A stretch of 64,000 bases of DNA. It comes from Bacteroidota bacterium. Its GTDB lineage: Bacteria; Bacteroidota; Bacteroidia; B-17B0; Aurantibacillaceae. The stretch lies in the NCBI GenBank assembly GCA_018267475.1, contig JAFDYI010000025.1, positions 1 to 64,000 on the forward strand, in the 5' to 3' direction. The translations under genes were made by a program, and so were the position numbers. Below the pieces are notes generated by a model that saw only the letters and a program-made list of their open reading frames with translations, was not told the origin of the DNA and made no database searches. This document shows positions 1 through 64,000 of the stretch, one piece after another (position 1 is the stretch's first letter; each line of letters opens with the position of its first letter).

Positions 1-517
1 TACCATGCGTTTCATCCATACCGTACGTTTCATCCATACCATGCGTTTCATCCATACCGTGCGTTTCATCCATACCATGCGTTTCATCCATACCGTGCGT
101 TTCATCCATACCGCGCGTTTCATCCATACCGCGCGTTTCATCCATACCGTGCGTTTCATCCATACCATGCGTTTCATCCATACCATGCGTTTCATCCACC
201 ACGAACCCACCATCCATTCCATCCGCACCGTTCATATCGTCGTTCGTTTTATCAATAATAACGATCGCGTGCAAATGATTGGGCATTATTATATATTCAT
301 CCAAAAACAATTCATTTCTGATTTCAAATGATTTTAACCATTCTGAATCAACAATTTTACCAAAATCGGATAAAATCATTTCACCATTTACGATATTACC
401 TAAATTGCATTCTCTGTTTTGGGTTACAAGGGTGATAAAATAGGCCCCATTACTGGAATAATCCCAACCTTTCAACCTATTAGACGCTATTCGATATTTG
501 CCATTAAATTTTTCCAT
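1..517 (-). CDS. REP-associated tyrosine transposase (RAYT, Y1/IS200-like), 3' part beyond window
   Basis: Reading the minus strand from the ATG at 517 gives an open frame that runs off the left edge without a stop (172 codons). The N-terminus has the RAYT pattern: a KGWDYSSNGAYFITLVTQNR stretch (residues about 18-37) and, near residue 81, the MPNHLHAIV block that carries the HUH (His-hydrophobic-His) metal site. The catalytic tyrosine should lie beyond the edge. About 30 residues after the HUH motif the protein enters a tandem repeat (DETHGM, see 5-202), which is not part of the normal fold. The start is 5 bp after the hsdR stop on the same strand, so the two are probably co-transcribed. RAYTs are domesticated single-strand transposases that process palindromic REP elements; that role is family knowledge. 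It was overlooked by simple frame listing because it has no stop inside the window. Confidence 0.85.
   Translation of the reverse strand, partial: MEKFNGKYRIASNRLKGWDYSSNGAYFITLVTQNRECNLGNIVNGEMILSDFGKIVDSEWLKSFEIRNELFLDEYIIMPNHLHAIVIIDKTNDDMNGADGMDGGFVVDETHGMDETHGMDETHGMDETRGMDETRGMDETHGMDETHGMDETHGMDETHGMDETYGMDETHG
5..202 (-). repeat. 11-copy 18-bp in-frame tandem repeat inside the RAYT gene
   Basis: Eleven consecutive copies of an 18-bp unit (plus strand ATGCGTTTCATCCATACC with A/G/C variation at the first codon and a changed last copy) plus a partial copy at positions 1-4. The unit is exactly six codons, so the minus-strand transposase frame stays open and reads DETHGM repeatedly (one copy DETYGM). 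Variation is almost confined to one or two third/first codon positions, so the array looks young or is being homogenised. The array may continue left of the window. Confidence 0.95.
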
Positions 518-522
518 AAATA

Positions 523-3345
523 TCAGGCAACTAATGTTTCATTTAGTTCTGTAATTACGTTTTCGTAGTCCGCCCCAAACAACTGATAAAATTTACCAAT
601 ACCGCCCAAAGCATCAAAAGGCGTATATTCAAAATCTTCTTTTTCGATATGATACGAATTGACCAAGTGGTCTTTTATCATTCGCAGCCAGTCCATTTGT
701 TCGGTAGTAAAGCGGTTGTGCTTTCCTGCATTTTGTTTAAAAATCCAGTTTTTAAAATTATCGTCAATGGTTTTATCAAAAGGTTTTAGTTCGCTGTCAA
801 TGCCACAAGCCCTGCGTATTAAAGAAACCAGCAACGTCAGAGACGCACGGCCGTGCGTCTGTGCATCATTTGGGATTTTATCGAGCAGAGCGTATGCCGC
901 CCAAACATAATCTGGGGCAAGGGCGGGCTTGTCCAATTTTAGTTTATCGAACACTTCTTTTATCATTTTAAAAGTAATGTTTCTGCGGTTGTAGGGTTGC
1001 TTATAAAAAATAGTGAGTGCTTTTATCTCATCTTGGTTAGCAAGCAGATACTCGCTAAAATCTTTTACAATTTCCTTGGCTTTGTCCACCGAGGTAGTGT
1101 CCCATTCGGCTTTGGTTACTTTATCAATATTGTGGCTGTCTATAATTTGCTCGTGTTCTTGGCGTACTTTTTCAATGTAGTCGTTCAGCTTACCATTAAA
1201 GGTAGCAGCAGCCGTTTCAATCAATTCTTTTTGTGCTTCTTGTTTGGCTTGTTCTATCAAAGCAGGCGTGCGGTCTTGCACAGGTATTGCTTCAATGATT
1301 GGTTTTGCCTCTTCTTCAATGGCATCTTCATCAAAAGCAGATAGCAATTCTTTACTAATTTGTTTCAAGTTTTTGCCTTTACTGTGTTCCAATAATTTTT
1401 CCTTTTCCTTGTCGGTAATTTCTTTTTCCAAACGGATAAGGCGATTAGCCAAGGAAAGAAACAAATCTTCTTCAGCTACACCCATTGTAACGGCTCCCAA
1501 AATATCTTTGAGTGCTACGGTGGGTTTGCGTTCCAAAGGTCGGCTATCGGTTTTTTTAGATTTAGTTACGCCAATGGCATCTACAATAATGAAATGAGTT
1601 TTGGCATTAGCGGTTTTCGATACCATTTGCAAAGCATCTTTGTTAATGGTACGTGTGCCTCTGCCTTTCATTTGTTCAAAGTAGTTGATACTTTTCACAT
1701 CACGCATAAAAAGCAATACTTCCAACGGTTTTACATCTGTTCCTGTAGCAATCATATCTACCGTAACGGCAATGCGTGGATAGTATGAATTTCGGAAACG
1801 GTTCAATACCGATTTGGGGTCTTCCTGAATTTTGTAAGTGAGTTTTTTGCAGAAGTCGTCTCCTTCGTTAAATTCTTCCCGAATGATTTTGATAATATCG
1901 TCTGCGTGGCTGTCGGTTTTAGCAAACACCAAGGTTTTAGGTACTTCATATTCTCCATTTTCGTCTTTTCGGTTGGGGAAAATTTCGGCTTCCAATGCCG
2001 TTTTATATTGGCGGATGATATTGCGTATCTGACTTGGATTGACCACCTTTTTATCCAAATCGTTTCTTAGGTATTCGGTGTCTTCGTCTTCTTGTGTCCA
2101 ACGGTTTTTTCGGGTGAGTTTGTCTCTTCTGTCCACAAACCAACCTGCTTTTATGACGCTTCCTTTTTGCGAAATTTCCGTTTCGATATTATACACATCA
2201 TACGGCACATTTACGCCATCAATCACCGATTCTTCATAGGTGTATTGGCTGACTACATTTTCCTCAAAAAAACCAAAAGTTCTTTTGTCGGGTGTGGCGG
2301 TTAAGCCAATCAGAAAAGCATCAAAATAATCCAATACTTGTTTCCAAAGGTTGTAAATAGAACGGTGGCACTCGTCAATCACAATAAAATCAAATTGCTC
2401 AATGGGTACTCTTGGCGAATATTCCACAGGGATAGCCTGTTTTTGATTTCGCTGTTGCTCCATCCAAGTTGATTCGTTTGGGTTGGTATCTTCTGCACCT
2501 TCATCCAATTCTTCACCTTTCAAAATGGCGTACATTCGTTGAATGGTAGAAATACACACCTGACTATCGGAAGCGATATAACTTGAAGTCAATCGCTGTA
2601 CATTATAAAATTCTGTGAATTTGCGGTTGCTGTCGTTGGGTACAAAAGCCATAAATTCCTGTTCGGCTTGTTCGCCCAAATTTTTGGTATCCACCAAAAA
2701 CAAAATGCGTTTGGCGTTGGCGTGTTCCAATAAGCGATACACAAATGTAGCAGCCGTAAAGGTTTTACCTGCACCAGTAGCCATTTGTATTAAGGCTTTG
2801 GGTTTGTTCTTTTTAAAAGATTGCTCCAAGTTTTTAATCGCCTTAATTTGAGCAGAGCGAAGCCCTGCCTCATTTAAAGCAGGAATATCTAACAATCTTC
2901 CTCTTAAACTTTTGTCTTTTTGCAACCATTCCGCCAAGGTTTCGGGTTTGTAAAACCAAAAAATGTTTCGTCCTCTTGGCTTTGGGTCTCGTGTATCTCT
3001 GAAACGAGTAATTGTTCCCGTACTTTCAAACACAAAAGGCAAAGGATCGTTCTTTAAGTATTTCAGTTTGGCGTTGGCATATTCAATAGATTGGTCTTCA
3101 GCAACTGTGAGTTTATGTCCTTCGTCTTCTTTTTTGGCTTCAATTATTCCCACGGGTTTTTTGTCCACAAACAGTACATAGTCGGCAAAGCCCGAAGCGG
3201 CTTGATATTCTCTCACGGCAACACCTTTGCTTGCTCCCAAGTCCACTTCATTTTTTGATTGAACAATCCAACTCGCTTCTTTCAACATCAAGTCGATTTT
3301 GTCTCGAGCTATTTGTTCAGGATTTTGATTTTTATCTGTACTCAT
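523..3345 (-). CDS. hsdR: Type I restriction enzyme R subunit (HsdR, EcoEI/EcoKI-like)
   Basis: A 940-residue protein giving the nuclease and DNA-translocating motor of a type I restriction-modification complex with HsdM and HsdS. Visible parts in order: N-terminal PD-(D/E)xK nuclease (D55, E69-A-K71); Walker A MATGAGKT at 188-195; DECH box at 324-327; motif III LTATP near 348; motif VI QMKGRGTRT near 560; long helical C-terminal domain. Residues 829-835 read QTHGRAS and are encoded by a perfect palindrome (841-860), which looks like an in-frame insertion. Neither hsdM nor hsdS is upstream: the preceding minus-strand gene is uppP, 122 bp away, so the partners must lie left of the window or elsewhere. 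The RAYT gene follows after 5 bp. The catalytic motifs are intact. Confidence 0.95.
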   Translation of the reverse strand: MSTDKNQNPEQIARDKIDLMLKEASWIVQSKNEVDLGASKGVAVREYQAASGFADYVLFVDKKPVGIIEAKKEDEGHKLTVAEDQSIEYANAKLKYLKNDPLPFVFESTGTITRFRDTRDPKPRGRNIFWFYKPETLAEWLQKDKSLRGRLLDIPALNEAGLRSAQIKAIKNLEQSFKKNKPKALIQMATGAGKTFTAATFVYRLLEHANAKRILFLVDTKNLGEQAEQEFMAFVPNDSNRKFTEFYNVQRLTSSYIASDSQVCISTIQRMYAILKGEELDEGAEDTNPNESTWMEQQRNQKQAIPVEYSPRVPIEQFDFIVIDECHRSIYNLWKQVLDYFDAFLIGLTATPDKRTFGFFEENVVSQYTYEESVIDGVNVPYDVYNIETEISQKGSVIKAGWFVDRRDKLTRKNRWTQEDEDTEYLRNDLDKKVVNPSQIRNIIRQYKTALEAEIFPNRKDENGEYEVPKTLVFAKTDSHADDIIKIIREEFNEGDDFCKKLTYKIQEDPKSVLNRFRNSYYPRIAVTVDMIATGTDVKPLEVLLFMRDVKSINYFEQMKGRGTRTINKDALQMVSKTANAKTHFIIVDAIGVTKSKKTDSRPLERKPTVALKDILGAVTMGVAEEDLFLSLANRLIRLEKEITDKEKEKLLEHSKGKNLKQISKELLSAFDEDAIEEEAKPIIEAIPVQDRTPALIEQAKQEAQKELIETAAATFNGKLNDYIEKVRQEHEQIIDSHNIDKVTKAEWDTTSVDKAKEIVKDFSEYLLANQDEIKALTIFYKQPYNRRNITFKMIKEVFDKLKLDKPALAPDYVWAAYALLDKIPNDAQTHGRASLTLLVSLIRRACGIDSELKPFDKTIDDNFKNWIFKQNAGKHNRFTTEQMDWLRMIKDHLVNSYHIEKEDFEYTPFDALGGIGKFYQLFGADYENVITELNETLVA
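841..860. repeat. 20-bp perfect palindrome (REP-like) inside hsdR
   Basis: AGACGCACGG followed by its exact reverse complement CCGTGCGTCT, GC-rich (70%) in AT-rich surroundings. A single mismatch follows on each side and then one further pair matches. It keeps the hsdR frame and encodes QTHGRAS. Its half, GAGACGCACGG, resembles the repeat unit of the neighbouring RAYT gene (GATGAAACGCAYGGT on the coding strand). This fits a REP element of the type RAYT proteins act upon; that link is inferred. Confidence 0.85.
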
Positions 3346-3467
3346 ATTGTCGTCTGTCGGTGATGCATTAGCAAAAAATCGCTCTTTTTTCTATATGCTA
3401 CAAAAATTTCATTACCATAATTGTTAACCCAACTATTTTTTTACAGAGCCTAGTGCCTTTACCATCT

Positions 3468-4262
3468 CTACAACACCGAAAGCGGTATTTTAAAAATATA
3501 TAGCAAAATAATAAGGGCTCCTATCGCAATGCGATACCAGCCAAACCATTTAAATTCATGCTTTGATAGAAACTCAATAAAAAATTTAATGGCTAGCAAA
3601 GCCACCACAAAAGCTATTACATTTCCTACTGCTAATACTTTTATCTCTTCGGAAGAAGGCAAACCTTTGTGCTTATAAAAATCATACAATTTCTTTCCGG
3701 TAGCTGCTACCATAGTAGGTACGGCCAAGAAAAAAGAAAACTCAGCGGCTGTTTTTCTGCTTAGTTTTTGAGTGAGACCTCCCACAATAGTAGCCCCGCT
3801 GCGCGACACGCCGGGTATTAAGGCTATACACTGAAAAAAACCAATTTTTAACGCCTGCCCATAAGATACCTCATTAGATAAGGACGCTCTTTCAGGGGGA
3901 AACCAAGCATCTACAAACAAAAAAACAATTCCTCCTAGGAATAAAGAAATACCTACTCCTAAAGGACTTTCAAGCAGGTTATCAATCACATCACCCAACA
4001 AAATACCGATACAGGCAGCCGGAATAAAAGCTACCAATAGTTTGATATAAAATACAAATGTTTGAAAAAAACGTTTCCAATACATCACCACTACAGCCGC
4101 TATAGCACCTAACTGAATGGCTACGGTAAACAGTTTTACAAAATCGGAGGAGGGCATACCCATAAGGCCTGTAGCAATAATCATGTGTCCGGTACTGGAT
4201 ACGGGTAAAAATTCCGTAAGGCCTTCAACAAGTGCTAAAATAAAGGCATGCAACCAACTCAT
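3468..4262 (-). CDS. uppP: Undecaprenyl-diphosphatase UppP/BacA
   Basis: A 264-residue polytopic membrane protein that dephosphorylates undecaprenyl diphosphate so that the lipid carrier can be reused for peptidoglycan and O-antigen synthesis; loss of it usually sensitises cells to bacitracin. The two family signatures are present: [14 protein letters not shown] (residues 13-26) with the catalytic Glu, and PGVSRSGAT near 150. Length is normal. It lies 6 bp after the DUF3098 gene, the usual Bacteroidota order (ftsX, DUF3098, uppP, truB), although ftsX and truB are not present here; instead hsdR follows, suggesting a local rearrangement. Confidence 0.97.
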
Positions 4263-4268
4263 AGCGGC

Positions 4269-4505
4269 TTATTTAGCTTTTGGCTTGCGCATAATAGAAA
4301 CCAAAACGGTAATAAAACCGGCCAAACAAACCAAAGGGGCTACGGTAATACGACGTGTACTAAAAATTTCGGGGCTAAACTTATTAGGATCTTCGCTTCC
4401 GCCCCCCATCATCAATAAATACCCAAGTACTACTAAGGCAATGCCCGCTACAAAAAATTTGTAGTTTTCTTTCGCCATACCTAATCCTTTTTGCTCTATG
4501 CTCAT
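4269..4505 (-). CDS. DUF3098 small membrane protein
   Basis: A 78-residue protein with two predicted membrane helices (about 15-33 and 52-70) joined by the hydrophilic GGGSEDPNKFSPEIFS stretch, which is the signature of DUF3098. Its function is unknown; in Bacteroidota it sits beside cell-envelope genes (ftsX, uppP), so an envelope role is inferred. The start at 4505 is taken; a second ATG at 4478 (MAKENYK) is possible. A near-consensus -7 box TACCTTCG on the minus strand at 4523-4530 would start transcription near 4518. It probably forms a two-gene unit with uppP. Confidence 0.85.
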   Translation of the reverse strand: MSIEQKGLGMAKENYKFFVAGIALVVLGYLLMMGGGSEDPNKFSPEIFSTRRITVAPLVCLAGFITVLVSIMRKPKAK

Positions 4506-4567
4506 AGTTGATTAATTTTAGGCGAAGGTACACATCTATTTTTAGATTTACAAGATTCGTAAATAAT

Positions 4568-4590
4568 AAACCCCCAAAAAATGGGGGTTT
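4568..4590 (-). terminator. Rho-independent terminator after tRNA-Arg
   Basis: Perfect stem AAACCCCC (4568-4575) / GGGGGTTT (4583-4590) with a 7-nt A-rich loop, 24 bp downstream of the tRNA 3' end on the minus strand and followed there by a T-rich run. The A/T-rich flanks are near-symmetric, so it could also stop plus-strand transcription. Confidence 0.8.
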
Positions 4591-4614
4591 TGTTATCTTT
4601 TGTGTTTTTTAAAG

Positions 4615-4688
4615 TGGTCTCGTAGGGAGTCGAACCCCAAACCTTCTGATCCGTAGTCAGATGCTCTATCCAGTTGAGCTACGAAACC
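4615..4688 (-). tRNA. tRNA-Arg (anticodon ACG)
   Basis: A 74-nt cloverleaf reads on the minus strand: acceptor GGTTTCG/CGAGACC, D-arm GCTC...GAGC, anticodon arm TCTGA-CTACGGA-TCAGA with anticodon ACG, variable AGGTT, T-arm TGGGG-TTCGACT-CCCTA, discriminator A. All stems pair (with G-T pairs). CCA is not encoded. A strong promoter lies just upstream and a terminator just downstream, so it is a single-gene unit. Confidence 0.97.
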
Positions 4689-4703
4689 ATTAAAAATGGA
4701 GCG

Positions 4704-4733
4704 CAAATATACATATTTTATTTAACTTGCAAA
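4704..4733 (-). promoter_or_regulatory. Bacteroidota-type promoter of tRNA-Arg
   Basis: On the minus strand TTTG (4730-4733), an 18-bp spacer, then TATATTTG (4704-4711), matching the -33/-7 consensus TTTG-N19-TAnnTTTG. Start of transcription is expected near 4699, about 11 nt before the mature tRNA. Confidence 0.8.
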
Positions 4734-4750
4734 GGTTTATATAACAGATT

Positions 4751-5560
4751 ATGCAAAAAACAATAGAACAAATTTGGGATAACAGAGAGCTGCTAAAGGC
4801 CCCCTCTGCGCAAGATGCTATACGAGCGGTTATAGAGCAACTGGATAAAGGGCTTTTGCGCGTAGCAGAACCGCTAAGCAATGGCAGTTGGCAAGTAAAC
4901 GATTGGGTAAAAAAAGCGGTTATCTTATATTTTCCTATACAAAAAATGGAAACCATTGACTTAGCCCCTTTTGAGTTTTATGACAAAATGAAATTAAAAA
5001 CGGGCTACCAAGCTATGGGAGTGCGCGTGGTGCCTCACGCTGTGGCGCGCTACGGCGCTTATTTAGCCAGCGGCGTTATTATGATGCCCAGCTACGTAAA
5101 CATAGGCGCTTATGTAGATAACCATACTATGGTAGATACCTGGGCTACCGTAGGCAGTTGCGCCCAAATAGGAAAAAACGTACACCTAAGTGGCGGCGTG
5201 GGTATAGGCGGCGTGTTAGAGCCCGTACAAGCTGCCCCTGTTATTATAGAAGATGGTTGCTTTATTGGCAGCCGATGTATTGTGGTAGAAGGGGTGCGCA
5301 TAGGCAAAGAAGCGGTGCTGGGCGCTAACGTTTGCCTAACACAGTCAACTAAAATAATAGACGTTACGCAAGAAAAACCCATAGAAAGCAAAGGCTTTGT
5401 GCCCGAAAGAAGTGTGGTAATACCCGGTAGCTACACAAAAAATTTTCCGGCCGGTGCCTTTCAAGTACCTTGTGCCCTTATTATCGGAAAAAGAAAAGAA
5501 AGTACCGATTTAAAAACATCGTTAAACGAAACATTAAGAGAATACAACATCGCCGTTTAA
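4751..5560 (+). CDS. dapD: 2,3,4,5-tetrahydropyridine-2,6-dicarboxylate N-succinyltransferase
   Basis: A 269-residue cytoplasmic enzyme that succinylates tetrahydrodipicolinate in the succinylase route to meso-diaminopimelate and lysine. The sequence shows the N-terminal helical domain (MQKTIEQIWDNRELL), then the left-handed beta-helix of hexapeptide repeats (residues about 105-215, with VNIGAYVDNHTMVDTWATVG), and the C-terminal PGSYTKNFPAGAF region. Length fits DapD. The product feeds murE (14.8 kb), whose DNPR motif indicates diaminopimelate-containing peptidoglycan. It is divergent from tRNA-Arg and followed after 17 bp by sixA. Confidence 0.97.
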   Translation: MQKTIEQIWDNRELLKAPSAQDAIRAVIEQLDKGLLRVAEPLSNGSWQVNDWVKKAVILYFPIQKMETIDLAPFEFYDKMKLKTGYQAMGVRVVPHAVARYGAYLASGVIMMPSYVNIGAYVDNHTMVDTWATVGSCAQIGKNVHLSGGVGIGGVLEPVQAAPVIIEDGCFIGSRCIVVEGVRIGKEAVLGANVCLTQSTKIIDVTQEKPIESKGFVPERSVVIPGSYTKNFPAGAFQVPCALIIGKRKESTDLKTSLNETLREYNIAV

Positions 5561-5577
5561 TCCACTATACTGCTATC

Positions 5578-6072
5578 ATGAAAACACTTACATTAGTACG
5601 ACACGCTAAATCAGAATGGGGGAACGAAGGCTTAGCCGATTGCTACCGACCACTAAACGCAACAGGATATACCGATGCCGGCCTTATATCCAAACAACTG
5701 GTAAAAAAAATACCGCCGCCCACTTATTGGCTTACAAGCCCTGCCATCAGAGCTTACTCAACGGCTTTCATTTTTTCAAACACATTCAAATACGAAACAG
5801 AAAACATTCAAATAAAAAATAATATATACGAAGCTCCTTTCAAAACTTTAAAAAAAATACTAAGTGCCCTGCCCGACAAGCATCAAAACGTCATTTTGTT
5901 TGGGCACAACCCGGGTTTAACCGATTTATTTAACGATATATCCGACTCTTATGCCGACAACATTCCGGCGGGCGGTGTGGTGCACCTCATTTATCCGGAT
6001 AAATATTGGAAAAACATAAGCAACTTCAAACTAAAAAACGATTTTTATCTTTACCCAAAAGAATTTAAGTAA
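5578..6072 (+). CDS. sixA: SixA-like phosphohistidine phosphatase
   Basis: A 164-residue histidine-phosphatase-superfamily protein. The start is set at ATG 5578 because it places the phospho-acceptor LVRHAKSEW (RHA variant of RHG) at residues 5-13, as usual; a longer frame beginning at 5470 overlaps dapD and adds a basic non-conserved tail. The second catalytic histidine lies in FGHNPGLTDL near residue 107. SixA enzymes dephosphorylate phosphohistidines, for example on phosphotransfer domains; the substrate here cannot be told. It is 2 bp before ppk1, an arrangement that suggests co-expression with polyphosphate metabolism. Confidence 0.9.
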   Translation: MKTLTLVRHAKSEWGNEGLADCYRPLNATGYTDAGLISKQLVKKIPPPTYWLTSPAIRAYSTAFIFSNTFKYETENIQIKNNIYEAPFKTLKKILSALPDKHQNVILFGHNPGLTDLFNDISDSYADNIPAGGVVHLIYPDKYWKNISNFKLKNDFYLYPKEFK

Positions 6073-6074
6073 TT

Positions 6075-8213
6075 ATGGCAGTTAAATACCTACCCTATAT
6101 AAATAGAGAAATAGCGTGGCTATCTTTTAATGAGCGCGTGTTGCAAGAAGCCGCAGACCCCGGCACCCCTTTATTAGAGCGTATTAAATTTTTAGCTATT
6201 TTTTCTAATAACCGTGATGAGTTTTATAGGGTACGAGTAGCCACCGTAAAACGTATGATACCCCTAGGGAGGCGCGCTATCCCTTTAATTGGAGCACACC
6301 CAAACGATTTATTACAAACCATTTTAAATAGAGTAATACATCAACAAAACCAATTTGAAGAAATATACCAACACCTATTAAAAGAACTAAAACGAGAAAA
6401 AATTTTATTGCTAAACGAAAAGCAATTGCGCCCCTCTCAGCAAAAAGTAATTCGCGAGTTTTTTCACGAAAAAGTACTTTCTAATTTATTTCCTATTTTA
6501 TTAGATGAGGCAAAACCCTTTCCATCTCTGCGAGATAAATCAAGCTATTTATTTATTCGTCTGTTAGACAAAGAACAAAAAAAACAAAGCTTTGCCCTGG
6601 TAGAAGTGCCCACTAAAAACATGTCGCGCTTTTTTGTTTTACCTAAAGAGGGCGATAGCCGTTGTGTTATTTTGTTAGACGATGTGATTCGTTTTTGTGC
6701 CGATGAAATTTTTGCTGTCTTAGGGCTAAAAGCCTCCGATATTTTTAACATCAAACTTACTCGAGACGCCGAACTTTCTTTAGATAACGATGTAGCCTCG
6801 CACAGCATGGTAGAAAAAATATCTAAAGGCTTAAAGCAACGAAAAAAAGGATTGCCCGTACGCCTGGTATTTGACGGCAGCCTACCGGAAGACATGAAGA
6901 ATTTTTTATTAAAAAAAATAAGCCTTACCAAAAAAGACGCGCCTATACCCGGTGGGCGTTACCATAACTTTAAAGATTTTATTGATTTTCCCGACTTAGG
7001 AAGAAAAGACCTCCTTCATCAAAAAATAAAAACCCTAGAGCATAAGCTGTTTGCCAACTACAAAAACAGTTTATTGCAGGCTATAAAAAAAGAAGATGTA
7101 CTGCTGGTATATCCTTATCATACTTTTGATCATATCATTTCTATACTACGCGAGGCCTCTATGAACCCTACTGTAGAAGAAATAAAAATAACGGCTTACC
7201 GTTTGGCCGACTCCTCTAAAGTAGCCAACGCTTTGATAAATGCGCTAAAAAACGGGAAAAAAGTAACTTTAGTGGTAGAACTGCAAGCCCGTTTTGATGA
7301 AGAAAACAATTTATACTGGGCCAACAAGCTAGAAGAAGAAGGAGCCACCATCATATACGGTGTACCTAACCTAAAAGTACATGCCAAACTTTTTTTAATT
7401 ACCTCTAGAGAAAACGGAAAAATAGTACAATATGCTCATATAGGTACCGGAAATTTTAATGAAAAAACAGCTAAAATATATACAGACTGCAGCCTGCTGA
7501 CCTGCGATAAAAAAATATGTACAGAAGTAAGCCGCGTATTTGATTTTTTTGCCGATAACTTTAAGATAGGGCATTACAAACACTTAGCCGTATCTCCTTT
7601 TAATATGCGCAAAACATTTACCAACCTTATCAATAAGGAAATAGCGCATGCCAAGGCAGGCAAGCCCGCTTACATCATTTTAAAAATGAACAACCTGGTA
7701 GATAGAAAAATTATTAATCACTTGTATCAAGCATCGCAGGCTGGAGTAGAAATAAAATTAATCATACGAGGTATTTGCTCTTTGGTATGTGGAGTAAAAG
7801 ATATTAGCGACCGTATTTCCGGAGTGAGCATTGTAGATAAATTTTTGGAGCACATGCGCATTTTTGTTTTTGCTAATGGAGGCGATGAAAAGATATTTCT
7901 TTCCTCGGCCGATTGGATGACGCGCAACCTGGATCACCGATGCGAAGTAGCCGTGCCCGTGCAAAGCCCACACATTCAAAAAATATTAAAAGAGATCTTA
8001 CGCCTACAATTATTAGGCAATATCAAAGCACGTATTTTAGACCACAACCTAAGCAACACATACAAACAATCTACAAAAAAAGAAGCTAAAATACGCGCAC
8101 AAGATGCCATATATACCTACCTACAAAAAGAAACAGGCCTTGAAACAAACGAACAAAAAACAAGTATAAACAAATCTTCAAAAAAAACAAAACCTATTCT
8201 TTCTAACGTATGA
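6075..8213 (+). CDS. ppk1: Polyphosphate kinase 1
   Basis: A 712-residue enzyme that reversibly makes inorganic polyphosphate from ATP. The four-domain order is visible: N-terminal INREIAWLSFNERVL (about 9-24), head domain, and two phospholipase-D-like C-terminal domains. The autophosphorylated histidine sits in the AHIGTGNFNE block (about residue 455), and the second His in LDHRCEVAVP (about 615). A Lys/Ser-rich tail of 60 residues follows the conserved core. The stop overlaps the start of ppx by 4 bp (ATGA), so synthesis and degradation are translationally coupled. Confidence 0.97.
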   Translation: MAVKYLPYINREIAWLSFNERVLQEAADPGTPLLERIKFLAIFSNNRDEFYRVRVATVKRMIPLGRRAIPLIGAHPNDLLQTILNRVIHQQNQFEEIYQHLLKELKREKILLLNEKQLRPSQQKVIREFFHEKVLSNLFPILLDEAKPFPSLRDKSSYLFIRLLDKEQKKQSFALVEVPTKNMSRFFVLPKEGDSRCVILLDDVIRFCADEIFAVLGLKASDIFNIKLTRDAELSLDNDVASHSMVEKISKGLKQRKKGLPVRLVFDGSLPEDMKNFLLKKISLTKKDAPIPGGRYHNFKDFIDFPDLGRKDLLHQKIKTLEHKLFANYKNSLLQAIKKEDVLLVYPYHTFDHIISILREASMNPTVEEIKITAYRLADSSKVANALINALKNGKKVTLVVELQARFDEENNLYWANKLEEEGATIIYGVPNLKVHAKLFLITSRENGKIVQYAHIGTGNFNEKTAKIYTDCSLLTCDKKICTEVSRVFDFFADNFKIGHYKHLAVSPFNMRKTFTNLINKEIAHAKAGKPAYIILKMNNLVDRKIINHLYQASQAGVEIKLIIRGICSLVCGVKDISDRISGVSIVDKFLEHMRIFVFANGGDEKIFLSSADWMTRNLDHRCEVAVPVQSPHIQKILKEILRLQLLGNIKARILDHNLSNTYKQSTKKEAKIRAQDAIYTYLQKETGLETNEQKTSINKSSKKTKPILSNV

Positions 8214-9100
8214 TTTTTGCAGCTATAGATATTGGATCCAACGCAGTACGTTTGCTGTTTAGCCACGTATATGAATCAAAAGGAACCGTTTTTTTTGAAA
8301 AAGAAGAACTAATACGAATGCCGGTGCGGCTGGGCGAAGATGTGTTTTTGCGAGGAGAAATAAGTCCGGAAAAATCAAATAAACTGCTTGCCGCTATGAA
8401 AGGGTTTAAAGAATTAATGAAAGTTTTTGATATTGTAGCGTATAAAGCCTTTGCCACATCCGCCATGCGCGACGCGAAAAACGGAACGCAAATTATTCAT
8501 CGTATAAAAGAAGAAGCAGGTATCCACATCGATATTATTGATGGAAAAACCGAAGCGGCTACTATCTTTTCTAACCATGCCGAAGATTTTTTAGACCCCT
8601 TAAAATCGTATTTATACATTGATGTAGGAGGCGGAAGCGTAGAGCTTACCCTCATTTCTGAAAGAAAAATAATAGAACAAAAATCATTTAACGTAGGTAC
8701 ACTTCGTATGCTATTTGGCAAAATAGAAAAAGAAGAATGGGAGCACTACAAACAATGGATAAAAAAACACACCCAAGGAATAAAACCCTTGCAGGCCATA
8801 GGCTCTGGAGGCAACATCAACAAACTATTTAAAATGGGAGGAAAAAAAGAAACCAAACACCTCTCGTACGAAAAACTAAAAGCCATGCACGACATGCTAA
8901 ACGCATACTCCTACGAAGAGCGCATTACCGTTTTAGGACTAAAACCCGACCGCGCCGATGTAATTATACCTGCAGCCAAAATAATTCTAACGGCTATGAA
9001 GCACGCCGATATAGAACGCATATATGTACCCCAAATAGGACTTTCTGATGGCATCATACACCTATTATACGAAGAGTACAAAAACAAAAAAACATCTTGA
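8210..9100 (+). CDS. ppx: Ppx/GppA-family exopolyphosphatase
   Basis: A 296-residue member of the ASKHA-fold Ppx/GppA family, which cleaves terminal phosphates from polyphosphate or pppGpp. The phosphate-1 motif AIDIGSNAVRLL (residues 4-15) and phosphate-2 motif LYIDVGGGSVELT (about 137-149) are present, with GSGGN near 198. It is the short form without the C-terminal HD domain, as is usual in Bacteroidota. The 4-bp overlap with ppk1 and genomic pairing favour polyphosphate as substrate. Confidence 0.93.
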   Translation: MIFAAIDIGSNAVRLLFSHVYESKGTVFFEKEELIRMPVRLGEDVFLRGEISPEKSNKLLAAMKGFKELMKVFDIVAYKAFATSAMRDAKNGTQIIHRIKEEAGIHIDIIDGKTEAATIFSNHAEDFLDPLKSYLYIDVGGGSVELTLISERKIIEQKSFNVGTLRMLFGKIEKEEWEHYKQWIKKHTQGIKPLQAIGSGGNINKLFKMGGKKETKHLSYEKLKAMHDMLNAYSYEERITVLGLKPDRADVIIPAAKIILTAMKHADIERIYVPQIGLSDGIIHLLYEEYKNKKTS

Positions 9101-9819
9101 CACCTCACACACTTCAAATAGAAAATCTTACCATAGGGTATAAAAAACCTTTGTTACATCCTATCTCTTTTTGTGTGCAAGCCCCCTGCCTAATAGGTTT
9201 AGTAGGCAATAACGGAATAGGAAAAACGACCCTATTAAAAACCATATCCGGTATTCAAAAAAAAATAGATGGGCGTATTTTATTCAATCAAAAAGAATTA
9301 AACCACTATACAAATAGCGAATGGGCAAAGATAGTATCCCTAGGGCTTTCTTCCTCACAAGATGTATTTCCGATAAGCGTGCTTGAGTTTGTAAGTGCAG
9401 GGCGCTACCCATACATCCATCAGATGGCTTTATTAAGTGTTGATGATGAAAACACCGTGCAACAAGCACTTTCTATATTAAAAATAGAACATCTGCAACA
9501 AAAAAACATATTTGAAATAAGCGACGGCGAGCGGCAAAAAGCGTGTATAGCAAAAGTGCTGGCACAACAAACGCCTCTTATTTTGCTGGACGAACCTACC
9601 GCTTTTTTAGATTATAGCTCAAAGAAAAATTTATTTCATTTGATGAAAAAAGAAACCTATGAAAAAAAAGGCATCACCCTTATCTCTTCACACGATGTTG
9701 ATTTTTTAACCCGTTATGCCGATTATGTGTTACTGTTTACAGAGCAGGAAGAAGTTGTTTTTAACACCACTTCATACATCGTAAATCAAGCCTACTTCCA
9801 GCAGCATTTTACCATTTAA
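9097..9819 (+). CDS. ABC transporter ATP-binding protein, FecE-like
   Basis: A 240-residue ATPase with Walker A GNNGIGKTT (residues 37-45), a degenerate signature ISDGERQ near 148, Walker B LILLDEPTAFLD near 168 and the switch SSHD near 200. The pattern is that of FecE/BtuD/HmuV components importing siderophores, haem or cobalamin. The start is TTG at 9097, overlapping the ppx stop (TTGA); no ATG lies before the conserved N-terminus. No permease or binding protein is nearby, so its partners must be encoded elsewhere, which makes the substrate unknown. Codon 2 onwards (TPHTLQIENLTIGY) fits the family start. Confidence 0.85.
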   Translation: MTPHTLQIENLTIGYKKPLLHPISFCVQAPCLIGLVGNNGIGKTTLLKTISGIQKKIDGRILFNQKELNHYTNSEWAKIVSLGLSSSQDVFPISVLEFVSAGRYPYIHQMALLSVDDENTVQQALSILKIEHLQQKNIFEISDGERQKACIAKVLAQQTPLILLDEPTAFLDYSSKKNLFHLMKKETYEKKGITLISSHDVDFLTRYADYVLLFTEQEEVVFNTTSYIVNQAYFQQHFTI

Positions 9820-9822
9820 AAT

Positions 9823-10638
9823 TTATTTTAACGCATACACTTTTTCTTTCAAAAAATGAGCCCACTGCGTGTATGTTTTACTTTTATCAAAAGTATCAGG
9901 GTGTATAAGTTCGCCAAATTTTAATGTAATGTTTTTGTTCCTTAATGAAAACATTTCTTCGGGTAAAAAAAACATTTCTATATTAGCCTTAATGCCCAAA
10001 CGCTTGCGCCACAAAGCAAAATTATAAAAAAAATCAGAGTTTTTTCCTTCTATAAAAACAGGTAAAATGGGTTTATTATATAAAACAGATTTACTTACAC
10101 AGCTTTTTTTCCATTCCAAATCTTTTATTTCACCATTTTGCTTACGGCTAACCAAGCCCGCCGGAAAAACAATAGATACGCCATTTGAAGCGTAAAAATC
10201 TTCTATTGCTTTTAAAGATTTTATAGACGCGTGCCCTACCTTATTGACCCCCACAAAAACCGAATCAAAATTTTTTAAATAAGTAAGAATGTCATTAACC
10301 GTAGCTTGTACATCTTTTCTAACGGTTGCTACAGCCTGTATAAGCGCCATGCCATCTATACCGCCCAAAGGGTGGTTCGCTACCACAATAACGCCACCGC
10401 TTACGGGCAAACGCTCTATGTTTTGGCAGGATATATTGGCTTGCACATACTGCAAACAGGCTTCATTAAATGCCAACCCCACTTTATTTTTATTAAGATC
10501 AATGCATTCGTTTATTTCCTTCTCATGCAATTTTCGTTTTAAATAACGAAGTATAAAGCGAGGCAAGAAACGATATAAAAAAGCGTTTTTTTCTTTAATT
10601 ATTTGCTCAATATCTACGGTTTTGGTGCTAAAAGTCAT
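9823..10638 (-). CDS. Lysophospholipid/ornithine- or glycine-lipid-type acyltransferase
   Basis: A 271-residue protein of the LPLAT/PlsC superfamily. The acyltransferase block reads VVANHPLGGIDGMAL (about 86-100), the glycerolipid-binding block FPAGLVSR (about 158-165), and block IV KPILPVFIEG (about 191-200). The NHPxGGxDG form is typical of the COG3176-like hemolysin/OlsA-GlsA group rather than classical PlsC, so it may O-acylate an aminolipid or make phosphatidate; the sequence does not decide. No GNAT partner is adjacent. It is convergent with the ABC gene (3-bp gap). Confidence 0.8.
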   Translation of the reverse strand: MTFSTKTVDIEQIIKEKNAFLYRFLPRFILRYLKRKLHEKEINECIDLNKNKVGLAFNEACLQYVQANISCQNIERLPVSGGVIVVANHPLGGIDGMALIQAVATVRKDVQATVNDILTYLKNFDSVFVGVNKVGHASIKSLKAIEDFYASNGVSIVFPAGLVSRKQNGEIKDLEWKKSCVSKSVLYNKPILPVFIEGKNSDFFYNFALWRKRLGIKANIEMFFLPEEMFSLRNKNITLKFGELIHPDTFDKSKTYTQWAHFLKEKVYALK

Positions 10639-10798
10639 TTTTATTATCTGTTCATATCCTGTTTATTACGAACCTTTTCATTCTTTCATTTTTTTTAAAA
10701 AAAAACCTTAAAAGCATTGAAAAAACAAGCTTTACGAGCTGCTAAGTACGCCAATTTTAAAGATATAAGAAAAAGTTAATAGCAAAAACTTTTCAACA

Positions 10799-10835
10799 AA
10801 AGTGGCAAAAAGTGTATATAAGTGGTAAAAAGTGG
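10799..10835 (+). promoter_or_regulatory. MraZ operator: four AAAGTGG-like boxes at 10-bp spacing
   Basis: Boxes AAAGTGG (10799-10805), AAAGTGT (10809-10815), TAAGTGG (10819-10825), AAAGTGG (10829-10835), each separated by 3 bp, so all face the same side of the helix. This matches the known MraZ target, repeated AAAGTG[T/G] boxes with short spacers upstream of mraZ. They lie about 60 to 24 bp before the predicted start of transcription and cover the -33 region, which fits autorepression by MraZ. Confidence 0.88.
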
Positions 10836-10846
10836 TAAAAATCGTT

Positions 10847-10854
10847 TATTTTTG
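10847..10854 (+). promoter_or_regulatory. -7 element of the mraZ/dcw promoter
   Basis: TATTTTTG matches TAnnTTTG. Transcription would begin near 10859, 15 bp before the mraZ ATG. No good -33 box is present; the MraZ boxes occupy that place. Confidence 0.6.
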
Positions 10855-10873
10855 TCCTGTTTCAAATAAAAAA

Positions 10874-11347
10874 ATGGCCGCTACCAGTTTAATAGGGGAA
10901 TTTGAATGCAAGGTTGATGCAAAGGGGCGTTTTATGTTTCCCATTAACCTAAAAAAGCAACTGGAGCAGGCTTTTGAAAAAGGTTTTGTAATAAACAGAA
11001 ACCTACATCAAAAATGCTTAGCCCTATATCCTCTTGAGGAGTGGAACAAGCTCAATAAAAAATTAGGAAAACTAAACCGATTAAAAAAAGACGTAGATAT
11101 TTTTATTAGAAAAGTTACCGGGGGCGCAACCAATTGCGAAGCCGACAATACCGGGCGCATTTTAATTCCCAAACCATTGGCAGAATATGCCAACATAAAA
11201 AACGATATAAAAATATTGGGTAGTAACAGCATTATTGAAATATGGGATAAGAACTTGTATGAAACGTTTTTATCTCAAGATATTGACATTGCTAAACTAG
11301 CCGATGATGTGTTTGAGGGGATTGATTTTAATGATGATAAGGAATGA
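10874..11347 (+). CDS. mraZ: Transcriptional regulator MraZ
   Basis: A 157-residue protein with two SpoVT/AbrB-like swapped-hairpin domains; the first DNA-contact motif DAKGRFMFP (about 17-25) and the second NTGRILIPKPL (about 96-106) are both visible. MraZ binds its own promoter and controls the division/cell-wall cluster; the matching four-box operator lies 40-75 bp upstream. ATG 10874 is chosen since it gives the conserved LIGEFECKVDAKGR start; an upstream GTG-type extension would place the start inside the operator. Overlaps rsmH by 4 bp. Confidence 0.96.
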   Translation: MAATSLIGEFECKVDAKGRFMFPINLKKQLEQAFEKGFVINRNLHQKCLALYPLEEWNKLNKKLGKLNRLKKDVDIFIRKVTGGATNCEADNTGRILIPKPLAEYANIKNDIKILGSNSIIEIWDKNLYETFLSQDIDIAKLADDVFEGIDFNDDKE

Positions 11348-12243
11348 GTTATCATCAACCCGTTCTTTTAAAAGAATGTCTGCAAGGTTTGTGTATCAAG
11401 CCCAACGGCGTGTACGTAGATGTTACCTTTGGTGGCGGCGGTCATAGCAGGGCTATCTTGCAAAAATTAGATGCAAGCGGGAAGTTGTTTGCTTTTGACC
11501 AAGATAAAGATGCCGCACAAAACGTACCTAAAGATGCGCGCTTGACTTTTGTACCGCAAAATTTCATGTATATGAAAAATTTTTTGCGTGTAAACGGGGC
11601 TACTCAGGTAGATGGCGTATTGGCCGATTTGGGCGTTTCATCTCATCAATTTGATGAAGCAGAACGCGGTTTTTCTATTCGCTTTGATGCCCATCTGGAT
11701 ATGCGTATGAACCAAGCTTCGAAAAAAACAGCTGCAAGTATCTTAAACGAATACGACGAGTCTGCTTTAAAAAAAATGTTTAAAGAATACGGAGAGGTTG
11801 ATAACGCAAATAAGTTGGTAAAGTTGATTGCTGATGCGCGCATAGCACAAGCCATCACCACAACCGAGCAACTAAAAAAAAGCATTGCCTCATGTACGCC
11901 TAAGTTTAAAGACCATCAGTATTTAGCAAAGGTATTTCAAGCCTTGCGAATTGAGGTGAACGACGAGATGCAAGCGCTAAAAGCATTGTTGCAACAATCG
12001 TTAGAAGTGCTGGCGCCCAAAGGAAGATTAGTGGTAATGAGTTACCACTCTTTAGAAGACAGATTGGTAAAAAACTTTATGAAAAGCGGAAATTGGGAAG
12101 GAGAAATGCAAAAAGATTTTTATGGGAACATTAGTCGTCCGTTTGAGTTGATTACAAAAAAGCCCATAGTACCCGAAGAAGAAGAGCAAGATAAAAATAC
12201 ACGGTCGCGCAGCGCAAAATTGAGAATAGCAGAAAAAAAATAA
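11344..12243 (+). CDS. rsmH: 16S rRNA (cytosine1402-N4)-methyltransferase
   Basis: A 299-residue SAM-dependent methyltransferase acting on the P-site of the small ribosomal subunit. The family start YHQPVLLKECL, the SAM-binding DVTFGGGGHSRAIL (residues about 25-38), the DGVLADLGVSSHQFD motif (about 95) and the C-terminal YHSLEDRLVKNF (about 234) are all present. Translationally coupled to mraZ through ATGA. Confidence 0.97.
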   Translation: MSYHQPVLLKECLQGLCIKPNGVYVDVTFGGGGHSRAILQKLDASGKLFAFDQDKDAAQNVPKDARLTFVPQNFMYMKNFLRVNGATQVDGVLADLGVSSHQFDEAERGFSIRFDAHLDMRMNQASKKTAASILNEYDESALKKMFKEYGEVDNANKLVKLIADARIAQAITTTEQLKKSIASCTPKFKDHQYLAKVFQALRIEVNDEMQALKALLQQSLEVLAPKGRLVVMSYHSLEDRLVKNFMKSGNWEGEMQKDFYGNISRPFELITKKPIVPEEEEQDKNTRSRSAKLRIAEKK

Positions 12244-12281
12244 ATACAAAAAACAATAAATAGCAAAAAGAAACGAAAATA

Positions 12282-12728
12282 GTGGCTAACAAATTTAAAG
12301 AGATAAAAAAAGAAGAGCCCGTTGTAGCAAATAAAAAAACTACAGCAAGTGAAGCGCCACCTCTAAAAAGAAAAAAAGAAAGTGCCATCATAAAATCACT
12401 AAATATCTTATTTAGCGGAACTTTTCTTAGCAACAAAAATGCGTTAAAACACATTCCTTTTATTTTGTTTTTATCCGTAATAGCCATTTTGTATATAGCT
12501 AATGGGTATTGGGCCGATGATAAAGTGCGGCAAGTAAATAAATTAAGTGCACAAATAAAAGATTATAGAAGCGAGTACATATCTACCAAATCAGAGCTCA
12601 TGTTTGTAAGCAAGCAAAGCGAAGTGGCTAAATCAGCAGAAAAATTGGGGCTGAAAGAATCCATTACCCCGCCTATGAAAATACGAATAGACACAACAAA
12701 AAAAGAAACCAAAAACGAAAAAAAATAG
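12282..12728 (+). CDS. ftsL: FtsL-like division protein
   Basis: A 148-residue bitopic protein: long basic cytoplasmic N-terminus (1-65), one membrane helix (about 67-84, FILFLSVIAILYIAN), then a short coiled coil with spaced hydrophobics (KVRQVNKLSAQIKDYRSEY). This size, topology and position between rsmH and ftsI define the Bacteroidota FtsL-like family, part of the FtsQLB complex that activates septal peptidoglycan synthesis. The start codon is GTG (12282). The C-terminal tail is Lys/Glu/Thr-rich. Four bases before the ftsI start. Confidence 0.88.
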   Translation: MANKFKEIKKEEPVVANKKTTASEAPPLKRKKESAIIKSLNILFSGTFLSNKNALKHIPFILFLSVIAILYIANGYWADDKVRQVNKLSAQIKDYRSEYISTKSELMFVSKQSEVAKSAEKLGLKESITPPMKIRIDTTKKETKNEKK

Positions 12729-12731
12729 ACC

Positions 12732-14849
12732 TTGGAAAACCGAAAAGACATACTGTGGCGCACCTATTTAGTGTACATTTTTATGTGCTTGTTTTCTATG
12801 GCTATTGTATATCGCATTGTGCAAGTGCAAGTAATACAAGGAGATACATGGCGCGAAAAATCAAGACAACTTACCACGCAATATATGAATATTGAAGCCT
12901 CTAGAGGAAATATTTTTGATGAAAACGGAAACCTATTAGCCACCTCACTTCCATACTACGAAGTAGGAATGGATGTAAATGCGCCCTCCATTACCCGCGA
13001 CACATTTAATAGATACATAGGTCCGCTTACTGAAAAATTGGCTACTATGTTTCCAGAAAAATCAAAAAAAGAATTTAAAAAACTTTTACAGAAAGCCCGC
13101 AAAACCAACGACCGATACATTGTACTACATCGCAACGTTTCGTACAAAGATTTACAAAAAATGAAAAAATTTCCTTTATTAAAAAAGGGAAAACGAGGCG
13201 GACTGGTGTGCCTGCAAACCAACAGGAGAGAACTTCCTTTTAAAACATTAGCTGCGCGCACCATTGGCTATACACGCAACGACTTTAGAGTAGGCATAGA
13301 AGGCGCCTATGACACCGTATTAAAAGGTACGGGGGGCAAACGTTTGATGCAAAAAGTAGCAGCGGATATATGGCGCCCCATTAACGATGAAAATGAAGTA
13401 GAGCCAAAAGATGGAAACGATATCTATACCACTATTGATGTAAACATACAAGATGTAGCCGAAAATGCCTTGATGAAATCTTTAATAAAAAACAATGCCT
13501 CGCATGGCTGCGTAGTGTTAATGGAAGTAAAAACAGGCGAAATACGCGCCATTGCCAACCTTACCCGAACCGACTCTAGCATGTACAGCGAAGTATTAAA
13601 CTACGCTATGGGCTATCCTACTGAACCCGGCTCTACCTTTAAACTAGCCTCTCTTTTAGTGGCTTTAGATGATGGTTATATAGATTTAGATGATAAGGTA
13701 AACGTAGGTAATGGAGTATATGTTTGTTACAATAAAAAAATAAAAGACTCGCACCCGCCGGCAACTCCCAATATAACCGTGCAACAAGTATTTGAAACTT
13801 CATCAAACGTAGGTACTGCAAAAATTATAAACAACTACTACTCAAAAGATCCACAAAAATTTGTGGACAAGCTGCTTACTTTTAATCTTGGTAAACAGCT
13901 TGGGTTAGGCATTCCGGGCGAAGGAGTTCCGCTATTAAAAAATGTGCGCGACAAACACTGGTCTGGCTTATCGCTTCCGCAAATGGCTTATGGCTACGAA
14001 GTGCTTATTACTCCTTTGCAAACCCTCACCCTATACAATGCTATTGCCAACGGAGGGAAAATGGTAAAACCCCACTTCTTAAAAAAGATAGTAAACAACG
14101 GAATCGTAATAAAACAATTTGATCCCGAAATTATAAACGAACAAATTGTAAAGCCCAGCACGGTAGAAAAGGCCAAACGTATGATGGAAGGCGTGGTAGA
14201 AAGAGGCTCGGGAAAAACACTAAATGTATCGGCTTTTAAAGTGGCCGGGAAAACAGGTACCGCTCAAATTGCAAACGATAAGCACGGCTACGGGACAGAT
14301 GGCAACCACACATACCAAGCCTCCTTTGTTGGATATTTTCCGGCAGATAAGCCCTTATACAGTTGCATTGTAGTAATAAACTCTCCATCAAACGGAATTT
14401 ATTACGGAGCATTAGTAGCAGGCCCCGTGTTTAAGGAAGTAGCCGAAAAAGTATATTCAGGCTCTTTAGATTTTCATCATGAAATAAATACAAAACCTAC
14501 CTTACTAAGCAAAGCCCCTGAAGTAATAAAAGGAAAACAACAAGATATCAATTTTGTTTTGCATAGCCTCCATATTCCATACGCCGAAACTGCCGGAAAT
14601 GCCTTATGGATAGCAAACACGCATACCGATTCTACAAAAATAACCCTGCAAGGAGTAGATGTAGAAACACAATTAAAAAAAGGAACCATACCCAACCTAT
14701 TAGGTTTATCCGCAAAAGATGCGCTATATCTTTTAGAAAATAATGGGCTAAACGTGAAAATACAAGGTTTTGGCGAAGTAAAAAAACAGTCGATTGGAGC
14801 AGGCACTAAATTTTTAAAAGGAACACAAATTATTTTAACCCTAGGCTAA
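12732..14849 (+). CDS. ftsI: Septal penicillin-binding protein FtsI/PBP3 with PASTA domain
   Basis: A 705-residue class B transpeptidase that cross-links peptidoglycan at the septum. One membrane anchor (about 10-30), dimerisation domain with RGNIFDENG (about 58-66), transpeptidase motifs STFK (serine nucleophile, about residue 301), SSN (about 357) and KTGT (about 515), and a C-terminal PASTA domain (about 650-705). The start is TTG 12732: it gives the conserved short cytoplasmic N-terminus (ENRKDILWR), whereas the first ATG would remove half the anchor. PASTA domains on FtsI are common in this phylum. Confidence 0.95.
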   Translation: MENRKDILWRTYLVYIFMCLFSMAIVYRIVQVQVIQGDTWREKSRQLTTQYMNIEASRGNIFDENGNLLATSLPYYEVGMDVNAPSITRDTFNRYIGPLTEKLATMFPEKSKKEFKKLLQKARKTNDRYIVLHRNVSYKDLQKMKKFPLLKKGKRGGLVCLQTNRRELPFKTLAARTIGYTRNDFRVGIEGAYDTVLKGTGGKRLMQKVAADIWRPINDENEVEPKDGNDIYTTIDVNIQDVAENALMKSLIKNNASHGCVVLMEVKTGEIRAIANLTRTDSSMYSEVLNYAMGYPTEPGSTFKLASLLVALDDGYIDLDDKVNVGNGVYVCYNKKIKDSHPPATPNITVQQVFETSSNVGTAKIINNYYSKDPQKFVDKLLTFNLGKQLGLGIPGEGVPLLKNVRDKHWSGLSLPQMAYGYEVLITPLQTLTLYNAIANGGKMVKPHFLKKIVNNGIVIKQFDPEIINEQIVKPSTVEKAKRMMEGVVERGSGKTLNVSAFKVAGKTGTAQIANDKHGYGTDGNHTYQASFVGYFPADKPLYSCIVVINSPSNGIYYGALVAGPVFKEVAEKVYSGSLDFHHEINTKPTLLSKAPEVIKGKQQDINFVLHSLHIPYAETAGNALWIANTHTDSTKITLQGVDVETQLKKGTIPNLLGLSAKDALYLLENNGLNVKIQGFGEVKKQSIGAGTKFLKGTQIILTLG

Positions 14850-16313
14850 ATGCGTTTACTAACCGATATATTATACAAAACCGGATTAGAAGAAATAATA
14901 GGCACTACTAATGTGGCAGTAGCTTCTATTTCTTTCGACTCTCGCAAAGTAAAAAAAGATGGTTTATTTATTGCTACAAAGGGCACCAGTGTTGATGGGC
15001 ATCAATTTATTACACAAGCTGTAGAAAGCGGTGCTGTTGCTATAGTTTGTGAAACCATACCCGAACATATACAGCAAAACATTACCTATATAAAAGTAAA
15101 AAATGCTAATTATGCTTTAGGAATTATTGCTTCTAATTTTTACGACAACCCTTCTCAAAAAATAAAATTAGTAGGGGTTACCGGCACCAACGGAAAAACA
15201 ACTACAGTTACCCTTTTATACCATTTATTCAAATCGCTTGGATATACTGTTGGACTTTTATCCACGGTAAAAAATAAAATTCAAAACGAAGAAATAGCCG
15301 CTACCCACACCACACCCGATGCCATTACCTTAAATGAATTACTTAAAAAAATGGTGGAAAAAGGCTGCCAGTACGCCTTTATGGAAGTAAGCTCTCATGC
15401 TATTGTGCAACACCGCGTATCGGGCATTCATTTTTCGGGAGGTGTTTTCACCAACATCACACACGACCACTTAGATTATCATAAAACTTTTGACGAATAC
15501 ATTAAAGCAAAAAAAATGTTTTTCGATCAATTGTCCGAAGATGCTTTTGCGCTTACAAACAAAGACGATGCTAATGGCATGATTATGCTACAAAACACAA
15601 AAGCACATCGCATTACGTATGCGCTAAAATCGCCTGCCGACCACAAGTGCCGCATTGTAGAAAACCATTTGAATGGCCTACTATTAAACATAGACCATAA
15701 AGAAGTGTGGGTAAAACTTATCGGGCAGTTTAATGCGTACAATGTATTAGCTGTTTACTGCGTAGCCTTACTATTAAAACAAGACACTACCAATATCCTT
15801 ACCGCACTCAGCACATTAAACTCAGTAGAGGGACGATTTCAATACATTAAATCAGAAAACGGAATTATTGGTATTGTAGATTATGCACATACACCCGATG
15901 CCTTAAAAAATGTATTGGAAACCATAAAAGGCATTCGTAATGGAAACGAAATGGTAATAAGCTTAGTAGGCTGTGGTGGCGACCGAGATGCCGCCAAGCG
16001 CCCCGTAATGGCAAAAATTGCATGCGAGCTAAGCAACAAAGTCATACTTACCAGCGATAACCCACGCAGCGAAAACCCGGAAGAAATTTTGAACCAAATG
16101 CAGAAAGGAATAGACCCTATATCCGCAAAAAAAACACTCCGTATCACCGATAGAAAAGAAGCCATACGCACTGCCTGCACCTTAGCCAAAACCGGTGATA
16201 TTATTTTAATTGCAGGAAAAGGACACGAAAAATACCAAGAAATAAATGGAGTAAAACATCCTTTTGATGATTTTGAACTTTTGAAAGAAACCTTTAAAAC
16301 GCTACATACATAA
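14850..16313 (+). CDS. murE: UDP-MurNAc-L-Ala-D-Glu:meso-diaminopimelate ligase
   Basis: A 487-residue Mur ligase adding the third residue to the peptidoglycan stem. ATP loop VTGTNGKTT (about 110-118), carbamylated-Lys region, and the DNPRSENP motif near residue 409; DNPR marks the meso-diaminopimelate-specific enzyme rather than the lysine type, in agreement with dapD in this window. The ATG directly follows the ftsI stop, and its stop shares one base with the mraY start. Confidence 0.97.
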
Positions 16314-17584
16314 TGTTTTATTATTTATTTACATGGTTACACAAAGCATTTAGCTTACCGGGCGCAGGAGTGTTTCAATACATTTCATTTAGGGCGGCTA
16401 TGGCCGTTATTGCCTCGCTCCTTATCTCAATGGTGCTGGGCAAACGCATCATTAATTTTATACGCAACAAACAAATTGGAGAAACCGTGCGCGACTTAGG
16501 TTTAGCCGGAGAAAAACAAAAAGCAGGTACGCCCACTATGGGAGGGCTTATCATATTAGCCGCTATTATCATTCCTACTTTACTGTTTGCTAAACTACAT
16601 AATGTATATATCATCCTAATGCTGGTATCTACCATTTGGCTGGGTTTACTAGGTTTTTTAGACGACTACATAAAAGTATTTAAAAAAAATAAAGAAGGTT
16701 TACAAGGGCGTTTTAAAATTATAGGTCAAATAGGTATTGGCCTCATTGTAGGAACTACTTTATATTTTAATTCGGAAGTAACTATAAAAGAGCGCGTAGT
16801 TTCTAACGCCAGCCAAGATTGGGCCATAGGGCAAGAAGTATCTAAAGAGCAACAAATGCTGAAAATACCTAAGTATCAAGCCGCCGCTACTAAGTGTTTA
16901 AAAACGACCATTCCTTTTTTAAAGCACAATGAATTTGACTATAACTCCTTAATAAGCTGGGTGTGCAACGATTGCAGTAAATGGGGCTGGATTATTTTTA
17001 TTCCCATAGTTATTATTATTGTAACGGCCGTTTCTAACGGAGCAAACCTTACTGATGGTATGGACGGCTTAGCCACGGGCACTTCGGCTATTATTGGTAC
17101 CACACTGGGCATATTGGCTTATGTAAGTGGTAACACCGTTTTTGCTGATTACTTAAATATAATGTACATACCCAACTCGGGCGAACTGGTAGTTTTTATA
17201 GCTGCCTTTGTGGGGGCCTGCATTGGTTTTTTGTGGTACAACTCCTATCCGGCACAAGTGTTTATGGGCGATACCGGCAGCTTGGCTTTAGGTGGTATTA
17301 TTGCCGTGTTTGCTATTGCTATTCGCAAAGAGCTTTTAATTCCGATTTTATGTGGAGTATTTTTAGTAGAAAATTTATCGGTTGTGCTTCAGGTTTTTGT
17401 TTTCAAAATACGAAAAAGGAAACACGGGTTGGATTACGCAAAAACACATCGTCTGTTTTTAATGGCGCCCCTGCATCATCATTACCACAAAACCGGTTTA
17501 CATGAAAGTAAAATTGTTTCTCGCTTTTGGATTGTAGGAATTATGCTGGCCGTATTAACTATTGTAACCTTGAAATTGAGATAA
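16313..17584 (+). CDS. mraY: Phospho-MurNAc-pentapeptide transferase
   Basis: A 423-residue integral membrane enzyme that makes lipid I from UDP-MurNAc-pentapeptide and undecaprenyl phosphate. The catalytic Asp pair FLDDYIKV (about 118-125), the [10 protein letters not shown] loop (about 244-253) and the C-terminal [10 protein letters not shown] motif (about 386) are visible. It is about 60 residues longer than the E. coli protein because of a soluble loop at roughly 155-225, an extension usual for Bacteroidota MraY. Confidence 0.97.
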
Positions 17585-17587
17585 AAA

Positions 17588-18001
17588 ATGAAATTCATTA
17601 AACCTATATTTTTTTGTTTGACGATGATTTTCGTTTTGACTTCGTGTGCTTCTTCCGAAAAAGATTTTGAAATAGGTTACGTAAAAACAATACAAGATGG
17701 TTGTGGGGAATACTATACTTACGAAACTGATTCTATAAGTAAAGATGCAAAATATGTATTTGTGTCAGATTTCTCCGGAAATGCATTTGTAAATATAAAT
17801 GGAAATGATGTTTCATTTAAGAGAGATACTACGGATAAAAATCAGAATAAAGAGATATGGTTGTCTAATTCATTTACTATCGAAATCAATACTCATATAG
17901 TTGAACAATACGATGAAGGCTCATACGATATAGGAACCATGGTTATCAAATTCGCAGATAAAACAAAAAATTTAAAAATACACGGAACAACTGGTTGCTA
18001 A
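17588..18001 (+). CDS. Orphan lipoprotein inserted in the dcw cluster
   Basis: A 137-residue protein of unknown function. Signal peptide with lipobox LTSC (lipidated Cys about 20) and a mature part of about 118 residues, acidic, with two Cys (QDGCGEYY near residue 38 and the C-terminal GTTGC). No family recognised. It sits 3 bp after mraY and 6 bp before murD, where Bacteroidota normally have nothing, and its codons are plainer and more AT-rich than those of its neighbours. It is probably a late insertion that kept the operon intact. An envelope role is possible only by context. Confidence 0.75.
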   Translation: MKFIKPIFFCLTMIFVLTSCASSEKDFEIGYVKTIQDGCGEYYTYETDSISKDAKYVFVSDFSGNAFVNINGNDVSFKRDTTDKNQNKEIWLSNSFTIEINTHIVEQYDEGSYDIGTMVIKFADKTKNLKIHGTTGC

Positions 18002-18007
18002 AAAGTT

Positions 18008-19357
18008 ATGTCAAAAAATAAAAACATAGTCATATTAGGTGCAGGCGAAAGCGGAACGGGAGCGGCTATCTTGGCGCAAGCTAAGGGTTTTGACGTGTTT
18101 GTATCCGACAAAGGAGAAATAAAAGAAAAGTATAAAACAATTCTACAAGAAAAAAACATTCTGTTTGAAGAAAAAATTCATACAGAGGAAAAAATCCTGA
18201 ATGCTACTGAAATTATTAAAAGTCCCGGAATTCCCAACAAAGCAGATATTATTAAAAAAGCAAAAGAAAAAAACATCAACATTATTTCTGAAATTGAATT
18301 TGCCGCCCGATACACCCATGCAAAAAAAATATGCATTACAGGCAGCAATGGAAAAACGACTACTACAATGCTAACGCATCACATACTGAGCAAAGCGGGA
18401 TATAACGTAGGTTTAGCCGGCAACGTAGGTAAAAGCTTCGCTTGGCAAGTAGCCGAAGAAAATTTTGATTATTATGTTATTGAGCTAAGCAGTTTTCAGT
18501 TAGATGACATGCATCACTTTAAAGCAGAGATAGCCATTTTACTTAACATCACTCCCGACCATTTAGACCGCTACGAATACCAATTTGAAAATTACGCTTT
18601 ATCAAAATTTCGTATTACAAACAACCAAACACCCGATAACGCTTTTATCTATTGCATAGACGATGAGGGTATTATGAAATATATAGATAAAGTAAACCCA
18701 CAAGCAACCCGTTATCCGTTTTCTATCAAACAAAATGTAGAAGGCGATGGTGCTTACCTGACAGATGAAACCCTTATAAACATCAATATAAACCAAAACC
18801 CAATAACCATGACAATAGAACAATTAGCCCTACAAGGCAAACACAACGTGTACAACTCAATGGCATCGGCCATTGCTGCCCGAATAGCAGATGTGCGAAA
18901 AGAAACCATTCGAGAAAGTTTAAGCGATTTCGTAAATATCGAACATCGACTAGAAACAGTAGCCACCATAAATGGCATTGAGTTTATAAACGACTCTAAA
19001 GCTACCAACATCAATTCGGTGTGGTATGCTCTTGAAAGCATGAATAAGCCCGTAGTGCTTATTATGGGAGGAGTGGATAAAGGAAATGATTATACCCAAT
19101 TATACGATTTAGTAAAAGAAAAAGTAAAAGCCCTTGTGTGCTTAGGCGTAGATAACAGCAAGCTGAAAGAAAATTTTTCGTCGGCTGTAGAAACGCTGAT
19201 AGAAGCACAAAGCATGAACGAAGCGGTAGCCTACGCATACAAATTAGGAAAAAAAGGCGATGTCGTGTTGCTATCGCCTGCTTGCGCCAGCTTTGATTTA
19301 TTTCAAAACTATGAAGATAGAGGTATGCAATTCAAATCTTGCGTAAGAGCTTTGTAG
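18008..19357 (+). CDS. murD: UDP-MurNAc-L-alanine:D-glutamate ligase
   Basis: A 449-residue Mur ligase adding D-Glu. N-terminal Rossmann GAGESGTGAA (about 11-20), ATP loop ITGSNGKTTTT (about 112-122), NITPDHLDR (about 180-188), and NDSKATN near residue 327. Length normal. Lies between the orphan lipoprotein and ftsW (4-bp gap). Confidence 0.97.
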   Translation: MSKNKNIVILGAGESGTGAAILAQAKGFDVFVSDKGEIKEKYKTILQEKNILFEEKIHTEEKILNATEIIKSPGIPNKADIIKKAKEKNINIISEIEFAARYTHAKKICITGSNGKTTTTMLTHHILSKAGYNVGLAGNVGKSFAWQVAEENFDYYVIELSSFQLDDMHHFKAEIAILLNITPDHLDRYEYQFENYALSKFRITNNQTPDNAFIYCIDDEGIMKYIDKVNPQATRYPFSIKQNVEGDGAYLTDETLINININQNPITMTIEQLALQGKHNVYNSMASAIAARIADVRKETIRESLSDFVNIEHRLETVATINGIEFINDSKATNINSVWYALESMNKPVVLIMGGVDKGNDYTQLYDLVKEKVKALVCLGVDNSKLKENFSSAVETLIEAQSMNEAVAYAYKLGKKGDVVLLSPACASFDLFQNYEDRGMQFKSCVRAL

Positions 19358-19361
19358 CCGC

Positions 19362-20522
19362 ATGAAGCTAAGCAGCTACATACGGGGCGATAAAGTAATT
19401 TGGGTAGTAGTATTTTTGCTTACCATTATCTCTATTTTGGTGGTGTACAGCTCTAGCAATGCGTTAGCGCAAAAATCAAAAGGAGGTAATACCGAGTACT
19501 TTTTAATAAAACACAGCATGATTTGTTTGATGGGTTTTGTTATTATGTATTGGGTGCATAAAATAAATTACAAAATTTTTTCGCGCCTTTCTCAAATCGG
19601 ATTAATTCTTTCGGTGCCGCTCCTTTTATTTACCTTGTTAAAAGGAGTGAGTGCGGGCGAAGCAAACAGATGGCTTGTAATGCCGGGTATTGGTTTAACG
19701 TTTCAAACCTCTGATTTTGCCAAGCTAGCCCTTATTGTATATGTAGCGCGCATCCTTACTATTAAGCAGGAACAATTGAATGATTTTAAAACCATTTTAA
19801 AATCCATTATACTTCCTGTAGGGATTATATGTGTTTTAATTTTTCCGGCCAACTTTTCCACAGCTGCTTTAATTTTTGTTACCTGCCTTTTAATTATGTT
19901 TGTAGGCAGAGTTCCTCTAAAATTTATTGGTGCTATAGTAGGAAGTGGCTTGTTAGTTGGTCTTGTTTTTGCCACTATTATTTATGTGAAACCCGACATT
20001 ATGCGGCGGGGTGCTACTTGGAAGGCGCGTATAGAAAATTTTTTTAATGGCGATTCGCAAAGCAACTATCAAAGCGAGCAAGCTAAAATAGCTATTGCTA
20101 ATGGGTTTCCTACCGGAGTGGGGCCCGGCAATAGCACTCAGCGAAACTTCTTACCTCAAGCGGCCTCCGATTTTATTTACGCTATTATTATTGAAGAGTA
20201 CGGTACCCTTATGGGTTTGCTTTTATTGTTTTTGTACTTAGTGTTATTTTTTAGAGGTATCCGTATTTTGCGCCATGCCGAAAAAACCTTTGGGGGCCTG
20301 CTGGCCGTGGGGCTTAGCTTTAGCTTAGTTTTTCAGGCTATGATAAATATGGCGGTAGCCGTAAATTTGTTTCCCGTTACGGGGCAACCGCTGCCTTTAG
20401 TCAGCATGGGAGGTACCTCTATTTGGTTTACCAGTATTGCCATAGGTATTATTTTAAGCGTTAGTCGTGAGGTGTACGACCATGAAGAACAAGAGCAGGA
20501 AGAGAAAATAGCAACGGCTTAA
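19362..20522 (+). CDS. ftsW: Septal peptidoglycan glycosyltransferase FtsW (SEDS family)
   Basis: A 386-residue polytopic SEDS protein that polymerises lipid II at the septum together with FtsI. SEDS marks: VVYSSSNALA in helix 1, the EANRWL motif near 104-109, GVGPGNSTQRNFLPQAASDFIF-like catalytic loop near 250 (with the invariant Asp in ASDFIYAI), and PLVSMGGTS near 345. In most Bacteroidota murG-murC-ftsQ-ftsA-ftsZ would follow; here the cluster ends and a convergent gene begins 20 bp later. Confidence 0.96.
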   Translation: MKLSSYIRGDKVIWVVVFLLTIISILVVYSSSNALAQKSKGGNTEYFLIKHSMICLMGFVIMYWVHKINYKIFSRLSQIGLILSVPLLLFTLLKGVSAGEANRWLVMPGIGLTFQTSDFAKLALIVYVARILTIKQEQLNDFKTILKSIILPVGIICVLIFPANFSTAALIFVTCLLIMFVGRVPLKFIGAIVGSGLLVGLVFATIIYVKPDIMRRGATWKARIENFFNGDSQSNYQSEQAKIAIANGFPTGVGPGNSTQRNFLPQAASDFIYAIIIEEYGTLMGLLLLFLYLVLFFRGIRILRHAEKTFGGLLAVGLSFSLVFQAMINMAVAVNLFPVTGQPLPLVSMGGTSIWFTSIAIGIILSVSREVYDHEEQEQEEKIATA

Positions 20523-20542
20523 GGCCAACACCATCTTATATA

Positions 20543-22039
20543 TCAGCTGCTTTTAGTTCCTATACCCATATACTTTTTCAAATTTTCACTTTCTTTTTTT
20601 ATTTGTTGGGTAGTAATGATTTTAAACACAAGTAATAAGGATAGGTAGGTGATGGAGGTAAAAACACTGTTTAATATCATACTGATATATTTATTATCTA
20701 TTTTTGGAAAGAACAAAGAAAATAATAAACAAGAAAAAATACTCCCTATGATTTTTAAAAAAGAGGCATTATAGGGTTGCATTTTAAAATATTTTTTTAT
20801 TAAAAAAAACTTTGCTACATTGTATAGTATCATGGCTATTGATGTAGCCCAAGCAGCGCCTTCAATGCCATATAATGGAATAAGAATTACATTCAAAAAT
20901 ATAGACACTAAAATAGTTCCCAACAGCAACAAGGTGCCTAAAATATATTTATGAGAGTAGTATATAATAGAAGTATTTAATCCTGTTGCCATATTTACAA
21001 ATGCACTAAACGAAATAATTAAAATAACATTTTTTGACGTAGCGTATTGCGCATTAATAAATGTTATAGCATCGTTAATATTAACGTACAGCATAATCAG
21101 TAAAAAGCCTCCAAAAAGTGTGAGCTTTTCAATAGATTTTTTATATACGGAGCAAACCATATCCCAATCATTTCTTTGTATAGCATCGGATATTTTAGCA
21201 TCAGCTATTCTTCCTAAAGAGTTAATGGGTATTTCTATTAGGCTTCCTATAGTCATGCCTAATGTATATATGGCCACATAATGCAAATCCAAATAACTAC
21301 CTACCAACATAATGTCAATATTTCTAATACCTATAGATGCCAGCGATCCTACCGCCAAAAAAGCAGTATAGGTAATAATCTCTTTTTTATTTTGTTTTTG
21401 GAAAAAAGAAAAATTAATTTTTAAATGAAATTGCCTTAAATAAAATACGTATAGAAGCAAAAAGATAAGTTGTAGCGCATAGGAAAACGAATAAAGAAAC
21501 ACAAAAACATCAAAAGAAATGATTTTTAAAAAATAAAGAACAACAATTATTGTTGCGAACAATCGTAAATATATTTCATTTAAAAAACTAGGTATGCTTG
21601 ACTTAAAAAGAGCGTTACAATATCCTGAAATAATAGAAACAAATCCAACACAAAAAGATATAGGAAACACATAATTAAAATACTCAACAAACAAAGGTGA
21701 GTCGTGGTACTTACTAACTATCGCGCTTTTTAAAAGCAGAATACTAAAAAAAGCAATAAAATATCCCACAAAAGCTACTATTAAAAGCAACCCTAAATAG
21801 CCATTATGGCCGTTTTCTTTATTTTTAAACGTGGGGAAAAATTTTATTGTTAAAAAATTCAGTCCAATAGGGAATACCGTTCCAACAAGAATGGTGAATG
21901 AATACAAAATTCTAGTTAAACCCAGCTCTTGAGGGCTTAGCATAAAAGGTTGTAAAATCACTAAATTAAGAAACCCAATAAAAGTTCCCACGTATGAAAT
22001 AACCGTGTTGGCTAGACCTTGTTTTTTTATGCTGCCCAT
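20543..22039 (-). CDS. Polysaccharide flippase (Wzx/MATE-like)
   Basis: A 498-residue membrane protein with about 14 hydrophobic helices, of the polysaccharide-biosynthesis/oligosaccharide-flippase group: N-terminal KKQGLANTVISYVGTFIGFLN, then ELGLTRILY. Family members move undecaprenyl-linked glycans across the inner membrane. It overlaps the upstream methyltransferase by 13 bp, so the two form an operon likely serving a surface polysaccharide; other glycan genes are not present here. Confidence 0.88.
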   Translation of the reverse strand: MGSIKKQGLANTVISYVGTFIGFLNLVILQPFMLSPQELGLTRILYSFTILVGTVFPIGLNFLTIKFFPTFKNKENGHNGYLGLLLIVAFVGYFIAFFSILLLKSAIVSKYHDSPLFVEYFNYVFPISFCVGFVSIISGYCNALFKSSIPSFLNEIYLRLFATIIVVLYFLKIISFDVFVFLYSFSYALQLIFLLLYVFYLRQFHLKINFSFFQKQNKKEIITYTAFLAVGSLASIGIRNIDIMLVGSYLDLHYVAIYTLGMTIGSLIEIPINSLGRIADAKISDAIQRNDWDMVCSVYKKSIEKLTLFGGFLLIMLYVNINDAITFINAQYATSKNVILIISFSAFVNMATGLNTSIIYYSHKYILGTLLLLGTILVSIFLNVILIPLYGIEGAAWATSIAMILYNVAKFFLIKKYFKMQPYNASFLKIIGSIFSCLLFSLFFPKIDNKYISMILNSVFTSITYLSLLLVFKIITTQQIKKESENLKKYMGIGTKSS

Positions 22040-22947
22040 CTCTTAAAATAGGGAAGTAAAACATGAGTAACATAATGTTTTACAGCATGATACCATTCGT
22101 TTTTTTTGCAAGTATCGTATATGTTTTTTTGCTGTATCCACTCCATATTATCTGCAATAAAAGGCTTTGCATCGGCCTTGATACAAAAAGAAAATAACTC
22201 GTTTTTATCACTCTCATCTCCTTCAATCATCTGTAAATTTTTAAAACCAGTAATAGAAAATAAATTTTTTAAGGATATTACAGAAAAATAACTTACATGC
22301 ACTACTCTAAAATAATAAGCCAATAAAGGTTTCATCGGTTTTTTCGAATTAGGAACTGCTATATACAATACACCATTAGGTTTCAGGACTTCGCGTACTT
22401 TTTTTAAAACATCTGCAGGATTCAAAAAATGCTCTAATACATGGCGCATAACAATAAAATCAAATTTTTCTTTATTGTGTATTTGCCAATCGCCATCTAC
22501 ATCATTGGTAATAACATTAATTCCGTTTCTTTTTATATTCTCTATACAGTGTTGCGACGATTCAATGGCGTAATACTGAGCTTGACTATTTATTTTTTCT
22601 TTTAAGTATATCAAGCTATCTCCCATGCCGGCTCCTATATCTAATATAGAAATATGAGGTTTTTTTAAATCAAACCAACCCGGTGTTCTGTCTATTATAG
22701 TTTTTACGGTGCTGTATTTGCTATCTAAATGGTTTGATGCTAAAACCTGTGGGCGGTAGTATGTGTCGTATTCCTGAGAATAAAAGTGGTGATACCTTTT
22801 TTTGGTCCAACGAGGGTTTAAGAATGAAAAACCACAATCTTTACAGATGCCTACATTTGTTTCTATCCCAAACTGCCCCCTTTTTGTGTAAAGAAAATAC
22901 TCTTTACTTTCGCATATCAAACAGTTAGTTGTTTCAAAATCATTCAT
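22027..22947 (-). CDS. Class I SAM methyltransferase with N-terminal zinc-binding segment
   Basis: A 306-residue protein. Residues about 7-45 carry two CxxC pairs (CLICES and CKDCGF), a small zinc-ribbon often found before sugar C-methyltransferase-like domains; the methyltransferase core shows ILDIGAGMGDSLIYL (about 104-118) and FDFIVMRHVLEHFLNP (about 166-181). Start ATG 22947 is preferred over a TTG 12 bp earlier. A TACTTTTG box on the minus strand at 22957-22964 could start transcription near 22952. Coupled with the flippase, so a role in modifying a surface glycan is inferred. Confidence 0.85.
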   Translation of the reverse strand: MNDFETTNCLICESKEYFLYTKRGQFGIETNVGICKDCGFSFLNPRWTKKRYHHFYSQEYDTYYRPQVLASNHLDSKYSTVKTIIDRTPGWFDLKKPHISILDIGAGMGDSLIYLKEKINSQAQYYAIESSQHCIENIKRNGINVITNDVDGDWQIHNKEKFDFIVMRHVLEHFLNPADVLKKVREVLKPNGVLYIAVPNSKKPMKPLLAYYFRVVHVSYFSVISLKNLFSITGFKNLQMIEGDESDKNELFSFCIKADAKPFIADNMEWIQQKNIYDTCKKNEWYHAVKHYVTHVLLPYFKRWAA

Positions 22948-22975
22948 TAACACAAACAAAAGTATAAATCACAAA

Positions 22976-23004
22976 TTGGTTGTAAAGATATATTTTTATA
23001 TTTG
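22976..23004 (+). promoter_or_regulatory. Plus-strand promoter before a gene remnant
   Basis: TTG (22976-22978), 18-bp spacer, TATATTTG (22997-23004): a good TTTG/TAnnTTTG match, predicted start near 23009. It points at the short frame 23018-23119, not at any intact gene. Confidence 0.5.
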
Positions 23005-23017
23005 TATAAAATTTGTT

Positions 23018-23119
23018 GTGATAAAAAAAATTCTTTTTTCTCTTTTACTAACAAACCACCTTTTATCGCAAAACTACAATGCTTCTACTCTAGCAGGCAC
23101 TGGCGTTTTTTTGTGCTAA
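23018..23119 (+). pseudogene. Possible remnant of a secreted NHL-type surface protein
   Basis: A 33-codon frame starting with GTG: basic start, hydrophobic stretch ILFSLLLTNHLLSQ that looks like a signal peptide with a cleavage site after Ser-Gln, then NYNASTLAGTGVFLC and stop. The STLAGTG segment resembles the first repeat of secreted NHL-repeat proteins common in this phylum. It has its own promoter-like sequence. It may be the 5' end left from a deleted gene, or a real small secreted peptide; both are inferences. The rest of the 222-bp gap shows nothing clear. Confidence 0.3.
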
Positions 23120-23181
23120 AAAAATAATGAACTCATTGCAGGAACGGATTTGTCATAAAAAACAAGGTTGCATTAAAACCG

Positions 23182-26100
23182 TTATCGTATTAAAGTAACG
23201 TTTCCTTTTTTGAAAGATTCTTGTCCGTTGTTGCAGGTATAGGTAATAAAATATCCAAACACATCGGGGTTACAAGGTTTGCCATTAAAAATACCATCCC
23301 ACCCTTTATTAATATCATTGGTTTCAAAAACAATTTGCCCCCAGCGGTCGGCTATCACAAAATGCACGTTGGTTACTAAGGGGCTTCGGGCATACAACAC
23401 ATCGTTGCGCCCATCTCCGTTAGGAGTAAACGTATTGGGCACAAAAACGGTACTTTCGTTGCAAGCAGCCGCTATTACATATATCGTTACTTTACTCATC
23501 ACAAAAGGGCAACCGTTAGCATCAATATAGGTAGCGCTGTACGTAGTAGTATGGTGGGGTGCAGCGGTAGGGTTTAAACTGCTGTCGCTGCTTAAATTAT
23601 AATCGGGATACCAAACAATATAACCATTAGGCGCGTAGGCTCCCAATTGCGAGCTGGCTCCTTCTGTAATCGTATCGGGGTGGGCATACGTAGTAAGTAC
23701 CGAATTAGAATAAGCGGGCACTATAATATTGGTGTGCAACGTAGAAATACAGGTGTTTCCGGCGCTATTAGTTTGCGCTAAATACAAGGTATAATTGGTA
23801 TTTGCCGTAGGCGTAGCTATGGGGTTGGCTATATTGGCATTATTAAGATTGTAAGGAGGAGTCCAAGTATAACTAATACCCCCGCTGGCATTTAGTTGCA
23901 CTTGTTTGCCGCTGCAAACCGTAGTATTTCTTGAAATACTGATGGGATTAAAACCGCTTAGTGTAATAACTTTATGCGTGCTATCCGGGCAGCCGTACTG
24001 ATTGGTAGCCCACAGACTAATAGTGTAGGTGCCCGCCTGTGTGTATGAATGTGATGGGTTTTTAATAGAATCAACGATAGTATCTCCAAAATTCCAGTGC
24101 CATTTTGTAATGTTGGCGTACGATAAATCCGTAAACATTACTGTGTTGCCACATACATTAACGCTATCCGAAAAATTGGCTACTACCCTCGGAAATACTT
24201 TTATCGTATCCGTAAGATTAAAATTACATAGGTGCCCCAAAGCATCGGTTTGTTGCATGGTTACCGTATAAACAGTAGTGGTGCTAGGCGTAGCCACCGG
24301 GTTGCTGATGCTGCTGCTGCTAAGTCCCGCAGAGGGTTGCCAGGTATAAGAGGTGCTGCTTCCGCTAGCGCTTAACGGCACACTGCCTCCCGCACAAAAA
24401 GCCGTATCGGGCTTGGTTTGCATGGGGTTTATGGTAAAAGCTACTACCTGTTTGGCGGTATCGCTGCAGGCGCCATTTGATACGACTAAGGAAGTGGTGT
24501 AACTACCCGCGTTATATAAAACATTAGGTGGATTAGCCAGGGTGCTGGTTTGTCCGTTACCAAAATTCCAATTATAACTCATGGTGCCGCTGCTTACCGA
24601 AGAGGCGTTCAGTATGGTAATGCTGTTTTTACAAGAATCATACACCGCGGTATAGGCTGCGTGTGGCTTAGGCAATACAGTAATAACCGTGCGGGTAGTA
24701 TCAAAACCCACTACACAAGCGCCTTTTACTAAAAGGGTTACCGTGTAAGTGCCGGCAGCGGTATAGGTTTTTACCGGGTTTAAAACCGTAGAGTTGGTGT
24801 CGCTTCCACCAAAATTCCATTGATATGAACCGTAAGAAACACTGTTGTTATTAAATTGAACCGTAAGAGGCGCGCAGCCCGACGAATAGTTATCGGTAAT
24901 AATAGCTTTGGGGGCATTATACTCAAAATCAAATTTAAAAACACCGTTGTTGCAGTTGTAGTTTTGATTGTTGTGATTGGGCGTGCCCGGCGTGCCCGGC
25001 CACGCATTAGGCGGATGTATAGGAAAATCTTGGTGTATGGTGGTAGAAGAATAACCTCCACAACCGGCACACACACTTTGGTAAATAATGCCTTTTCTAT
25101 TAAAACGAGAGGTGCCTCCATCTACGTGCTCATGGCTTTGTGCACCGCCAAAATAAGTTCCATACAAAAGTTGTTGCGCGTTTTTTGAGAGCACCATCAA
25201 ATAAAAATTAAACCCATCGGGATCGCTGCTTTGGTATGCGTTTGAAGTAAGCGGCATGTTGAATAAAGCGGGGCCATAGATGATATTTCCGCCCCAACCT
25301 GAAAGGTAGATATTTTCAGAACAATCAATTAAAAAAGCCGCCGGCGAAATATTGATAAGAGCTTGTCCGTTGCCAAAAACGGTCGAATACTTTAGGGTAG
25401 ATAGGCTGCTATCAAATTTACTTACAAATTGTTTTCCATTTACATTAGAGTAGCCTACATTCAATACCGGCATGTTCCCTAACGATTGTCCATAGATATA
25501 CACATGCTGGCTATCATCTAATTGCACAAAGTACGATTGATCGTAATTATTGGTGCCGTAATACGTAGCCGCCATTAAGGTACTTCCATTAGCGCTTATC
25601 TTAGCTATGTACCCGTCTGCCTTGCCTCCGTTATAGCTGGTATTATAGGCTCCTGCCGTAGCCGGAAAATCAGAGCTGCGCGTACCTCCGGTAGCATATA
25701 CCTCGTTGTTAGGCGTTAAAAACAAAGCATAGCCGGCGTCGTTGTTGCTACCGCCTAAATAGGTACTGTATAAAAGTTGCGAAAGGTTGGGATTGAGTTT
25801 AAAAACAACCGCATCTTGCATACCGCCTAAGGTATTATCAAACGCGTTTTTGGTAGGAAAATTTGTTGAGCGCGAAGAGCTGCACACAACAGGATTTCCA
25901 ACGTTATCTAATTGTATCTCTCCTCGATATTGGTCTCCGTAATTATACTGCAACGAATCTGCTTTTGATTCGGTAAGCGTATAAATAGAACCGCTACCTA
26001 AGTAGTTAAGCGTGTAAGTGCTGATAACGTTGGTATTTACCCCATCATTACCGCTGCCGCCCATATAAGTAGAGGCTAATAGCTGGTTGCCACCCGAACT

Positions 26101-27270
26101 TAATTTGGCTACATAAATATCGGTGCCGTGATAAAAATAAGTACCATTAAACATAAAGGTAATGGTATCTCCTCCGTGAAACGTGTTGTCGTACGCACCC
26201 GCCGTTATAGGGAAATCGTGCGAACCGGTAGCACCATATAGATACAGATTGTTTTGAGCATCTACAATAAGGCTGGTTACAATTTCGCTGCTGCTAGGCC
26301 CGCCAATGTAGGTAGAGTAATGTAAAAACATACCCGACGAGTCGTATTTGGTAATGACTACATCGGTCATTCCATAGGCAACCGTTCCGTTAAAGGTGCT
26401 GTCGTAGGCATTTACAACCGGATATCCGTTTCCAAAAACGGTGCCGCCGCTGTATAAATTACCTTGGTTGTCGTAGGTGGCCGTCATCCCAAAATTATCG
26501 GCTAAAGAGCCCGACTGACAAGAAAACACCAATACCGGATCGATGATAAGTTCGTATTTTTTATCATATCCTTTTGGAAACGAAAAAGAAACTGTATTTT
26601 TTTTTAAATGAAATTTGCAAGGCACTTCTACTTTTTTTCCTTCAATAACCTGGTATGCATAAGGCTCGTGTTCTACCAATTCATTTAGAATGGTTTTGAT
26701 GTAGAGTTCGTTTTTTTTCAAATATATTTTTTCTGTTTTATTATATTGTAATTGTATAGCCGCCGCATCGGTGTTGGGTTTCACGTAAAAATTATATTTT
26801 ATACTATTTTCTTGCCCTAGTATTTCTAAGTCCACCCCTTGCCATACATTTTTATACCACAGTTTTTGAAAATTGCGCGCGCCACTAGCCCATTTACTTT
26901 TGTCGTTGCCTATAAAATAGTTGTTGTAATCTTTAGATGGATTTTCTGAGCGCACATCGCTTGTGCTGTTTGCATTTACAAATACCACATTAAACCCGGT
27001 TTGTTTTATCTGCCCCAACACTTTGGGGTTTGGGTTTTCGTGCTGCTTGCGATACGTTTCTTTGTCATAAAAACCGTAAGTAAGTTTGTTTTTCTCGGCG
27101 TATAAAGCACCTCCATCTAATTGGGCTCGGTACAAAATAAAATCTTGCCATTGGTGTTTGTTTTCGGTAAAGCGTATAAGGGTATTGCTTTGTTGAGCAC
27201 TTAACTTCAAACAAAAATAAAAAAGAATAAATAAAAAGATATTTTTTTGACGCATGTTAATAAGGAACAA
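23182..27270 (-). CDS. Giant secreted DUF7948/SBBP/PKD protein, T9SS type B sorting
   Basis: A 1362-residue surface or secreted protein. Order: signal peptide (to about residue 25); DUF7948 domain beginning RFTENKHQWQDFILYRAQ (about 30-245); beta-propeller-like SBBP repeats with recurrent YSTYLGGSNND / ATYMGGSGND units (about 260-760); several PKD/Ig-like domains (about 790-1130, with WNFGDT and WNFGNGQTS blocks); and a C-terminal gliding-motility-type domain PNTFTPNGDGRNDVLY to GNVTLIR (about 1275-1362), which is the type B T9SS sorting signal. Such proteins are exported by T9SS and attached to the cell surface or released; adhesion or glycan binding is a usual guess. Function unknown. Confidence 0.9.
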   Translation of the reverse strand: MFLINMRQKNIFLFILFYFCLKLSAQQSNTLIRFTENKHQWQDFILYRAQLDGGALYAEKNKLTYGFYDKETYRKQHENPNPKVLGQIKQTGFNVVFVNANSTSDVRSENPSKDYNNYFIGNDKSKWASGARNFQKLWYKNVWQGVDLEILGQENSIKYNFYVKPNTDAAAIQLQYNKTEKIYLKKNELYIKTILNELVEHEPYAYQVIEGKKVEVPCKFHLKKNTVSFSFPKGYDKKYELIIDPVLVFSCQSGSLADNFGMTATYDNQGNLYSGGTVFGNGYPVVNAYDSTFNGTVAYGMTDVVITKYDSSGMFLHYSTYIGGPSSSEIVTSLIVDAQNNLYLYGATGSHDFPITAGAYDNTFHGGDTITFMFNGTYFYHGTDIYVAKLSSGGNQLLASTYMGGSGNDGVNTNVISTYTLNYLGSGSIYTLTESKADSLQYNYGDQYRGEIQLDNVGNPVVCSSSRSTNFPTKNAFDNTLGGMQDAVVFKLNPNLSQLLYSTYLGGSNNDAGYALFLTPNNEVYATGGTRSSDFPATAGAYNTSYNGGKADGYIAKISANGSTLMAATYYGTNNYDQSYFVQLDDSQHVYIYGQSLGNMPVLNVGYSNVNGKQFVSKFDSSLSTLKYSTVFGNGQALINISPAAFLIDCSENIYLSGWGGNIIYGPALFNMPLTSNAYQSSDPDGFNFYLMVLSKNAQQLLYGTYFGGAQSHEHVDGGTSRFNRKGIIYQSVCAGCGGYSSTTIHQDFPIHPPNAWPGTPGTPNHNNQNYNCNNGVFKFDFEYNAPKAIITDNYSSGCAPLTVQFNNNSVSYGSYQWNFGGSDTNSTVLNPVKTYTAAGTYTVTLLVKGACVVGFDTTRTVITVLPKPHAAYTAVYDSCKNSITILNASSVSSGTMSYNWNFGNGQTSTLANPPNVLYNAGSYTTSLVVSNGACSDTAKQVVAFTINPMQTKPDTAFCAGGSVPLSASGSSTSYTWQPSAGLSSSSISNPVATPSTTTVYTVTMQQTDALGHLCNFNLTDTIKVFPRVVANFSDSVNVCGNTVMFTDLSYANITKWHWNFGDTIVDSIKNPSHSYTQAGTYTISLWATNQYGCPDSTHKVITLSGFNPISISRNTTVCSGKQVQLNASGGISYTWTPPYNLNNANIANPIATPTANTNYTLYLAQTNSAGNTCISTLHTNIIVPAYSNSVLTTYAHPDTITEGASSQLGAYAPNGYIVWYPDYNLSSDSSLNPTAAPHHTTTYSATYIDANGCPFVMSKVTIYVIAAACNESTVFVPNTFTPNGDGRNDVLYARSPLVTNVHFVIADRWGQIVFETNDINKGWDGIFNGKPCNPDVFGYFITYTCNNGQESFKKGNVTLIR

Positions 27271-27317
27271 TAAAGGTACTTATTTTTTTTATTATTTTGT
27301 TTTTTTAAGCCAATCTT

Positions 27318-29234
27318 TTACTCTTTTATTATTTTCTGCGTATAAACATGAGTTTCTGAAATTATTTTTAGGTAGTAGGTGCCTGCCGCATACTCTTGAA
27401 CCGGTATGGAAAAATGATTTTCAGCCGGAGTAAAACTTAGTATTTTTTGTCCTAACACGTTATATAATTCTACACTTTGCGGAAAAGTAGAAAAATTATT
27501 TACTTCTACATTTATTTGTGTACTGCTGGGGTTTGGATAGGCTATTACCTTTTGCAGACTGCGCAAATAGGCATACTCGTTCATCACTTTATTTTTTGCT
27601 GAGATGAGGCTAAGCTGCGGGTCTAAAAAAATACTATCTACCTGAAAAGAAAAATTGAAATTAAAAACCTGACCGCTTTGTGTATGATTTAAAACAATCG
27701 TAGTGTCTTTGTTTTGGCCTTTAAACCTAACGGGCACCGGCATACTAAAAAAAGAAACCGAAGGGTGTGAGGTGCTTTGATTCAAGGTTATTTTCATGTG
27801 GTTATTCGCATCTTGGTTGTATAGCAATAAATAAGAGGGATAGCCCTGCCCATAAAACCATTGTGTAAAAAAGGTATTCAAGGATATACCAGAAACGCTT
27901 TCTAAATGTTGTTGCAATTTGCTTGTTTGTGCAAAAGAGTAAGCCAGTCCTAAATCGTTTAGGTAGCTTCGTATGCCGCTAAAAAAAAGGCTGTCGCCCA
28001 GCATACAACGCAGCATGTGCAGCAAGTAGGCGCCCTTGTTGTACGTAAGTCGGCCATCAAAAATCCGAGCCACATTGGTTGTGTCATCTACGTAAACCGA
28101 ACCATCGGGTGCCGAAACAATGCTATTGATGGTGGCTGTTTTCCAAGTGTCAAAATACCCTTTTCCTTGTAGCATCGTCAGGCTTAAAGCCGAGCAATAC
28201 ACGGCAAAACCTTCGTTAAGCCATATATCGCGCCAGGTGCCACAGGTAATTCTATCGCCAAACCATTGATGCGCCAACTCGTGTGCTAAGAGTAAAATAT
28301 CAAAACTTCCCACAAAACTCATTGTTTGATGCTCCATGCCACCGCCCCAGCCAAACTGAGCGTGCCCGTATTTTTCATCGGAAAAAGAATAAGGCACAAA
28401 CAAACTATCGTAATAGTGAATGGCTTTTAGCAAAGCCCCATCGGTTTGCCTAGATGCAAGGCTATCTTCGGGATACACGTAATAAAGTACCGGTAGTTTT
28501 CCTAATTGCAGCGGCACCGTATCTTCATAAGAAGCGTAGTTAGTAACAGCCTGCGCTATAAGATAGGCCGCAATGGGGTGTTTGTGTTTCCAATGGTAGG
28601 TTTGGTTGGTGCCCTGTGGTATAATTTGTTTCAGCACTCCATTGCCGGCGGCTTTATTTCCTAGGGGAACGGTTATGTAGGTATCTATAGAGTCGGCCTT
28701 ATCATTCAAAGTCATTTTGCACGGAAACCAGTCGCGGGCGCCGTAAGGCTCTGATAAGGTCCAAATAACAGGACTGTTATTAGAGCCATGCGTACTTTGT
28801 TTAAACGAGCCCATGCCTGTAGCCTGTGGTACGCCGTGGTAAAAAACAGTAAGCGAATCGGGGGCGCTTAAAGTGCTGGCAAATTTTATTTGCAATACAT
28901 CGCCTGTTTGTTGGGAAAAAGGAGTGCGCGTGTGATGATACCAAACACTATCAATGCTTAACGAAATAGACGCATCCATCTGTAAGGAATCAATAGGAGT
29001 TTGAGGAATAAAAAACATCGTAACGCTTCCGGAAATATAATTGATAGAAGGGTTAGTGTTCCAGCAAAAACGATAGTAGGTTACATCATACGTATTGCTG
29101 ATAGCGCAAGACGCAGGGGCTTGCTGTCTTGCTATAAAATGGTTTTTCTCCTGTTCGCTAATAGAAAAAGCGACCTGCTGTGCTTGCAGCACACCTACAA
29201 AAAACAGCAACAATACCAGAATGCGTTTCTTCAT
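27318..29234 (-). CDS. Secreted M1-family zinc aminopeptidase, T9SS type A sorting
   Basis: A 638-residue metallopeptidase. Signal peptide KKRILVLLLFFVGVLQAQQ, M1 N-terminal beta domain, the substrate motif as GGGMEHQT, zinc motif HELAHQWFGD followed 18 residues on by the third ligand in LNEGFA (about residue 320-345), and the catalytic-Tyr region. The C-terminal 80 residues (AYPNPSSTQINVE to the end) form a type A T9SS sorting domain. Start ATG 29234 is chosen because it begins at the signal peptide; an upstream in-frame ATG at 29273 adds 13 polar residues. Expected to act outside the cell on peptides. Confidence 0.92.
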   Translation of the reverse strand: MKKRILVLLLFFVGVLQAQQVAFSISEQEKNHFIARQQAPASCAISNTYDVTYYRFCWNTNPSINYISGSVTMFFIPQTPIDSLQMDASISLSIDSVWYHHTRTPFSQQTGDVLQIKFASTLSAPDSLTVFYHGVPQATGMGSFKQSTHGSNNSPVIWTLSEPYGARDWFPCKMTLNDKADSIDTYITVPLGNKAAGNGVLKQIIPQGTNQTYHWKHKHPIAAYLIAQAVTNYASYEDTVPLQLGKLPVLYYVYPEDSLASRQTDGALLKAIHYYDSLFVPYSFSDEKYGHAQFGWGGGMEHQTMSFVGSFDILLLAHELAHQWFGDRITCGTWRDIWLNEGFAVYCSALSLTMLQGKGYFDTWKTATINSIVSAPDGSVYVDDTTNVARIFDGRLTYNKGAYLLHMLRCMLGDSLFFSGIRSYLNDLGLAYSFAQTSKLQQHLESVSGISLNTFFTQWFYGQGYPSYLLLYNQDANNHMKITLNQSTSHPSVSFFSMPVPVRFKGQNKDTTIVLNHTQSGQVFNFNFSFQVDSIFLDPQLSLISAKNKVMNEYAYLRSLQKVIAYPNPSSTQINVEVNNFSTFPQSVELYNVLGQKILSFTPAENHFSIPVQEYAAGTYYLKIISETHVYTQKIIKE

Positions 29235-29422
29235 CACAATAAAGGTACAACATTTACCCGTATGTGCATTCATTTATTTTTTGCAAATGCTAAAAAAAGC
29301 TAAAAGCATGGAGTTCCGATTCTACAAAAGCAAATGAACTGCATTTTTCCATGAAAAGGCAAAGCATTATGTGGAAGGGTTTTTATTGAAAATTTAAAAA
29401 CAGCTTCTTAAATAATAAAAAC

Positions 29423-29430
29423 TACCTTTG
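29423..29430 (+). promoter_or_regulatory. -7 element TACCTTTG before the SpoIIE gene
   Basis: Exact TAnnTTTG match ending 5 bp before the ATG at 29436; predicted transcription start near 29435, so the message would be essentially leaderless. No clear -33 box. Confidence 0.6.
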
Positions 29431-29435
29431 CTTTC

Positions 29436-31646
29436 ATGTCTATCTCCAAGAAAACAAAAACAGCCCTGTACTTTTCTATCGGGTTTTTCCTCTTTTTCTC
29501 GCTGCTGGCCGTGCTAAAAAATATGTTTCAAAGCACAGAGCCCGATAATAAAGCCTTTAAAGTTACCTCCATACAATACATAAAAAAAAGCAACCCGTTT
29601 ACAGAATGGAAATACAGCCCCTACGACAGCACGCAGTATGCCTTGCCCGCCTATAACGATGCCTTGTGGAAAAATACAAACCCGGAACTAAACCCCGACT
29701 CGGTACCGCATGCCTTGTTTGATAAAGTGCTTTGGTTTAGGTGTTTTTTTAAAATACCCGATTCACTCACAAAAAAAGTGTTAGCCATAAATATAAAACA
29801 CTACGGTGCTTCTGAAATATACCTTGATGGAAAATTGCAAAGAAAATTTGGCAAAATAGCTCCTCAAAAAAAAGATGGTTACGCTTTTATTCCCGATATG
29901 CCTATTATTTTTGCATTAGCCGATACCTTGCCGCATGTATTAGCTATTCGTTATTTTAATAACAGAGCCGTAGAGTATCGCAATAAATACGAGGAGTTTG
30001 TTGGAGGTTTTACGGCCGAACTATATCATAATCCTTACAAGGCTATTAAAGAAAATTCATTAAGCGGAACCATGTCATTTATTTCCCTATGTTTATTTGG
30101 ATTTCTATTTACATTAGGCTTAATACATTTTTTATTGTATTTGTTTTATCGCAAACAAAAAGAAAACGCCTATTTTGCAGTGTTTATGTTCTGTTTTTCA
30201 TCTGTAATGATAAAACCCTTTGCGTTTAGCGTAATAACCAACCCCTTCTTAAACCTTTTTTATACCTACCACAGCTTAGTATTTCCTATGTTGGCTTTGG
30301 TGTCACTCATAGCCTGTATGCAGATACTGTTTACTCCTCCTTATCTAAAAGTAGTTTTTGTAATAGCTTGCATCTTAGGTTTATTTACCTGGTTTACAGA
30401 TCATATCTCAGCTTTGTCCACACTTGATTTTTCCGCATGGTTTATACTCGTTATTTTTACCTGTGTAGAGTGTATGCGTGCTATTATAGTAGGATTTAGG
30501 AGAAAACAAGAAGGTGTAAAAATAATAGGGATAGGAGTTATTGTTTTTTTAGTTGTAATCATTAGTTACTTTTCAATCATAGCTATTCTCTCTGACGGGG
30601 ATATTGACGTAGCGGTTAATGGTTTTAAAGGAGTTGTCATACTTTTAGTTTTACTAATTGCTATTACTAGCGTTCCCCTTTCTATGAGTATCTACTTGGC
30701 GCGTAACTTTGCTCGTACCAACATCCATTTGCAAAGTAAGCTAGAAGAAGTAGAGCAACTTTCGGAAAAATCGCTTCAGCAAGAAAAAGAAAAACAACAT
30801 ATTTTATCTGTACAAAACGAAATGCTGGAACAAAAAGTTACCGAGCGCACCGCCGAGGTAGTACAACAAAAAACCTTATTAGAAATAAAAAACAAAGAAA
30901 TAACGGATAGCATTACCTACGCCAAACGCATACAAAACGCCATACTGCCCAACCCCAAAAAATGGCAAACACTGCTGCCTCATAGTTTTGTATTGTATCA
31001 ACCCAAAGATATTGTAGCCGGCGATTTTTATTGGTTAGAAGAAACCGCACAATACCTCTACATTGCCGCTGCCGACTGCACCGGCCACGGCGTTCCGGGC
31101 GCTATGGTAAGCGTGGTGTGCAGCAGCGCCCTTAGCAAAGCCGTGTTAGAAGAAAAACAAACCGAAACCCATGCCATATTAGATGCTACCCGTCGTTTGG
31201 TATTAGAACAATTAGGCAAAAGCGAAGAAAAAATACGCGACGGCATGGATATTTGCCTGATACGCATCAACAAAAACAACCGCAAGCACATACAATACAG
31301 CGGAGCCAACAGGCCGCTATACATAAGCAATGCGCAAGGCGAACTGCAAGAACTCAAGCCGGACAAACAACCCATTGGTCAGTATGAAAACGAAAAGCCT
31401 TTTACCCAGCAAGAACTTGTTTTAAATGAAAACGATACCTTGTACTTGCTTACCGATGGCTATGCCGACCAATTTGGCGGCGATAACAACAAAAAGTTTA
31501 GCAGCAAAGCCCTAAAAAAACTCATGACCGAAAACGCTCACAAAACCATAGAAGAGCAGCGCCTTATTTTTACCCAAGCTTTTTTTAGTTGGCGCAGCAA
31601 CATAGAGCAAACCGATGATGTAACCTTGTTGGGGGTTAGGGTGTAA
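29436..31646 (+). CDS. 7TM-DISM receptor with SpoIIE-type PP2C phosphatase
   Basis: A 736-residue membrane signalling protein. N-terminal anchor (about 10-28); extracytoplasmic ligand domain with a jelly-roll-like fold (about 45-200); seven membrane helices (about 210-420, 7TM diverse intracellular signalling module); a coiled coil (about 425-495) with KRIQNAILP linker; and a SpoIIE phosphatase (about 505-736) with metal-binding GDFYW, AADCTGHGVPGA, DGMD and DDVTLLGV motifs. These proteins sense an outside signal and dephosphorylate an anti-sigma-antagonist partner; no such partner is adjacent. Flanked on both sides by convergent or divergent T9SS cargo genes. Confidence 0.93.
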   Translation: MSISKKTKTALYFSIGFFLFFSLLAVLKNMFQSTEPDNKAFKVTSIQYIKKSNPFTEWKYSPYDSTQYALPAYNDALWKNTNPELNPDSVPHALFDKVLWFRCFFKIPDSLTKKVLAINIKHYGASEIYLDGKLQRKFGKIAPQKKDGYAFIPDMPIIFALADTLPHVLAIRYFNNRAVEYRNKYEEFVGGFTAELYHNPYKAIKENSLSGTMSFISLCLFGFLFTLGLIHFLLYLFYRKQKENAYFAVFMFCFSSVMIKPFAFSVITNPFLNLFYTYHSLVFPMLALVSLIACMQILFTPPYLKVVFVIACILGLFTWFTDHISALSTLDFSAWFILVIFTCVECMRAIIVGFRRKQEGVKIIGIGVIVFLVVIISYFSIIAILSDGDIDVAVNGFKGVVILLVLLIAITSVPLSMSIYLARNFARTNIHLQSKLEEVEQLSEKSLQQEKEKQHILSVQNEMLEQKVTERTAEVVQQKTLLEIKNKEITDSITYAKRIQNAILPNPKKWQTLLPHSFVLYQPKDIVAGDFYWLEETAQYLYIAAADCTGHGVPGAMVSVVCSSALSKAVLEEKQTETHAILDATRRLVLEQLGKSEEKIRDGMDICLIRINKNNRKHIQYSGANRPLYISNAQGELQELKPDKQPIGQYENEKPFTQQELVLNENDTLYLLTDGYADQFGGDNNKKFSSKALKKLMTENAHKTIEEQRLIFTQAFFSWRSNIEQTDDVTLLGVRV

Positions 31647-31657
31647 AACTTATACAA

Positions 31658-33343
31658 CTAATGCTGTACCATTATTTTCCTAACAATAGCACCTATTCTT
31701 ATAAAATATACACCATTTGGTAGCGTAGAAACATCAATAGGAGAACTTTGTTTATCCATTACCCTGTTCCCAATTACATCATAAACAGCTACGTTTTCAA
31801 GTGGTTTTTCTCCTAACGTCACTTGCAAAATAGAAGCAACAGGATTAGGGTACAGCTCTAAATTTTGGTTATTGGTTAGTTGTTCAATGCCTGCCATAGT
31901 GCTATTTATCACCTGGACATGTATGACACTTTGTGTTCTATATACACTATCATTCTGACAAACCTCTATCGAATCATTGCAACCTCCAATACCCCAGCCT
32001 GTAGCACATATTTGATACAACCCCGGAACTGTATAAGTGTGTGAAGGCGATAAACCATAAGTGTAAGTGCCATCGCCCCAATTCCATCTAGCAGTTGAAA
32101 CATTAGAATATGTTGCTACTACTTGCCAATACCCGGGATATAGCGAAGTGTGAGAAAAACTAATTTGTGGAGGCTGGCAAGGCGAATTTATATTAATTTG
32201 AAAAGATTTTCTAGCTATACAAGCCGTATTGTTACAAAACACAATAACTGAATCGTAAAAAAAACCGGTTGTAGAATACGTGTAAGTATGAGAAGTTGAT
32301 AAAGAAGATGCGTGTACACTATCTATAAAAGTAGGATGCCCGTATCCATAAGTAATCTCGTAATAAAAAACAGTATCTAAAGGGTTAGGGCTTGTTGCCG
32401 AAATAGAAAAAGTAACAACTCCACCAGCTCCTACTGTATAAGTTACGTTTGACAGAATAGAACATCCCGTAGCGTTTGATATAGGAACGAAAGAATGAGT
32501 TGTAGCCGAGCAAGAGGGGTGTAGGGAGTCATATACCTGTAAACTAACCTGGAACGAACTATTAGCTGGATATTGAACCGTTGGGCTAGGAGTAGTGGTG
32601 TACGTAGCTGATAGTAAATAAGAGCTGCCAAAACTCCAGCTATACTTGGTTGTAGCGGGTATATTTGTAGAAGTGCTTGTAAAATGGACGATACCATTAT
32701 TTCCTAGTGAATACACAAAAGAAGCCTGGGGGGTGCTGCAAGAATACGCGTTGGCAATAGTAAACGTAGTGGTGTAAGTACTGGCGCAAGCCCCATTTGT
32801 ATCAATAGCTTGATACGTAACCGTGTAGGTGCCGTTATTAGGAAAGATATAAGCGTGGGTAGCTGCATTAACCGTATCGTATGGATAATTTGGATTAGAG
32901 AAAAAAAAGTAACTGTACACGGTGTTGGTTGAGGTACCTACTGATGCGTCTGAAAAAGTAATTAGTCCATTAGCGCCTAATGTGTATGTGCAGTGTGCTT
33001 GTAAATTACAGGGGCTGGCATTGGTAATAGTAATAGCTTGAACAAATTGTCTATGGCAACTCATAGAAGTATCTGATACAGAAGAATCGCCCGTTATGGT
33101 AAGGGAAACCGAGTACGTACCATTATAAGCAAACGTATGTGTAGCGTTTTCTACTAGACTAGTGGTGTTATCTCCAAAATTCCATGTATAATGTGTATTA
33201 ATAGGTAAATTAGAAGAGGTATTAGTAAAATTAATCTGACCCGAAACCCCTAAGGTATAGGTATAGTTTACTACTAAATTGCATTGAGACCAACCAATGG
33301 TGTATGCAAACAGCAATACGATAAAAATACGTGCTTTTTTCAT
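31658..33343 (-). CDS. Secreted multi-PKD protein, T9SS type A sorting
   Basis: A 561-residue protein: signal peptide ARIFIVLLFAYTIGWSQ, four or more PKD-type repeats each beginning with a CNL/CSI..YTLGxxGxIxFT block and containing WNFGDN / WSFGSS / WNWGDG turns, then a type A sorting domain (LYPNPVASILQV to the end, about 485-561). The internal repeats are similar to each other, which suggests duplication. Export by T9SS is expected; the ligand is unknown. Confidence 0.88.
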   Translation of the reverse strand: MKKARIFIVLLFAYTIGWSQCNLVVNYTYTLGVSGQINFTNTSSNLPINTHYTWNFGDNTTSLVENATHTFAYNGTYSVSLTITGDSSVSDTSMSCHRQFVQAITITNASPCNLQAHCTYTLGANGLITFSDASVGTSTNTVYSYFFFSNPNYPYDTVNAATHAYIFPNNGTYTVTYQAIDTNGACASTYTTTFTIANAYSCSTPQASFVYSLGNNGIVHFTSTSTNIPATTKYSWSFGSSYLLSATYTTTPSPTVQYPANSSFQVSLQVYDSLHPSCSATTHSFVPISNATGCSILSNVTYTVGAGGVVTFSISATSPNPLDTVFYYEITYGYGHPTFIDSVHASSLSTSHTYTYSTTGFFYDSVIVFCNNTACIARKSFQININSPCQPPQISFSHTSLYPGYWQVVATYSNVSTARWNWGDGTYTYGLSPSHTYTVPGLYQICATGWGIGGCNDSIEVCQNDSVYRTQSVIHVQVINSTMAGIEQLTNNQNLELYPNPVASILQVTLGEKPLENVAVYDVIGNRVMDKQSSPIDVSTLPNGVYFIRIGAIVRKIMVQH

Positions 33344-33365
33344 AAGGTTTTTTTATGATGTATTA

Positions 33366-33373
33366 CAAAGGTA
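33366..33373 (-). promoter_or_regulatory. -7 element TACCTTTG before the multi-PKD gene
   Basis: Minus-strand TACCTTTG; predicted transcription start near 33361, leader about 18 nt. Confidence 0.5.
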
Positions 33374-33484
33374 TAATAAAAAGAGCGAGTTAAAAAACAA
33401 ATAATTGTTAAAAAAAGTAATGCTTCTTAAAGTGCAGATAAATTTTGCATAAAACAAACTATTTTAATACTCAAAAAGGTCGCC

Positions 33485-33730
33485 TTATTTTATTTCTTCA
33501 AAATCAATGTATTCGCCGCCTTTATCTGAGTTGGGCTTGCGAGGAACCTCGGCCTGGGTATCTTTTACTTTTACTTCGCCCTCCCGGTTTTGATGGTAAT
33601 AGTGTTGGTGCACGTTTTGTTGGTTTTGGTAAAAAAAAGATTTTCCCTTGCCCGCAGCAGGAGATACCAAACTGTTGTACAATCTATACACAAGCCACAC
33701 AATTACAATCGTCCAAAATACATCTGCCAT
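33485..33730 (-). CDS. DUF4834-like small membrane-anchored protein
   Basis: An 81-residue protein: one N-terminal membrane helix (FWTIVIVWLVYRLYNSLV) and a charged cytoplasmic tail ending in GGEYIDFEEIK. This layout matches DUF4834, a Bacteroidota family of unknown function. Start ATG 33730 puts the helix at the N-terminus; a 13-residue upstream extension is unlikely because the promoter box at 33753-33760 would then overlap it. Confidence 0.75.
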   Translation of the reverse strand: MADVFWTIVIVWLVYRLYNSLVSPAAGKGKSFFYQNQQNVHQHYYHQNREGEVKVKDTQAEVPRKPNSDKGGEYIDFEEIK

Positions 33731-33752
33731 GCTTCTTTCATTAAAAACAGCA

Positions 33753-33784
33753 CAAAGGTAGCAAATCAAAAGGCTTGCCTCAAA
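33753..33784 (-). promoter_or_regulatory. Promoter of the DUF4834-like gene
   Basis: Minus-strand TTTG (33781-33784), 20-bp spacer, TACCTTTG (33753-33760); predicted transcription start near 33748. Confidence 0.65.
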
Positions 33785-33898
33785 AAATCCTACCGACTTT
33801 TTAAGCCCTCTTGCCTATTTTTTCGTTTTTTTAAGATTTATTACCTTTTTCGTTTCTTCTTTTTTTTGTATTTTTACCCTGTTAAATCTCCATAAAAA

Positions 33899-34612
33899 GT
33901 GCCGGCTAAAAAAAAAAATGTACAAATCCTCCTTTCGCTTATAGCTTTCTGCTTGGGCTTTATTTTATCTTGCAAAAAAGATGTAGTGGCAACTCCACCC
34001 GATTTGGGCTATAATTACTATCCCGGAACCATAAAAAGCTATATCATCTACGATGTAGATTCTATTATTTACCGCCAGGTACAGGGCGACACACTTAGCT
34101 TTCATTTTCAGATAAAAGAGGTGATGGACTCGCTAATAACCGACAATCAAAACCGCCCTACTATCAAAATTATTAGATACAAGCGCCAGTACAGCAGCCC
34201 CAATTGGATATTGCAGCGTGTATGGGTAGCCAATAAAAACACGACCGATGTAGAAGTAGTAGAAGAAAATATACGATACACCAAATTGGCTTTCCCCGCA
34301 GGGGCCGGCAAACAATGGAACGGATTGGCTTGGGCAGATAGCACACCGGTACAAAACTATATATATGCCAACTACGATGTGCCCCTTACTTTAAACGGAA
34401 ACTATTTTAGCAAATCGCTTACGGTAAACCAATTGTATGCCGGAAACAAATTATATTATCAAAATTTTTACGAGCAGTATGCCCGCGGAGTAGGTCTTAT
34501 TTGCAAATATCAAGTAAGCTACACCTACCCCAACACCTTTCCTTTAGATTCCGGAAAAATTATAGGAGGTAAATACTATGTCATGAACATCAATTCGTAC
34601 GGAAATGAATAA
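33899..34612 (+). CDS. Hypothetical lipoprotein
   Basis: A 237-residue protein starting with GTG, with a signal peptide and lipobox ILSC (Cys about 25). The mature part is rich in aromatic and polar residues (YNYYPGTIKSYIIYDVDSI) and looks like a beta-rich domain of a Bacteroidota lipoprotein family that I cannot name. Its stop overlaps the start of the subtilase gene by 8 bp, so the two are co-translated; a shared envelope or secretion role is inferred. Confidence 0.75.
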   Translation: MPAKKKNVQILLSLIAFCLGFILSCKKDVVATPPDLGYNYYPGTIKSYIIYDVDSIIYRQVQGDTLSFHFQIKEVMDSLITDNQNRPTIKIIRYKRQYSSPNWILQRVWVANKNTTDVEVVEENIRYTKLAFPAGAGKQWNGLAWADSTPVQNYIYANYDVPLTLNGNYFSKSLTVNQLYAGNKLYYQNFYEQYARGVGLICKYQVSYTYPNTFPLDSGKIIGGKYYVMNINSYGNE

Positions 34613-36275
34613 TAAAAAAAATACCGACGCCTTTTTTTCCTTTAAAAAAGGATGGGTTGGCTTTCTGTTTTTATGCAACATCTCTGCTTTTTCGCAAGTA
34701 TCTTTTTCGCGCTACTGGGTGGGCTTTACAGACAAAAACGGCAGCCCGTATAGCGTATCAACTCCTTTATCATTTTTATCGCAACGTGCTATAAACCGCC
34801 GCACGCATCAGGGTTTTTCCATCACTGCTCAAGATTTTCCGGTTAATCCTAATTATATACAACAGGTACGCGCCACCGGCGCTTTAGTGATGTGTCGCAG
34901 TCGTTGGTTTAACGGAGTAGTAATCCGCATTAGCGACTCAGCCCAGCTGCTGGCGGTGCAGGCGCTAAGTTGCGTACAAAATACCAAACCCTTAGCAAAA
35001 ACATTACCGTCCAAACCTCACATTCCTTACGCCGTACAAGGCAACACAAATGAGCGAACAGAGGCAACACAAAGCAATGTATTTAACTATGGTGCCAGTC
35101 AAGGACAAATTTATTTACTGAATGGCCAATGTTTGCACAATCAAAACTACAACGGTTCGGGTATGCAAATAGCCGTGATTGACGATGGTTTTATCGGCTC
35201 GCCCACCATGAGTGTGTTTGATAGTTTGTGGCATAACCATCAGGTACTGGCTTCGCACGATTTTTTTAACGATAGCGATACCCTGGCCTACACCGAAGGC
35301 GGGCATGGTTCGGAGGTGCTGTCCTGCATGGCTTCTAACCTTAGCGGGCAGTTAGTAGGTACGGCTCCTTACGCCCACTATTATTTATTACGCAGCGAGA
35401 TAGACAGTACCGAAAAATTAGTAGAAGAATACCAATGGGTTTCAGCTATTGAATATGCGGATAGCTCCGGAGCTGATGTAGTAAATTCTTCTTTAGGCTA
35501 TACCCAGTTTGATGATGCCTTTATGAATCATACCTGGGCCGATTTAAACGGACGAACCTCGGTAGCCAGCATGTCGGCTACCTTAGCCGCGCGGCGCGGC
35601 ATGATAGTTTGTGTAGCTGCCGGCAACGAAGGCAACAACGCCTGGAGAAAAATATCGGTACCAGCCGATGCAGACAGTATTTTAGCGGTAGGGGCTACCG
35701 ATTCTAATGGAAATTACGCCAATTTCAGCTCGGTGGGCAACACCGCCGATGGGCGCATAAAACCCGATGTGGCGGCTCAAGGAGTGAATACCGCTTTATG
35801 CTTTACCTCCAACAGCATTGCTACCGGCAACGGAACTTCTTTTGCTTCGCCTACAATAGCTGGTTTAGCCGCTTGTTTGTGGCAGGGCAACCCCAGTAAA
35901 ACCAATATGCAAATTATACAGGCTATTAAGCAAAGTGCTTCGCAGTACAGCCATCCGGATTCATTAAAAGGATACGGCATTCCTAATTTTTGTATTGCCG
36001 ACCAAATTTTAAAAGGTACTTATGATATTGCTAAAATAAAAAACAACACAACTTTGATGCAAGTGTTTCCCAACCCATCTCATAACGTATTGTATGTAAT
36101 TACACCAGAGGCTATGAACACAAATGAACTACAAATACTCAATACCTTAGGAGAGCTTATGCAAGTACCTTTAGAAAACAAAGGACAAGAAAACGTGTTT
36201 GATATATCTGCTTTGCCCAATGGAGTTTATTTTATTCGAACAGAAAACGCCGTAAAAAAGTTTATTAAACAGTAA
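34605..36275 (+). CDS. Subtilisin-like serine protease (S8), T9SS type A sorting
   Basis: A 556-residue secreted protease. Signal segment GWVGFLFLCNISAFSQ (15-30), catalytic D193 (AVIDDGF), H234 (GGHGSEV), oxyanion N341 (AAGNEG) and S412 (GTSFASP), then a type A sorting domain (about 478-556, VFPNPSHNVLYV to FIKQ). The N-terminal 160 residues form a non-standard propeptide. It should be exported by T9SS. Overlaps the upstream lipoprotein gene by 8 bp. Confidence 0.93.
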   Translation: MNNKKNTDAFFSFKKGWVGFLFLCNISAFSQVSFSRYWVGFTDKNGSPYSVSTPLSFLSQRAINRRTHQGFSITAQDFPVNPNYIQQVRATGALVMCRSRWFNGVVIRISDSAQLLAVQALSCVQNTKPLAKTLPSKPHIPYAVQGNTNERTEATQSNVFNYGASQGQIYLLNGQCLHNQNYNGSGMQIAVIDDGFIGSPTMSVFDSLWHNHQVLASHDFFNDSDTLAYTEGGHGSEVLSCMASNLSGQLVGTAPYAHYYLLRSEIDSTEKLVEEYQWVSAIEYADSSGADVVNSSLGYTQFDDAFMNHTWADLNGRTSVASMSATLAARRGMIVCVAAGNEGNNAWRKISVPADADSILAVGATDSNGNYANFSSVGNTADGRIKPDVAAQGVNTALCFTSNSIATGNGTSFASPTIAGLAACLWQGNPSKTNMQIIQAIKQSASQYSHPDSLKGYGIPNFCIADQILKGTYDIAKIKNNTTLMQVFPNPSHNVLYVITPEAMNTNELQILNTLGELMQVPLENKGQENVFDISALPNGVYFIRTENAVKKFIKQ

Positions 36276-36324
36276 GCGTTTAATAAAATATGAAAAAAAG
36301 AACTTTTTAAAAAGGCGAAATCCG

Positions 36325-36332
36325 TACTTTCG
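36325..36332 (+). promoter_or_regulatory. -7 element TACTTTCG before recR
   Basis: One mismatch to TAnnTTTG, ending 5 bp before the GTG start of recR; predicted start near 36337 would give a leaderless message. Confidence 0.45.
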
Positions 36333-36337
36333 CTCTT

Positions 36338-36946
36338 GTGGAATTACCCTCAAAATTATTAGATAGCGCCGTGAACGAATTTTCTCGCCTGCCGGGCGTG
36401 GGCCGTAAAACGGCTTTGCGTTATGCCTTGCATTTGCTTAAAAACGAAAAGCACACCTCGCATAGCTTGGCGCAATCTATTTTAAACATGCGTACTCAAA
36501 TAAAATTTTGCGCACAATGTTACAATATATCCGATACCGATGTCTGCGAAATTTGCTTAAACCTATCGCGTGTACAAACCACTATTTGTGTGGTACAAGA
36601 CGTGCGTGATGTTATGGCTATTGAAAATACCGGTATGTACAGAGGGGTGTATCATGTACTGGGAGGCCTTATTTCGCCTATTGAAGGCATTGGCCCTTCT
36701 GATTTATTTATTGATGTGCTGCTAAAACGAGTGCAAGAAAATAAGGTTAGCGAAATTATTTTTGCTTTAAGTGCCACCACCGAGGGGGATACTACCGCAT
36801 TTTATCTCTCTAAAAAATTACAATCTTTTTCAATCACTATTTCTACGTTGGCGCGTGGTGTTTCGGTAGGCGATGAGTTAGAATATGCCGATGAGATTAC
36901 GCTAGGGCGTTCTTTACAAAACCGTATTCCATACAAGGGGCACTAA
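36338..36946 (+). CDS. recR: Recombination protein RecR
   Basis: A 202-residue DNA-binding protein of the RecFOR pathway that helps load RecA on gapped DNA. N-terminal helix-hairpin-helix [13 protein letters not shown] (about 16-28), Cys4 zinc finger CAQC...CEIC (about 57-72), and the Toprim domain (from about 80). The GTG start is supported by the conserved [18 protein letters not shown] beginning. Its stop codon interlocks with the stop of convergent tpiA (3-bp overlap). Confidence 0.97.
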
Positions 36947-37698
36947 AAAGAATGTGCTATTTTTACGAAATCTTCGGCTATTAACGAAGCCCCTCCTATT
37001 AGTCCGCCGTCCACATCGGGGCAAGCAAACAATTCTTTAGCATTTTTAGCATTGCAGCTACCCCCGTACAAAACACTTATTTTTTGCGCAACAGCAATTC
37101 CGTACTTTTCAGTAAGAGCTAAGCGAATAAAAGCGTGCATTTCTTGTGCTTGATCGGGCGTAGCAGTAAGGCCGGTACCAATAGCCCATACCGGTTCGTA
37201 CGCAATAACAGTACGCAAAACGGCGCTTTCTGATAGATGAAACAAGCTGTTTTGTAATTGGTTTTTTATTACCGTAAAATAATGATGGTTGTTACGCTCT
37301 GCCAGTTGCTCGCCCACACAATATATAGGAGACAAAGAGTGGCCCAGGGCTCTATCTATTTTTTGTTTTAATTGTTCATCATTTTCAAGAAAATACTGGC
37401 GCCTTTCGGAGTGCCCTACCAGCACATAAGAAGCCCCGCAAGAGGCTATGGCGGCAGCGCTGGTTTCTCCGGTAAACGCACCACTTTCTGCGTAATGGCA
37501 ATTTTGTGCTCCTGCAGAAAAAGAAGAAGTGCCCTGAACTAAAGAAGAAACCATACCTAAAAAAGGCATAGGTGGGAAAAATATCTTGGTAACAGCAGCC
37601 TCATCTTTGCAAGAAGATAACACCGCTTCCACAAGATTTTTAGCATCTTCTTGTGTTTTATTCATTTTCCAATTTCCGGCTACTATTTTTTTTCGCAT
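36943..37698 (-). CDS. tpiA: Triosephosphate isomerase
   Basis: A 251-residue TIM-barrel enzyme interconverting dihydroxyacetone phosphate and glyceraldehyde 3-phosphate. GNWKMNK (catalytic Lys about 11), VGHSERR (catalytic His about 97) and [11 protein letters not shown] (catalytic Glu about 169) are all present, with the phosphate-gripping YGGSCNAKN loop near 210. Length normal. Confidence 0.98.
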
Positions 37699-37702
37699 GT
37701 TT

Positions 37703-37710
37703 CAAAAGTA
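37703..37710 (-). promoter_or_regulatory. -7 element TACTTTTG before tpiA
   Basis: Minus-strand TAnnTTTG match ending 4 bp before the ATG. With the spacing seen at rnpB, transcription would start on the A of the start codon. No -33 box seen. Confidence 0.55.
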
Positions 37711-37943
37711 CAAAAAAGTATTTATATACCACCGCACCAACGCCATTTATCCTTTTGCTGGAATTTATTTTATTACGAACAGTTGTGCTGTACATGCGAA
37801 TGCGCCCTTTTCAATTTTTTGATCCTTAGATTCAACCTTCTTTAAAAAAAACATAAGTAAATGACCCAGTATGCCCAACTAATAACGAGAAAAAAGAGAT
37901 ATTAGTTATCCGAAATACGTGGAAGAAAAAGGGCTTGTTTTAC

Positions 37944-37972
37944 AAAAAAAGAGCGCCCTTTTCGGGGCGCTC
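37944..37972 (-). terminator. Rho-independent terminator after the Cys-rich gene
   Basis: GAGCGCCC (37951-37958) / GGGCGCTC (37965-37972), 6-nt loop, followed on the minus strand by seven T. It ends the minus-strand pair of Cys-rich genes. The remaining gap up to tpiA (37699-37943) shows only the tpiA promoter. Confidence 0.9.
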
Positions 37973-37993
37973 TTCGTAGTTAATTGCCGCGGA

Positions 37994-38305
37994 TTATTTC
38001 TTTTTGCAGCAATTTTTACTTTCCATCATACCTTCGCATTTACCATCAGCCGAGCAACATTTTTTTTCTTCGCACATTTTTACGCACTCGTTTTTTACTT
38101 TTTTACCCGCCTCACTTTTCTTTTCATCAGCAGTCATGCTACACCATTTTTTACAAAGTGCTTTGCATTTATCCTCTTTGCAATTTTTGCAGCATGAACA
38201 TTCGGTTGGGTCGCCTTTTTTAAGGTTATATACTGAATTAATGGCCTTTACATTTAGTACCAAAAAGCATAGCATAACAGCTAATACTGAAATTATTTTT
38301 TTCAT
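37994..38305 (-). CDS. Cys-rich secreted small protein
   Basis: A 103-residue protein with a clear signal peptide (KKIISVLAVMLCFLVLNVKA) and a mature region of about 80 residues with some 15 cysteines in CxxC, CC and CxxxC spacings (ECSCCKNC, KCKALCKKWC, KKCCSADGKC), rich in Lys. No family recognised. A periplasmic metal-binding or disulfide-knotted protein is possible. It lies 32 bp after another Cys-rich gene and is closed by a strong terminator; the copper-dependent nos operon ends about 700 bp upstream, so a metal-handling link is conceivable but only inferred. Confidence 0.8.
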   Translation of the reverse strand: MKKIISVLAVMLCFLVLNVKAINSVYNLKKGDPTECSCCKNCKEDKCKALCKKWCSMTADEKKSEAGKKVKNECVKMCEEKKCCSADGKCEGMMESKNCCKKK

Positions 38306-38337
38306 TTTTATTTTTTTAAAATTTTAGTTGATTTAAA

Positions 38338-38694
38338 TTATACTAGAAAATAATAAAATTGCTTTTTGGGAGGGCGCCAACAATCAGATTGAAAATAGAA
38401 ATAAAATACTTCTTCTATACTATAGTATTTTTGTTCTGTAAACACAAAAAATGCTGAAAATAGATTTATCTGTGATGTTAGTGCATTACAGTTACAACAC
38501 ATCATAAAAGGATTACAACTGCCCATACCACAATCTTTATTGATAGGGCAGGCACTATTAGACACTTTTTTTTTAGTACAACAACTATACTCAGCACACA
38601 CCGATTTTTTAAAAGAAAGAGAAACAGTGCCAACCATAGGAAAAACAGTCAAGAACAAAATATGGAAATTCAATATGATAGCTAATAATCTCAT
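38338..38694 (-). CDS. Small exported protein with CNPFxxCCxC motif
   Basis: A 118-residue protein with an N-terminal hydrophobic signal (LLAIILNFHILFLTVFPMVG), a Cys-rich centre (CAEYSCCTKKK, then CNPFMMCCNCNAL) and a tail SDCWRPPKK. The C-P-F-x-x-C-x-C pattern recalls small Bacteroidota proteins (DUF6660 or HYC_CC_PP type) that sit near heavy-metal efflux genes; I do not see enough to assign either. It has a consensus promoter directly upstream and is probably co-transcribed with the next Cys-rich gene. Confidence 0.75.
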   Translation of the reverse strand: MRLLAIILNFHILFLTVFPMVGTVSLSFKKSVCAEYSCCTKKKVSNSACPINKDCGMGSCNPFMMCCNCNALTSQINLFSAFFVFTEQKYYSIEEVFYFYFQSDCWRPPKKQFYYFLV

Positions 38695-38702
38695 TCAAGC
38701 TA

Positions 38703-38732
38703 CAAAGGTATAACTTTTTCTTAAAAAACAAA
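38703..38732 (-). promoter_or_regulatory. Consensus promoter of the Cys-rich pair
   Basis: Minus-strand TTTG (38729-38732), 18-bp spacer, TACCTTTG (38703-38710). Predicted start near 38698, only about 4 nt before the ATG at 38694. Confidence 0.75.
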
Positions 38733-38795
38733 ATGACACCCAACACATACATGTTTTTAGCACAGTTGCTTTTTCTCTCAACACCAAAATATTGG

Positions 38796-38858
38796 CTGTA
38801 AAAACAGGATTTTTTTACAGGAACAGTCAACATGAGTGCTTTTTCCCGAAATGTTGAC
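38796..38858. repeat. Two inverted repeats in the 352-bp gap after the nos operon
   Basis: First: CTGTAAAAA (38796-38804) / TTTTTACAG (38812-38820), perfect 9-bp arms, 7-nt loop. Second: GTCAACAT (38826-38833) / ATGTTGAC (38851-38858), perfect 8-bp arms, 17-bp spacer. They lie between the truncated haemoglobin (39047) and the Cys-rich gene (38694). The first could be a weak terminator on either strand, the second an operator; a short AGAGAGA/TCTCTCT hairpin also occurs at 38944-38960. No coding frame of note is seen in this gap. Confidence 0.6.
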
Positions 38859-39046
38859 ACTAATCAATAACGAATTATCCTCTCCAGAATTATTCTATTT
38901 TTTTCATGATAGCTGTAAATATAATAGCCCTCTATACCTTTTCAGAGAGAGTTTCTCTCTATAACGTTATGTATCCATGGGTGTTTCATTCACCTGTTAT
39001 TTATAACTGACATGTAACCACTGTGAATACGAAAGCATTAAAGCAA

Positions 39047-39418
39047 CTATTTAAATAGTTTTATCTGCATGATGGTACTAATGCTTTGCGCGCGTTGCTT
39101 TATTGATTCTGCATTTTTTCCTTCAAAAAAAGCATCTACCGTTTCATTGAACAAGAGAGTCCATTGAGTAAAATCTTGTATAGTAAACGGTTTTTTTGCG
39201 TGTATTAGTATGTGTTGTTGCATGGGATTTCCATTATAGTTACCCGTGTAAAACAATACATTTTCCCAGAAACAATACAAAACACCGGCGTGTTTTTCCC
39301 AATCTACATTTACTACTTCCTTAAAAAAATGCCCGAGAGTAGCGTCGTTTTTTAACTTATCATAAAACGCATCTACTAGTTTTTCTATATCTTTTCTATT
39401 GACAATATCTTTTTTCAT
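39047..39418 (-). CDS. Group III truncated haemoglobin
   Basis: A 123-residue haem protein. The group III signature HxxxHxxxP appears as HILIHAKKP (about 69-77), with WENVLFYTGNY before it. These globins bind O2 or NO; the role is not settled. It is the last gene of the nos operon, 2 bp after nosY, which suggests NO scavenging or sensing during N2O respiration. Confidence 0.9.
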   Translation of the reverse strand: MKKDIVNRKDIEKLVDAFYDKLKNDATLGHFFKEVVNVDWEKHAGVLYCFWENVLFYTGNYNGNPMQQHILIHAKKPFTIQDFTQWTLLFNETVDAFFEGKNAESIKQRAQSISTIMQIKLFK

Positions 39419-39420
39419 GC

Positions 39421-40188
39421 TTACAAATCTTTTTGTTTAAACTTTATTAGAGATATGCTGTACGGTACTATTATCCAAAGAAACAAAATTACAAAAGATA
39501 AAATAATTCCTAAGGCCGTTCCGAAAAACTCTTTAAAAATAGCACCGGTATATCCCATCATGGCCGACACATCTATGTGCAATAAAATTAAAATTCGTGC
39601 TAAATCTATAGGGTTTAATGAGGTAATGCCTATCATTATTTTTTCTATAGGATAATCTGCTAATTGAAATAACAAAAACAAAACCAGCCCGTCAAATAAT
39701 AAAGCAAAAAACAGCCACAGCATGATAGCGATGCCAATGCCTTTTGCTTTGTCGCGAGTGCTGATGGAGCTAAAAAATGCAATAGATACAAACACGGTTG
39801 AAATAAACAACCCTACTAACAACATCATAAGGCCTACATCGTTAGGCGTATATACTAAAAGAGGAATGCCTGCTCCAACAAAAAAAGCAAAAAGTAGTGA
39901 AAATGTCAGTCCAAAAAAAAGGCTTCTCCAAATTTTTTCTCTGGGTATCGGTTGGCTTAACAGCAATTCTATAAATTCGGAACTATTATATAGATAGATG
40001 GTAGAAAAAATAACAGACACCAAGGGAACCGTGAGTAAAATAACGTTGAGCAGTGTTAAAATGCCTTTTGTACTATTATCTTCTACACTAAACACACCCC
40101 ACGAAAGTATAGACAACAGTAGGGTATAAATCAGTATGATTTTATTTTTTAGAATATCTAATATAATAAATTTAGTAACGCGGTTCAT
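39421..40188 (-). CDS. nosY: NosY-type ABC transporter permease
   Basis: A 255-residue membrane protein with six predicted helices (first about 12-32, last about 228-246), of the ABC-2 type. Together with NosF it forms the NosFY transporter, whose energy is needed with NosD to mature the CuZ copper-sulfide centre of N2O reductase. Start overlaps the nosF stop by 17 bp. Confidence 0.9.
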   Translation of the reverse strand: MNRVTKFIILDILKNKIILIYTLLLSILSWGVFSVEDNSTKGILTLLNVILLTVPLVSVIFSTIYLYNSSEFIELLLSQPIPREKIWRSLFFGLTFSLLFAFFVGAGIPLLVYTPNDVGLMMLLVGLFISTVFVSIAFFSSISTRDKAKGIGIAIMLWLFFALLFDGLVLFLLFQLADYPIEKIMIGITSLNPIDLARILILLHIDVSAMMGYTGAIFKEFFGTALGIILSFVILFLWIIVPYSISLIKFKQKDL

Positions 40189-40894
40189 ACATATTGTTTC
40201 TTAAAAGTTTAGCAATAGCTTTTGATATCTTGTCTTCCCCTGTTTCTTCTTTTAATGCAGAAACCGGTTTATGAAATTTTACATTTCCATCTTGCATAAA
40301 CACAAGGTGTGTAATCAAATCATCTAATTCGCTTAATAAATGCGAAGTGATTAGTATCAATTTTCCTTTTTGTTTTTCGGTTTGTATTTTTTCTTTTAAA
40401 ATTTCAGAGGCTAGCGGATCCAGGCCTGCCGTGGGCTCATCTAAGATTAAAATATCCGGGTTAAAAAGGAAGGCGAGTGTAGCACTTACTTTTTGTGTCG
40501 TGCCTCCGGATAAGGTGCGCATCGGCTTGTCAAACATTTCGGTTAAACAAAACTGTTGTAGCAAATCTTCATCTAAACGCTGTGAACTTTTTCGTAATTC
40601 TTTTATCATAAATATAATTTGCCCTATAGTCATATTATCAGGGTATCGCCCTATTTGCGGCATATAACCGATTTGTTTTCTGTATTGATAATCTTCTGAA
40701 ACAAGTTGCCCCTTTACTTTTATTTCGCCGTTGGTAGGTATCACCATTCCTAAAATGCTTTTTATAAGGGTAGTTTTTCCGCAGCCATTAGGGCCAATTA
40801 AGGCAACACATTCTCCTTCCTTAAAAGATAATGAAACGCGATTCAACACTTTTAATTTTCCAAAACTTTTATTTACATCTGTAATTTCTATCAT
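40172..40894 (-). CDS. nosF: NosF-type ABC ATPase
   Basis: A 240-residue ATPase: Walker A GPNGCGKTT (about 34-42), signature LSGGTTQK (about 132), Walker B LILDEPTAGLDP (about 152-163), H-switch SH near 188. Start ATG 40894 is preferred because it overlaps the nosD stop as ATGA; another ATG lies 15 bp upstream. Partner of NosY and NosD in copper-site maturation. Confidence 0.93.
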   Translation of the reverse strand: MIEITDVNKSFGKLKVLNRVSLSFKEGECVALIGPNGCGKTTLIKSILGMVIPTNGEIKVKGQLVSEDYQYRKQIGYMPQIGRYPDNMTIGQIIFMIKELRKSSQRLDEDLLQQFCLTEMFDKPMRTLSGGTTQKVSATLAFLFNPDILILDEPTAGLDPLASEILKEKIQTEKQKGKLILITSHLLSELDDLITHLVFMQDGNVKFHKPVSALKEETGEDKISKAIAKLLRNNMYEPRY

Positions 40895-42126
40895 AAAAAG
40901 AGGGCGCACATAGCTGGTTTGTTATCAATAAAATTATCGGGAGTAAGACTGGGTATTATTTTTTCTGATTTATCCAGTAAGGCCACCATAAAACTCCTAA
41001 ACAAGAGCATAGCAGGTGGGGTTTTTTCTACAATAATTGAAAAAATACTTAATGGGTGATAGGGCACATCGCCTATATTGTCTTTATTTAGGTCGTAGCC
41101 CTCGTATTTATCCCAATAATTAGCATCAAAGGTATTTAATACAAGACTTCCGTTAGTGCTTACATCAAAGGTGTTTGCTAAAAAATTATTTTTAGTGATT
41201 GTATTATCCATACAGCTAGCTTGTATTTTCATCCCCCAGCCGTTTGATATAAAACTGTTTTTTTCTACATTTATTCTATTTGTTCCTTCCATATAAATTC
41301 CGGTTGTATTTTTTTTAAATGTATTGCCAAGAATATAACTATCCGAAATTTCTTTAAGCATTAAGCCATAAGCGGCATCGCCCCAATTTTCTTCAAAGGT
41401 ATTGTGAAACATTTTTACCTTTTGGGTAAACATTACGGCTACGCCTGCCCCATTGTTTTTAAATATATTAGAGATATAAGCATCGTTATTAGAAAACATA
41501 AAATGCAACCCATACCTAATATTCCCTATAGAGCAGTTGCGCCATATCACAGAGTTGGTTACAAATTCAAAATAAATACCATCTCTATGCCCCGACACAT
41601 CATTACCAATAATTTGTAAGCTATCGCTTTTCCAGCAATGAATACCGTTTCCTATTTGCTGCTCTTCTGTACCGTAGGCGCGTAGTTTATTATCCTTTAC
41701 AATGCAATGTTTACTATATTGCAAATAGATGCCAAAGAAATTATCTTCTAAGATGTTGTTGGTAATAATTACATGATGGCTGTCGTACACTTTTATACCG
41801 CAAGGATCGGTAAGGGTAGCGTATCCTGAACGTTGTACTTTAAAGCCCGACACTACTACATAATTCGCTTTGATAGAAAGCACTTCGTATTTTTTTTGTC
41901 CGTCTAATGTCGCTTCCTTTTTTCCAATAAGCGTGATGGATTTATCTATCACAAGGTTTTCTTCTTTGTAGAGGCCACCCCATACTACTATGCTGTCGCC
42001 ATTTTTGCTTTTTTGAATCGCCGTTTTAATAGAAACAAACTCTTTTCCTGCGCCCACATAAAGGGTTCTTCCGTATGTTTGAAAAAAGAAAAAACATAAA
42101 AAAATTATATGGAGCCACCGTGTCAT
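40891..42126 (-). CDS. nosD: Nitrous oxide reductase maturation protein NosD
   Basis: A 411-residue periplasmic protein with a signal peptide (HIIFLCFFFFQTYG) and a right-handed beta-helix of about 12 turns (NGIHCWKSDSLQIIGNDVSG and similar units, about 90-330), the CASH/PbH1 type. NosD receives copper or sulfur through NosFY and passes it to apo-NosZ. The C-terminus YHPLSIFSIIVE...PPAMLLFRSF fits family members. One base separates it from nosL. Confidence 0.94.
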   Translation of the reverse strand: MTRWLHIIFLCFFFFQTYGRTLYVGAGKEFVSIKTAIQKSKNGDSIVVWGGLYKEENLVIDKSITLIGKKEATLDGQKKYEVLSIKANYVVVSGFKVQRSGYATLTDPCGIKVYDSHHVIITNNILEDNFFGIYLQYSKHCIVKDNKLRAYGTEEQQIGNGIHCWKSDSLQIIGNDVSGHRDGIYFEFVTNSVIWRNCSIGNIRYGLHFMFSNNDAYISNIFKNNGAGVAVMFTQKVKMFHNTFEENWGDAAYGLMLKEISDSYILGNTFKKNTTGIYMEGTNRINVEKNSFISNGWGMKIQASCMDNTITKNNFLANTFDVSTNGSLVLNTFDANYWDKYEGYDLNKDNIGDVPYHPLSIFSIIVEKTPPAMLLFRSFMVALLDKSEKIIPSLTPDNFIDNKPAMCALFL

Positions 42127-42127
42127 A

Positions 42128-42568
42128 TTATGGATTAATATTTTTCCAGCTTATTATTTTTGCTTCCCATTTATGAGCGTATGCTTGAGCGCTGTCTTTA
42201 TTTGAAAAGGCGGCCGTATTGCCCCCCATGGGGCTTGCTACCGCTTCTCCTTCTACAAAAAATAAATTATCGGATAAAAGCAACTCGTTATTAGAAAGAT
42301 AATGGCTAACGTAAAATCGCGCCTCATTTGCTTTATCTTGATTATCTTTTTTATAATTAATCATGCACAACACATCGTCAAACTTATACACGCGCCCTTT
42401 TTCGGTTACTAATTCGCAAGCAAAACGAGAGTCGGAAATAGACATATTGCAGTTGTCGCAATTATCTTTGTTTAAATTAATACGTTCCGGGCCTGATGGT
42501 TTGCATGAGTTTAAGAAAAGGAAAAGAGCTAATCCGCACAAAGTCGTTATTTTTTTATTTGTTTTCAT
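42128..42568 (-). CDS. nosL: NosL copper-chaperone lipoprotein
   Basis: A 146-residue lipoprotein (lipobox LNSC, Cys about 22) with the NosL copper motif CDNCNMSISD (about 37-46) and FDDVLCMINY (about 64-73), ending in PMGGNTAAF. NosL delivers Cu(I) to the maturation machinery. It overlaps the upstream membrane protein gene by 14 bp. Confidence 0.93.
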   Translation of the reverse strand: MKTNKKITTLCGLALFLFLNSCKPSGPERINLNKDNCDNCNMSISDSRFACELVTEKGRVYKFDDVLCMINYKKDNQDKANEARFYVSHYLSNNELLLSDNLFFVEGEAVASPMGGNTAAFSNKDSAQAYAHKWEAKIISWKNINP

Positions 42569-43145
42569 TTTTTGAAAATTTTAATTCTTTTATTACAACA
42601 AGTAACATGAGTACACCGCTTATTACAAACAGCCAACCTCCTGTATCAGGTACGGAGTAGGCTCCAAAGTTAAGCAATTGCTTAAAACCGATAAGGGGCG
42701 GTTGATAAGCCATGCCCGGAACAATAATAGCGGCATGAGGATCTAAATCATGCCCATAGTTATATTCCCATCTCCAAAAATCGATCATAGCTACTACCCC
42801 AAATAATACAAATAAAGAAAATAAGGTGTACAGTATTTTTTTATTTCCAACAAAAGCCACTAATAAAGAAAACCCGGCAAAAAAGTAAATAATATACTTT
42901 AACACAGAAAACTCTATAAAATCTTTGGTGTGCAATGTTTTCATCCCTATGTAGTGGTTAAGTCCGTTGATAATATCTACATTTCCACCTAATGTATCTG
43001 TATAAATTTTTAGAGTAAGCCCTTCGGGATACTGGGGTGCGTTTAAATCAATTTGCCAAATAGGAACAAATGTAGAACCTATTAATAATACTGCAGCTAC
43101 GATTATTCCTATTCTAGAAAGCAACGACATTTTATTTTTATTCAT
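42555..43145 (-). CDS. Conserved polytopic membrane protein of nos clusters
   Basis: A 196-residue protein with four predicted helices (about 10-28, 82-100, 105-122, 168-186). The first extracytoplasmic loop holds the striking motif APQYPEGLTLKIY followed by INGLNHYIGM, with several potential metal ligands; a second loop has YNYGHDLDPHAAI. Similar proteins accompany clade II nosZ genes in Bacteroidota, but I cannot give a name. It is first in the block of maturation genes, right after the hairpin, so a role in copper supply or membrane assembly is inferred. Confidence 0.8.
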   Translation of the reverse strand: MNKNKMSLLSRIGIIVAAVLLIGSTFVPIWQIDLNAPQYPEGLTLKIYTDTLGGNVDIINGLNHYIGMKTLHTKDFIEFSVLKYIIYFFAGFSLLVAFVGNKKILYTLFSLFVLFGVVAMIDFWRWEYNYGHDLDPHAAIIVPGMAYQPPLIGFKQLLNFGAYSVPDTGGWLFVISGVLMLLVVIKELKFSKNENK

Positions 43146-43165
43146 AACATGGTTTAAATAAATAC

Positions 43166-43198
43166 AAAAGGGGCAGCGTTTTGTTTACTGCCCCTTTT
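43166..43198 (-). terminator. Terminator-like hairpin between nosZ and the maturation genes
   Basis: AAAAGGGGCAG (43166-43176) / CTGCCCCTTTTT (43188-43198), 11 paired bases with an 11-nt loop, 19 bp after the nosZ stop; on the minus strand it is followed by TTTTGTATTTATTT. It should end part of the transcripts after nosZ and protect their 3' ends, so that cytochrome c and NosZ are made in excess over the maturation proteins. Confidence 0.85.
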
Positions 43199-43216
43199 TA
43201 AAATAGTTTACCCTAT

Positions 43217-45208
43217 TTATTTAGAGGCAGGCTCCTCAGCCTTTGGTAGGTTGGTTCCCAGGCTCCAAACAAGTGGCGTATTGCTGCTGGCTGGCGATAC
43301 CCTTACGTATCCTTGCATTTCCTGGTGCAGGGCACTGCAAAAGTCGGTACAGTAAAAGGGCCACATACCCGGTTTTTCCGGAGTCCATTTCAGGGTTTGT
43401 GTTTCGCCGGGCATAATAAGCAGTTCTGCATTTACAGCTCCTTTCACAGCAAAACCATGGGGTACGTCCCAATCTTGTTCTAGGTTTGTAACATGGAAAT
43501 ACACTTCATCGCCCATTTTTATTCCTTCTATGTTATCCGGAGAAAAATGCGAGCGTACGCAAGTCATGTACACATGCACTTTGTTTCCTTCTCTCACTAC
43601 TTTAGATTCTTTTTCTCCTTTTGTTACATATTGGTGTTTGTTCTCGTCTATTTTGTAAATTTTCTGAGAATTTTTTTGTATTTTTTCTGCTAATACGGCT
43701 TGCGCATAGTGAGGCTCGCCAATGGTTGGGAAGTCTAAAATCATTTCCATTTTTTCGCCGCTTATATCAAACAGTTGGGCGCTTTGGCATAACTCAGGAC
43801 CGGTAGGCAGGTAGCGATCTTTTGTGATTTTATTATATGCTATTAGATATTTTCCTGTTGGGTTTTTAGAATCTCCTTCTACTACACATAAATGCCCTAC
43901 AGAGTAAAAAACAGGAACGCGGTCAATTACTTTTAGTTCTTTTATGTTCCATTTTACCACTTCAGATGAAACGAACATAGAAGTATAAGCGTTTCCTTTT
44001 CCGTCAAATTCGGTGTGAAGAGGGCCAAGTCCGGGTTTTTTCACTTCTCCATACAAAGCTGCTTCGTATTTTATTACCGGAATGCCATCGTATGCTCCAT
44101 CAAACGCCTTGCTTTCAATAGCTTTTAACATTTTGCTAAAACTAAACACGGGGAGCAGCGCTGCTAATTTTCCGCTACCCACAATATATTCTCCGGTAGG
44201 GTCCACATCACAACCATGGGGTGATTTTGGGCAAGGCATCATGTAGCACAGGTCCGGAAAATCTTTTACATTTAGTATAGTTACTTCTGTTTTCATTTCA
44301 GATGAGGCGGAGTGCGTTGCTTCACTATATACATTATGTACATATTTTACTTTTTCCTTCCTTCCTTTTCCGGCTTTAATATATTCTTCTGCTTTTTTCC
44401 AATTTACAGCCATAATAAAATCTTTATCTCTTTGCGAAGCATTTACCTCTAACAAAGTGTTGGCCTGTTCGGTATTGTAGCAAGAGAAGAAAAACCAACC
44501 GTGCGAAACCCCTTTACCTGCGCGACTTAAATCAAAATCAACACCGGGGCATTCTAATTGAAAAGCTATGTCCATTTTTCCGTCTTCTTTTCCTACGCTT
44601 ACAAAACTTAAATAGCCTTTAAAATTTTGTTTGTAGGTGTTGATAGGAACGTCTCCGTTAGCATTATCGGGTGGAACACTAAATCGGGTACCGGCCACTA
44701 AATATTCTGTATTTTCGGTAAGGTAGGGCGAGGAGTGATTTCCTGCGCTGTTAGGTAATTCAATAATTTCTTCCGCTTTAAACGTTTTTAAATTAATTCG
44801 CGCAATGCGGGGTGTATTGTTGGCATTACCAAATACCCAGCGCCCATCAGCATCTCCGTTTGTTTTCGATAGCTGTACGTGGTGCAAATCATCCCAAGGC
44901 ACAAAACCGTGAGAAGTGTTGAGCATGGGTTTGGTTTCTTCGCTGTAACCCCAACCTTTTTCCGGATCTACCGAAAAAACAGGAATTACACGAAACAGCC
45001 GGCCGCTAGGCAAACCATACACACTCATTTGCCCACTAAAGCCGCCGCTTAAAAAGTTATATACTTCGTCGTATTTTCCGGGCGCCACGTAGGCTTTTAC
45101 AGAGGCGTTGCCCGATACTACGCTGCTGGTGTTTTGTGGTTTGCATGACTGCAGTGCTGTTACAGCAAATGCGCCGCTAACAGCTAAGAGAACTAACTTG
45201 TTGTTCAT
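43217..45208 (-). CDS. nosZ: Nitrous oxide reductase, clade II (Sec-type)
   Basis: A 663-residue copper enzyme that reduces N2O to N2. The export signal is of Sec type with a lipobox-like LQSC (Cys22) rather than a twin-arginine signal, typical of clade II. CuZ ligands are present: DDLHH (H109, H110), SPHGCD, LHTEFD, GHLC and EPHYAQ; CuA ligands lie at the C-terminus: H584 in VPHGF and CTDFCSALHQEM (C620, C624, H628, M631). All copper ligands appear intact, so the enzyme should be active. It is 24 bp after a cytochrome c gene, its likely electron donor. Confidence 0.97.
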   Translation of the reverse strand: MNNKLVLLAVSGAFAVTALQSCKPQNTSSVVSGNASVKAYVAPGKYDEVYNFLSGGFSGQMSVYGLPSGRLFRVIPVFSVDPEKGWGYSEETKPMLNTSHGFVPWDDLHHVQLSKTNGDADGRWVFGNANNTPRIARINLKTFKAEEIIELPNSAGNHSSPYLTENTEYLVAGTRFSVPPDNANGDVPINTYKQNFKGYLSFVSVGKEDGKMDIAFQLECPGVDFDLSRAGKGVSHGWFFFSCYNTEQANTLLEVNASQRDKDFIMAVNWKKAEEYIKAGKGRKEKVKYVHNVYSEATHSASSEMKTEVTILNVKDFPDLCYMMPCPKSPHGCDVDPTGEYIVGSGKLAALLPVFSFSKMLKAIESKAFDGAYDGIPVIKYEAALYGEVKKPGLGPLHTEFDGKGNAYTSMFVSSEVVKWNIKELKVIDRVPVFYSVGHLCVVEGDSKNPTGKYLIAYNKITKDRYLPTGPELCQSAQLFDISGEKMEMILDFPTIGEPHYAQAVLAEKIQKNSQKIYKIDENKHQYVTKGEKESKVVREGNKVHVYMTCVRSHFSPDNIEGIKMGDEVYFHVTNLEQDWDVPHGFAVKGAVNAELLIMPGETQTLKWTPEKPGMWPFYCTDFCSALHQEMQGYVRVSPASSNTPLVWSLGTNLPKAEEPASK

Positions 45209-45232
45209 ATATGTTATTGTTGTGTTTGTTTT

Positions 45233-45724
45233 TTATTTTATACCGTCGTTTTTGCGCATAAACTCTAAAATTTGGCGAGCCTCAGCATCCGATAGGTTTT
45301 GATTGGGCATGCGCACCAAACAAATTTCCAACATAGCTTGTGCGGCTGGGTCTTTATCTATCATAGGATCTGGATTGGTAATAAAGTTCATAATCCATTC
45401 GGGTTGATGGCGAGTAGTTACCCCTTTCCAACCTGGGCCCACTAATTTTTCATCGGTATATTTATGGCACGATCCACATTTTACACCGGCTATTTTTTCG
45501 CCCTCAGCTGCCATATTTTTATCCAATTCGTCTTCCAATGCTAAAGACTCAGAGGTAAATTTACCCTCCCCTCGTTTAGGGTCGTACGAATTGGGGTCTT
45601 TTGTTTCAGCTTTAGCTTGTTCGGCCGGAGCGGTTTGATTGCTCGCGGGTTTTGTTTCTGAGCTGCCGCAACTGCTAAAAAAAGCCGCAGCAAAAACGGC
45701 TGTGATAATGATTAGGTTTTTCAT
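45233..45724 (-). CDS. c-type cytochrome lipoprotein of the nos operon
   Basis: A 163-residue protein: signal peptide with lipobox SSC (Cys19), a Pro/Ala/Lys-rich linker (20-60), then one haem-c domain with CGSCH (83-87) and the axial-Met region RMPNQNL near 140. It is the first gene of the nos operon, and probably passes electrons to the CuA site of NosZ. ATG 45724 is chosen over a 20-codon extension because it starts exactly at the signal peptide and leaves room for the promoter at 45740. Confidence 0.93.
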   Translation of the reverse strand: MKNLIIITAVFAAAFFSSCGSSETKPASNQTAPAEQAKAETKDPNSYDPKRGEGKFTSESLALEDELDKNMAAEGEKIAGVKCGSCHKYTDEKLVGPGWKGVTTRHQPEWIMNFITNPDPMIDKDPAAQAMLEICLVRMPNQNLSDAEARQILEFMRKNDGIK

Positions 45725-45739
45725 GGTTTTATTTTTTGA

Positions 45740-45747
45740 CAAAATTA
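45740..45747 (-). promoter_or_regulatory. -7 element of the nos operon promoter
   Basis: Minus-strand TAATTTTG (TAnnTTTG). Predicted start near 45735, about 11 nt before the cytochrome c ATG. No TTTG at the -33 place, as expected for an activator-dependent promoter. Confidence 0.65.
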
Positions 45748-45768
45748 ACATAGAGAAGGGGCTACTAA

Positions 45769-45786
45769 TTATGACTGTAATCATAA
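45769..45786 (-). promoter_or_regulatory. Crp/Fnr-type activator site of the nos operon
   Basis: Perfect dyad TTATGA-N6-TCATAA (core TGA-N6-TCA as in Fnr, Dnr and HcpR sites). Its centre (45777.5) is about 42 bp from the predicted transcription start, the class II activation position. The regulator is not in the window. Confidence 0.7.
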
Positions 45787-45905
45787 TAAAAATAGTATCT
45801 TATATAGATAAAATACCGCTTTATTTCCATAAAAAAACCATAATAAACAAAAAGTGTATTTTTATCCAATAAAATTTTGGAAGGTACTATCGCTTAAAAC
45901 AAGAT

Positions 45906-46970
45906 ATGCAGATTGTAAAAAACATATTTTTTAGTGTATTGATTTGTAGCTTTTTTATTTTCTTTTTTTATGATGCGTTTCATTACAAAAGCAACATCGA
46001 CGACACATTTAATGCCCATACTCTTGAACGGCTTTCGCCCATACCGGCTGCCCAGCTTTTTTTAAAAGAAATAAACGGGCGTTGGTTCAGTCATTTTATT
46101 ACGGCATATACATTTAGTCTTTTAAAAAGCAATTACACCGCGTACGCACTATATGTAACGTTTATGCTGCTTTTATTTCTTTTTTCTATTTATTTTTTAC
46201 ACAAAAAGTATTCTTTTTTTTACAACAATCAAGCACCCTCTTCGCTATCATCTTGCGGCTTTTCGCTTATGTTTACAAGTACTTTGTATTTTTTGCTATT
46301 TGATGGGCGGCAAGAGATATGGGCTTGGGTAAGCTCTGTAAACAACCATTTATTAAGCGTTATTTTAGGTGTTTTTTTAATTTCTTTTTTATTAAGCAAA
46401 AACAGCACGCGGCACACCATTATCATTTGTGTATTATCCTTAGCACTTGGCGGGCTAAACGAAGTAAATGCTATATGCAGCGCATTGCTGGTATCCATTT
46501 GTTTTTTTTATTCAAAATACATTTTGCTAAAAAAAACTTCTATAAAAAATATAATAGGTGCTTTTTTTTTTATTTCACTTTCATTAACTATAAATGTTTT
46601 ATCAGGTGGGTATGCTTCTAGAATGAACACCCTCCCTCCTTTTGCTTTATTGCAAGCACTTAAAAACACAGTACATTCTTTTGCCTTTCCTATATTGCAA
46701 TACCAACTGATTCCGGTTCGCTTGGTAGTCCTATTTTTGTTTTTATTATTTTTAGATGTCCGTATTGTTTTTACAAAAAAAAGGAACCCCTCTTTTTTAA
46801 CATTAGGAGCAGGGCTTGTTTTTATTTGTGTTCTTTCTTTTTTTATGCACAGTTATATTTTAAGTGATGTAGTCCCCCCGCGTGGAGAGGTATGGGTATA
46901 TGCGCTTATGTTGTTTGCGGTATTTGCCTATGTAAATCATCAAAAAAGTACGCTCAATATAAAAAAATAA
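45906..46970 (+). CDS. Polytopic membrane protein, DUF6056/GT-C-like
   Basis: A 354-residue protein with eight or nine hydrophobic helices. After helix 1 comes an outer loop with DDTFNAHTLERLSPIPA and NGRWFSHF; acidic residues after the first helix are typical of GT-C glycosyltransferase-like and DUF6056 proteins. It is smaller than usual GT-C enzymes, so activity is uncertain. Divergent from the nos operon with a 180-bp intergenic region, and 28 bp before mfd. Confidence 0.65.
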   Translation: MQIVKNIFFSVLICSFFIFFFYDAFHYKSNIDDTFNAHTLERLSPIPAAQLFLKEINGRWFSHFITAYTFSLLKSNYTAYALYVTFMLLLFLFSIYFLHKKYSFFYNNQAPSSLSSCGFSLMFTSTLYFLLFDGRQEIWAWVSSVNNHLLSVILGVFLISFLLSKNSTRHTIIICVLSLALGGLNEVNAICSALLVSICFFYSKYILLKKTSIKNIIGAFFFISLSLTINVLSGGYASRMNTLPPFALLQALKNTVHSFAFPILQYQLIPVRLVVLFLFLLFLDVRIVFTKKRNPSFLTLGAGLVFICVLSFFMHSYILSDVVPPRGEVWVYALMLFAVFAYVNHQKSTLNIKK

Positions 46971-46998
46971 TGCCGACTTTTGCGCGCTAATTAAAAAT

Positions 46999-49900
46999 AT
47001 GAACGCCGCTGTTACTTTATCTTTTAATTCTTTTTTTGAGAAAACGAATACAAAAAAACCGTTATCTGTAAAAGGATTGTGCGGCTCGGCATGGAGTTTT
47101 TTATATGCTCAAAGCTTTGCTTCTTTAAATAAGAATATAGTCATTGTTTGCTCCCAAGCCGAAGATGCCTTGTATATTTTGAACGATCTGCAAGCTATTC
47201 AAAACAAAAAGGTAGTATACCTACCTTATAGTTATGCTCATGCATACGATTTTGAAAAAACACAAACCGCTTCACAACAGCAGCGTATTGAGACTTTAGA
47301 AAAAATGACCTCTACTAATAATCCTGTATTGGTGGTTACATACGTAGAAGCCCTTTTTGAAAAAATACCTCAAAAAAACACCCTGTATGAAAACACGTTT
47401 AAAATTGCAGTAAAAGAAAAATTATCTATTCCCTTTCTTGAAGAGTTTTTGTTTTCATATCACTTTCAACGTGTTGATTTTGTAGCAAACCCCGGACAAT
47501 TTGCTATACGGGGCGGTATTATTGATGTTTATTCGTTCTCTGCAAATATGCCCTATCGCATGGAATTATTTGGCGATGAGGTAGAGTCTATCCGTTGTTT
47601 CGATCCGGTTTCTCAGCTATCGGTTGCGCGTTATGATACCATACACATTACTCCTAATATAAACAACGATGCTTTTTCTTCTAAAAAAATGTGCTTTTTA
47701 GACACCATAGAAGACGCCCTTGTTTTTTGCTCTAACACAAAATATCTATTAGAAAAAACGGATCAACTCTTTGAAAAAGCAAATGAGGCTTACCAAAAGT
47801 TAGTAGAAAAAATTTCGTTAAACCCGGCCTCTTTATTTTGTAATGCAGAGGAACTTACGCAAGCAATAAAAAAACAACAATTGATAGAAACAGGCCCCAC
47901 ACCTATATTTGCTGACGATGTGGTACTGTTTAACCAACAACCGCAACCTTCTTTTCATAAAAACTTTGACTTGCTGTTTAAACACTTACTAGAAAACAAA
48001 CAACAAGGAATCAAAAACCTTTTATTTACCGACACCGAAAAACAAGCCGAGCGCTTACGACAAATTTTAAGCGACGTTTCTAAAACCAACCGCGTAGTAG
48101 AAAACCTTTTTGAAACAGTACACTTAGGCATACACGAAGGTTTTATAGATTATCAAAACAAAATAGCATGCTACACCGATCACCAAATTTTTGAACGATA
48201 CCATAAATATAAATCACCCCAATCGTTTCAAAAAACAAACGAAGCCCTTACCCTAAAAGACATACAAAACTTAAATCCGGGAGATTATATTGTACATATA
48301 GACCATGGCATCGGGCGTTTTGCCGGTTTAGAAAAAATACGTGTAGGCGATAAAATACAAGAAGCTATCAAATTAGTTTATAAAGATAACGATTCGGTAT
48401 ATGTAAGCATCACCTCGCTGCGCCGCATTGCCAAATATACTGGAAAAGAAGGGCAAGTACCGCGTATAGATAAGTTGGGCTCTGCCCATTGGCAAACATT
48501 AAAACAAAAAACAAAAACAAAAGTTAAACAAGTTGCTTTTGATTTAATAAAACTATACGCTCAGCGCAAGGCTGCTAAGGGATACGCCTTTGCGCCCGAC
48601 ACCTATTTACAACACGAGTTAGAGGCTTCTTTTATTTATGAAGATACCCCCGACCAAGAAAAAGCGACCGCCGATGTAAAAAAAGATATGCAAAAACCAT
48701 ATCCTATGGATAGGTTGGTGTGTGGCGATGTGGGCTTTGGAAAAACAGAAGTAGCTATTCGTGCTGCCTTTAAGGCTGCCTGCGATGGCAAACAAAGCGC
48801 TGTGCTAGTGCCTACTACTATTTTAGCTTTACAGCATTACAAAACATTTTCAGAGCGATTTAACGAATTGCCCTGCAAGGTTGATTTTATAAACCGATTT
48901 AAAACAACAAAAGAGCAAAAAGAAACCTTACAAAAATTAGCCGAAGGAAAAATTGACATCATAGTAGGTACACATAAGCTGCTAAGCAATCAAATAAAAT
49001 TTAAAGACCTAGGCCTGCTGATTATTGATGAAGAACAAAAATTTGGCGTAGGCTCAAAAGACAAACTAAAACTACTAAAACAAAATGTAGATACGCTTAC
49101 CCTTACAGCCACCCCTATACCCCGCACCTTGCAGTTTTCATTAATGGGTGCCCGCGATTTATCTATCATTGCTACACCACCTCCCAATCGGCACCCGGTG
49201 CAAACAGAGCTGCACCCTTTTAATGAAGAATTGGTGCGCGATGCCCTTCGTTTTGAAATAGAACGAGGCGGACAAGCCTTTTTTATTCATAACAAAGTGC
49301 AAAGCATTAAAGAAGTGGCAGGCATTATACAACGTTTGCTACCCGAAGCTAAAGTAGCCGTGGGGCACGGACAAATGAAAGGCGATGAATTAGAAAACAT
49401 CATGCTCGATTTTATAGAAGGGAAAACAGATATACTGGTAGCTACTACGATTGTAGAGTCGGGCTTGGATATTTCCAATGCAAACACCATCATCATTAAT
49501 GAAGCTCAAAATTTTGGGTTAAGCGATTTACATCAAATGCGCGGACGTGTAGGGCGCTCCAATAAAAAAGCTTTTTGTTACTTATTAGTACCCTCGTTAC
49601 TTATACTTACTGCTGACGCTAAAAAAAGGCTAAAGGCTATTACTGAATTTACCGATTTGGGAAGCGGCTTTCAAATAGCCATGCGCGATTTGGATATACG
49701 CGGTGCCGGCGATATGTTGGGAGGCGAACAAAGCGGTTTTATCAACGATATGGGCTTTGATACCTATATGAAGATTTTAAATGAGGCCGTGGAAGAATTG
49801 AAAGAAGAGAGCTGGTACCAGGAGCAAAATAAAGAGCATACGCTATTGGATAGCGAAGCAAAAACCACTTTTTCAAAGGTATTTGTAAAAGAAACGGTAT

Positions 49901-50355
49901 TAGAAACAGATTTTGAATTACTCATTCCGGATACGTATATTGAAAACATTACCGAACGATTAAATACCTATAAAACACTTGATGAGGTACAAACCGAAGA
50001 AGAGCTACAAGAAGTACAAAACCAACTACAAGACCGATTTGGCGTGCTGCCCCAACAAGTGCTGCATTTGCTCGAAGCTATGCGTATGAGAAAGCGCGCT
50101 ATGCATTTAGGTTTTGAAAAAGTAGTGTTAAAAAACGGAAAAATGTTGGCGTATTTTATTAGCAATTCTAATAGCGAGTATTACAACTCTGATGCTTTTA
50201 AAAGCATTTTATTATACGCACAAAAAAATCCCAATCAATGTTTATTAAAAGAACAGGGTACTCGTTTTTATATTAACATACAGCAGATAAATTCGGTTGC
50301 CGACGTAATGCACGTTTTTTCAAGTATTGAAAAACTGATGCAGCAAAAAGCGTAA
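46999..50355 (+). CDS. mfd: Transcription-repair coupling factor
   Basis: A 1118-residue ATPase that releases RNA polymerase stalled at DNA damage and recruits UvrA. UvrB-like N-terminal region (GGIIDVYSFSANMPYRMELFG about 171-191), RNA-polymerase-interacting domain (LNPGDYIVHIDHGIGRFAGL about 422-441), Walker A GDVGFGKTE (about 576), DEEQ box (about 679), motif VI QMRGRVGRS (about 848) and the TRCF C-terminal domain (about 985-1085). Confidence 0.97.
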   Translation: MNAAVTLSFNSFFEKTNTKKPLSVKGLCGSAWSFLYAQSFASLNKNIVIVCSQAEDALYILNDLQAIQNKKVVYLPYSYAHAYDFEKTQTASQQQRIETLEKMTSTNNPVLVVTYVEALFEKIPQKNTLYENTFKIAVKEKLSIPFLEEFLFSYHFQRVDFVANPGQFAIRGGIIDVYSFSANMPYRMELFGDEVESIRCFDPVSQLSVARYDTIHITPNINNDAFSSKKMCFLDTIEDALVFCSNTKYLLEKTDQLFEKANEAYQKLVEKISLNPASLFCNAEELTQAIKKQQLIETGPTPIFADDVVLFNQQPQPSFHKNFDLLFKHLLENKQQGIKNLLFTDTEKQAERLRQILSDVSKTNRVVENLFETVHLGIHEGFIDYQNKIACYTDHQIFERYHKYKSPQSFQKTNEALTLKDIQNLNPGDYIVHIDHGIGRFAGLEKIRVGDKIQEAIKLVYKDNDSVYVSITSLRRIAKYTGKEGQVPRIDKLGSAHWQTLKQKTKTKVKQVAFDLIKLYAQRKAAKGYAFAPDTYLQHELEASFIYEDTPDQEKATADVKKDMQKPYPMDRLVCGDVGFGKTEVAIRAAFKAACDGKQSAVLVPTTILALQHYKTFSERFNELPCKVDFINRFKTTKEQKETLQKLAEGKIDIIVGTHKLLSNQIKFKDLGLLIIDEEQKFGVGSKDKLKLLKQNVDTLTLTATPIPRTLQFSLMGARDLSIIATPPPNRHPVQTELHPFNEELVRDALRFEIERGGQAFFIHNKVQSIKEVAGIIQRLLPEAKVAVGHGQMKGDELENIMLDFIEGKTDILVATTIVESGLDISNANTIIINEAQNFGLSDLHQMRGRVGRSNKKAFCYLLVPSLLILTADAKKRLKAITEFTDLGSGFQIAMRDLDIRGAGDMLGGEQSGFINDMGFDTYMKILNEAVEELKEESWYQEQNKEHTLLDSEAKTTFSKVFVKETVLETDFELLIPDTYIENITERLNTYKTLDEVQTEEELQEVQNQLQDRFGVLPQQVLHLLEAMRMRKRAMHLGFEKVVLKNGKMLAYFISNSNSEYYNSDAFKSILLYAQKNPNQCLLKEQGTRFYINIQQINSVADVMHVFSSIEKLMQQKA

Positions 50356-50362
50356 TGTTTTT

Positions 50363-50905
50363 TTAATCGTTTTCTGTCATTAGCTGTTTAGCGTGCTCTT
50401 TGGTATCTACTTCAGAAATAACACGTATTATTTTTTTATTTTTTATAACAAAGGTGGTACGCAACACTCCTTCAAACACACGTCCCATAAACATTTTTTT
50501 ACCCCACACGTCGTAGTCTTTTATTATCTTTAAATCAACATCGGGCAATAAAGAAAAAGGCAAATCAAATTTTTTACTGAATTTTTGATGCGACTTTTCA
50601 CTGTCTTTACTTACGCCTACCACAGCATACTCTTTCTTGGTTAAATAATGGTATTCATCGCGTAAACTGCAAGCCTGTGCTGTGCAGCCGGGTGTATCGT
50701 CTTTAGGGTAGAAATACAACACCAGCGTTTTTTTAGTAAAATCATGCAAAGAAACCATTTTTCCGTTTTGGTCTATCCCTTCAAAAAAAGGAGCAAGGTC
50801 GCCTTCTTTTAGTTTAGTTTGATGTTTTACAAAAGTGGTTTTTTTTGCATTTAATTTTTCAGATGTTTTTATTACTTTTTCAATAATCTTTTTTTTAATT
50901 GTCAT
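50363..50905 (-). CDS. bcp: Thioredoxin-dependent peroxiredoxin, Bcp/PrxQ type
   Basis: A 180-residue peroxidase detoxifying hydrogen and organic peroxides. The active site DTPGCTAQACSLRDE (about 72-86) has peroxidatic and resolving cysteines five residues apart, the alpha-2 PrxQ class. A 30-residue basic N-terminal extension (KKKIIEKVIKTSEKLNAKK) precedes the usual LKEGDLAPFF start; a shorter start is not seen. One base downstream of the secreted subtilase. Confidence 0.95.
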   Translation of the reverse strand: MTIKKKIIEKVIKTSEKLNAKKTTFVKHQTKLKEGDLAPFFEGIDQNGKMVSLHDFTKKTLVLYFYPKDDTPGCTAQACSLRDEYHYLTKKEYAVVGVSKDSEKSHQKFSKKFDLPFSLLPDVDLKIIKDYDVWGKKMFMGRVFEGVLRTTFVIKNKKIIRVISEVDTKEHAKQLMTEND

Positions 50906-50906
50906 A

Positions 50907-53021
50907 TTAGTTTTTTATAAATTTTCCTTCGGCAAAAGCTGTGTTTTCTTTTGTTATTTTATATAGATAGAGCCCATTTGATAACGACTGAATCGGAAGC
51001 ACGTAGGTTGTTCCGTTGCAATGACTGCGCAATACTTCTTGCCCTAGTAAAGAATAGATGGTAATATCAGCGTTTGTTTCTTCATTAAACAAAAATTGAA
51101 TTTGTTGTTGCGCCGGATTGGGATATAGTATTACTTTTTCATTGTGCAAAAGAGGCATGCCACTTGTCATGCTACAAGTTAAAGCACCAAAGCCATTCAG
51201 CTTTCCGTAGCCCCAGTTATTGTTAGGTAAAGCGCTTCCGGTATAATAATCTTGTTTGGCGCAAGAGGTAATGGCTTGTATAATTTGTGTGCTGGTAGCA
51301 GTAGGGTATTTTTGTAAGTACAACAGAGCCACACCTGATGCAGCCGGAGCTGCGGAAGAAGTTCCGTTAAAAATCATATACATCGTATCTTGCGAGATGA
51401 TGCCGGCATGAGGATAGTTTACCGCATTCCAATGGCATAAATAAATGTTAGCCGCCGCCATGATGTTATCTCCTGTAGCAGCAATATCGGGTTTTATGCG
51501 GCCATCGCGCGTAGGACCTGCGCTTGAAGAAAGCGAAAGGGTATCGTAAGGGCCCGCCTGTGGAGAATACACGCCTCCTAAAGAGGTAAAACCCCTGCGC
51601 TCATTGTAGTTGGCCACTGTAAGTACGTTTTTACTGCATTGATAGCTGGTGCAAATAGTTTGTTGAATGTCTGTATTTTTGTAGTAGGTCATTCGCGGAA
51701 GTGCTGCAAGCCCTGTAGGTAGTGCGTTTTGAGGCACGTATTCAAAATCCCAAGCATCAAAAAAGCCAGCGCCTGTAGTTTCCAAAGTCCAAAAATAACC
51801 GATAGAATCGGGGTTGATGGTAATATCTAATTCGTAGGTACCGTTGTTGATAGAAGCACTTGTTTGAATGCGGCCAATACGCTTTCCGTTATGTATAATG
51901 GAATCGTTTTTTACAGTGTTTAAGCAAGATAAAACCGTTCGAAAGCCGATGTTGCCTTTATATTGAAAATGAGTAGAATCATATACGCCTATCGTATAAT
52001 ACGCATGGTTAAAATTATTTGTATCGGCAAATAAACCGTAGCCAAAAGCGCCGGAGGTAGTACTTCTCATACAAGTAAAATTGGTATCAGCCGTAAGGTG
52101 GTATTGCAAGTGGAAGGCGGTATTTCCTTCGTTTCCTGCTGCGGCTACCAAACACCTACCCGGAATGTTGGCCATCATGCTATCCATAGCTACCGCTTGC
52201 AAATCTTTCCCATCGTGCGAGCCGTAATAATCACCTAAGCTAAGATTAATAACAAAGGGTTTGTTTAGAGGAATCATTTTTTCTAATAAATAATGCATGG
52301 CATCTAAAATTACAGGGCCGTTGCTGCTAAAGTTAACCGCCACGCACATAATGCTTGATTGGGTAGCAATGCCTTTGTAGATGGGGTTGTGGTTACCATT
52401 GCCTACCGCTACGCCCGCCACACGAGAGCCGTGCCCAAAGGCATACATATCTTTGTGTGTGCACAAGCCGCTGTCTATTTCTTGATTGTTCCACTGTTGG
52501 CCATAGTTAAAAGGCTGGGGCGTATTGGTGGCTGTAGCTTTTGTTTGATCCCATAACCACAAAATACGGGTTTTCCCGGTACTGTCTTTAAAATCGGGGT
52601 GCGTATAATCAATACCCGTATCTATTAAACCAAAAATAGTACCCGAGCCATCGTAGGCCTGTGGTAAGGGCGCAGCGCCATTGTGTACTTTTAGTACATT
52701 ATTTTTAATGATAGAGGTATCATCTAGCGGCCGTATTTTGTTTTCATAATACTCGATGCGTTTTATGTTGGGCTGGGCGGCTAAACTCCGAATGGCTTGC
52801 TCATTAAGTACTACCGAACATATAGTGCCATAAGCATATTTAAAAATGCCTCCGTTTTTTTTCACACAAGATTTTATTGCTGCCACGTTTCCCTGAACTA
52901 AAACGGCATATTCTTTTTGTTGGTTTTGATGTAGCGCCTTGATGAGAGCCGTATTCATCTGTGCATACGATGAATAAAAAAAGAACCATAATAAAAGAGA
53001 AATAAAAAAGCGTTTAATCAT
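50907..53021 (-). CDS. Subtilisin-like serine protease (S8), T9SS type A sorting
   Basis: A 704-residue secreted protease. Signal peptide (KRFFISLLLWFFFYSSYAQ), inhibitor-like propeptide (about 25-95), catalytic D134 (LIDTGIDYTHPDF), H197 (GHGSRVAG), oxyanion Asn in AAAGNEGN, catalytic Ser in NGTSSAAPAASG (about 570), an inserted domain of about 150 residues between the Asn and Ser blocks, and a type A sorting domain (LYPNPAQQQIQF to FIKN, about 630-704). Separate paralogue of the protease at 34.6 kb. Confidence 0.93.
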   Translation of the reverse strand: MIKRFFISLLLWFFFYSSYAQMNTALIKALHQNQQKEYAVLVQGNVAAIKSCVKKNGGIFKYAYGTICSVVLNEQAIRSLAAQPNIKRIEYYENKIRPLDDTSIIKNNVLKVHNGAAPLPQAYDGSGTIFGLIDTGIDYTHPDFKDSTGKTRILWLWDQTKATATNTPQPFNYGQQWNNQEIDSGLCTHKDMYAFGHGSRVAGVAVGNGNHNPIYKGIATQSSIMCVAVNFSSNGPVILDAMHYLLEKMIPLNKPFVINLSLGDYYGSHDGKDLQAVAMDSMMANIPGRCLVAAAGNEGNTAFHLQYHLTADTNFTCMRSTTSGAFGYGLFADTNNFNHAYYTIGVYDSTHFQYKGNIGFRTVLSCLNTVKNDSIIHNGKRIGRIQTSASINNGTYELDITINPDSIGYFWTLETTGAGFFDAWDFEYVPQNALPTGLAALPRMTYYKNTDIQQTICTSYQCSKNVLTVANYNERRGFTSLGGVYSPQAGPYDTLSLSSSAGPTRDGRIKPDIAATGDNIMAAANIYLCHWNAVNYPHAGIISQDTMYMIFNGTSSAAPAASGVALLYLQKYPTATSTQIIQAITSCAKQDYYTGSALPNNNWGYGKLNGFGALTCSMTSGMPLLHNEKVILYPNPAQQQIQFLFNEETNADITIYSLLGQEVLRSHCNGTTYVLPIQSLSNGLYLYKITKENTAFAEGKFIKN

Positions 53022-53066
53022 TCAACTAAATTAGTACTTTTAAGCCAGATTACAAAATAAACAACC

Positions 53067-53420
53067 ATGAATTTTATTGTAAAAATAATTTTATCGGCCA
53101 TCGCAGTTTTAATTACGGCTTGGCTTTTGCCTGGGGTAAGTGTAGAAGGAAACAGCTTTTTTACCGCTTTAATGATAGCCGTTGCTTTAGCTTTTTTAAA
53201 CGCGGTATTAAAACCGATTTTGGTTTTTTTAACAATTCCAATTACCATTTTAACCTTAGGTTTTTTTTATTTAGTTATCAATGCGGGCATTATTTTATTG
53301 GCCGAACATTTAGTAAACGGGTTTCATGTAAGCGGTTTCTTTACTGCTTTACTATTTAGTTTTGTGTTATCTATTACGGCGTCTATATTAGATGCGCTGG
53401 CAGGAATAAAAAACGAATAG
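53067..53420 (+). CDS. 4-TM membrane protein of the phage-holin-superfamily-IV/YvlD group
   Basis: A 117-residue protein with four hydrophobic helices, matching the DUF360/YvlD family (INAGIILLAEHLVNGFHVSG, ALAFLNAVLKPILVFLTIPITI is the conserved core, seen at about 42-63). The name holin is by remote similarity; there are no phage genes nearby, so it is taken as a general envelope protein. A near-match box TACTTTTA at 53035-53042 may be its promoter. Confidence 0.85.
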   Translation: MNFIVKIILSAIAVLITAWLLPGVSVEGNSFFTALMIAVALAFLNAVLKPILVFLTIPITILTLGFFYLVINAGIILLAEHLVNGFHVSGFFTALLFSFVLSITASILDALAGIKNE

Positions 53421-53429
53421 TTTTTCTGT

Positions 53430-54185
53430 TTAGAGGTGATGTTGTTGTCTAAAAATTTCAGACAACACAATAGAGGTAGCTACAGCGGCGTTGAGCGACT
53501 CGGTATTGCTGGTTTTTGCTTGCGGTATGGTAATGCGATGGGTAATACAGGTTTGATTTTCGGGGCTTATGCCATGCGCCTCGCTGCCTATTACCAGTAG
53601 GGTTTTATCTTTAAAATGGTGCGTGTATATATTTTCACCTTGTAAAAAAGTACCCGTTACCTGCTTGGCCTTAGTAAGGTGTAAAACTTCCGGCAAGGTT
53701 TTGTAAAAAATAGATATACGGGCTAAAGAACCCATCGTACTTTGTACTACTTTAGGGTTAAAAGCCTCAGCGCAGGTGTGCGAACAAAAAATTTGTTTCA
53801 ACCCAAACCAATCGGCCATGCGGATAATGGTGCCTAAATTGCCGGGATCGGATATGCCGTCCAAATATAAGAATAAAGGGGCTTGAACATCTATGGTATC
53901 TTCTAAAAAAAGAGGCTGTTTGCATACAGCCAGTACTTGATTAGGCGCCTGCAAAGAGCTAAGGCGAGCCAGCTCCGATGGGCTAACAAGATGCCATTCA
54001 CAATCCACTTTTAATTTATTTTTTTCTATCCACTCTTCAAGCCCATAAATTTCTGTTATTTTTATGGCTGAATGCAAAAACTCATCTATTACCTTAGGCG
54101 TCTCAACCAAAAACAAGCCCAATTCTTTTCTGTATTTTTTTTGGTGCAACAGATTTATATGTTTTATTTGATTTTTGCTAATCAT
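53430..54185 (-). CDS. TrmH/SpoU-family 2'-O-ribose RNA methyltransferase
   Basis: A 251-residue SPOUT methyltransferase with an N-terminal substrate-binding domain (KKYRKELGLFLVETPKVI) and the trefoil knot motifs: motif 1 DPGNLGTIIRMADWFG (about 116-131), motif 2 VIGSEAHGIS (about 200-209), motif 3 IPQAKTSNTESLNAAVA (about 222-238). It methylates rRNA or tRNA; the exact nucleotide is unknown. The ATG at 54185 overlaps the ATG of divergent tamL within CATG. Confidence 0.93.
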   Translation of the reverse strand: MISKNQIKHINLLHQKKYRKELGLFLVETPKVIDEFLHSAIKITEIYGLEEWIEKNKLKVDCEWHLVSPSELARLSSLQAPNQVLAVCKQPLFLEDTIDVQAPLFLYLDGISDPGNLGTIIRMADWFGLKQIFCSHTCAEAFNPKVVQSTMGSLARISIFYKTLPEVLHLTKAKQVTGTFLQGENIYTHHFKDKTLLVIGSEAHGISPENQTCITHRITIPQAKTSNTESLNAAVATSIVLSEIFRQQHHL

Positions 54186-56709
54186 GCGTAGTTTTGCAAA
54201 GGTGATAAAAGCCCACAAAATACTAAAAAAAGGAACGGCCGCTTGTATGGCCCTGTTTTTATTTTTATCCGCCTGTAAAACTACTCATTCTTTAAAAGAA
54301 GGGCAATACCTATTAGATCAAAACATCATTCAGCACAATACCTCCGAAATAGCCTCATCCGATATAGCGCCCTACATTAGGCAGCAGCCCAACAGACGCC
54401 TGGTAACTATCAACGTGTTGGGTATTCGTTGGTTCCCATATTATTTGTGGCTGTACAATTCTATTGACTCCGCTAAAATGGCTCAGGTAAAAGCAAAAAG
54501 AGATGCTAAATACGACAAAATAAATGCAAAACGGCTTTTTAAAGCGGAGGCCAAAAATAGAGCGCGTATAGCCAAAGGAAAAAAAACGAAAGAACCAAAG
54601 CTGAAAGATAAGACCGAATTAACCTGGCGCGAAAGTTGGATTCAAAATGGCGAACCGCCCTCTCTTTTAGATTCGGGATTGATAAAAACAAGCAAAGAAC
54701 AAATAAAAAAATTTCTTTTTACAAAAGGATATTTTAATGCTGTAATACAAGACAGCGTAGCGCTTTTTAAGCACAGAAAAAAAGCCAAAGTATATTACCA
54801 ACTACACGCGGGAATTCCGCATCAAATAAGCGCCATACGCTACGAAATAGAAGACCCTTTATTAAAATACTATGTACTGCAAGACTCTGTAAACTGCCTA
54901 ATAGAAAGAGGCATGCGCTACGATGCCGACGTACTGAGTGCCGAAAGAGAGCGCCTTGTAAAACAACAAAGAAACAATGGGTATTATGGGCTAAACACCG
55001 GGTTTGTACTGCTTTTGGTAGATACCAATTTACCCGGCAATAATGTAAATGTAACCATTAACATAAAACGAAATACAAAAGGAGAAGATAGCGCCGGAAA
55101 TTCTATTTACAGCAATCATACCCGCTATTACATCAACCATATTTACGTAGTTACCGACTATGATATTTTTAACAGAAATAAATCCTATACCGATACTTCT
55201 TCTTTAAATGATGTCCGTTTTTTATATAACAAGAAATTATTTTTTAAGAAAAAGGATATCGCCAACAAGATCTTTTTTTACAAGGGAGAACTTTTTAATA
55301 ATGATAAAGTAGATGAAACATATTCGCGCCTTACCTCCATGAAAGCCTTCAAAAGTGTAACGCTCGATTTTAAGCCTGACGAAAAAAAAACAGACCAAAT
55401 AAATAGTTATGTATTGATGGCGCCCAACTACAAACAAAACTTTTCGATAGAAACCGACGGCACCAACACATCAGGAAACTTAGGGGCTGAGCTTAGTGTA
55501 GTATATCAAAATAGAAATATTTTTAAAGGCTCTGAACTTTTAGAAATAAAATTAAAAGGCGGTTTAATTGCCCAGAAAAACTTTGCTTCACAAAGCAATG
55601 AAAACGCACCCACATACAATAAATTTTTACAAGCTTTTAATACCGTTCAATTTGGGCCGGAAGTAAACTTAAACTTTCCTAAAGCCTTATTTCCTTTTTC
55701 ATTAATTAAATTTTATAAAAATGCGGCCCCCACTACCATTGCCAGCAGTTCTTTTAATTATCAGCAAAACAGCTTGTATTCAAGAGCTTTAACCAGTATT
55801 AGCTATGGCTTACGTTTTAACGGAAAACGATTTATAAAACACAGCATCGTACCCTTTGAGGTAAACTTGATAAAGGCTCTTTTAAGCGACGGCTTTGCGC
55901 AACAATTAATTTTAGATAGCAACCGTTACCTTAGTAATAGTTTTAAAAGCCACTTAACTACCGTATCGCGCTACACTTTTATATACAACAACCAAACCAG
56001 CGATATAGCTTCTATGTATAAAGCTTTTTCCTTTTTAAAAGCCGATATAGAATCTTCAGGAAACATTATGCGCGGCTTATACAATTTAGCAGGGGCACAA
56101 AAAAACACACAGGGGCAGTACGAAATTTTAAACGTGCCTTTTGCTCAATTCCTACGATTTGACGTGGATTACCGGGTATATAAATCGGTAAAAAAACTAG
56201 GCCGTTTTGTTTTTAGAATGATGGGAGGAATGGGATACGCCTTACAAAACCTAAACGCCATGCCTTATGAAAAAAGTTTTTATGGAGGCGGGCCAAACGA
56301 TGTGCGAGCATGGACAGCACGGAGCTTAGGCCCCGGAAGTTCAAACCCTTTGCATGATAAATACAACGACAAAATAGGCGATATACAAATAGAGTTAAAC
56401 TTTGAATACCGATTTAAAATATATAAATGGCTGAATGGCGCTTATTTTATTGACGCCGGTAATATTTGGATGCGCCAAAAAGACCCTACACGCCCCGGAG
56501 CCGATTTTGCACTGAATCGTTTTTATAAAGAATTTGCCACAGGAACCGGCATAGGTATTAGAGCCGATTTCACTTATTTTATTTTGCGGGTTGATGGCGC
56601 CTTTAAAGTATATAACCCTACATACCCCGAAGGGCAACGTTGGGTTTTTGGAGGAGGAAACTTCTTTAGGTCGTTTATCCCTAATTTTGGTATAGGGTAT
56701 CCTTTTTAA
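54184..56709 (+). CDS. tamL: TamL-like outer-membrane assembly lipoprotein (BamA/TamA family)
   Basis: An 841-residue Omp85-superfamily protein. Unlike proteobacterial TamA it has a lipobox (FLFLSAC, Cys about 30), as known for Bacteroidota TamL. POTRA-like domains occupy about 35-420, with a Lys/Arg/Ala-rich insertion (about 95-150, KAKRDAKYDKINAK), and the rest is a 16-strand beta barrel ending in phenylalanine (FGIGYPF) with the YGGGPNDVRAW segment near 700. It should help insert or translocate outer-membrane and surface proteins with TamB, which is not in this window. Start ATG 54184 is used; a later ATG at 54247 would give a shorter signal peptide. Confidence 0.9.
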   Translation: MRSFAKVIKAHKILKKGTAACMALFLFLSACKTTHSLKEGQYLLDQNIIQHNTSEIASSDIAPYIRQQPNRRLVTINVLGIRWFPYYLWLYNSIDSAKMAQVKAKRDAKYDKINAKRLFKAEAKNRARIAKGKKTKEPKLKDKTELTWRESWIQNGEPPSLLDSGLIKTSKEQIKKFLFTKGYFNAVIQDSVALFKHRKKAKVYYQLHAGIPHQISAIRYEIEDPLLKYYVLQDSVNCLIERGMRYDADVLSAERERLVKQQRNNGYYGLNTGFVLLLVDTNLPGNNVNVTINIKRNTKGEDSAGNSIYSNHTRYYINHIYVVTDYDIFNRNKSYTDTSSLNDVRFLYNKKLFFKKKDIANKIFFYKGELFNNDKVDETYSRLTSMKAFKSVTLDFKPDEKKTDQINSYVLMAPNYKQNFSIETDGTNTSGNLGAELSVVYQNRNIFKGSELLEIKLKGGLIAQKNFASQSNENAPTYNKFLQAFNTVQFGPEVNLNFPKALFPFSLIKFYKNAAPTTIASSSFNYQQNSLYSRALTSISYGLRFNGKRFIKHSIVPFEVNLIKALLSDGFAQQLILDSNRYLSNSFKSHLTTVSRYTFIYNNQTSDIASMYKAFSFLKADIESSGNIMRGLYNLAGAQKNTQGQYEILNVPFAQFLRFDVDYRVYKSVKKLGRFVFRMMGGMGYALQNLNAMPYEKSFYGGGPNDVRAWTARSLGPGSSNPLHDKYNDKIGDIQIELNFEYRFKIYKWLNGAYFIDAGNIWMRQKDPTRPGADFALNRFYKEFATGTGIGIRADFTYFILRVDGAFKVYNPTYPEGQRWVFGGGNFFRSFIPNFGIGYPF

Positions 56710-56730
56710 AAAAATAACAGAAAAAAAACG

Positions 56731-56738
56731 TACCTTTG
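56731..56738 (+). promoter_or_regulatory. -7 element TACCTTTG of rnpB
   Basis: Exact TAnnTTTG 4 bp before the paired 5' end of RNase P RNA (56743). It calibrates the distance from this box to the start of transcription as about 5 nt in this genome. Confidence 0.7.
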
Positions 56739-56742
56739 CACC

Positions 56743-57102
56743 AAGCAGGCCGTTCTATCGCTGCAAGAATACTTGTAGAGGAAAGTCCGGACAACATAGG
56801 GCATCTCACCTTTTGAAAAAGAGGGTGCGCCGCGGATAACCAGGCGTAACAGATAGTGCCACAGAAAAAATACCGCTTTGCCAAAGCAGAGTAAGGGTGA
56901 AAACGCGAGGTAAGAGCTCACGCACGCAGCAGTAATGCTGGGTGAGGAAAACCTTGAGAGTTGAAACGCCAAATAAATTGCAGCTTGAAAATAGCTCGTT
57001 TAACGTTCTAAAGAAATTTAGAACACTGCAATGGGTAGGCCGACTAGATAAATGATAGAAACCGCGCAAGCGGCACAAAACCCGGCTTATAGGCCTGCTT
57101 TT
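56743..57102 (+). ncRNA. rnpB: RNase P RNA (class A)
   Basis: A 360-nt RNA catalysing tRNA 5' maturation. P1 pairs AAGCAGGCC (56743-56751) with GGCCTGCTT (57092-57100). The conserved core is present: GAGGAAAGTCCGGAC (from 56779), the P4 partner region, GTAGGCCGACTAGATAAATG near 57034, and the 3' ACAAAACCCGGCTTA. Located between tamL and the thioesterase. Confidence 0.96.
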
Positions 57103-57158
57103 ACAAAATATAATCGCCTTAGCTGACTAAAATCATAAACTTATTTTTTTATCCGGAC

Positions 57159-57166
57159 TATCTTTG
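57159..57166 (+). promoter_or_regulatory. -7 element TATCTTTG of the thioesterase gene
   Basis: TAnnTTTG match, predicted start near 57171, leader about 24 nt. Confidence 0.55.
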
Positions 57167-57194
57167 TGTAAAACACAGAAGCGATATAACACGC

Positions 57195-57668
57195 ATGAAT
57201 TTAACAACAAAAAAAGCAAAAACACCAAAAGACTCTGAAACAACGGTAACCGAAGTGGTGTGCCCCAACGATACAAACCCTATGGGTATTTTACAAGGAG
57301 GGAAACTAGTACAATGGATGGATATTGCCTCGGCAGTATGTGCACAAAACCACTCCGAACATATTTGTGTAACAGCCTCTATAGATAGTGTACTGTTTAA
57401 AACACCGGCAAAAATAGGAGACATTGTTACTATAAAAGCAAAGATGACGCGCGCCTTCAACAGCTCTATGGAAATTTTTGTGCAAGCCTGGGCAAAAAAG
57501 GTGGTAAGTCAAAAAGCCTATTTAATAAACGAAGCCTATTTTACCTTTGTTGCTATTGATGATTATGGGACTCCTTGCGAAATAAAGGGGCTAAAACCCG
57601 TAACGAGCGTAGAAAAAAAACAATATGCCGCTGCCATCAAAAGAAAAAAACAACGACTTGAAAGCTAG
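57195..57668 (+). CDS. Acyl-CoA thioesterase, hotdog fold (YciA/BFIT type)
   Basis: A 157-residue cytoplasmic enzyme hydrolysing acyl-CoA. The hotdog helix with catalytic residues reads NPMGILQGGKLVQWMDIASAV (split: NPMG about 29-32, then GGKLVQWMD), followed by SIDSVLFKTPAKIGD (about 74-88). A basic tail (KRKKQR) ends it. Physiological substrate cannot be told. Confidence 0.92.
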   Translation: MNLTTKKAKTPKDSETTVTEVVCPNDTNPMGILQGGKLVQWMDIASAVCAQNHSEHICVTASIDSVLFKTPAKIGDIVTIKAKMTRAFNSSMEIFVQAWAKKVVSQKAYLINEAYFTFVAIDDYGTPCEIKGLKPVTSVEKKQYAAAIKRKKQRLES

Positions 57669-57686
57669 ATTATTAAAATAAAGAAT

Positions 57687-58649
57687 ATGGATACAGAAAA
57701 CACATTGCATTTGACAGAAGGACATCCGGTGCAAACGTATTTAAAAGAAAGCAGCGTATTACATAAATTATTGCAAGAGCTACAGGAAACAAAGGCGCAC
57801 GCTGATTTTCAAAAATTTTACAATCTCTTTAATCAACTCCAAACTATTGAAAATCGATTTGTAAGAAAAGAGAATCAACTATTTCCTTTTTTAGAAAAAA
57901 GAGGTTGGCACGGCCCATCACAAGGAATGTGGTCTTTTCATGACACACTGCGAGAGGAAATGCGCATCATACGAAAAGCCTTTGACGCTAAACAGTATCA
58001 ACAAGTAGATAAGGATATAGCGCATTTAATAAACGGAATTTTAAATTTAATGAAAATAGAAGAAACTATTTTGTTTCCAAAAGCCCTTTCTATTTTGCAA
58101 GAAGAAGATTGGATAGCTATCAGCAAAGGAGAAAAAGAAACAGGCTGGATGCTTGCTTCGCCTCCCCCCGTATATTTAGGAGAAAAAAACGAAAAAGAAA
58201 TAAAGAGTTCTTTAGAGGCAGAGCCTGTTTTTGAAAAAAACACACATTACGACGAAGGCTATTTATCCATAGAACAAGTAAACTTATTATTTAAAACATT
58301 ACCTATAGACCTTACTTTTGTAGATGAGAACGATCGCGTTATTTTTTATAACAGAGGGCAAGAGCGCGTATTTCCAAGAAGTGCGGGTATTATAGGGCGC
58401 GAAGTAAAATTTTGCCACCCACCCAAAAGCGTAGGTACTGTTTTAGAAATTTTAGAAAAATTTAGAACGGGGCAACAAAATGAAGCTTCCTTTTGGATTA
58501 ATTATAAAGGGCGGCTTATTTACATTAGATATTTTGCGGTACGAGATGCCGAAAAAAAATATAGAGGAGTAATCGAAATGTCTCAAGACATAAGCGATTT
58601 AAAAAATATAGAAGGCGAGCGCCGCCTGCTACATTGGCAAGGCATGTAG
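57687..58649 (+). CDS. Hemerythrin (HHE/DUF438-like) plus PAS sensor protein
   Basis: A 320-residue cytoplasmic protein. Residues about 10-150 form a four-helix hemerythrin-type region: H-P start, RKENQLFPFLEKRGW (about 57-71), FHDTLREEM (about 83-91), EETILFPKAL (about 129-138). Residues about 195-305 are a PAS domain (LTFVDENDRVIFYNR, GREVKFCHPPKS, YIRYFAVRD). HHE domains bind di-iron and respond to O2 or NO; no output domain is present. It faces the norCB operon tail to tail, so NO or O2 sensing is a reasonable inference. Confidence 0.87.
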   Translation: MDTENTLHLTEGHPVQTYLKESSVLHKLLQELQETKAHADFQKFYNLFNQLQTIENRFVRKENQLFPFLEKRGWHGPSQGMWSFHDTLREEMRIIRKAFDAKQYQQVDKDIAHLINGILNLMKIEETILFPKALSILQEEDWIAISKGEKETGWMLASPPPVYLGEKNEKEIKSSLEAEPVFEKNTHYDEGYLSIEQVNLLFKTLPIDLTFVDENDRVIFYNRGQERVFPRSAGIIGREVKFCHPPKSVGTVLEILEKFRTGQQNEASFWINYKGRLIYIRYFAVRDAEKKYRGVIEMSQDISDLKNIEGERRLLHWQGM

Positions 58650-58668
58650 TTTTATTGCCGTCGTTTTT

Positions 58669-58845
58669 TTACAAAACAATAATAACCCCAACCAATAAGC
58701 ATATCCCGATTAGGTACGAAACGCCTATAATAGCAAAACCCACTCGGTAATGTTGTTCGCCTTTTAGGCGGTAGCCATTTATATAAAGGCCAATAGCAAG
58801 GCACAAAAGCACCCACACGATAGATAAAAGAATGTAATTGTCCAT
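58669..58845 (-). CDS. 58-residue small membrane protein at the end of the nor operon
   Basis: Minus-strand ATG at 58845, stop at 58671-58669. Two hydrophobic helices (ILLSIVWVLLCLAIGLYI at 5-22 and FAIIGVSYLIGICLLVGVII at 37-56) joined by a charged loop NGYRLKGEQHYR. It is 5 bp after proline dehydrogenase, so it is the last gene of the run. No family recognised; a small accessory subunit of the NorB-like enzyme or an unrelated membrane peptide are both possible. Too short for usual gene-length cut-offs. Confidence 0.75.
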   Translation of the reverse strand: MDNYILLSIVWVLLCLAIGLYINGYRLKGEQHYRVGFAIIGVSYLIGICLLVGVIIVL

Positions 58846-58850
58846 GATGT

Positions 58851-60026
58851 TTATTTTTTTCGGTTATTTAATTCTGTTTTTATTTTTTTTAACTCATCTA
58901 CTATTTGTGCGTTTACGGAGCTATTTTCTTCCGAGCGTCTAATTAAATAGGGTATGGCTTTTTTTATTTCACCATAGGGCAAATATTTTGAAACATTATA
59001 ATTGCCGGAGGCTAAGTTAAAAGTAAGACTATCGCACATACCGTATAGCTGCGAAAACCGCACCTTATTTTCTATATCTTTAATTTGATATTTTTTAATA
59101 CAATCAATAGCTAATTGTGTGCTTACGTAGTTGTGCGAAGCAATACATGTTGAAACATTTTTATGATTACTTAAACATAATTCTACCGCGGTATTAAATG
59201 ACTGATCGGTTTGCTCTTTAGTATCAAAAACGGGCGATTCTTTTTTTTCTTTTAAAGCTGTTTCTCTTTCTTTTTCGAGATAAGCACCGCGCACCAATTT
59301 TATCCCTGCAATGTATTGTTTTTGTTTTCCTGATGCTATTAACTTATGTAAATATTCCATACGGTCTTTCAAATACATCTGCAAGGTATTAAACACAACT
59401 GCCTTTTCTGTGTTGTATTTTTCCATCATGTTTTCTACCATTGCATCTATAATATCCTGCATAAACCGGTCTTCAGCATCAATATATACCACCACATTGT
59501 TTTCTTTAGCCGTAAGGCAAATTAAATCTATTCTGTTATATAGTTTTTCAAAACGCAATTTTGATTTTTCATCTGTAGGAAAATGATTGGCATTACACGC
59601 TGCTAAAAAAACAGAATCTTCTAAACCGGTTATTTTTACACTTACATAATTATTTGGACACTCTTTTCCCAATCGTTTAATATTAGTAACGATAGTACCT
59701 GTGTTGCTTTTAAAAATAGCTTCCGTTTTTTCGCTTTCCGATACGTAATCCAGTACGGCTGCTACTTTAAATTGATTTATTTTTTTTATTTGCTGAAAAG
59801 CTTCATCTAAGGTTTCTCCGGCACAAAATAGTTTAAAAATAGTTTTTTTTATAAAAAACTTAAACGGTAAGCGGTATCTTATGATGCCGTTTGCACCTGC
59901 TTTCAACACCCGCAGCACATACGGTTTTTGCAAAATTTTAAAAACGAGGTAGCTTCGTTTTAAATCGCTGTTACTTTTATGTTGAAACGCAATTCTTGTG
60001 TTTTGTAAATCAATGGTGTTATTCAT
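58851..60026 (-). CDS. Proline dehydrogenase
   Basis: A 391-residue flavoenzyme oxidising proline to pyrroline-5-carboxylate and passing electrons to quinone. TIM-barrel PRODH features: YIDAEDRFMQ (about 175-184), TLQMYLKDR (about 206-214), KLVRGAYLEKER (about 231-242), ASHN near 288 and the FAD/proline-binding C-terminal YGEIKKAIPYLIRRSEEN (about 347-364). It is the monofunctional form; the partner P5C dehydrogenase is not here. It overlaps the norB-like gene by 8 bp, so it is translated with it, which is an unusual partnership. Confidence 0.93.
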   Translation of the reverse strand: MNNTIDLQNTRIAFQHKSNSDLKRSYLVFKILQKPYVLRVLKAGANGIIRYRLPFKFFIKKTIFKLFCAGETLDEAFQQIKKINQFKVAAVLDYVSESEKTEAIFKSNTGTIVTNIKRLGKECPNNYVSVKITGLEDSVFLAACNANHFPTDEKSKLRFEKLYNRIDLICLTAKENNVVVYIDAEDRFMQDIIDAMVENMMEKYNTEKAVVFNTLQMYLKDRMEYLHKLIASGKQKQYIAGIKLVRGAYLEKERETALKEKKESPVFDTKEQTDQSFNTAVELCLSNHKNVSTCIASHNYVSTQLAIDCIKKYQIKDIENKVRFSQLYGMCDSLTFNLASGNYNVSKYLPYGEIKKAIPYLIRRSEENSSVNAQIVDELKKIKTELNNRKK

Positions 60027-61362
60027 ACGATGGCTTTATGGTAACGTTTTTTATGAAAGGCTTCAATAGACTGGTAATTAAAATAACAAATGAAAAAAAC
60101 AAGCCGATGCCTGCTAAAGTAAAAACAATGAAATAAGGCTGTAGGGTGCTCATCATTTGTGAGTACGATGCTTGGGGTGTGCTTAATTGCCATATTCCTT
60201 TTTTAACCCCGGCTATATTCAACGAAACCCAAAATATCAGCAAACTAATTTGTAATGCCCAAAAAGCAGATACAAGTATTTTTTTTGATTTTATTTTTTG
60301 ATGCCTACAAGGTTTTAAAAATTCAAAGCAGGCCGCCAACAAAATCATACTATTGATGCCTATAGTGGTGCCCATGGCGTGCGCTACAGTAATGTGCGTG
60401 CCGTGCGTATAAAGGTTAATAGCGGGTATAGACATCAAAATAGCTTGCCCCATATTTATGAATACCCATATATCAGAGGCCATAATAAATTTATAGGGAA
60501 AATAATGTTCGTGTTTTTGAATCGTATTTAACGCCTCTTTCCAAGTATAAATAATTTTAATAAAAAAAATCCATTCGGTCATACTCACAGCATAGCCTAT
60601 GTAGCGAATGTATTTTTCGGTAGGCAGGGTATAAAGATGATGCCCCCAATTAAACATTAAATTAAACAGCCCTAAAAAATACATAGCGAAGGCTATTTTG
60701 TTTTTTCCTACTTTTTTGGAGTTAGCTATTTTATCCATTAAAAAAAAAGCGGTACCGTATATCATTTGATTCCAAGAGCCAACTAAAGACCCGTTTACTT
60801 TCCATTGTATGGTGGTGTCGGTAATGAAGTGTTGCCTAAAGTACGGGATAAGCCACAAGTAATTTTCAGAAAAGGTGAAAAAGAAAAACACCAACCCTGT
60901 AAGCCACATCCACACATATACCGGCCACTTTCTTATTTTTTCGCTATGTATATAAAAATTAACCAAAAACAACAACCAGGCAAGGGCAATAGGCAAAGCC
61001 CATATAGGGTTAAATTCCCAATACTCTCTTCCGCCAAATTGATGTGCAAAATAAGAGGTGCAGATGCCTATGATAGAAAATACCCACAACAACCATTGAG
61101 CCCATGCTATATTTTTATTTATAGTTTGTTGGGTAATAGCTTGCAAGCCGTTATATACGCAGCCTGTTGCTCCCAAAATAATCCAAAACAGGGCTGAAGA
61201 AACGTGAAGCGGTCGTAAAGAGATAAACCCAAGTGTGCTTTTTAAAAACTCAGGGTATATATAGGTAATAGCCGCCAAAACACCAAAGCACAAGCCAAAC
61301 AACAACATAAAAAGAGCTGTTATTAAAAATAAATTTCCGGCGCCTATTTTATTTGTTTTCAT
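60019..61362 (-). CDS. norB: NorB-like haem-copper/nitric oxide reductase subunit with changed ligands
   Basis: A 447-residue membrane protein with about 12 helices, catalytic subunit of a NorCB-type nitric oxide reductase. Compared from memory with the Pseudomonas NorB: kept are low-spin haem ligand H53 (RPLHVSS), iron ligands H241-H242 (WGHHLY), E263 (SMTEW) and the haem b3 ligand H328 (VAHAM). Changed are N190 where the third FeB histidine (H207) is expected, V194 for E211, and M330 for the second low-spin haem histidine (H349). N190 is exactly 51 residues before H241, the same spacing as in NorB. So it is a divergent family member; NO reduction is likely from norC but not proven. It overlaps norC by 14 bp. 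Confidence 0.85.
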   Translation of the reverse strand: MKTNKIGAGNLFLITALFMLLFGLCFGVLAAITYIYPEFLKSTLGFISLRPLHVSSALFWIILGATGCVYNGLQAITQQTINKNIAWAQWLLWVFSIIGICTSYFAHQFGGREYWEFNPIWALPIALAWLLFLVNFYIHSEKIRKWPVYVWMWLTGLVFFFFTFSENYLWLIPYFRQHFITDTTIQWKVNGSLVGSWNQMIYGTAFFLMDKIANSKKVGKNKIAFAMYFLGLFNLMFNWGHHLYTLPTEKYIRYIGYAVSMTEWIFFIKIIYTWKEALNTIQKHEHYFPYKFIMASDIWVFINMGQAILMSIPAINLYTHGTHITVAHAMGTTIGINSMILLAACFEFLKPCRHQKIKSKKILVSAFWALQISLLIFWVSLNIAGVKKGIWQLSTPQASYSQMMSTLQPYFIVFTLAGIGLFFSFVILITSLLKPFIKNVTIKPSYE

Positions 61363-61771
61363 GCGCTTCTATCATACCTAAATTATCTTTTCTAAACTTG
61401 CGTAAATCGGCATTTCCGCTAGCATCTACCGATTTTAAAAACTCTACCAATTGACTCATTTCCATTTCTGAAATAGTAAAAGCAGGCATTTGTTTAATCC
61501 CCGTTTTTACCATAGTGCGCACCAATGCCTCTCCTTTTTTGGGTTGCGAAATAACGTTGGTTAAGTCGGGGCCTAAATACCCGCCTAAACTGTATAATTG
61601 GTGACAAGACTGGCAGTTGTATTTTTGCCACACCAATCTACCTTGCGCCGCCGTTTCTTTATTGAATGACGTATTGCCTGTATTTGATAAGGGCTGCATA
61701 TATATGCTTATAGAGTATGCTAAAAATAATATGCTTAAAAACAAAAAAGTATGTCGTGCTTTTATTTTCAT
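61349..61771 (-). CDS. norC: NorC-like membrane-anchored cytochrome c
   Basis: A 140-residue protein: one N-terminal membrane anchor (about 8-26) and a haem-c domain with CQSCH (53-57), LGGYLGPDLTNV (62-73) and axial Met95 in KQMPAF. The pattern GRLVWQKYNCQSCHQLYSLGG is that of NorC, the electron-entry subunit of cNOR (shown here in part: CQSCHQLYSLGG). It lies 14 bp after the tyrosine phenol-lyase gene and overlaps norB. Confidence 0.92.
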   Translation of the reverse strand: MKIKARHTFLFLSILFLAYSISIYMQPLSNTGNTSFNKETAAQGRLVWQKYNCQSCHQLYSLGGYLGPDLTNVISQPKKGEALVRTMVKTGIKQMPAFTISEMEMSQLVEFLKSVDASGNADLRKFRKDNLGMIEAHENK

Positions 61772-61785
61772 GCAATAATTTTATC

Positions 61786-63168
61786 TTACATTTTTTCAAA
61801 TTTTGCCTGGAAGAATCGTAAATATTTTGGCTCATAAATCATTTTCAATCCTTTAATAGATTTTCTTAGTTCGTAAACAGAAGCCGCCGATTCGGCGACT
61901 ACATCCATATGAGCTTGCGTATAAACCCTTCTGGGAATGGTAAAACGAACCAATTCTAATTTTGGGTAATAATTTTCGCCATTCGGTTTCCTTCCGGCAG
62001 AAACGATACCTCTTTCCATTGTTCTTACCCCCGAATCAATATACAACTCGGCAGCTAGCGTTTGAGCAGGAAATTGGTCTTGCGTTAGGTGAGGTAAAAA
62101 GGCTTTAGCATCTACAAAAATACCATGCCCGCCAATCGGCTTTACAATGGGTAACCCATACTCCAGCATTTTTTGACCAAGATATTCCACCTGCCCCACG
62201 CGCGCACGCTGATGATCGTCGTTTAAACTTTCGACAATACCTACTGCAATGGCTTCCATGTCTCTGCCTGCTAAACCGCCATACGTATGCAAGCCTTCGT
62301 ACACTACTACCAAATTTCTAGCTTCTTCAAACACATTCCAATCGTTAATAGCCATAAACCCACCAATATTTACCAAAGCATCTTTTTTGGCGCTCATGGT
62401 AGCTCCATCTGTATAAGAACAAATTTCTTTTACAATATCTTTAATGCTTTTTTTATCGTACCCTTTTTCACGCTGTTGAATAAAATAAGCGTTTTCTGCC
62501 ACCCTCGTCATATCATGAATGATGCGAATACCGTGTTTTTTAGTATAAGCTCTCAACTCCTTTAAATTAGCCATGCTTACCGGTTGGCCGCCTGCCATGT
62601 TTACGTTAGTAGCCACGCACACATAGGGTATTTTTTTTGCTCCATATTTTTTTACCAACTTATCTAACTTAGCTATATCCACGTTTCCTTTAAAAGGGTG
62701 TTCATTTAACGGATCGTGTGCTTCATCTATAATCACATCAGCAAATATGCCCCCTGCTAATTCTTGGTGCAAGCGGGTTGTGGTAAAATACATATTACCC
62801 GGTATAATGTCTCCTTTCTTAATTAAAATTTGAGATAATATGTTTTCTGCTGCCCTACCTTGGTGTGTGGGCACTACATATTTATATCCATAATACTTTT
62901 GAATGGTTTCTTCTAAAAAATAATAACTTTTGCTGCCTGCATACGCCTCATCACCGGTCATAAAAGCGCTCCACTGGCGGTCGCTCATAGAATTGGTTCC
63001 GCTATCTGTTAGCAAATCAATATATACATCTTCCGACCGTAAAAGAAACGTGTTATAGCCTGCTTCCTTAATCGCTTTAGTACGTTGCTGCTTGGTAGTC
63101 ATTTTTAATAATTCTACCATTTTCATTTTATAGGGCTCTGCCCATGAGCGTTTTTTTATTGTTTTCAT
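61786..63168 (-). CDS. tpl: Tyrosine phenol-lyase
   Basis: A 460-residue PLP enzyme splitting L-tyrosine to phenol, pyruvate and ammonia. It follows tyrosine phenol-lyase rather than tryptophanase: FTTTR (128-132), PLP lysine K262 in TMSAKKD, and above all VRTMERGIVSAGR (381-393), where R386 equals the tyrosine-specific Arg381. Other family blocks: LLTDSGTNSMSD, PTHQGRAAENIL, IPRRVYTQAHMDVV. Length is the family norm. Lies 47 bp after the tryptophanase-like gene and 14 bp before norC. Confidence 0.9.
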   Translation of the reverse strand: MKTIKKRSWAEPYKMKMVELLKMTTKQQRTKAIKEAGYNTFLLRSEDVYIDLLTDSGTNSMSDRQWSAFMTGDEAYAGSKSYYFLEETIQKYYGYKYVVPTHQGRAAENILSQILIKKGDIIPGNMYFTTTRLHQELAGGIFADVIIDEAHDPLNEHPFKGNVDIAKLDKLVKKYGAKKIPYVCVATNVNMAGGQPVSMANLKELRAYTKKHGIRIIHDMTRVAENAYFIQQREKGYDKKSIKDIVKEICSYTDGATMSAKKDALVNIGGFMAINDWNVFEEARNLVVVYEGLHTYGGLAGRDMEAIAVGIVESLNDDHQRARVGQVEYLGQKMLEYGLPIVKPIGGHGIFVDAKAFLPHLTQDQFPAQTLAAELYIDSGVRTMERGIVSAGRKPNGENYYPKLELVRFTIPRRVYTQAHMDVVAESAASVYELRKSIKGLKMIYEPKYLRFFQAKFEKM

Positions 63169-63215
63169 ATCCTTTTATTTATTGTTATTCGTGTGCTTTT
63201 AATATGTTTTATTTC

Positions 63216-64000
63216 TTAAATCTTTTCTAATTGTGCTGTAAAATGCCGCAAAAAAGGAGGTTCGTAGGTAATTTTATACCCGGTAGTTTTATTTCTTAAT
63301 TCCAATATATCATCAAAAATATCCAACACATAATCAATATGGCTTTGAGTATATACCCTTCGTGGAATGGCTAAGCGAACTAATTCATTTACCGCTGGGA
63401 TTAAAGCTCCTTGCTCATCGTATTTTCCAAACATTAAGCTGCCTACCTCCACACAGCGAATCCCTCCTTTTATATATAAATCGCAAACTAAAGATTGGCC
63501 GGGATATTGGTTTAGAGGAATCTCTTTATACAATTGTTTGGCATCTACATATACGGCATGCCCGCCAATAGGCCATACTACGGGGATTCCTTTTGCTTTT
63601 AGTCGTTCTCCTAAATAAGCTGTGCTTTTAATCCTATAATGCAAATAGTCTTCGTCAAACACCTCGGTTAGCCCAATAGCTAAGGCTTCCATATCACGAC
63701 CGGATAGCCCGCCGTAAGTAGTAAAACCTTCTGAAATAATTAAAAGATTTTTGCATTTTAATGCAAGAGCCTCTTCTTTTATGGTAAGTAAGCCTCCCAT
63801 GTTTACCATTCCATCTTTTTTTGCACTCATTACAAAAGCATCTCCCAAGCGGAGCATCTCTTGAGCAATTTCTTTACACGATGTATTTGCATAGCCCTCC
63901 TCTCGATGCTTTATAAAATAGGCATTTTCTGCTATGCGGCACCCATCTATTACTAAAAACAACTTATATCTATCGCATATTTTTCTCAAGGCTTTTACGT
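63216..64000 (-). CDS. tnaA: Tryptophanase, 5' part beyond window
   Basis: The C-terminal 260 residues of a PLP lyase; the frame is still open at the right edge. The PLP lysine lies in VMSAKKDGM and the specificity segment reads CVEVGSLMFG, close to the EIGS form of tryptophanase and unlike the MERG form of its neighbour. C-terminus YKITYEPPFLRHFTAQLEKI fits tryptophanase. The reaction would be L-tryptophan to indole, pyruvate and ammonia. It is paralogous to the adjacent tyrosine phenol-lyase (tandem pair), and is the most upstream visible gene of the run. Confidence 0.88.
   Translation of the reverse strand, partial: VKALRKICDRYKLFLVIDGCRIAENAYFIKHREEGYANTSCKEIAQEMLRLGDAFVMSAKKDGMVNMGGLLTIKEEALALKCKNLLIISEGFTTYGGLSGRDMEALAIGLTEVFDEDYLHYRIKSTAYLGERLKAKGIPVVWPIGGHAVYVDAKQLYKEIPLNQYPGQSLVCDLYIKGGIRCVEVGSLMFGKYDEQGALIPAVNELVRLAIPRRVYTQSHIDYVLDIFDDILELRNKTTGYKITYEPPFLRHFTAQLEKI

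Follow-up and report, generated by a model that had tools for sequence, protein, structure and literature searches.

A Bacteroidota clade of NorC-paired C-family haem-copper proteins with methionine at a low-spin haem position, putatively consuming nitric oxide

The haem-copper proteins are built around a sextet of histidines, of which two hold the low-spin haem, one holds the high-spin haem and three hold FeB or CuB (PMC3413370). The gene at 60019..61362 on the reverse strand of the window, a 64,000-nucleotide stretch of DNA from a member of the Bacteroidota, raises the question of what a NorB-like protein does when it keeps only four of these six, as Met330 and Gly191/Asn190 replace the other two. 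Its 447-aa product, here called Met-HCO, is a NorB/CcoN-like haem-copper subunit I as judged by its open reading frame, Pfam and PDB sequence matches, and fold. In Pfam it matches COX1 (PF00115, 118 bits) and in NCBIfam only ccoN, below threshold. Among PDB sequences it is closest to NorB, from Roseobacter denitrificans and then P. aeruginosa, with CcoN next, and a PDB profile search returned only cNOR and cbb3 entries.

The gene directly upstream (61349..61771, reverse strand) overlaps the start of the Met-HCO gene by 14 bases and encodes a NorC-type membrane cytochrome c with a CQSCH motif and a distal Met95, identified by PDB match and locus comparison. Its best PDB match is P. aeruginosa NorC (3o0r_C, E 4e-11). 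At the other end, a proline dehydrogenase gene (58851..60026, reverse strand) shares 8 bases with the end of the Met-HCO gene, and in 21 of about 80 loci this enzyme is the next gene downstream. The same gene string contains, upstream of Met-HCO, a tyrosine phenol-lyase/tryptophanase family gene (61786..63168, reverse strand), and a second copy lies further upstream and extends beyond the window end. A clade II NosZ gene (43217..45208, reverse strand; TIGR04246, 928 bits) lies about 15 kb from Met-HCO on the shared strand. The nos cluster also holds a 196-aa protein (42555-43145, reverse strand) with no Pfam or NCBIfam match. A hemerythrin-like protein with a PAS domain is encoded at 57687-58649 on the forward strand, and the thioesterase gene beside it recurs near Met-HCO in other genomes.

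The translated reading frame places H53, N190, V194, H241, H242, E263, H328 and M330 where the preliminary description of this DNA had put them, and the interval that it singled out, 60373-60795, runs from the Met330 codon to the Asn190 codon. All residues discussed here are encoded on the reverse strand. His53 (61204..61206) is at the position of the first low-spin haem ligand and Met330 (60373..60375) is at that of the second, His349 of P. aeruginosa NorB, so that the alignment points to Met330 as a low-spin haem ligand. The replacement of this histidine by Met was first noted in a single gene and is a fixed trait of the family, found in 68 of 68 relatives collected without motif bias and in 145 of 145 sequences overall; because relatives in GTDB species genomes were sought with a peptide pattern that itself includes the Met, only the 68-sequence set is unbiased for this residue. 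A sequencing error at these codons was considered and rejected, since the 68 relatives found independently, like the full set of 145 sequences, all carry Met330. Invariant along with Met330 and His53 are His241-His242 (60637..60642), the two remaining FeB/CuB histidines; Glu263 (60574..60576), at the position of NorB Glu280; His320; and His328 (60379..60381), at the position of the high-spin haem proximal ligand. Also invariant are K188, G191, G195, N198, Y202 and the family-specific Glu166 (60865..60867), and a further family-specific residue, His323 (60394..60396), is kept in 140 of 145. Five of these conserved residues, K188, N198, Y202, E166 and H323, were absent from the original list.

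The metal site is altered in helix VI, where the segment K188-Y202 (60757..60801) contains no histidine, and none of the 145 sequences has one at the helix VI ligand position. Aligned by hhalign with Bacteroidota cNOR (E 1e-23), the Met-HCO family takes one gap in this helix, which pairs Gly191 with His207 and Val194 (present in 142 of 145) with Glu211. The profile alignment with CcoN is ungapped here and sets Gly191 opposite the CuB histidine. An ungapped register in which Asn190 matches His207 is possible only if the alignment is anchored on G195-x-W197. As read from these alignments, the FeB histidine and Glu211 are missing under either register, and in the better-supported one Gly191 is the likely equivalent of the FeB/CuB histidine. 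The altered FeB site proposed in the preliminary description therefore extends to the whole family. Its suggestion that Asn190 serves as an FeB ligand does not survive, since residue 190 varies (N in 90, Y in 45 and L, S, G, A or M in 10 of the 145 sequences) and the invariant Gly191 takes the histidine position in the profile alignments. The spacing of 51 residues between N190 and H241, which had been called exact, is recovered in the ungapped alignment anchored downstream and is lost in the profile alignments.

An AlphaFold2 model built with 62 family members has a mean pLDDT of 86.5 and a pTM of 0.89. VIA-align places this model closest to CcoN of cbb3 (Z 41.5), followed by NorB of cNOR (39.7 and 38.3), with the remaining haem-copper structures at 31.6 or lower, and Foldseek also ranks the CcoN and cNOR kinds first. 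Met-HCO is thus predicted to fold like subunit I of cbb3 and cNOR, within the haem-copper superfamily by both fold and homology. A tree of 62 rows resolves four separate clades, namely Met-HCO (38 rows, SH-aLRT 97), cNOR (99), NOD-like (100) and cbb3 (100), and it fixes no order among Met-HCO, cbb3 and cNOR, the branch of the aa3 outgroup being far too long. The structure-based alignment and phylogeny that had been proposed as a check thus yield a C-family fold and a clade apart from cNOR, NOD and cbb3, which bears out the idea of a distinct haem-copper-type protein.

Whether Met-HCO belongs to a known class had been left open, and comparison with each class narrows the answer. With cNOR (PDB 3o0r, 4xyd) it shares the NorC cytochrome c partner, the length and fold of subunit I, the HH pair, the haem b3 histidine, the first low-spin haem histidine and the Glu280 position. 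It differs in having no equivalents of helix VI His207 and Glu211, Asn for Glu215, and Met for His349 where cNOR has two low-spin haem b histidines; it also forms its own clade at about 21-26% identity, and genomes with Met-HCO only have no NorQ. The likeness to CcoN (PDB 3mk7, 9g6b) lies in the fold (Z about 41), the RPLH and G-(R/K)-E-Y motifs and the ungapped helix VI, whereas the CuB histidine is lost to Gly191, the low-spin haem histidine to Met, Glu263 is present and the partner is NorC rather than CcoO/CcoP. Like Met-HCO, NOD and qNOR are of the C-family and NOD has an altered FeB site, in its case with Asn for the second histidine of the HH pair and Gln for Glu. Met-HCO keeps the HH pair and Glu (H241, H242 and E263 being invariant), has lost the helix VI histidine instead, and at 447 aa lacks the fused N-terminal extension of qNOR and NOD, which are about 750-830 aa long. 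By these comparisons Met-HCO is not cNOR, qNOR/NOD or cbb3. The non-canonical NORs or candidates eNOR, bNOR, sNOR, gNOR and nNOR resemble it in having altered active sites and are described as relatives of the B-family (PMC11388526), whereas the sequence, tree and fold of Met-HCO are C-family; here the comparison consisted of profile matches, Foldseek and VIA-align, all of which lead to the C-family, and nNOR, sNOR and gNOR are set apart by their published description. Membership of nNOR on the strength of its letter N was rejected on the same grounds. Separately, Bacteroidetes bacterium OLB10 (L187) encodes a ba3-like B-family subunit with GHFKGT in place of the ba3 GHFH, and with this Lys at the low-spin haem histidine position it may be of the eNOR type. 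A search of open literature for Met-ligated haem-copper enzymes or divergent Bacteroidota NorB yielded nothing direct, and mention under another name is possible. Within the C-family haem-copper proteins, Met-HCO forms a Bacteroidota clade of its own, paired with NorC.

A protein search of 396 well-assembled Bacteroidia genomes found Met-HCO in 79 of them, with relatives at about 40-75% identity, and NorC is adjacent and immediately upstream in 78 of the 79 loci. From the GTDB species genomes scanned, 550 relatives were confirmed, and nearly all of the top 80 belong to the Bacteroidota, cultured Flavobacterium antarcticum and F. proteolyticum among them. No members were found in virus contigs, and a phylum-wide profile search (178 genomes, E 1e-25) found no intermediate forms. 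Plasmid matches at about 26% identity were discarded as members, as those read are canonical rhizobial nor clusters with NorQ and NorD. Apparent spread beyond the Bacteroidota to a metagenome-assembled genome titled Thermoanaerobaculia (locus L141, genome G428) was also set aside, since the same record holds a Bacteroidota-type cNOR (L189) and so may be mixed or misnamed.

Across genomes, the neighbourhood of Met-HCO is a NO and anaerobic gene set, with neighbours named from Pfam or, outside the Pfam run, by eye from sequence. Common among them are Rrf2 regulators (38 loci) and ScdA/RIC di-iron repair hemerythrins (28 loci), along with NadA/NadB, NrdD/NrdG, Crp/Fnr, tryptophanase/TPL, proline dehydrogenase and PTPS. 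The nosZ gene falls within 20 kb of Met-HCO in 17 of 70 genomes against about 1 expected, on the same strand in 15 of the 17. Several recurrent genes were noted as observations in their own right. One, usually upstream of tryptophanase/TPL and Met-HCO, encodes a conserved product of about 600 aa with no Pfam or NCBIfam match (L101:7683-9491 and 31 other loci). Another, likewise without a match (L108:19278-20510 and 15 other loci), encodes a product of about 411 aa that is hydrophobic and membrane-like, and is sometimes directly upstream of NorC (L124, L127, L129, L135). At four loci (L089, L093, L121, L134) the NorC/Met-HCO pair has a further haem-copper gene beside or near it, with PAHFHTY in a product of about 479 aa, accompanied by an apparent CuA-like subunit and an SCO-like protein.

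Co-occurrence was counted over the same 396 Bacteroidia genomes. NosZ is present in 70 of the 79 genomes with Met-HCO and in 69 of the 317 without (odds ratio 28, p 1e-28), kinship being handled by comparison within genera and within families only. In the family of the window's genome NosZ occurs in 7 of 8 genomes with Met-HCO and 0 of 11 without, and in one genus (g2) in 5 of 5 and 0 of 9, so that the association is more than ancestry alone. NirK has an odds ratio of 3.5 and the long NOR/NOD genes one of 5.7; cNOR shows no association with Met-HCO over the 396 genomes. NirK is missing from 64 of the 79 Met-HCO genomes and NirS from all 57 that were checked, so in most hosts NO would come from outside. 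Scored outside the window's own genome with one query and at most four candidates per genome, a procedure under which B-family NORs may remain, 9 of 17 NirK genomes without cNOR, qNOR or NOD have Met-HCO, as do 8 of the 13 such genomes with both nirK and nosZ. The window's own genome, 99% complete, encodes NirK (356 bits) with a NirV-like gene behind it, as well as NosZ. Its COX1-family proteins number just three, namely aa3, cbb3-like and Met-HCO, with no canonical NOR among them, which leaves Met-HCO as its sole haem-copper candidate for the step from NO to N2O.

NorQ (PF08406) occurs in all 19 cNOR genomes and in none of the 45 genomes with Met-HCO only, a group that includes the window's genome. 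In cNOR, FeB cannot be inserted without NorQ and NorD (PMC9976466). The absence of NorQ fits a metal site that is not supplied with FeB via NorQ/NorD. However, qNOR works without NorQ, so a missing NorQ is no proof of an empty site.

From these results we consider it an even prospect that Met-HCO is a NO-consuming enzyme of the NorCB type whose haem b is held by His and Met and whose metal site is degenerate, and which likely converts NO to N2O. The sequence changes, the separate clade, the NorC partner, the gene linkage and the co-occurrence were established directly; Met ligation, the redox path and NO reduction are steps that we infer. A soluble donor would pass electrons to the haem c of NorC and from there to the haem b held by His53 and Met330. 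A His/Met haem is expected to have a higher potential than a bis-His haem, and the same would apply here. Electrons would then reach haem b3 on His328, the site at which NO would bind and undergo reduction, with N2O as the most likely product; this N2O would feed the NosZ that co-occurs with Met-HCO. The distal site may hold a weakly bound metal on His241/His242 and Glu263 or may be empty, and could form without need for the NorQD machinery. N198, Y202, K188 and E263 are proposed as a replacement proton or metal environment. The bolder reading, to which we give somewhat less than an even chance, is that of a new NO reductase class in the Bacteroidota, with a His/Met low-spin haem b, no helix VI metal ligand and no NorQD, which supplies N2O to clade II NosZ. 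Under the same tentative reading, the distal site would be a two-His metal site or haem only, and the hosts would be among those now counted as lacking nor.

Loss of the FeB histidine and Glu211 is normally expected to abolish cNOR activity. The main competitor to an NO-consuming enzyme is a non-catalytic relative, in which NorC and the haem-b subunit form a module with a decayed FeB site that transfers electrons or binds NO, as a sensor or buffer, perhaps passing electrons to NosZ or other periplasmic cytochromes. The lost helix VI ligands and the absence of NorQ favour this module, as does an association strongest with NosZ rather than nitrite reductases, and in L143 and L150 the Met-HCO gene is followed immediately by a gene string of cytochrome c and nosZ. 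Canonical cNOR, qNOR or NOD is also present in 13 of the 79 Met-HCO genomes, which indicates that Met-HCO is not simply a replacement. However, half of the NosZ genomes are without Met-HCO, which is thus not required for NosZ. Across relatives with identities as low as about 40%, there is no change in the haem b3 histidine, in Glu263, in the HH pair or in many of the polar residues around the site, which argues for a retained catalytic pocket. We regard the non-catalytic module as rather unlikely, and of the alternatives it deserves the most attention.

Other NO chemistry is suggested by the NOD-like genes that adjoin or lie near the Met-HCO pair at seven loci (L107, L121, L130, L147, L149, L156, L162). 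These genes, of about 760-826 aa with HN for HH and Gln for Glu, carry the described NO dismutase signature, and dismutation by Met-HCO in parallel with them would also suit the enrichment of long NOR/NOD genes. NOD changes precisely the HH-pair and Glu positions that Met-HCO keeps (PMC3413370, PMC10286720), and it is described as unable to take external electrons (PMC3413370), whereas Met-HCO retains the electron-donating NorC; dismutation is accordingly improbable. We see equally little prospect of a cbb3-related oxygen reductase, or an O2- or NO-tolerant oxidase for low O2, despite the marginally closer fit of the model to CcoN and the shared motifs and helix VI register, since the CuB histidine is gone, the partner is NorC rather than CcoO/CcoP, Glu263 is as in NorB and the gene is linked to nosZ, RIC and Rrf2. 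An ordinary cNOR misread through alignment or sequencing error could draw on a family annotation that says only COX1/ccoN-like. The same changes in 145 independent sequences, and a clade well separated from true Bacteroidota cNOR, make this reading barely credible, and alignment and tree together rule it out. Both kinds even stand side by side at four loci (L097, L099, L100, L106), where a canonical cNOR in the Met-HCO neighbourhood has His207, Glu211, HH and HxH intact.

A Met at the low-spin haem ligand position and a lost helix VI ligand, both fixed clade-wide, would break the histidine-sextet rule. In a large survey, Bacteroidota made up 53% of the N2O-reducing 'terminators', genomes with nir and nosZ and without nor were 9% in the Bacteroidota, and candidate NORs lacking conserved ligands were removed by hand (PMC12569097). 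Should Met-HCO reduce NO, the gap scored in many genomes would close, and estimates of N2O sources and sinks that rely on norB markers would shift. Met-HCO may be an overlooked NO-to-N2O step that travels with the N2O-consuming nosZ in the Bacteroidota.
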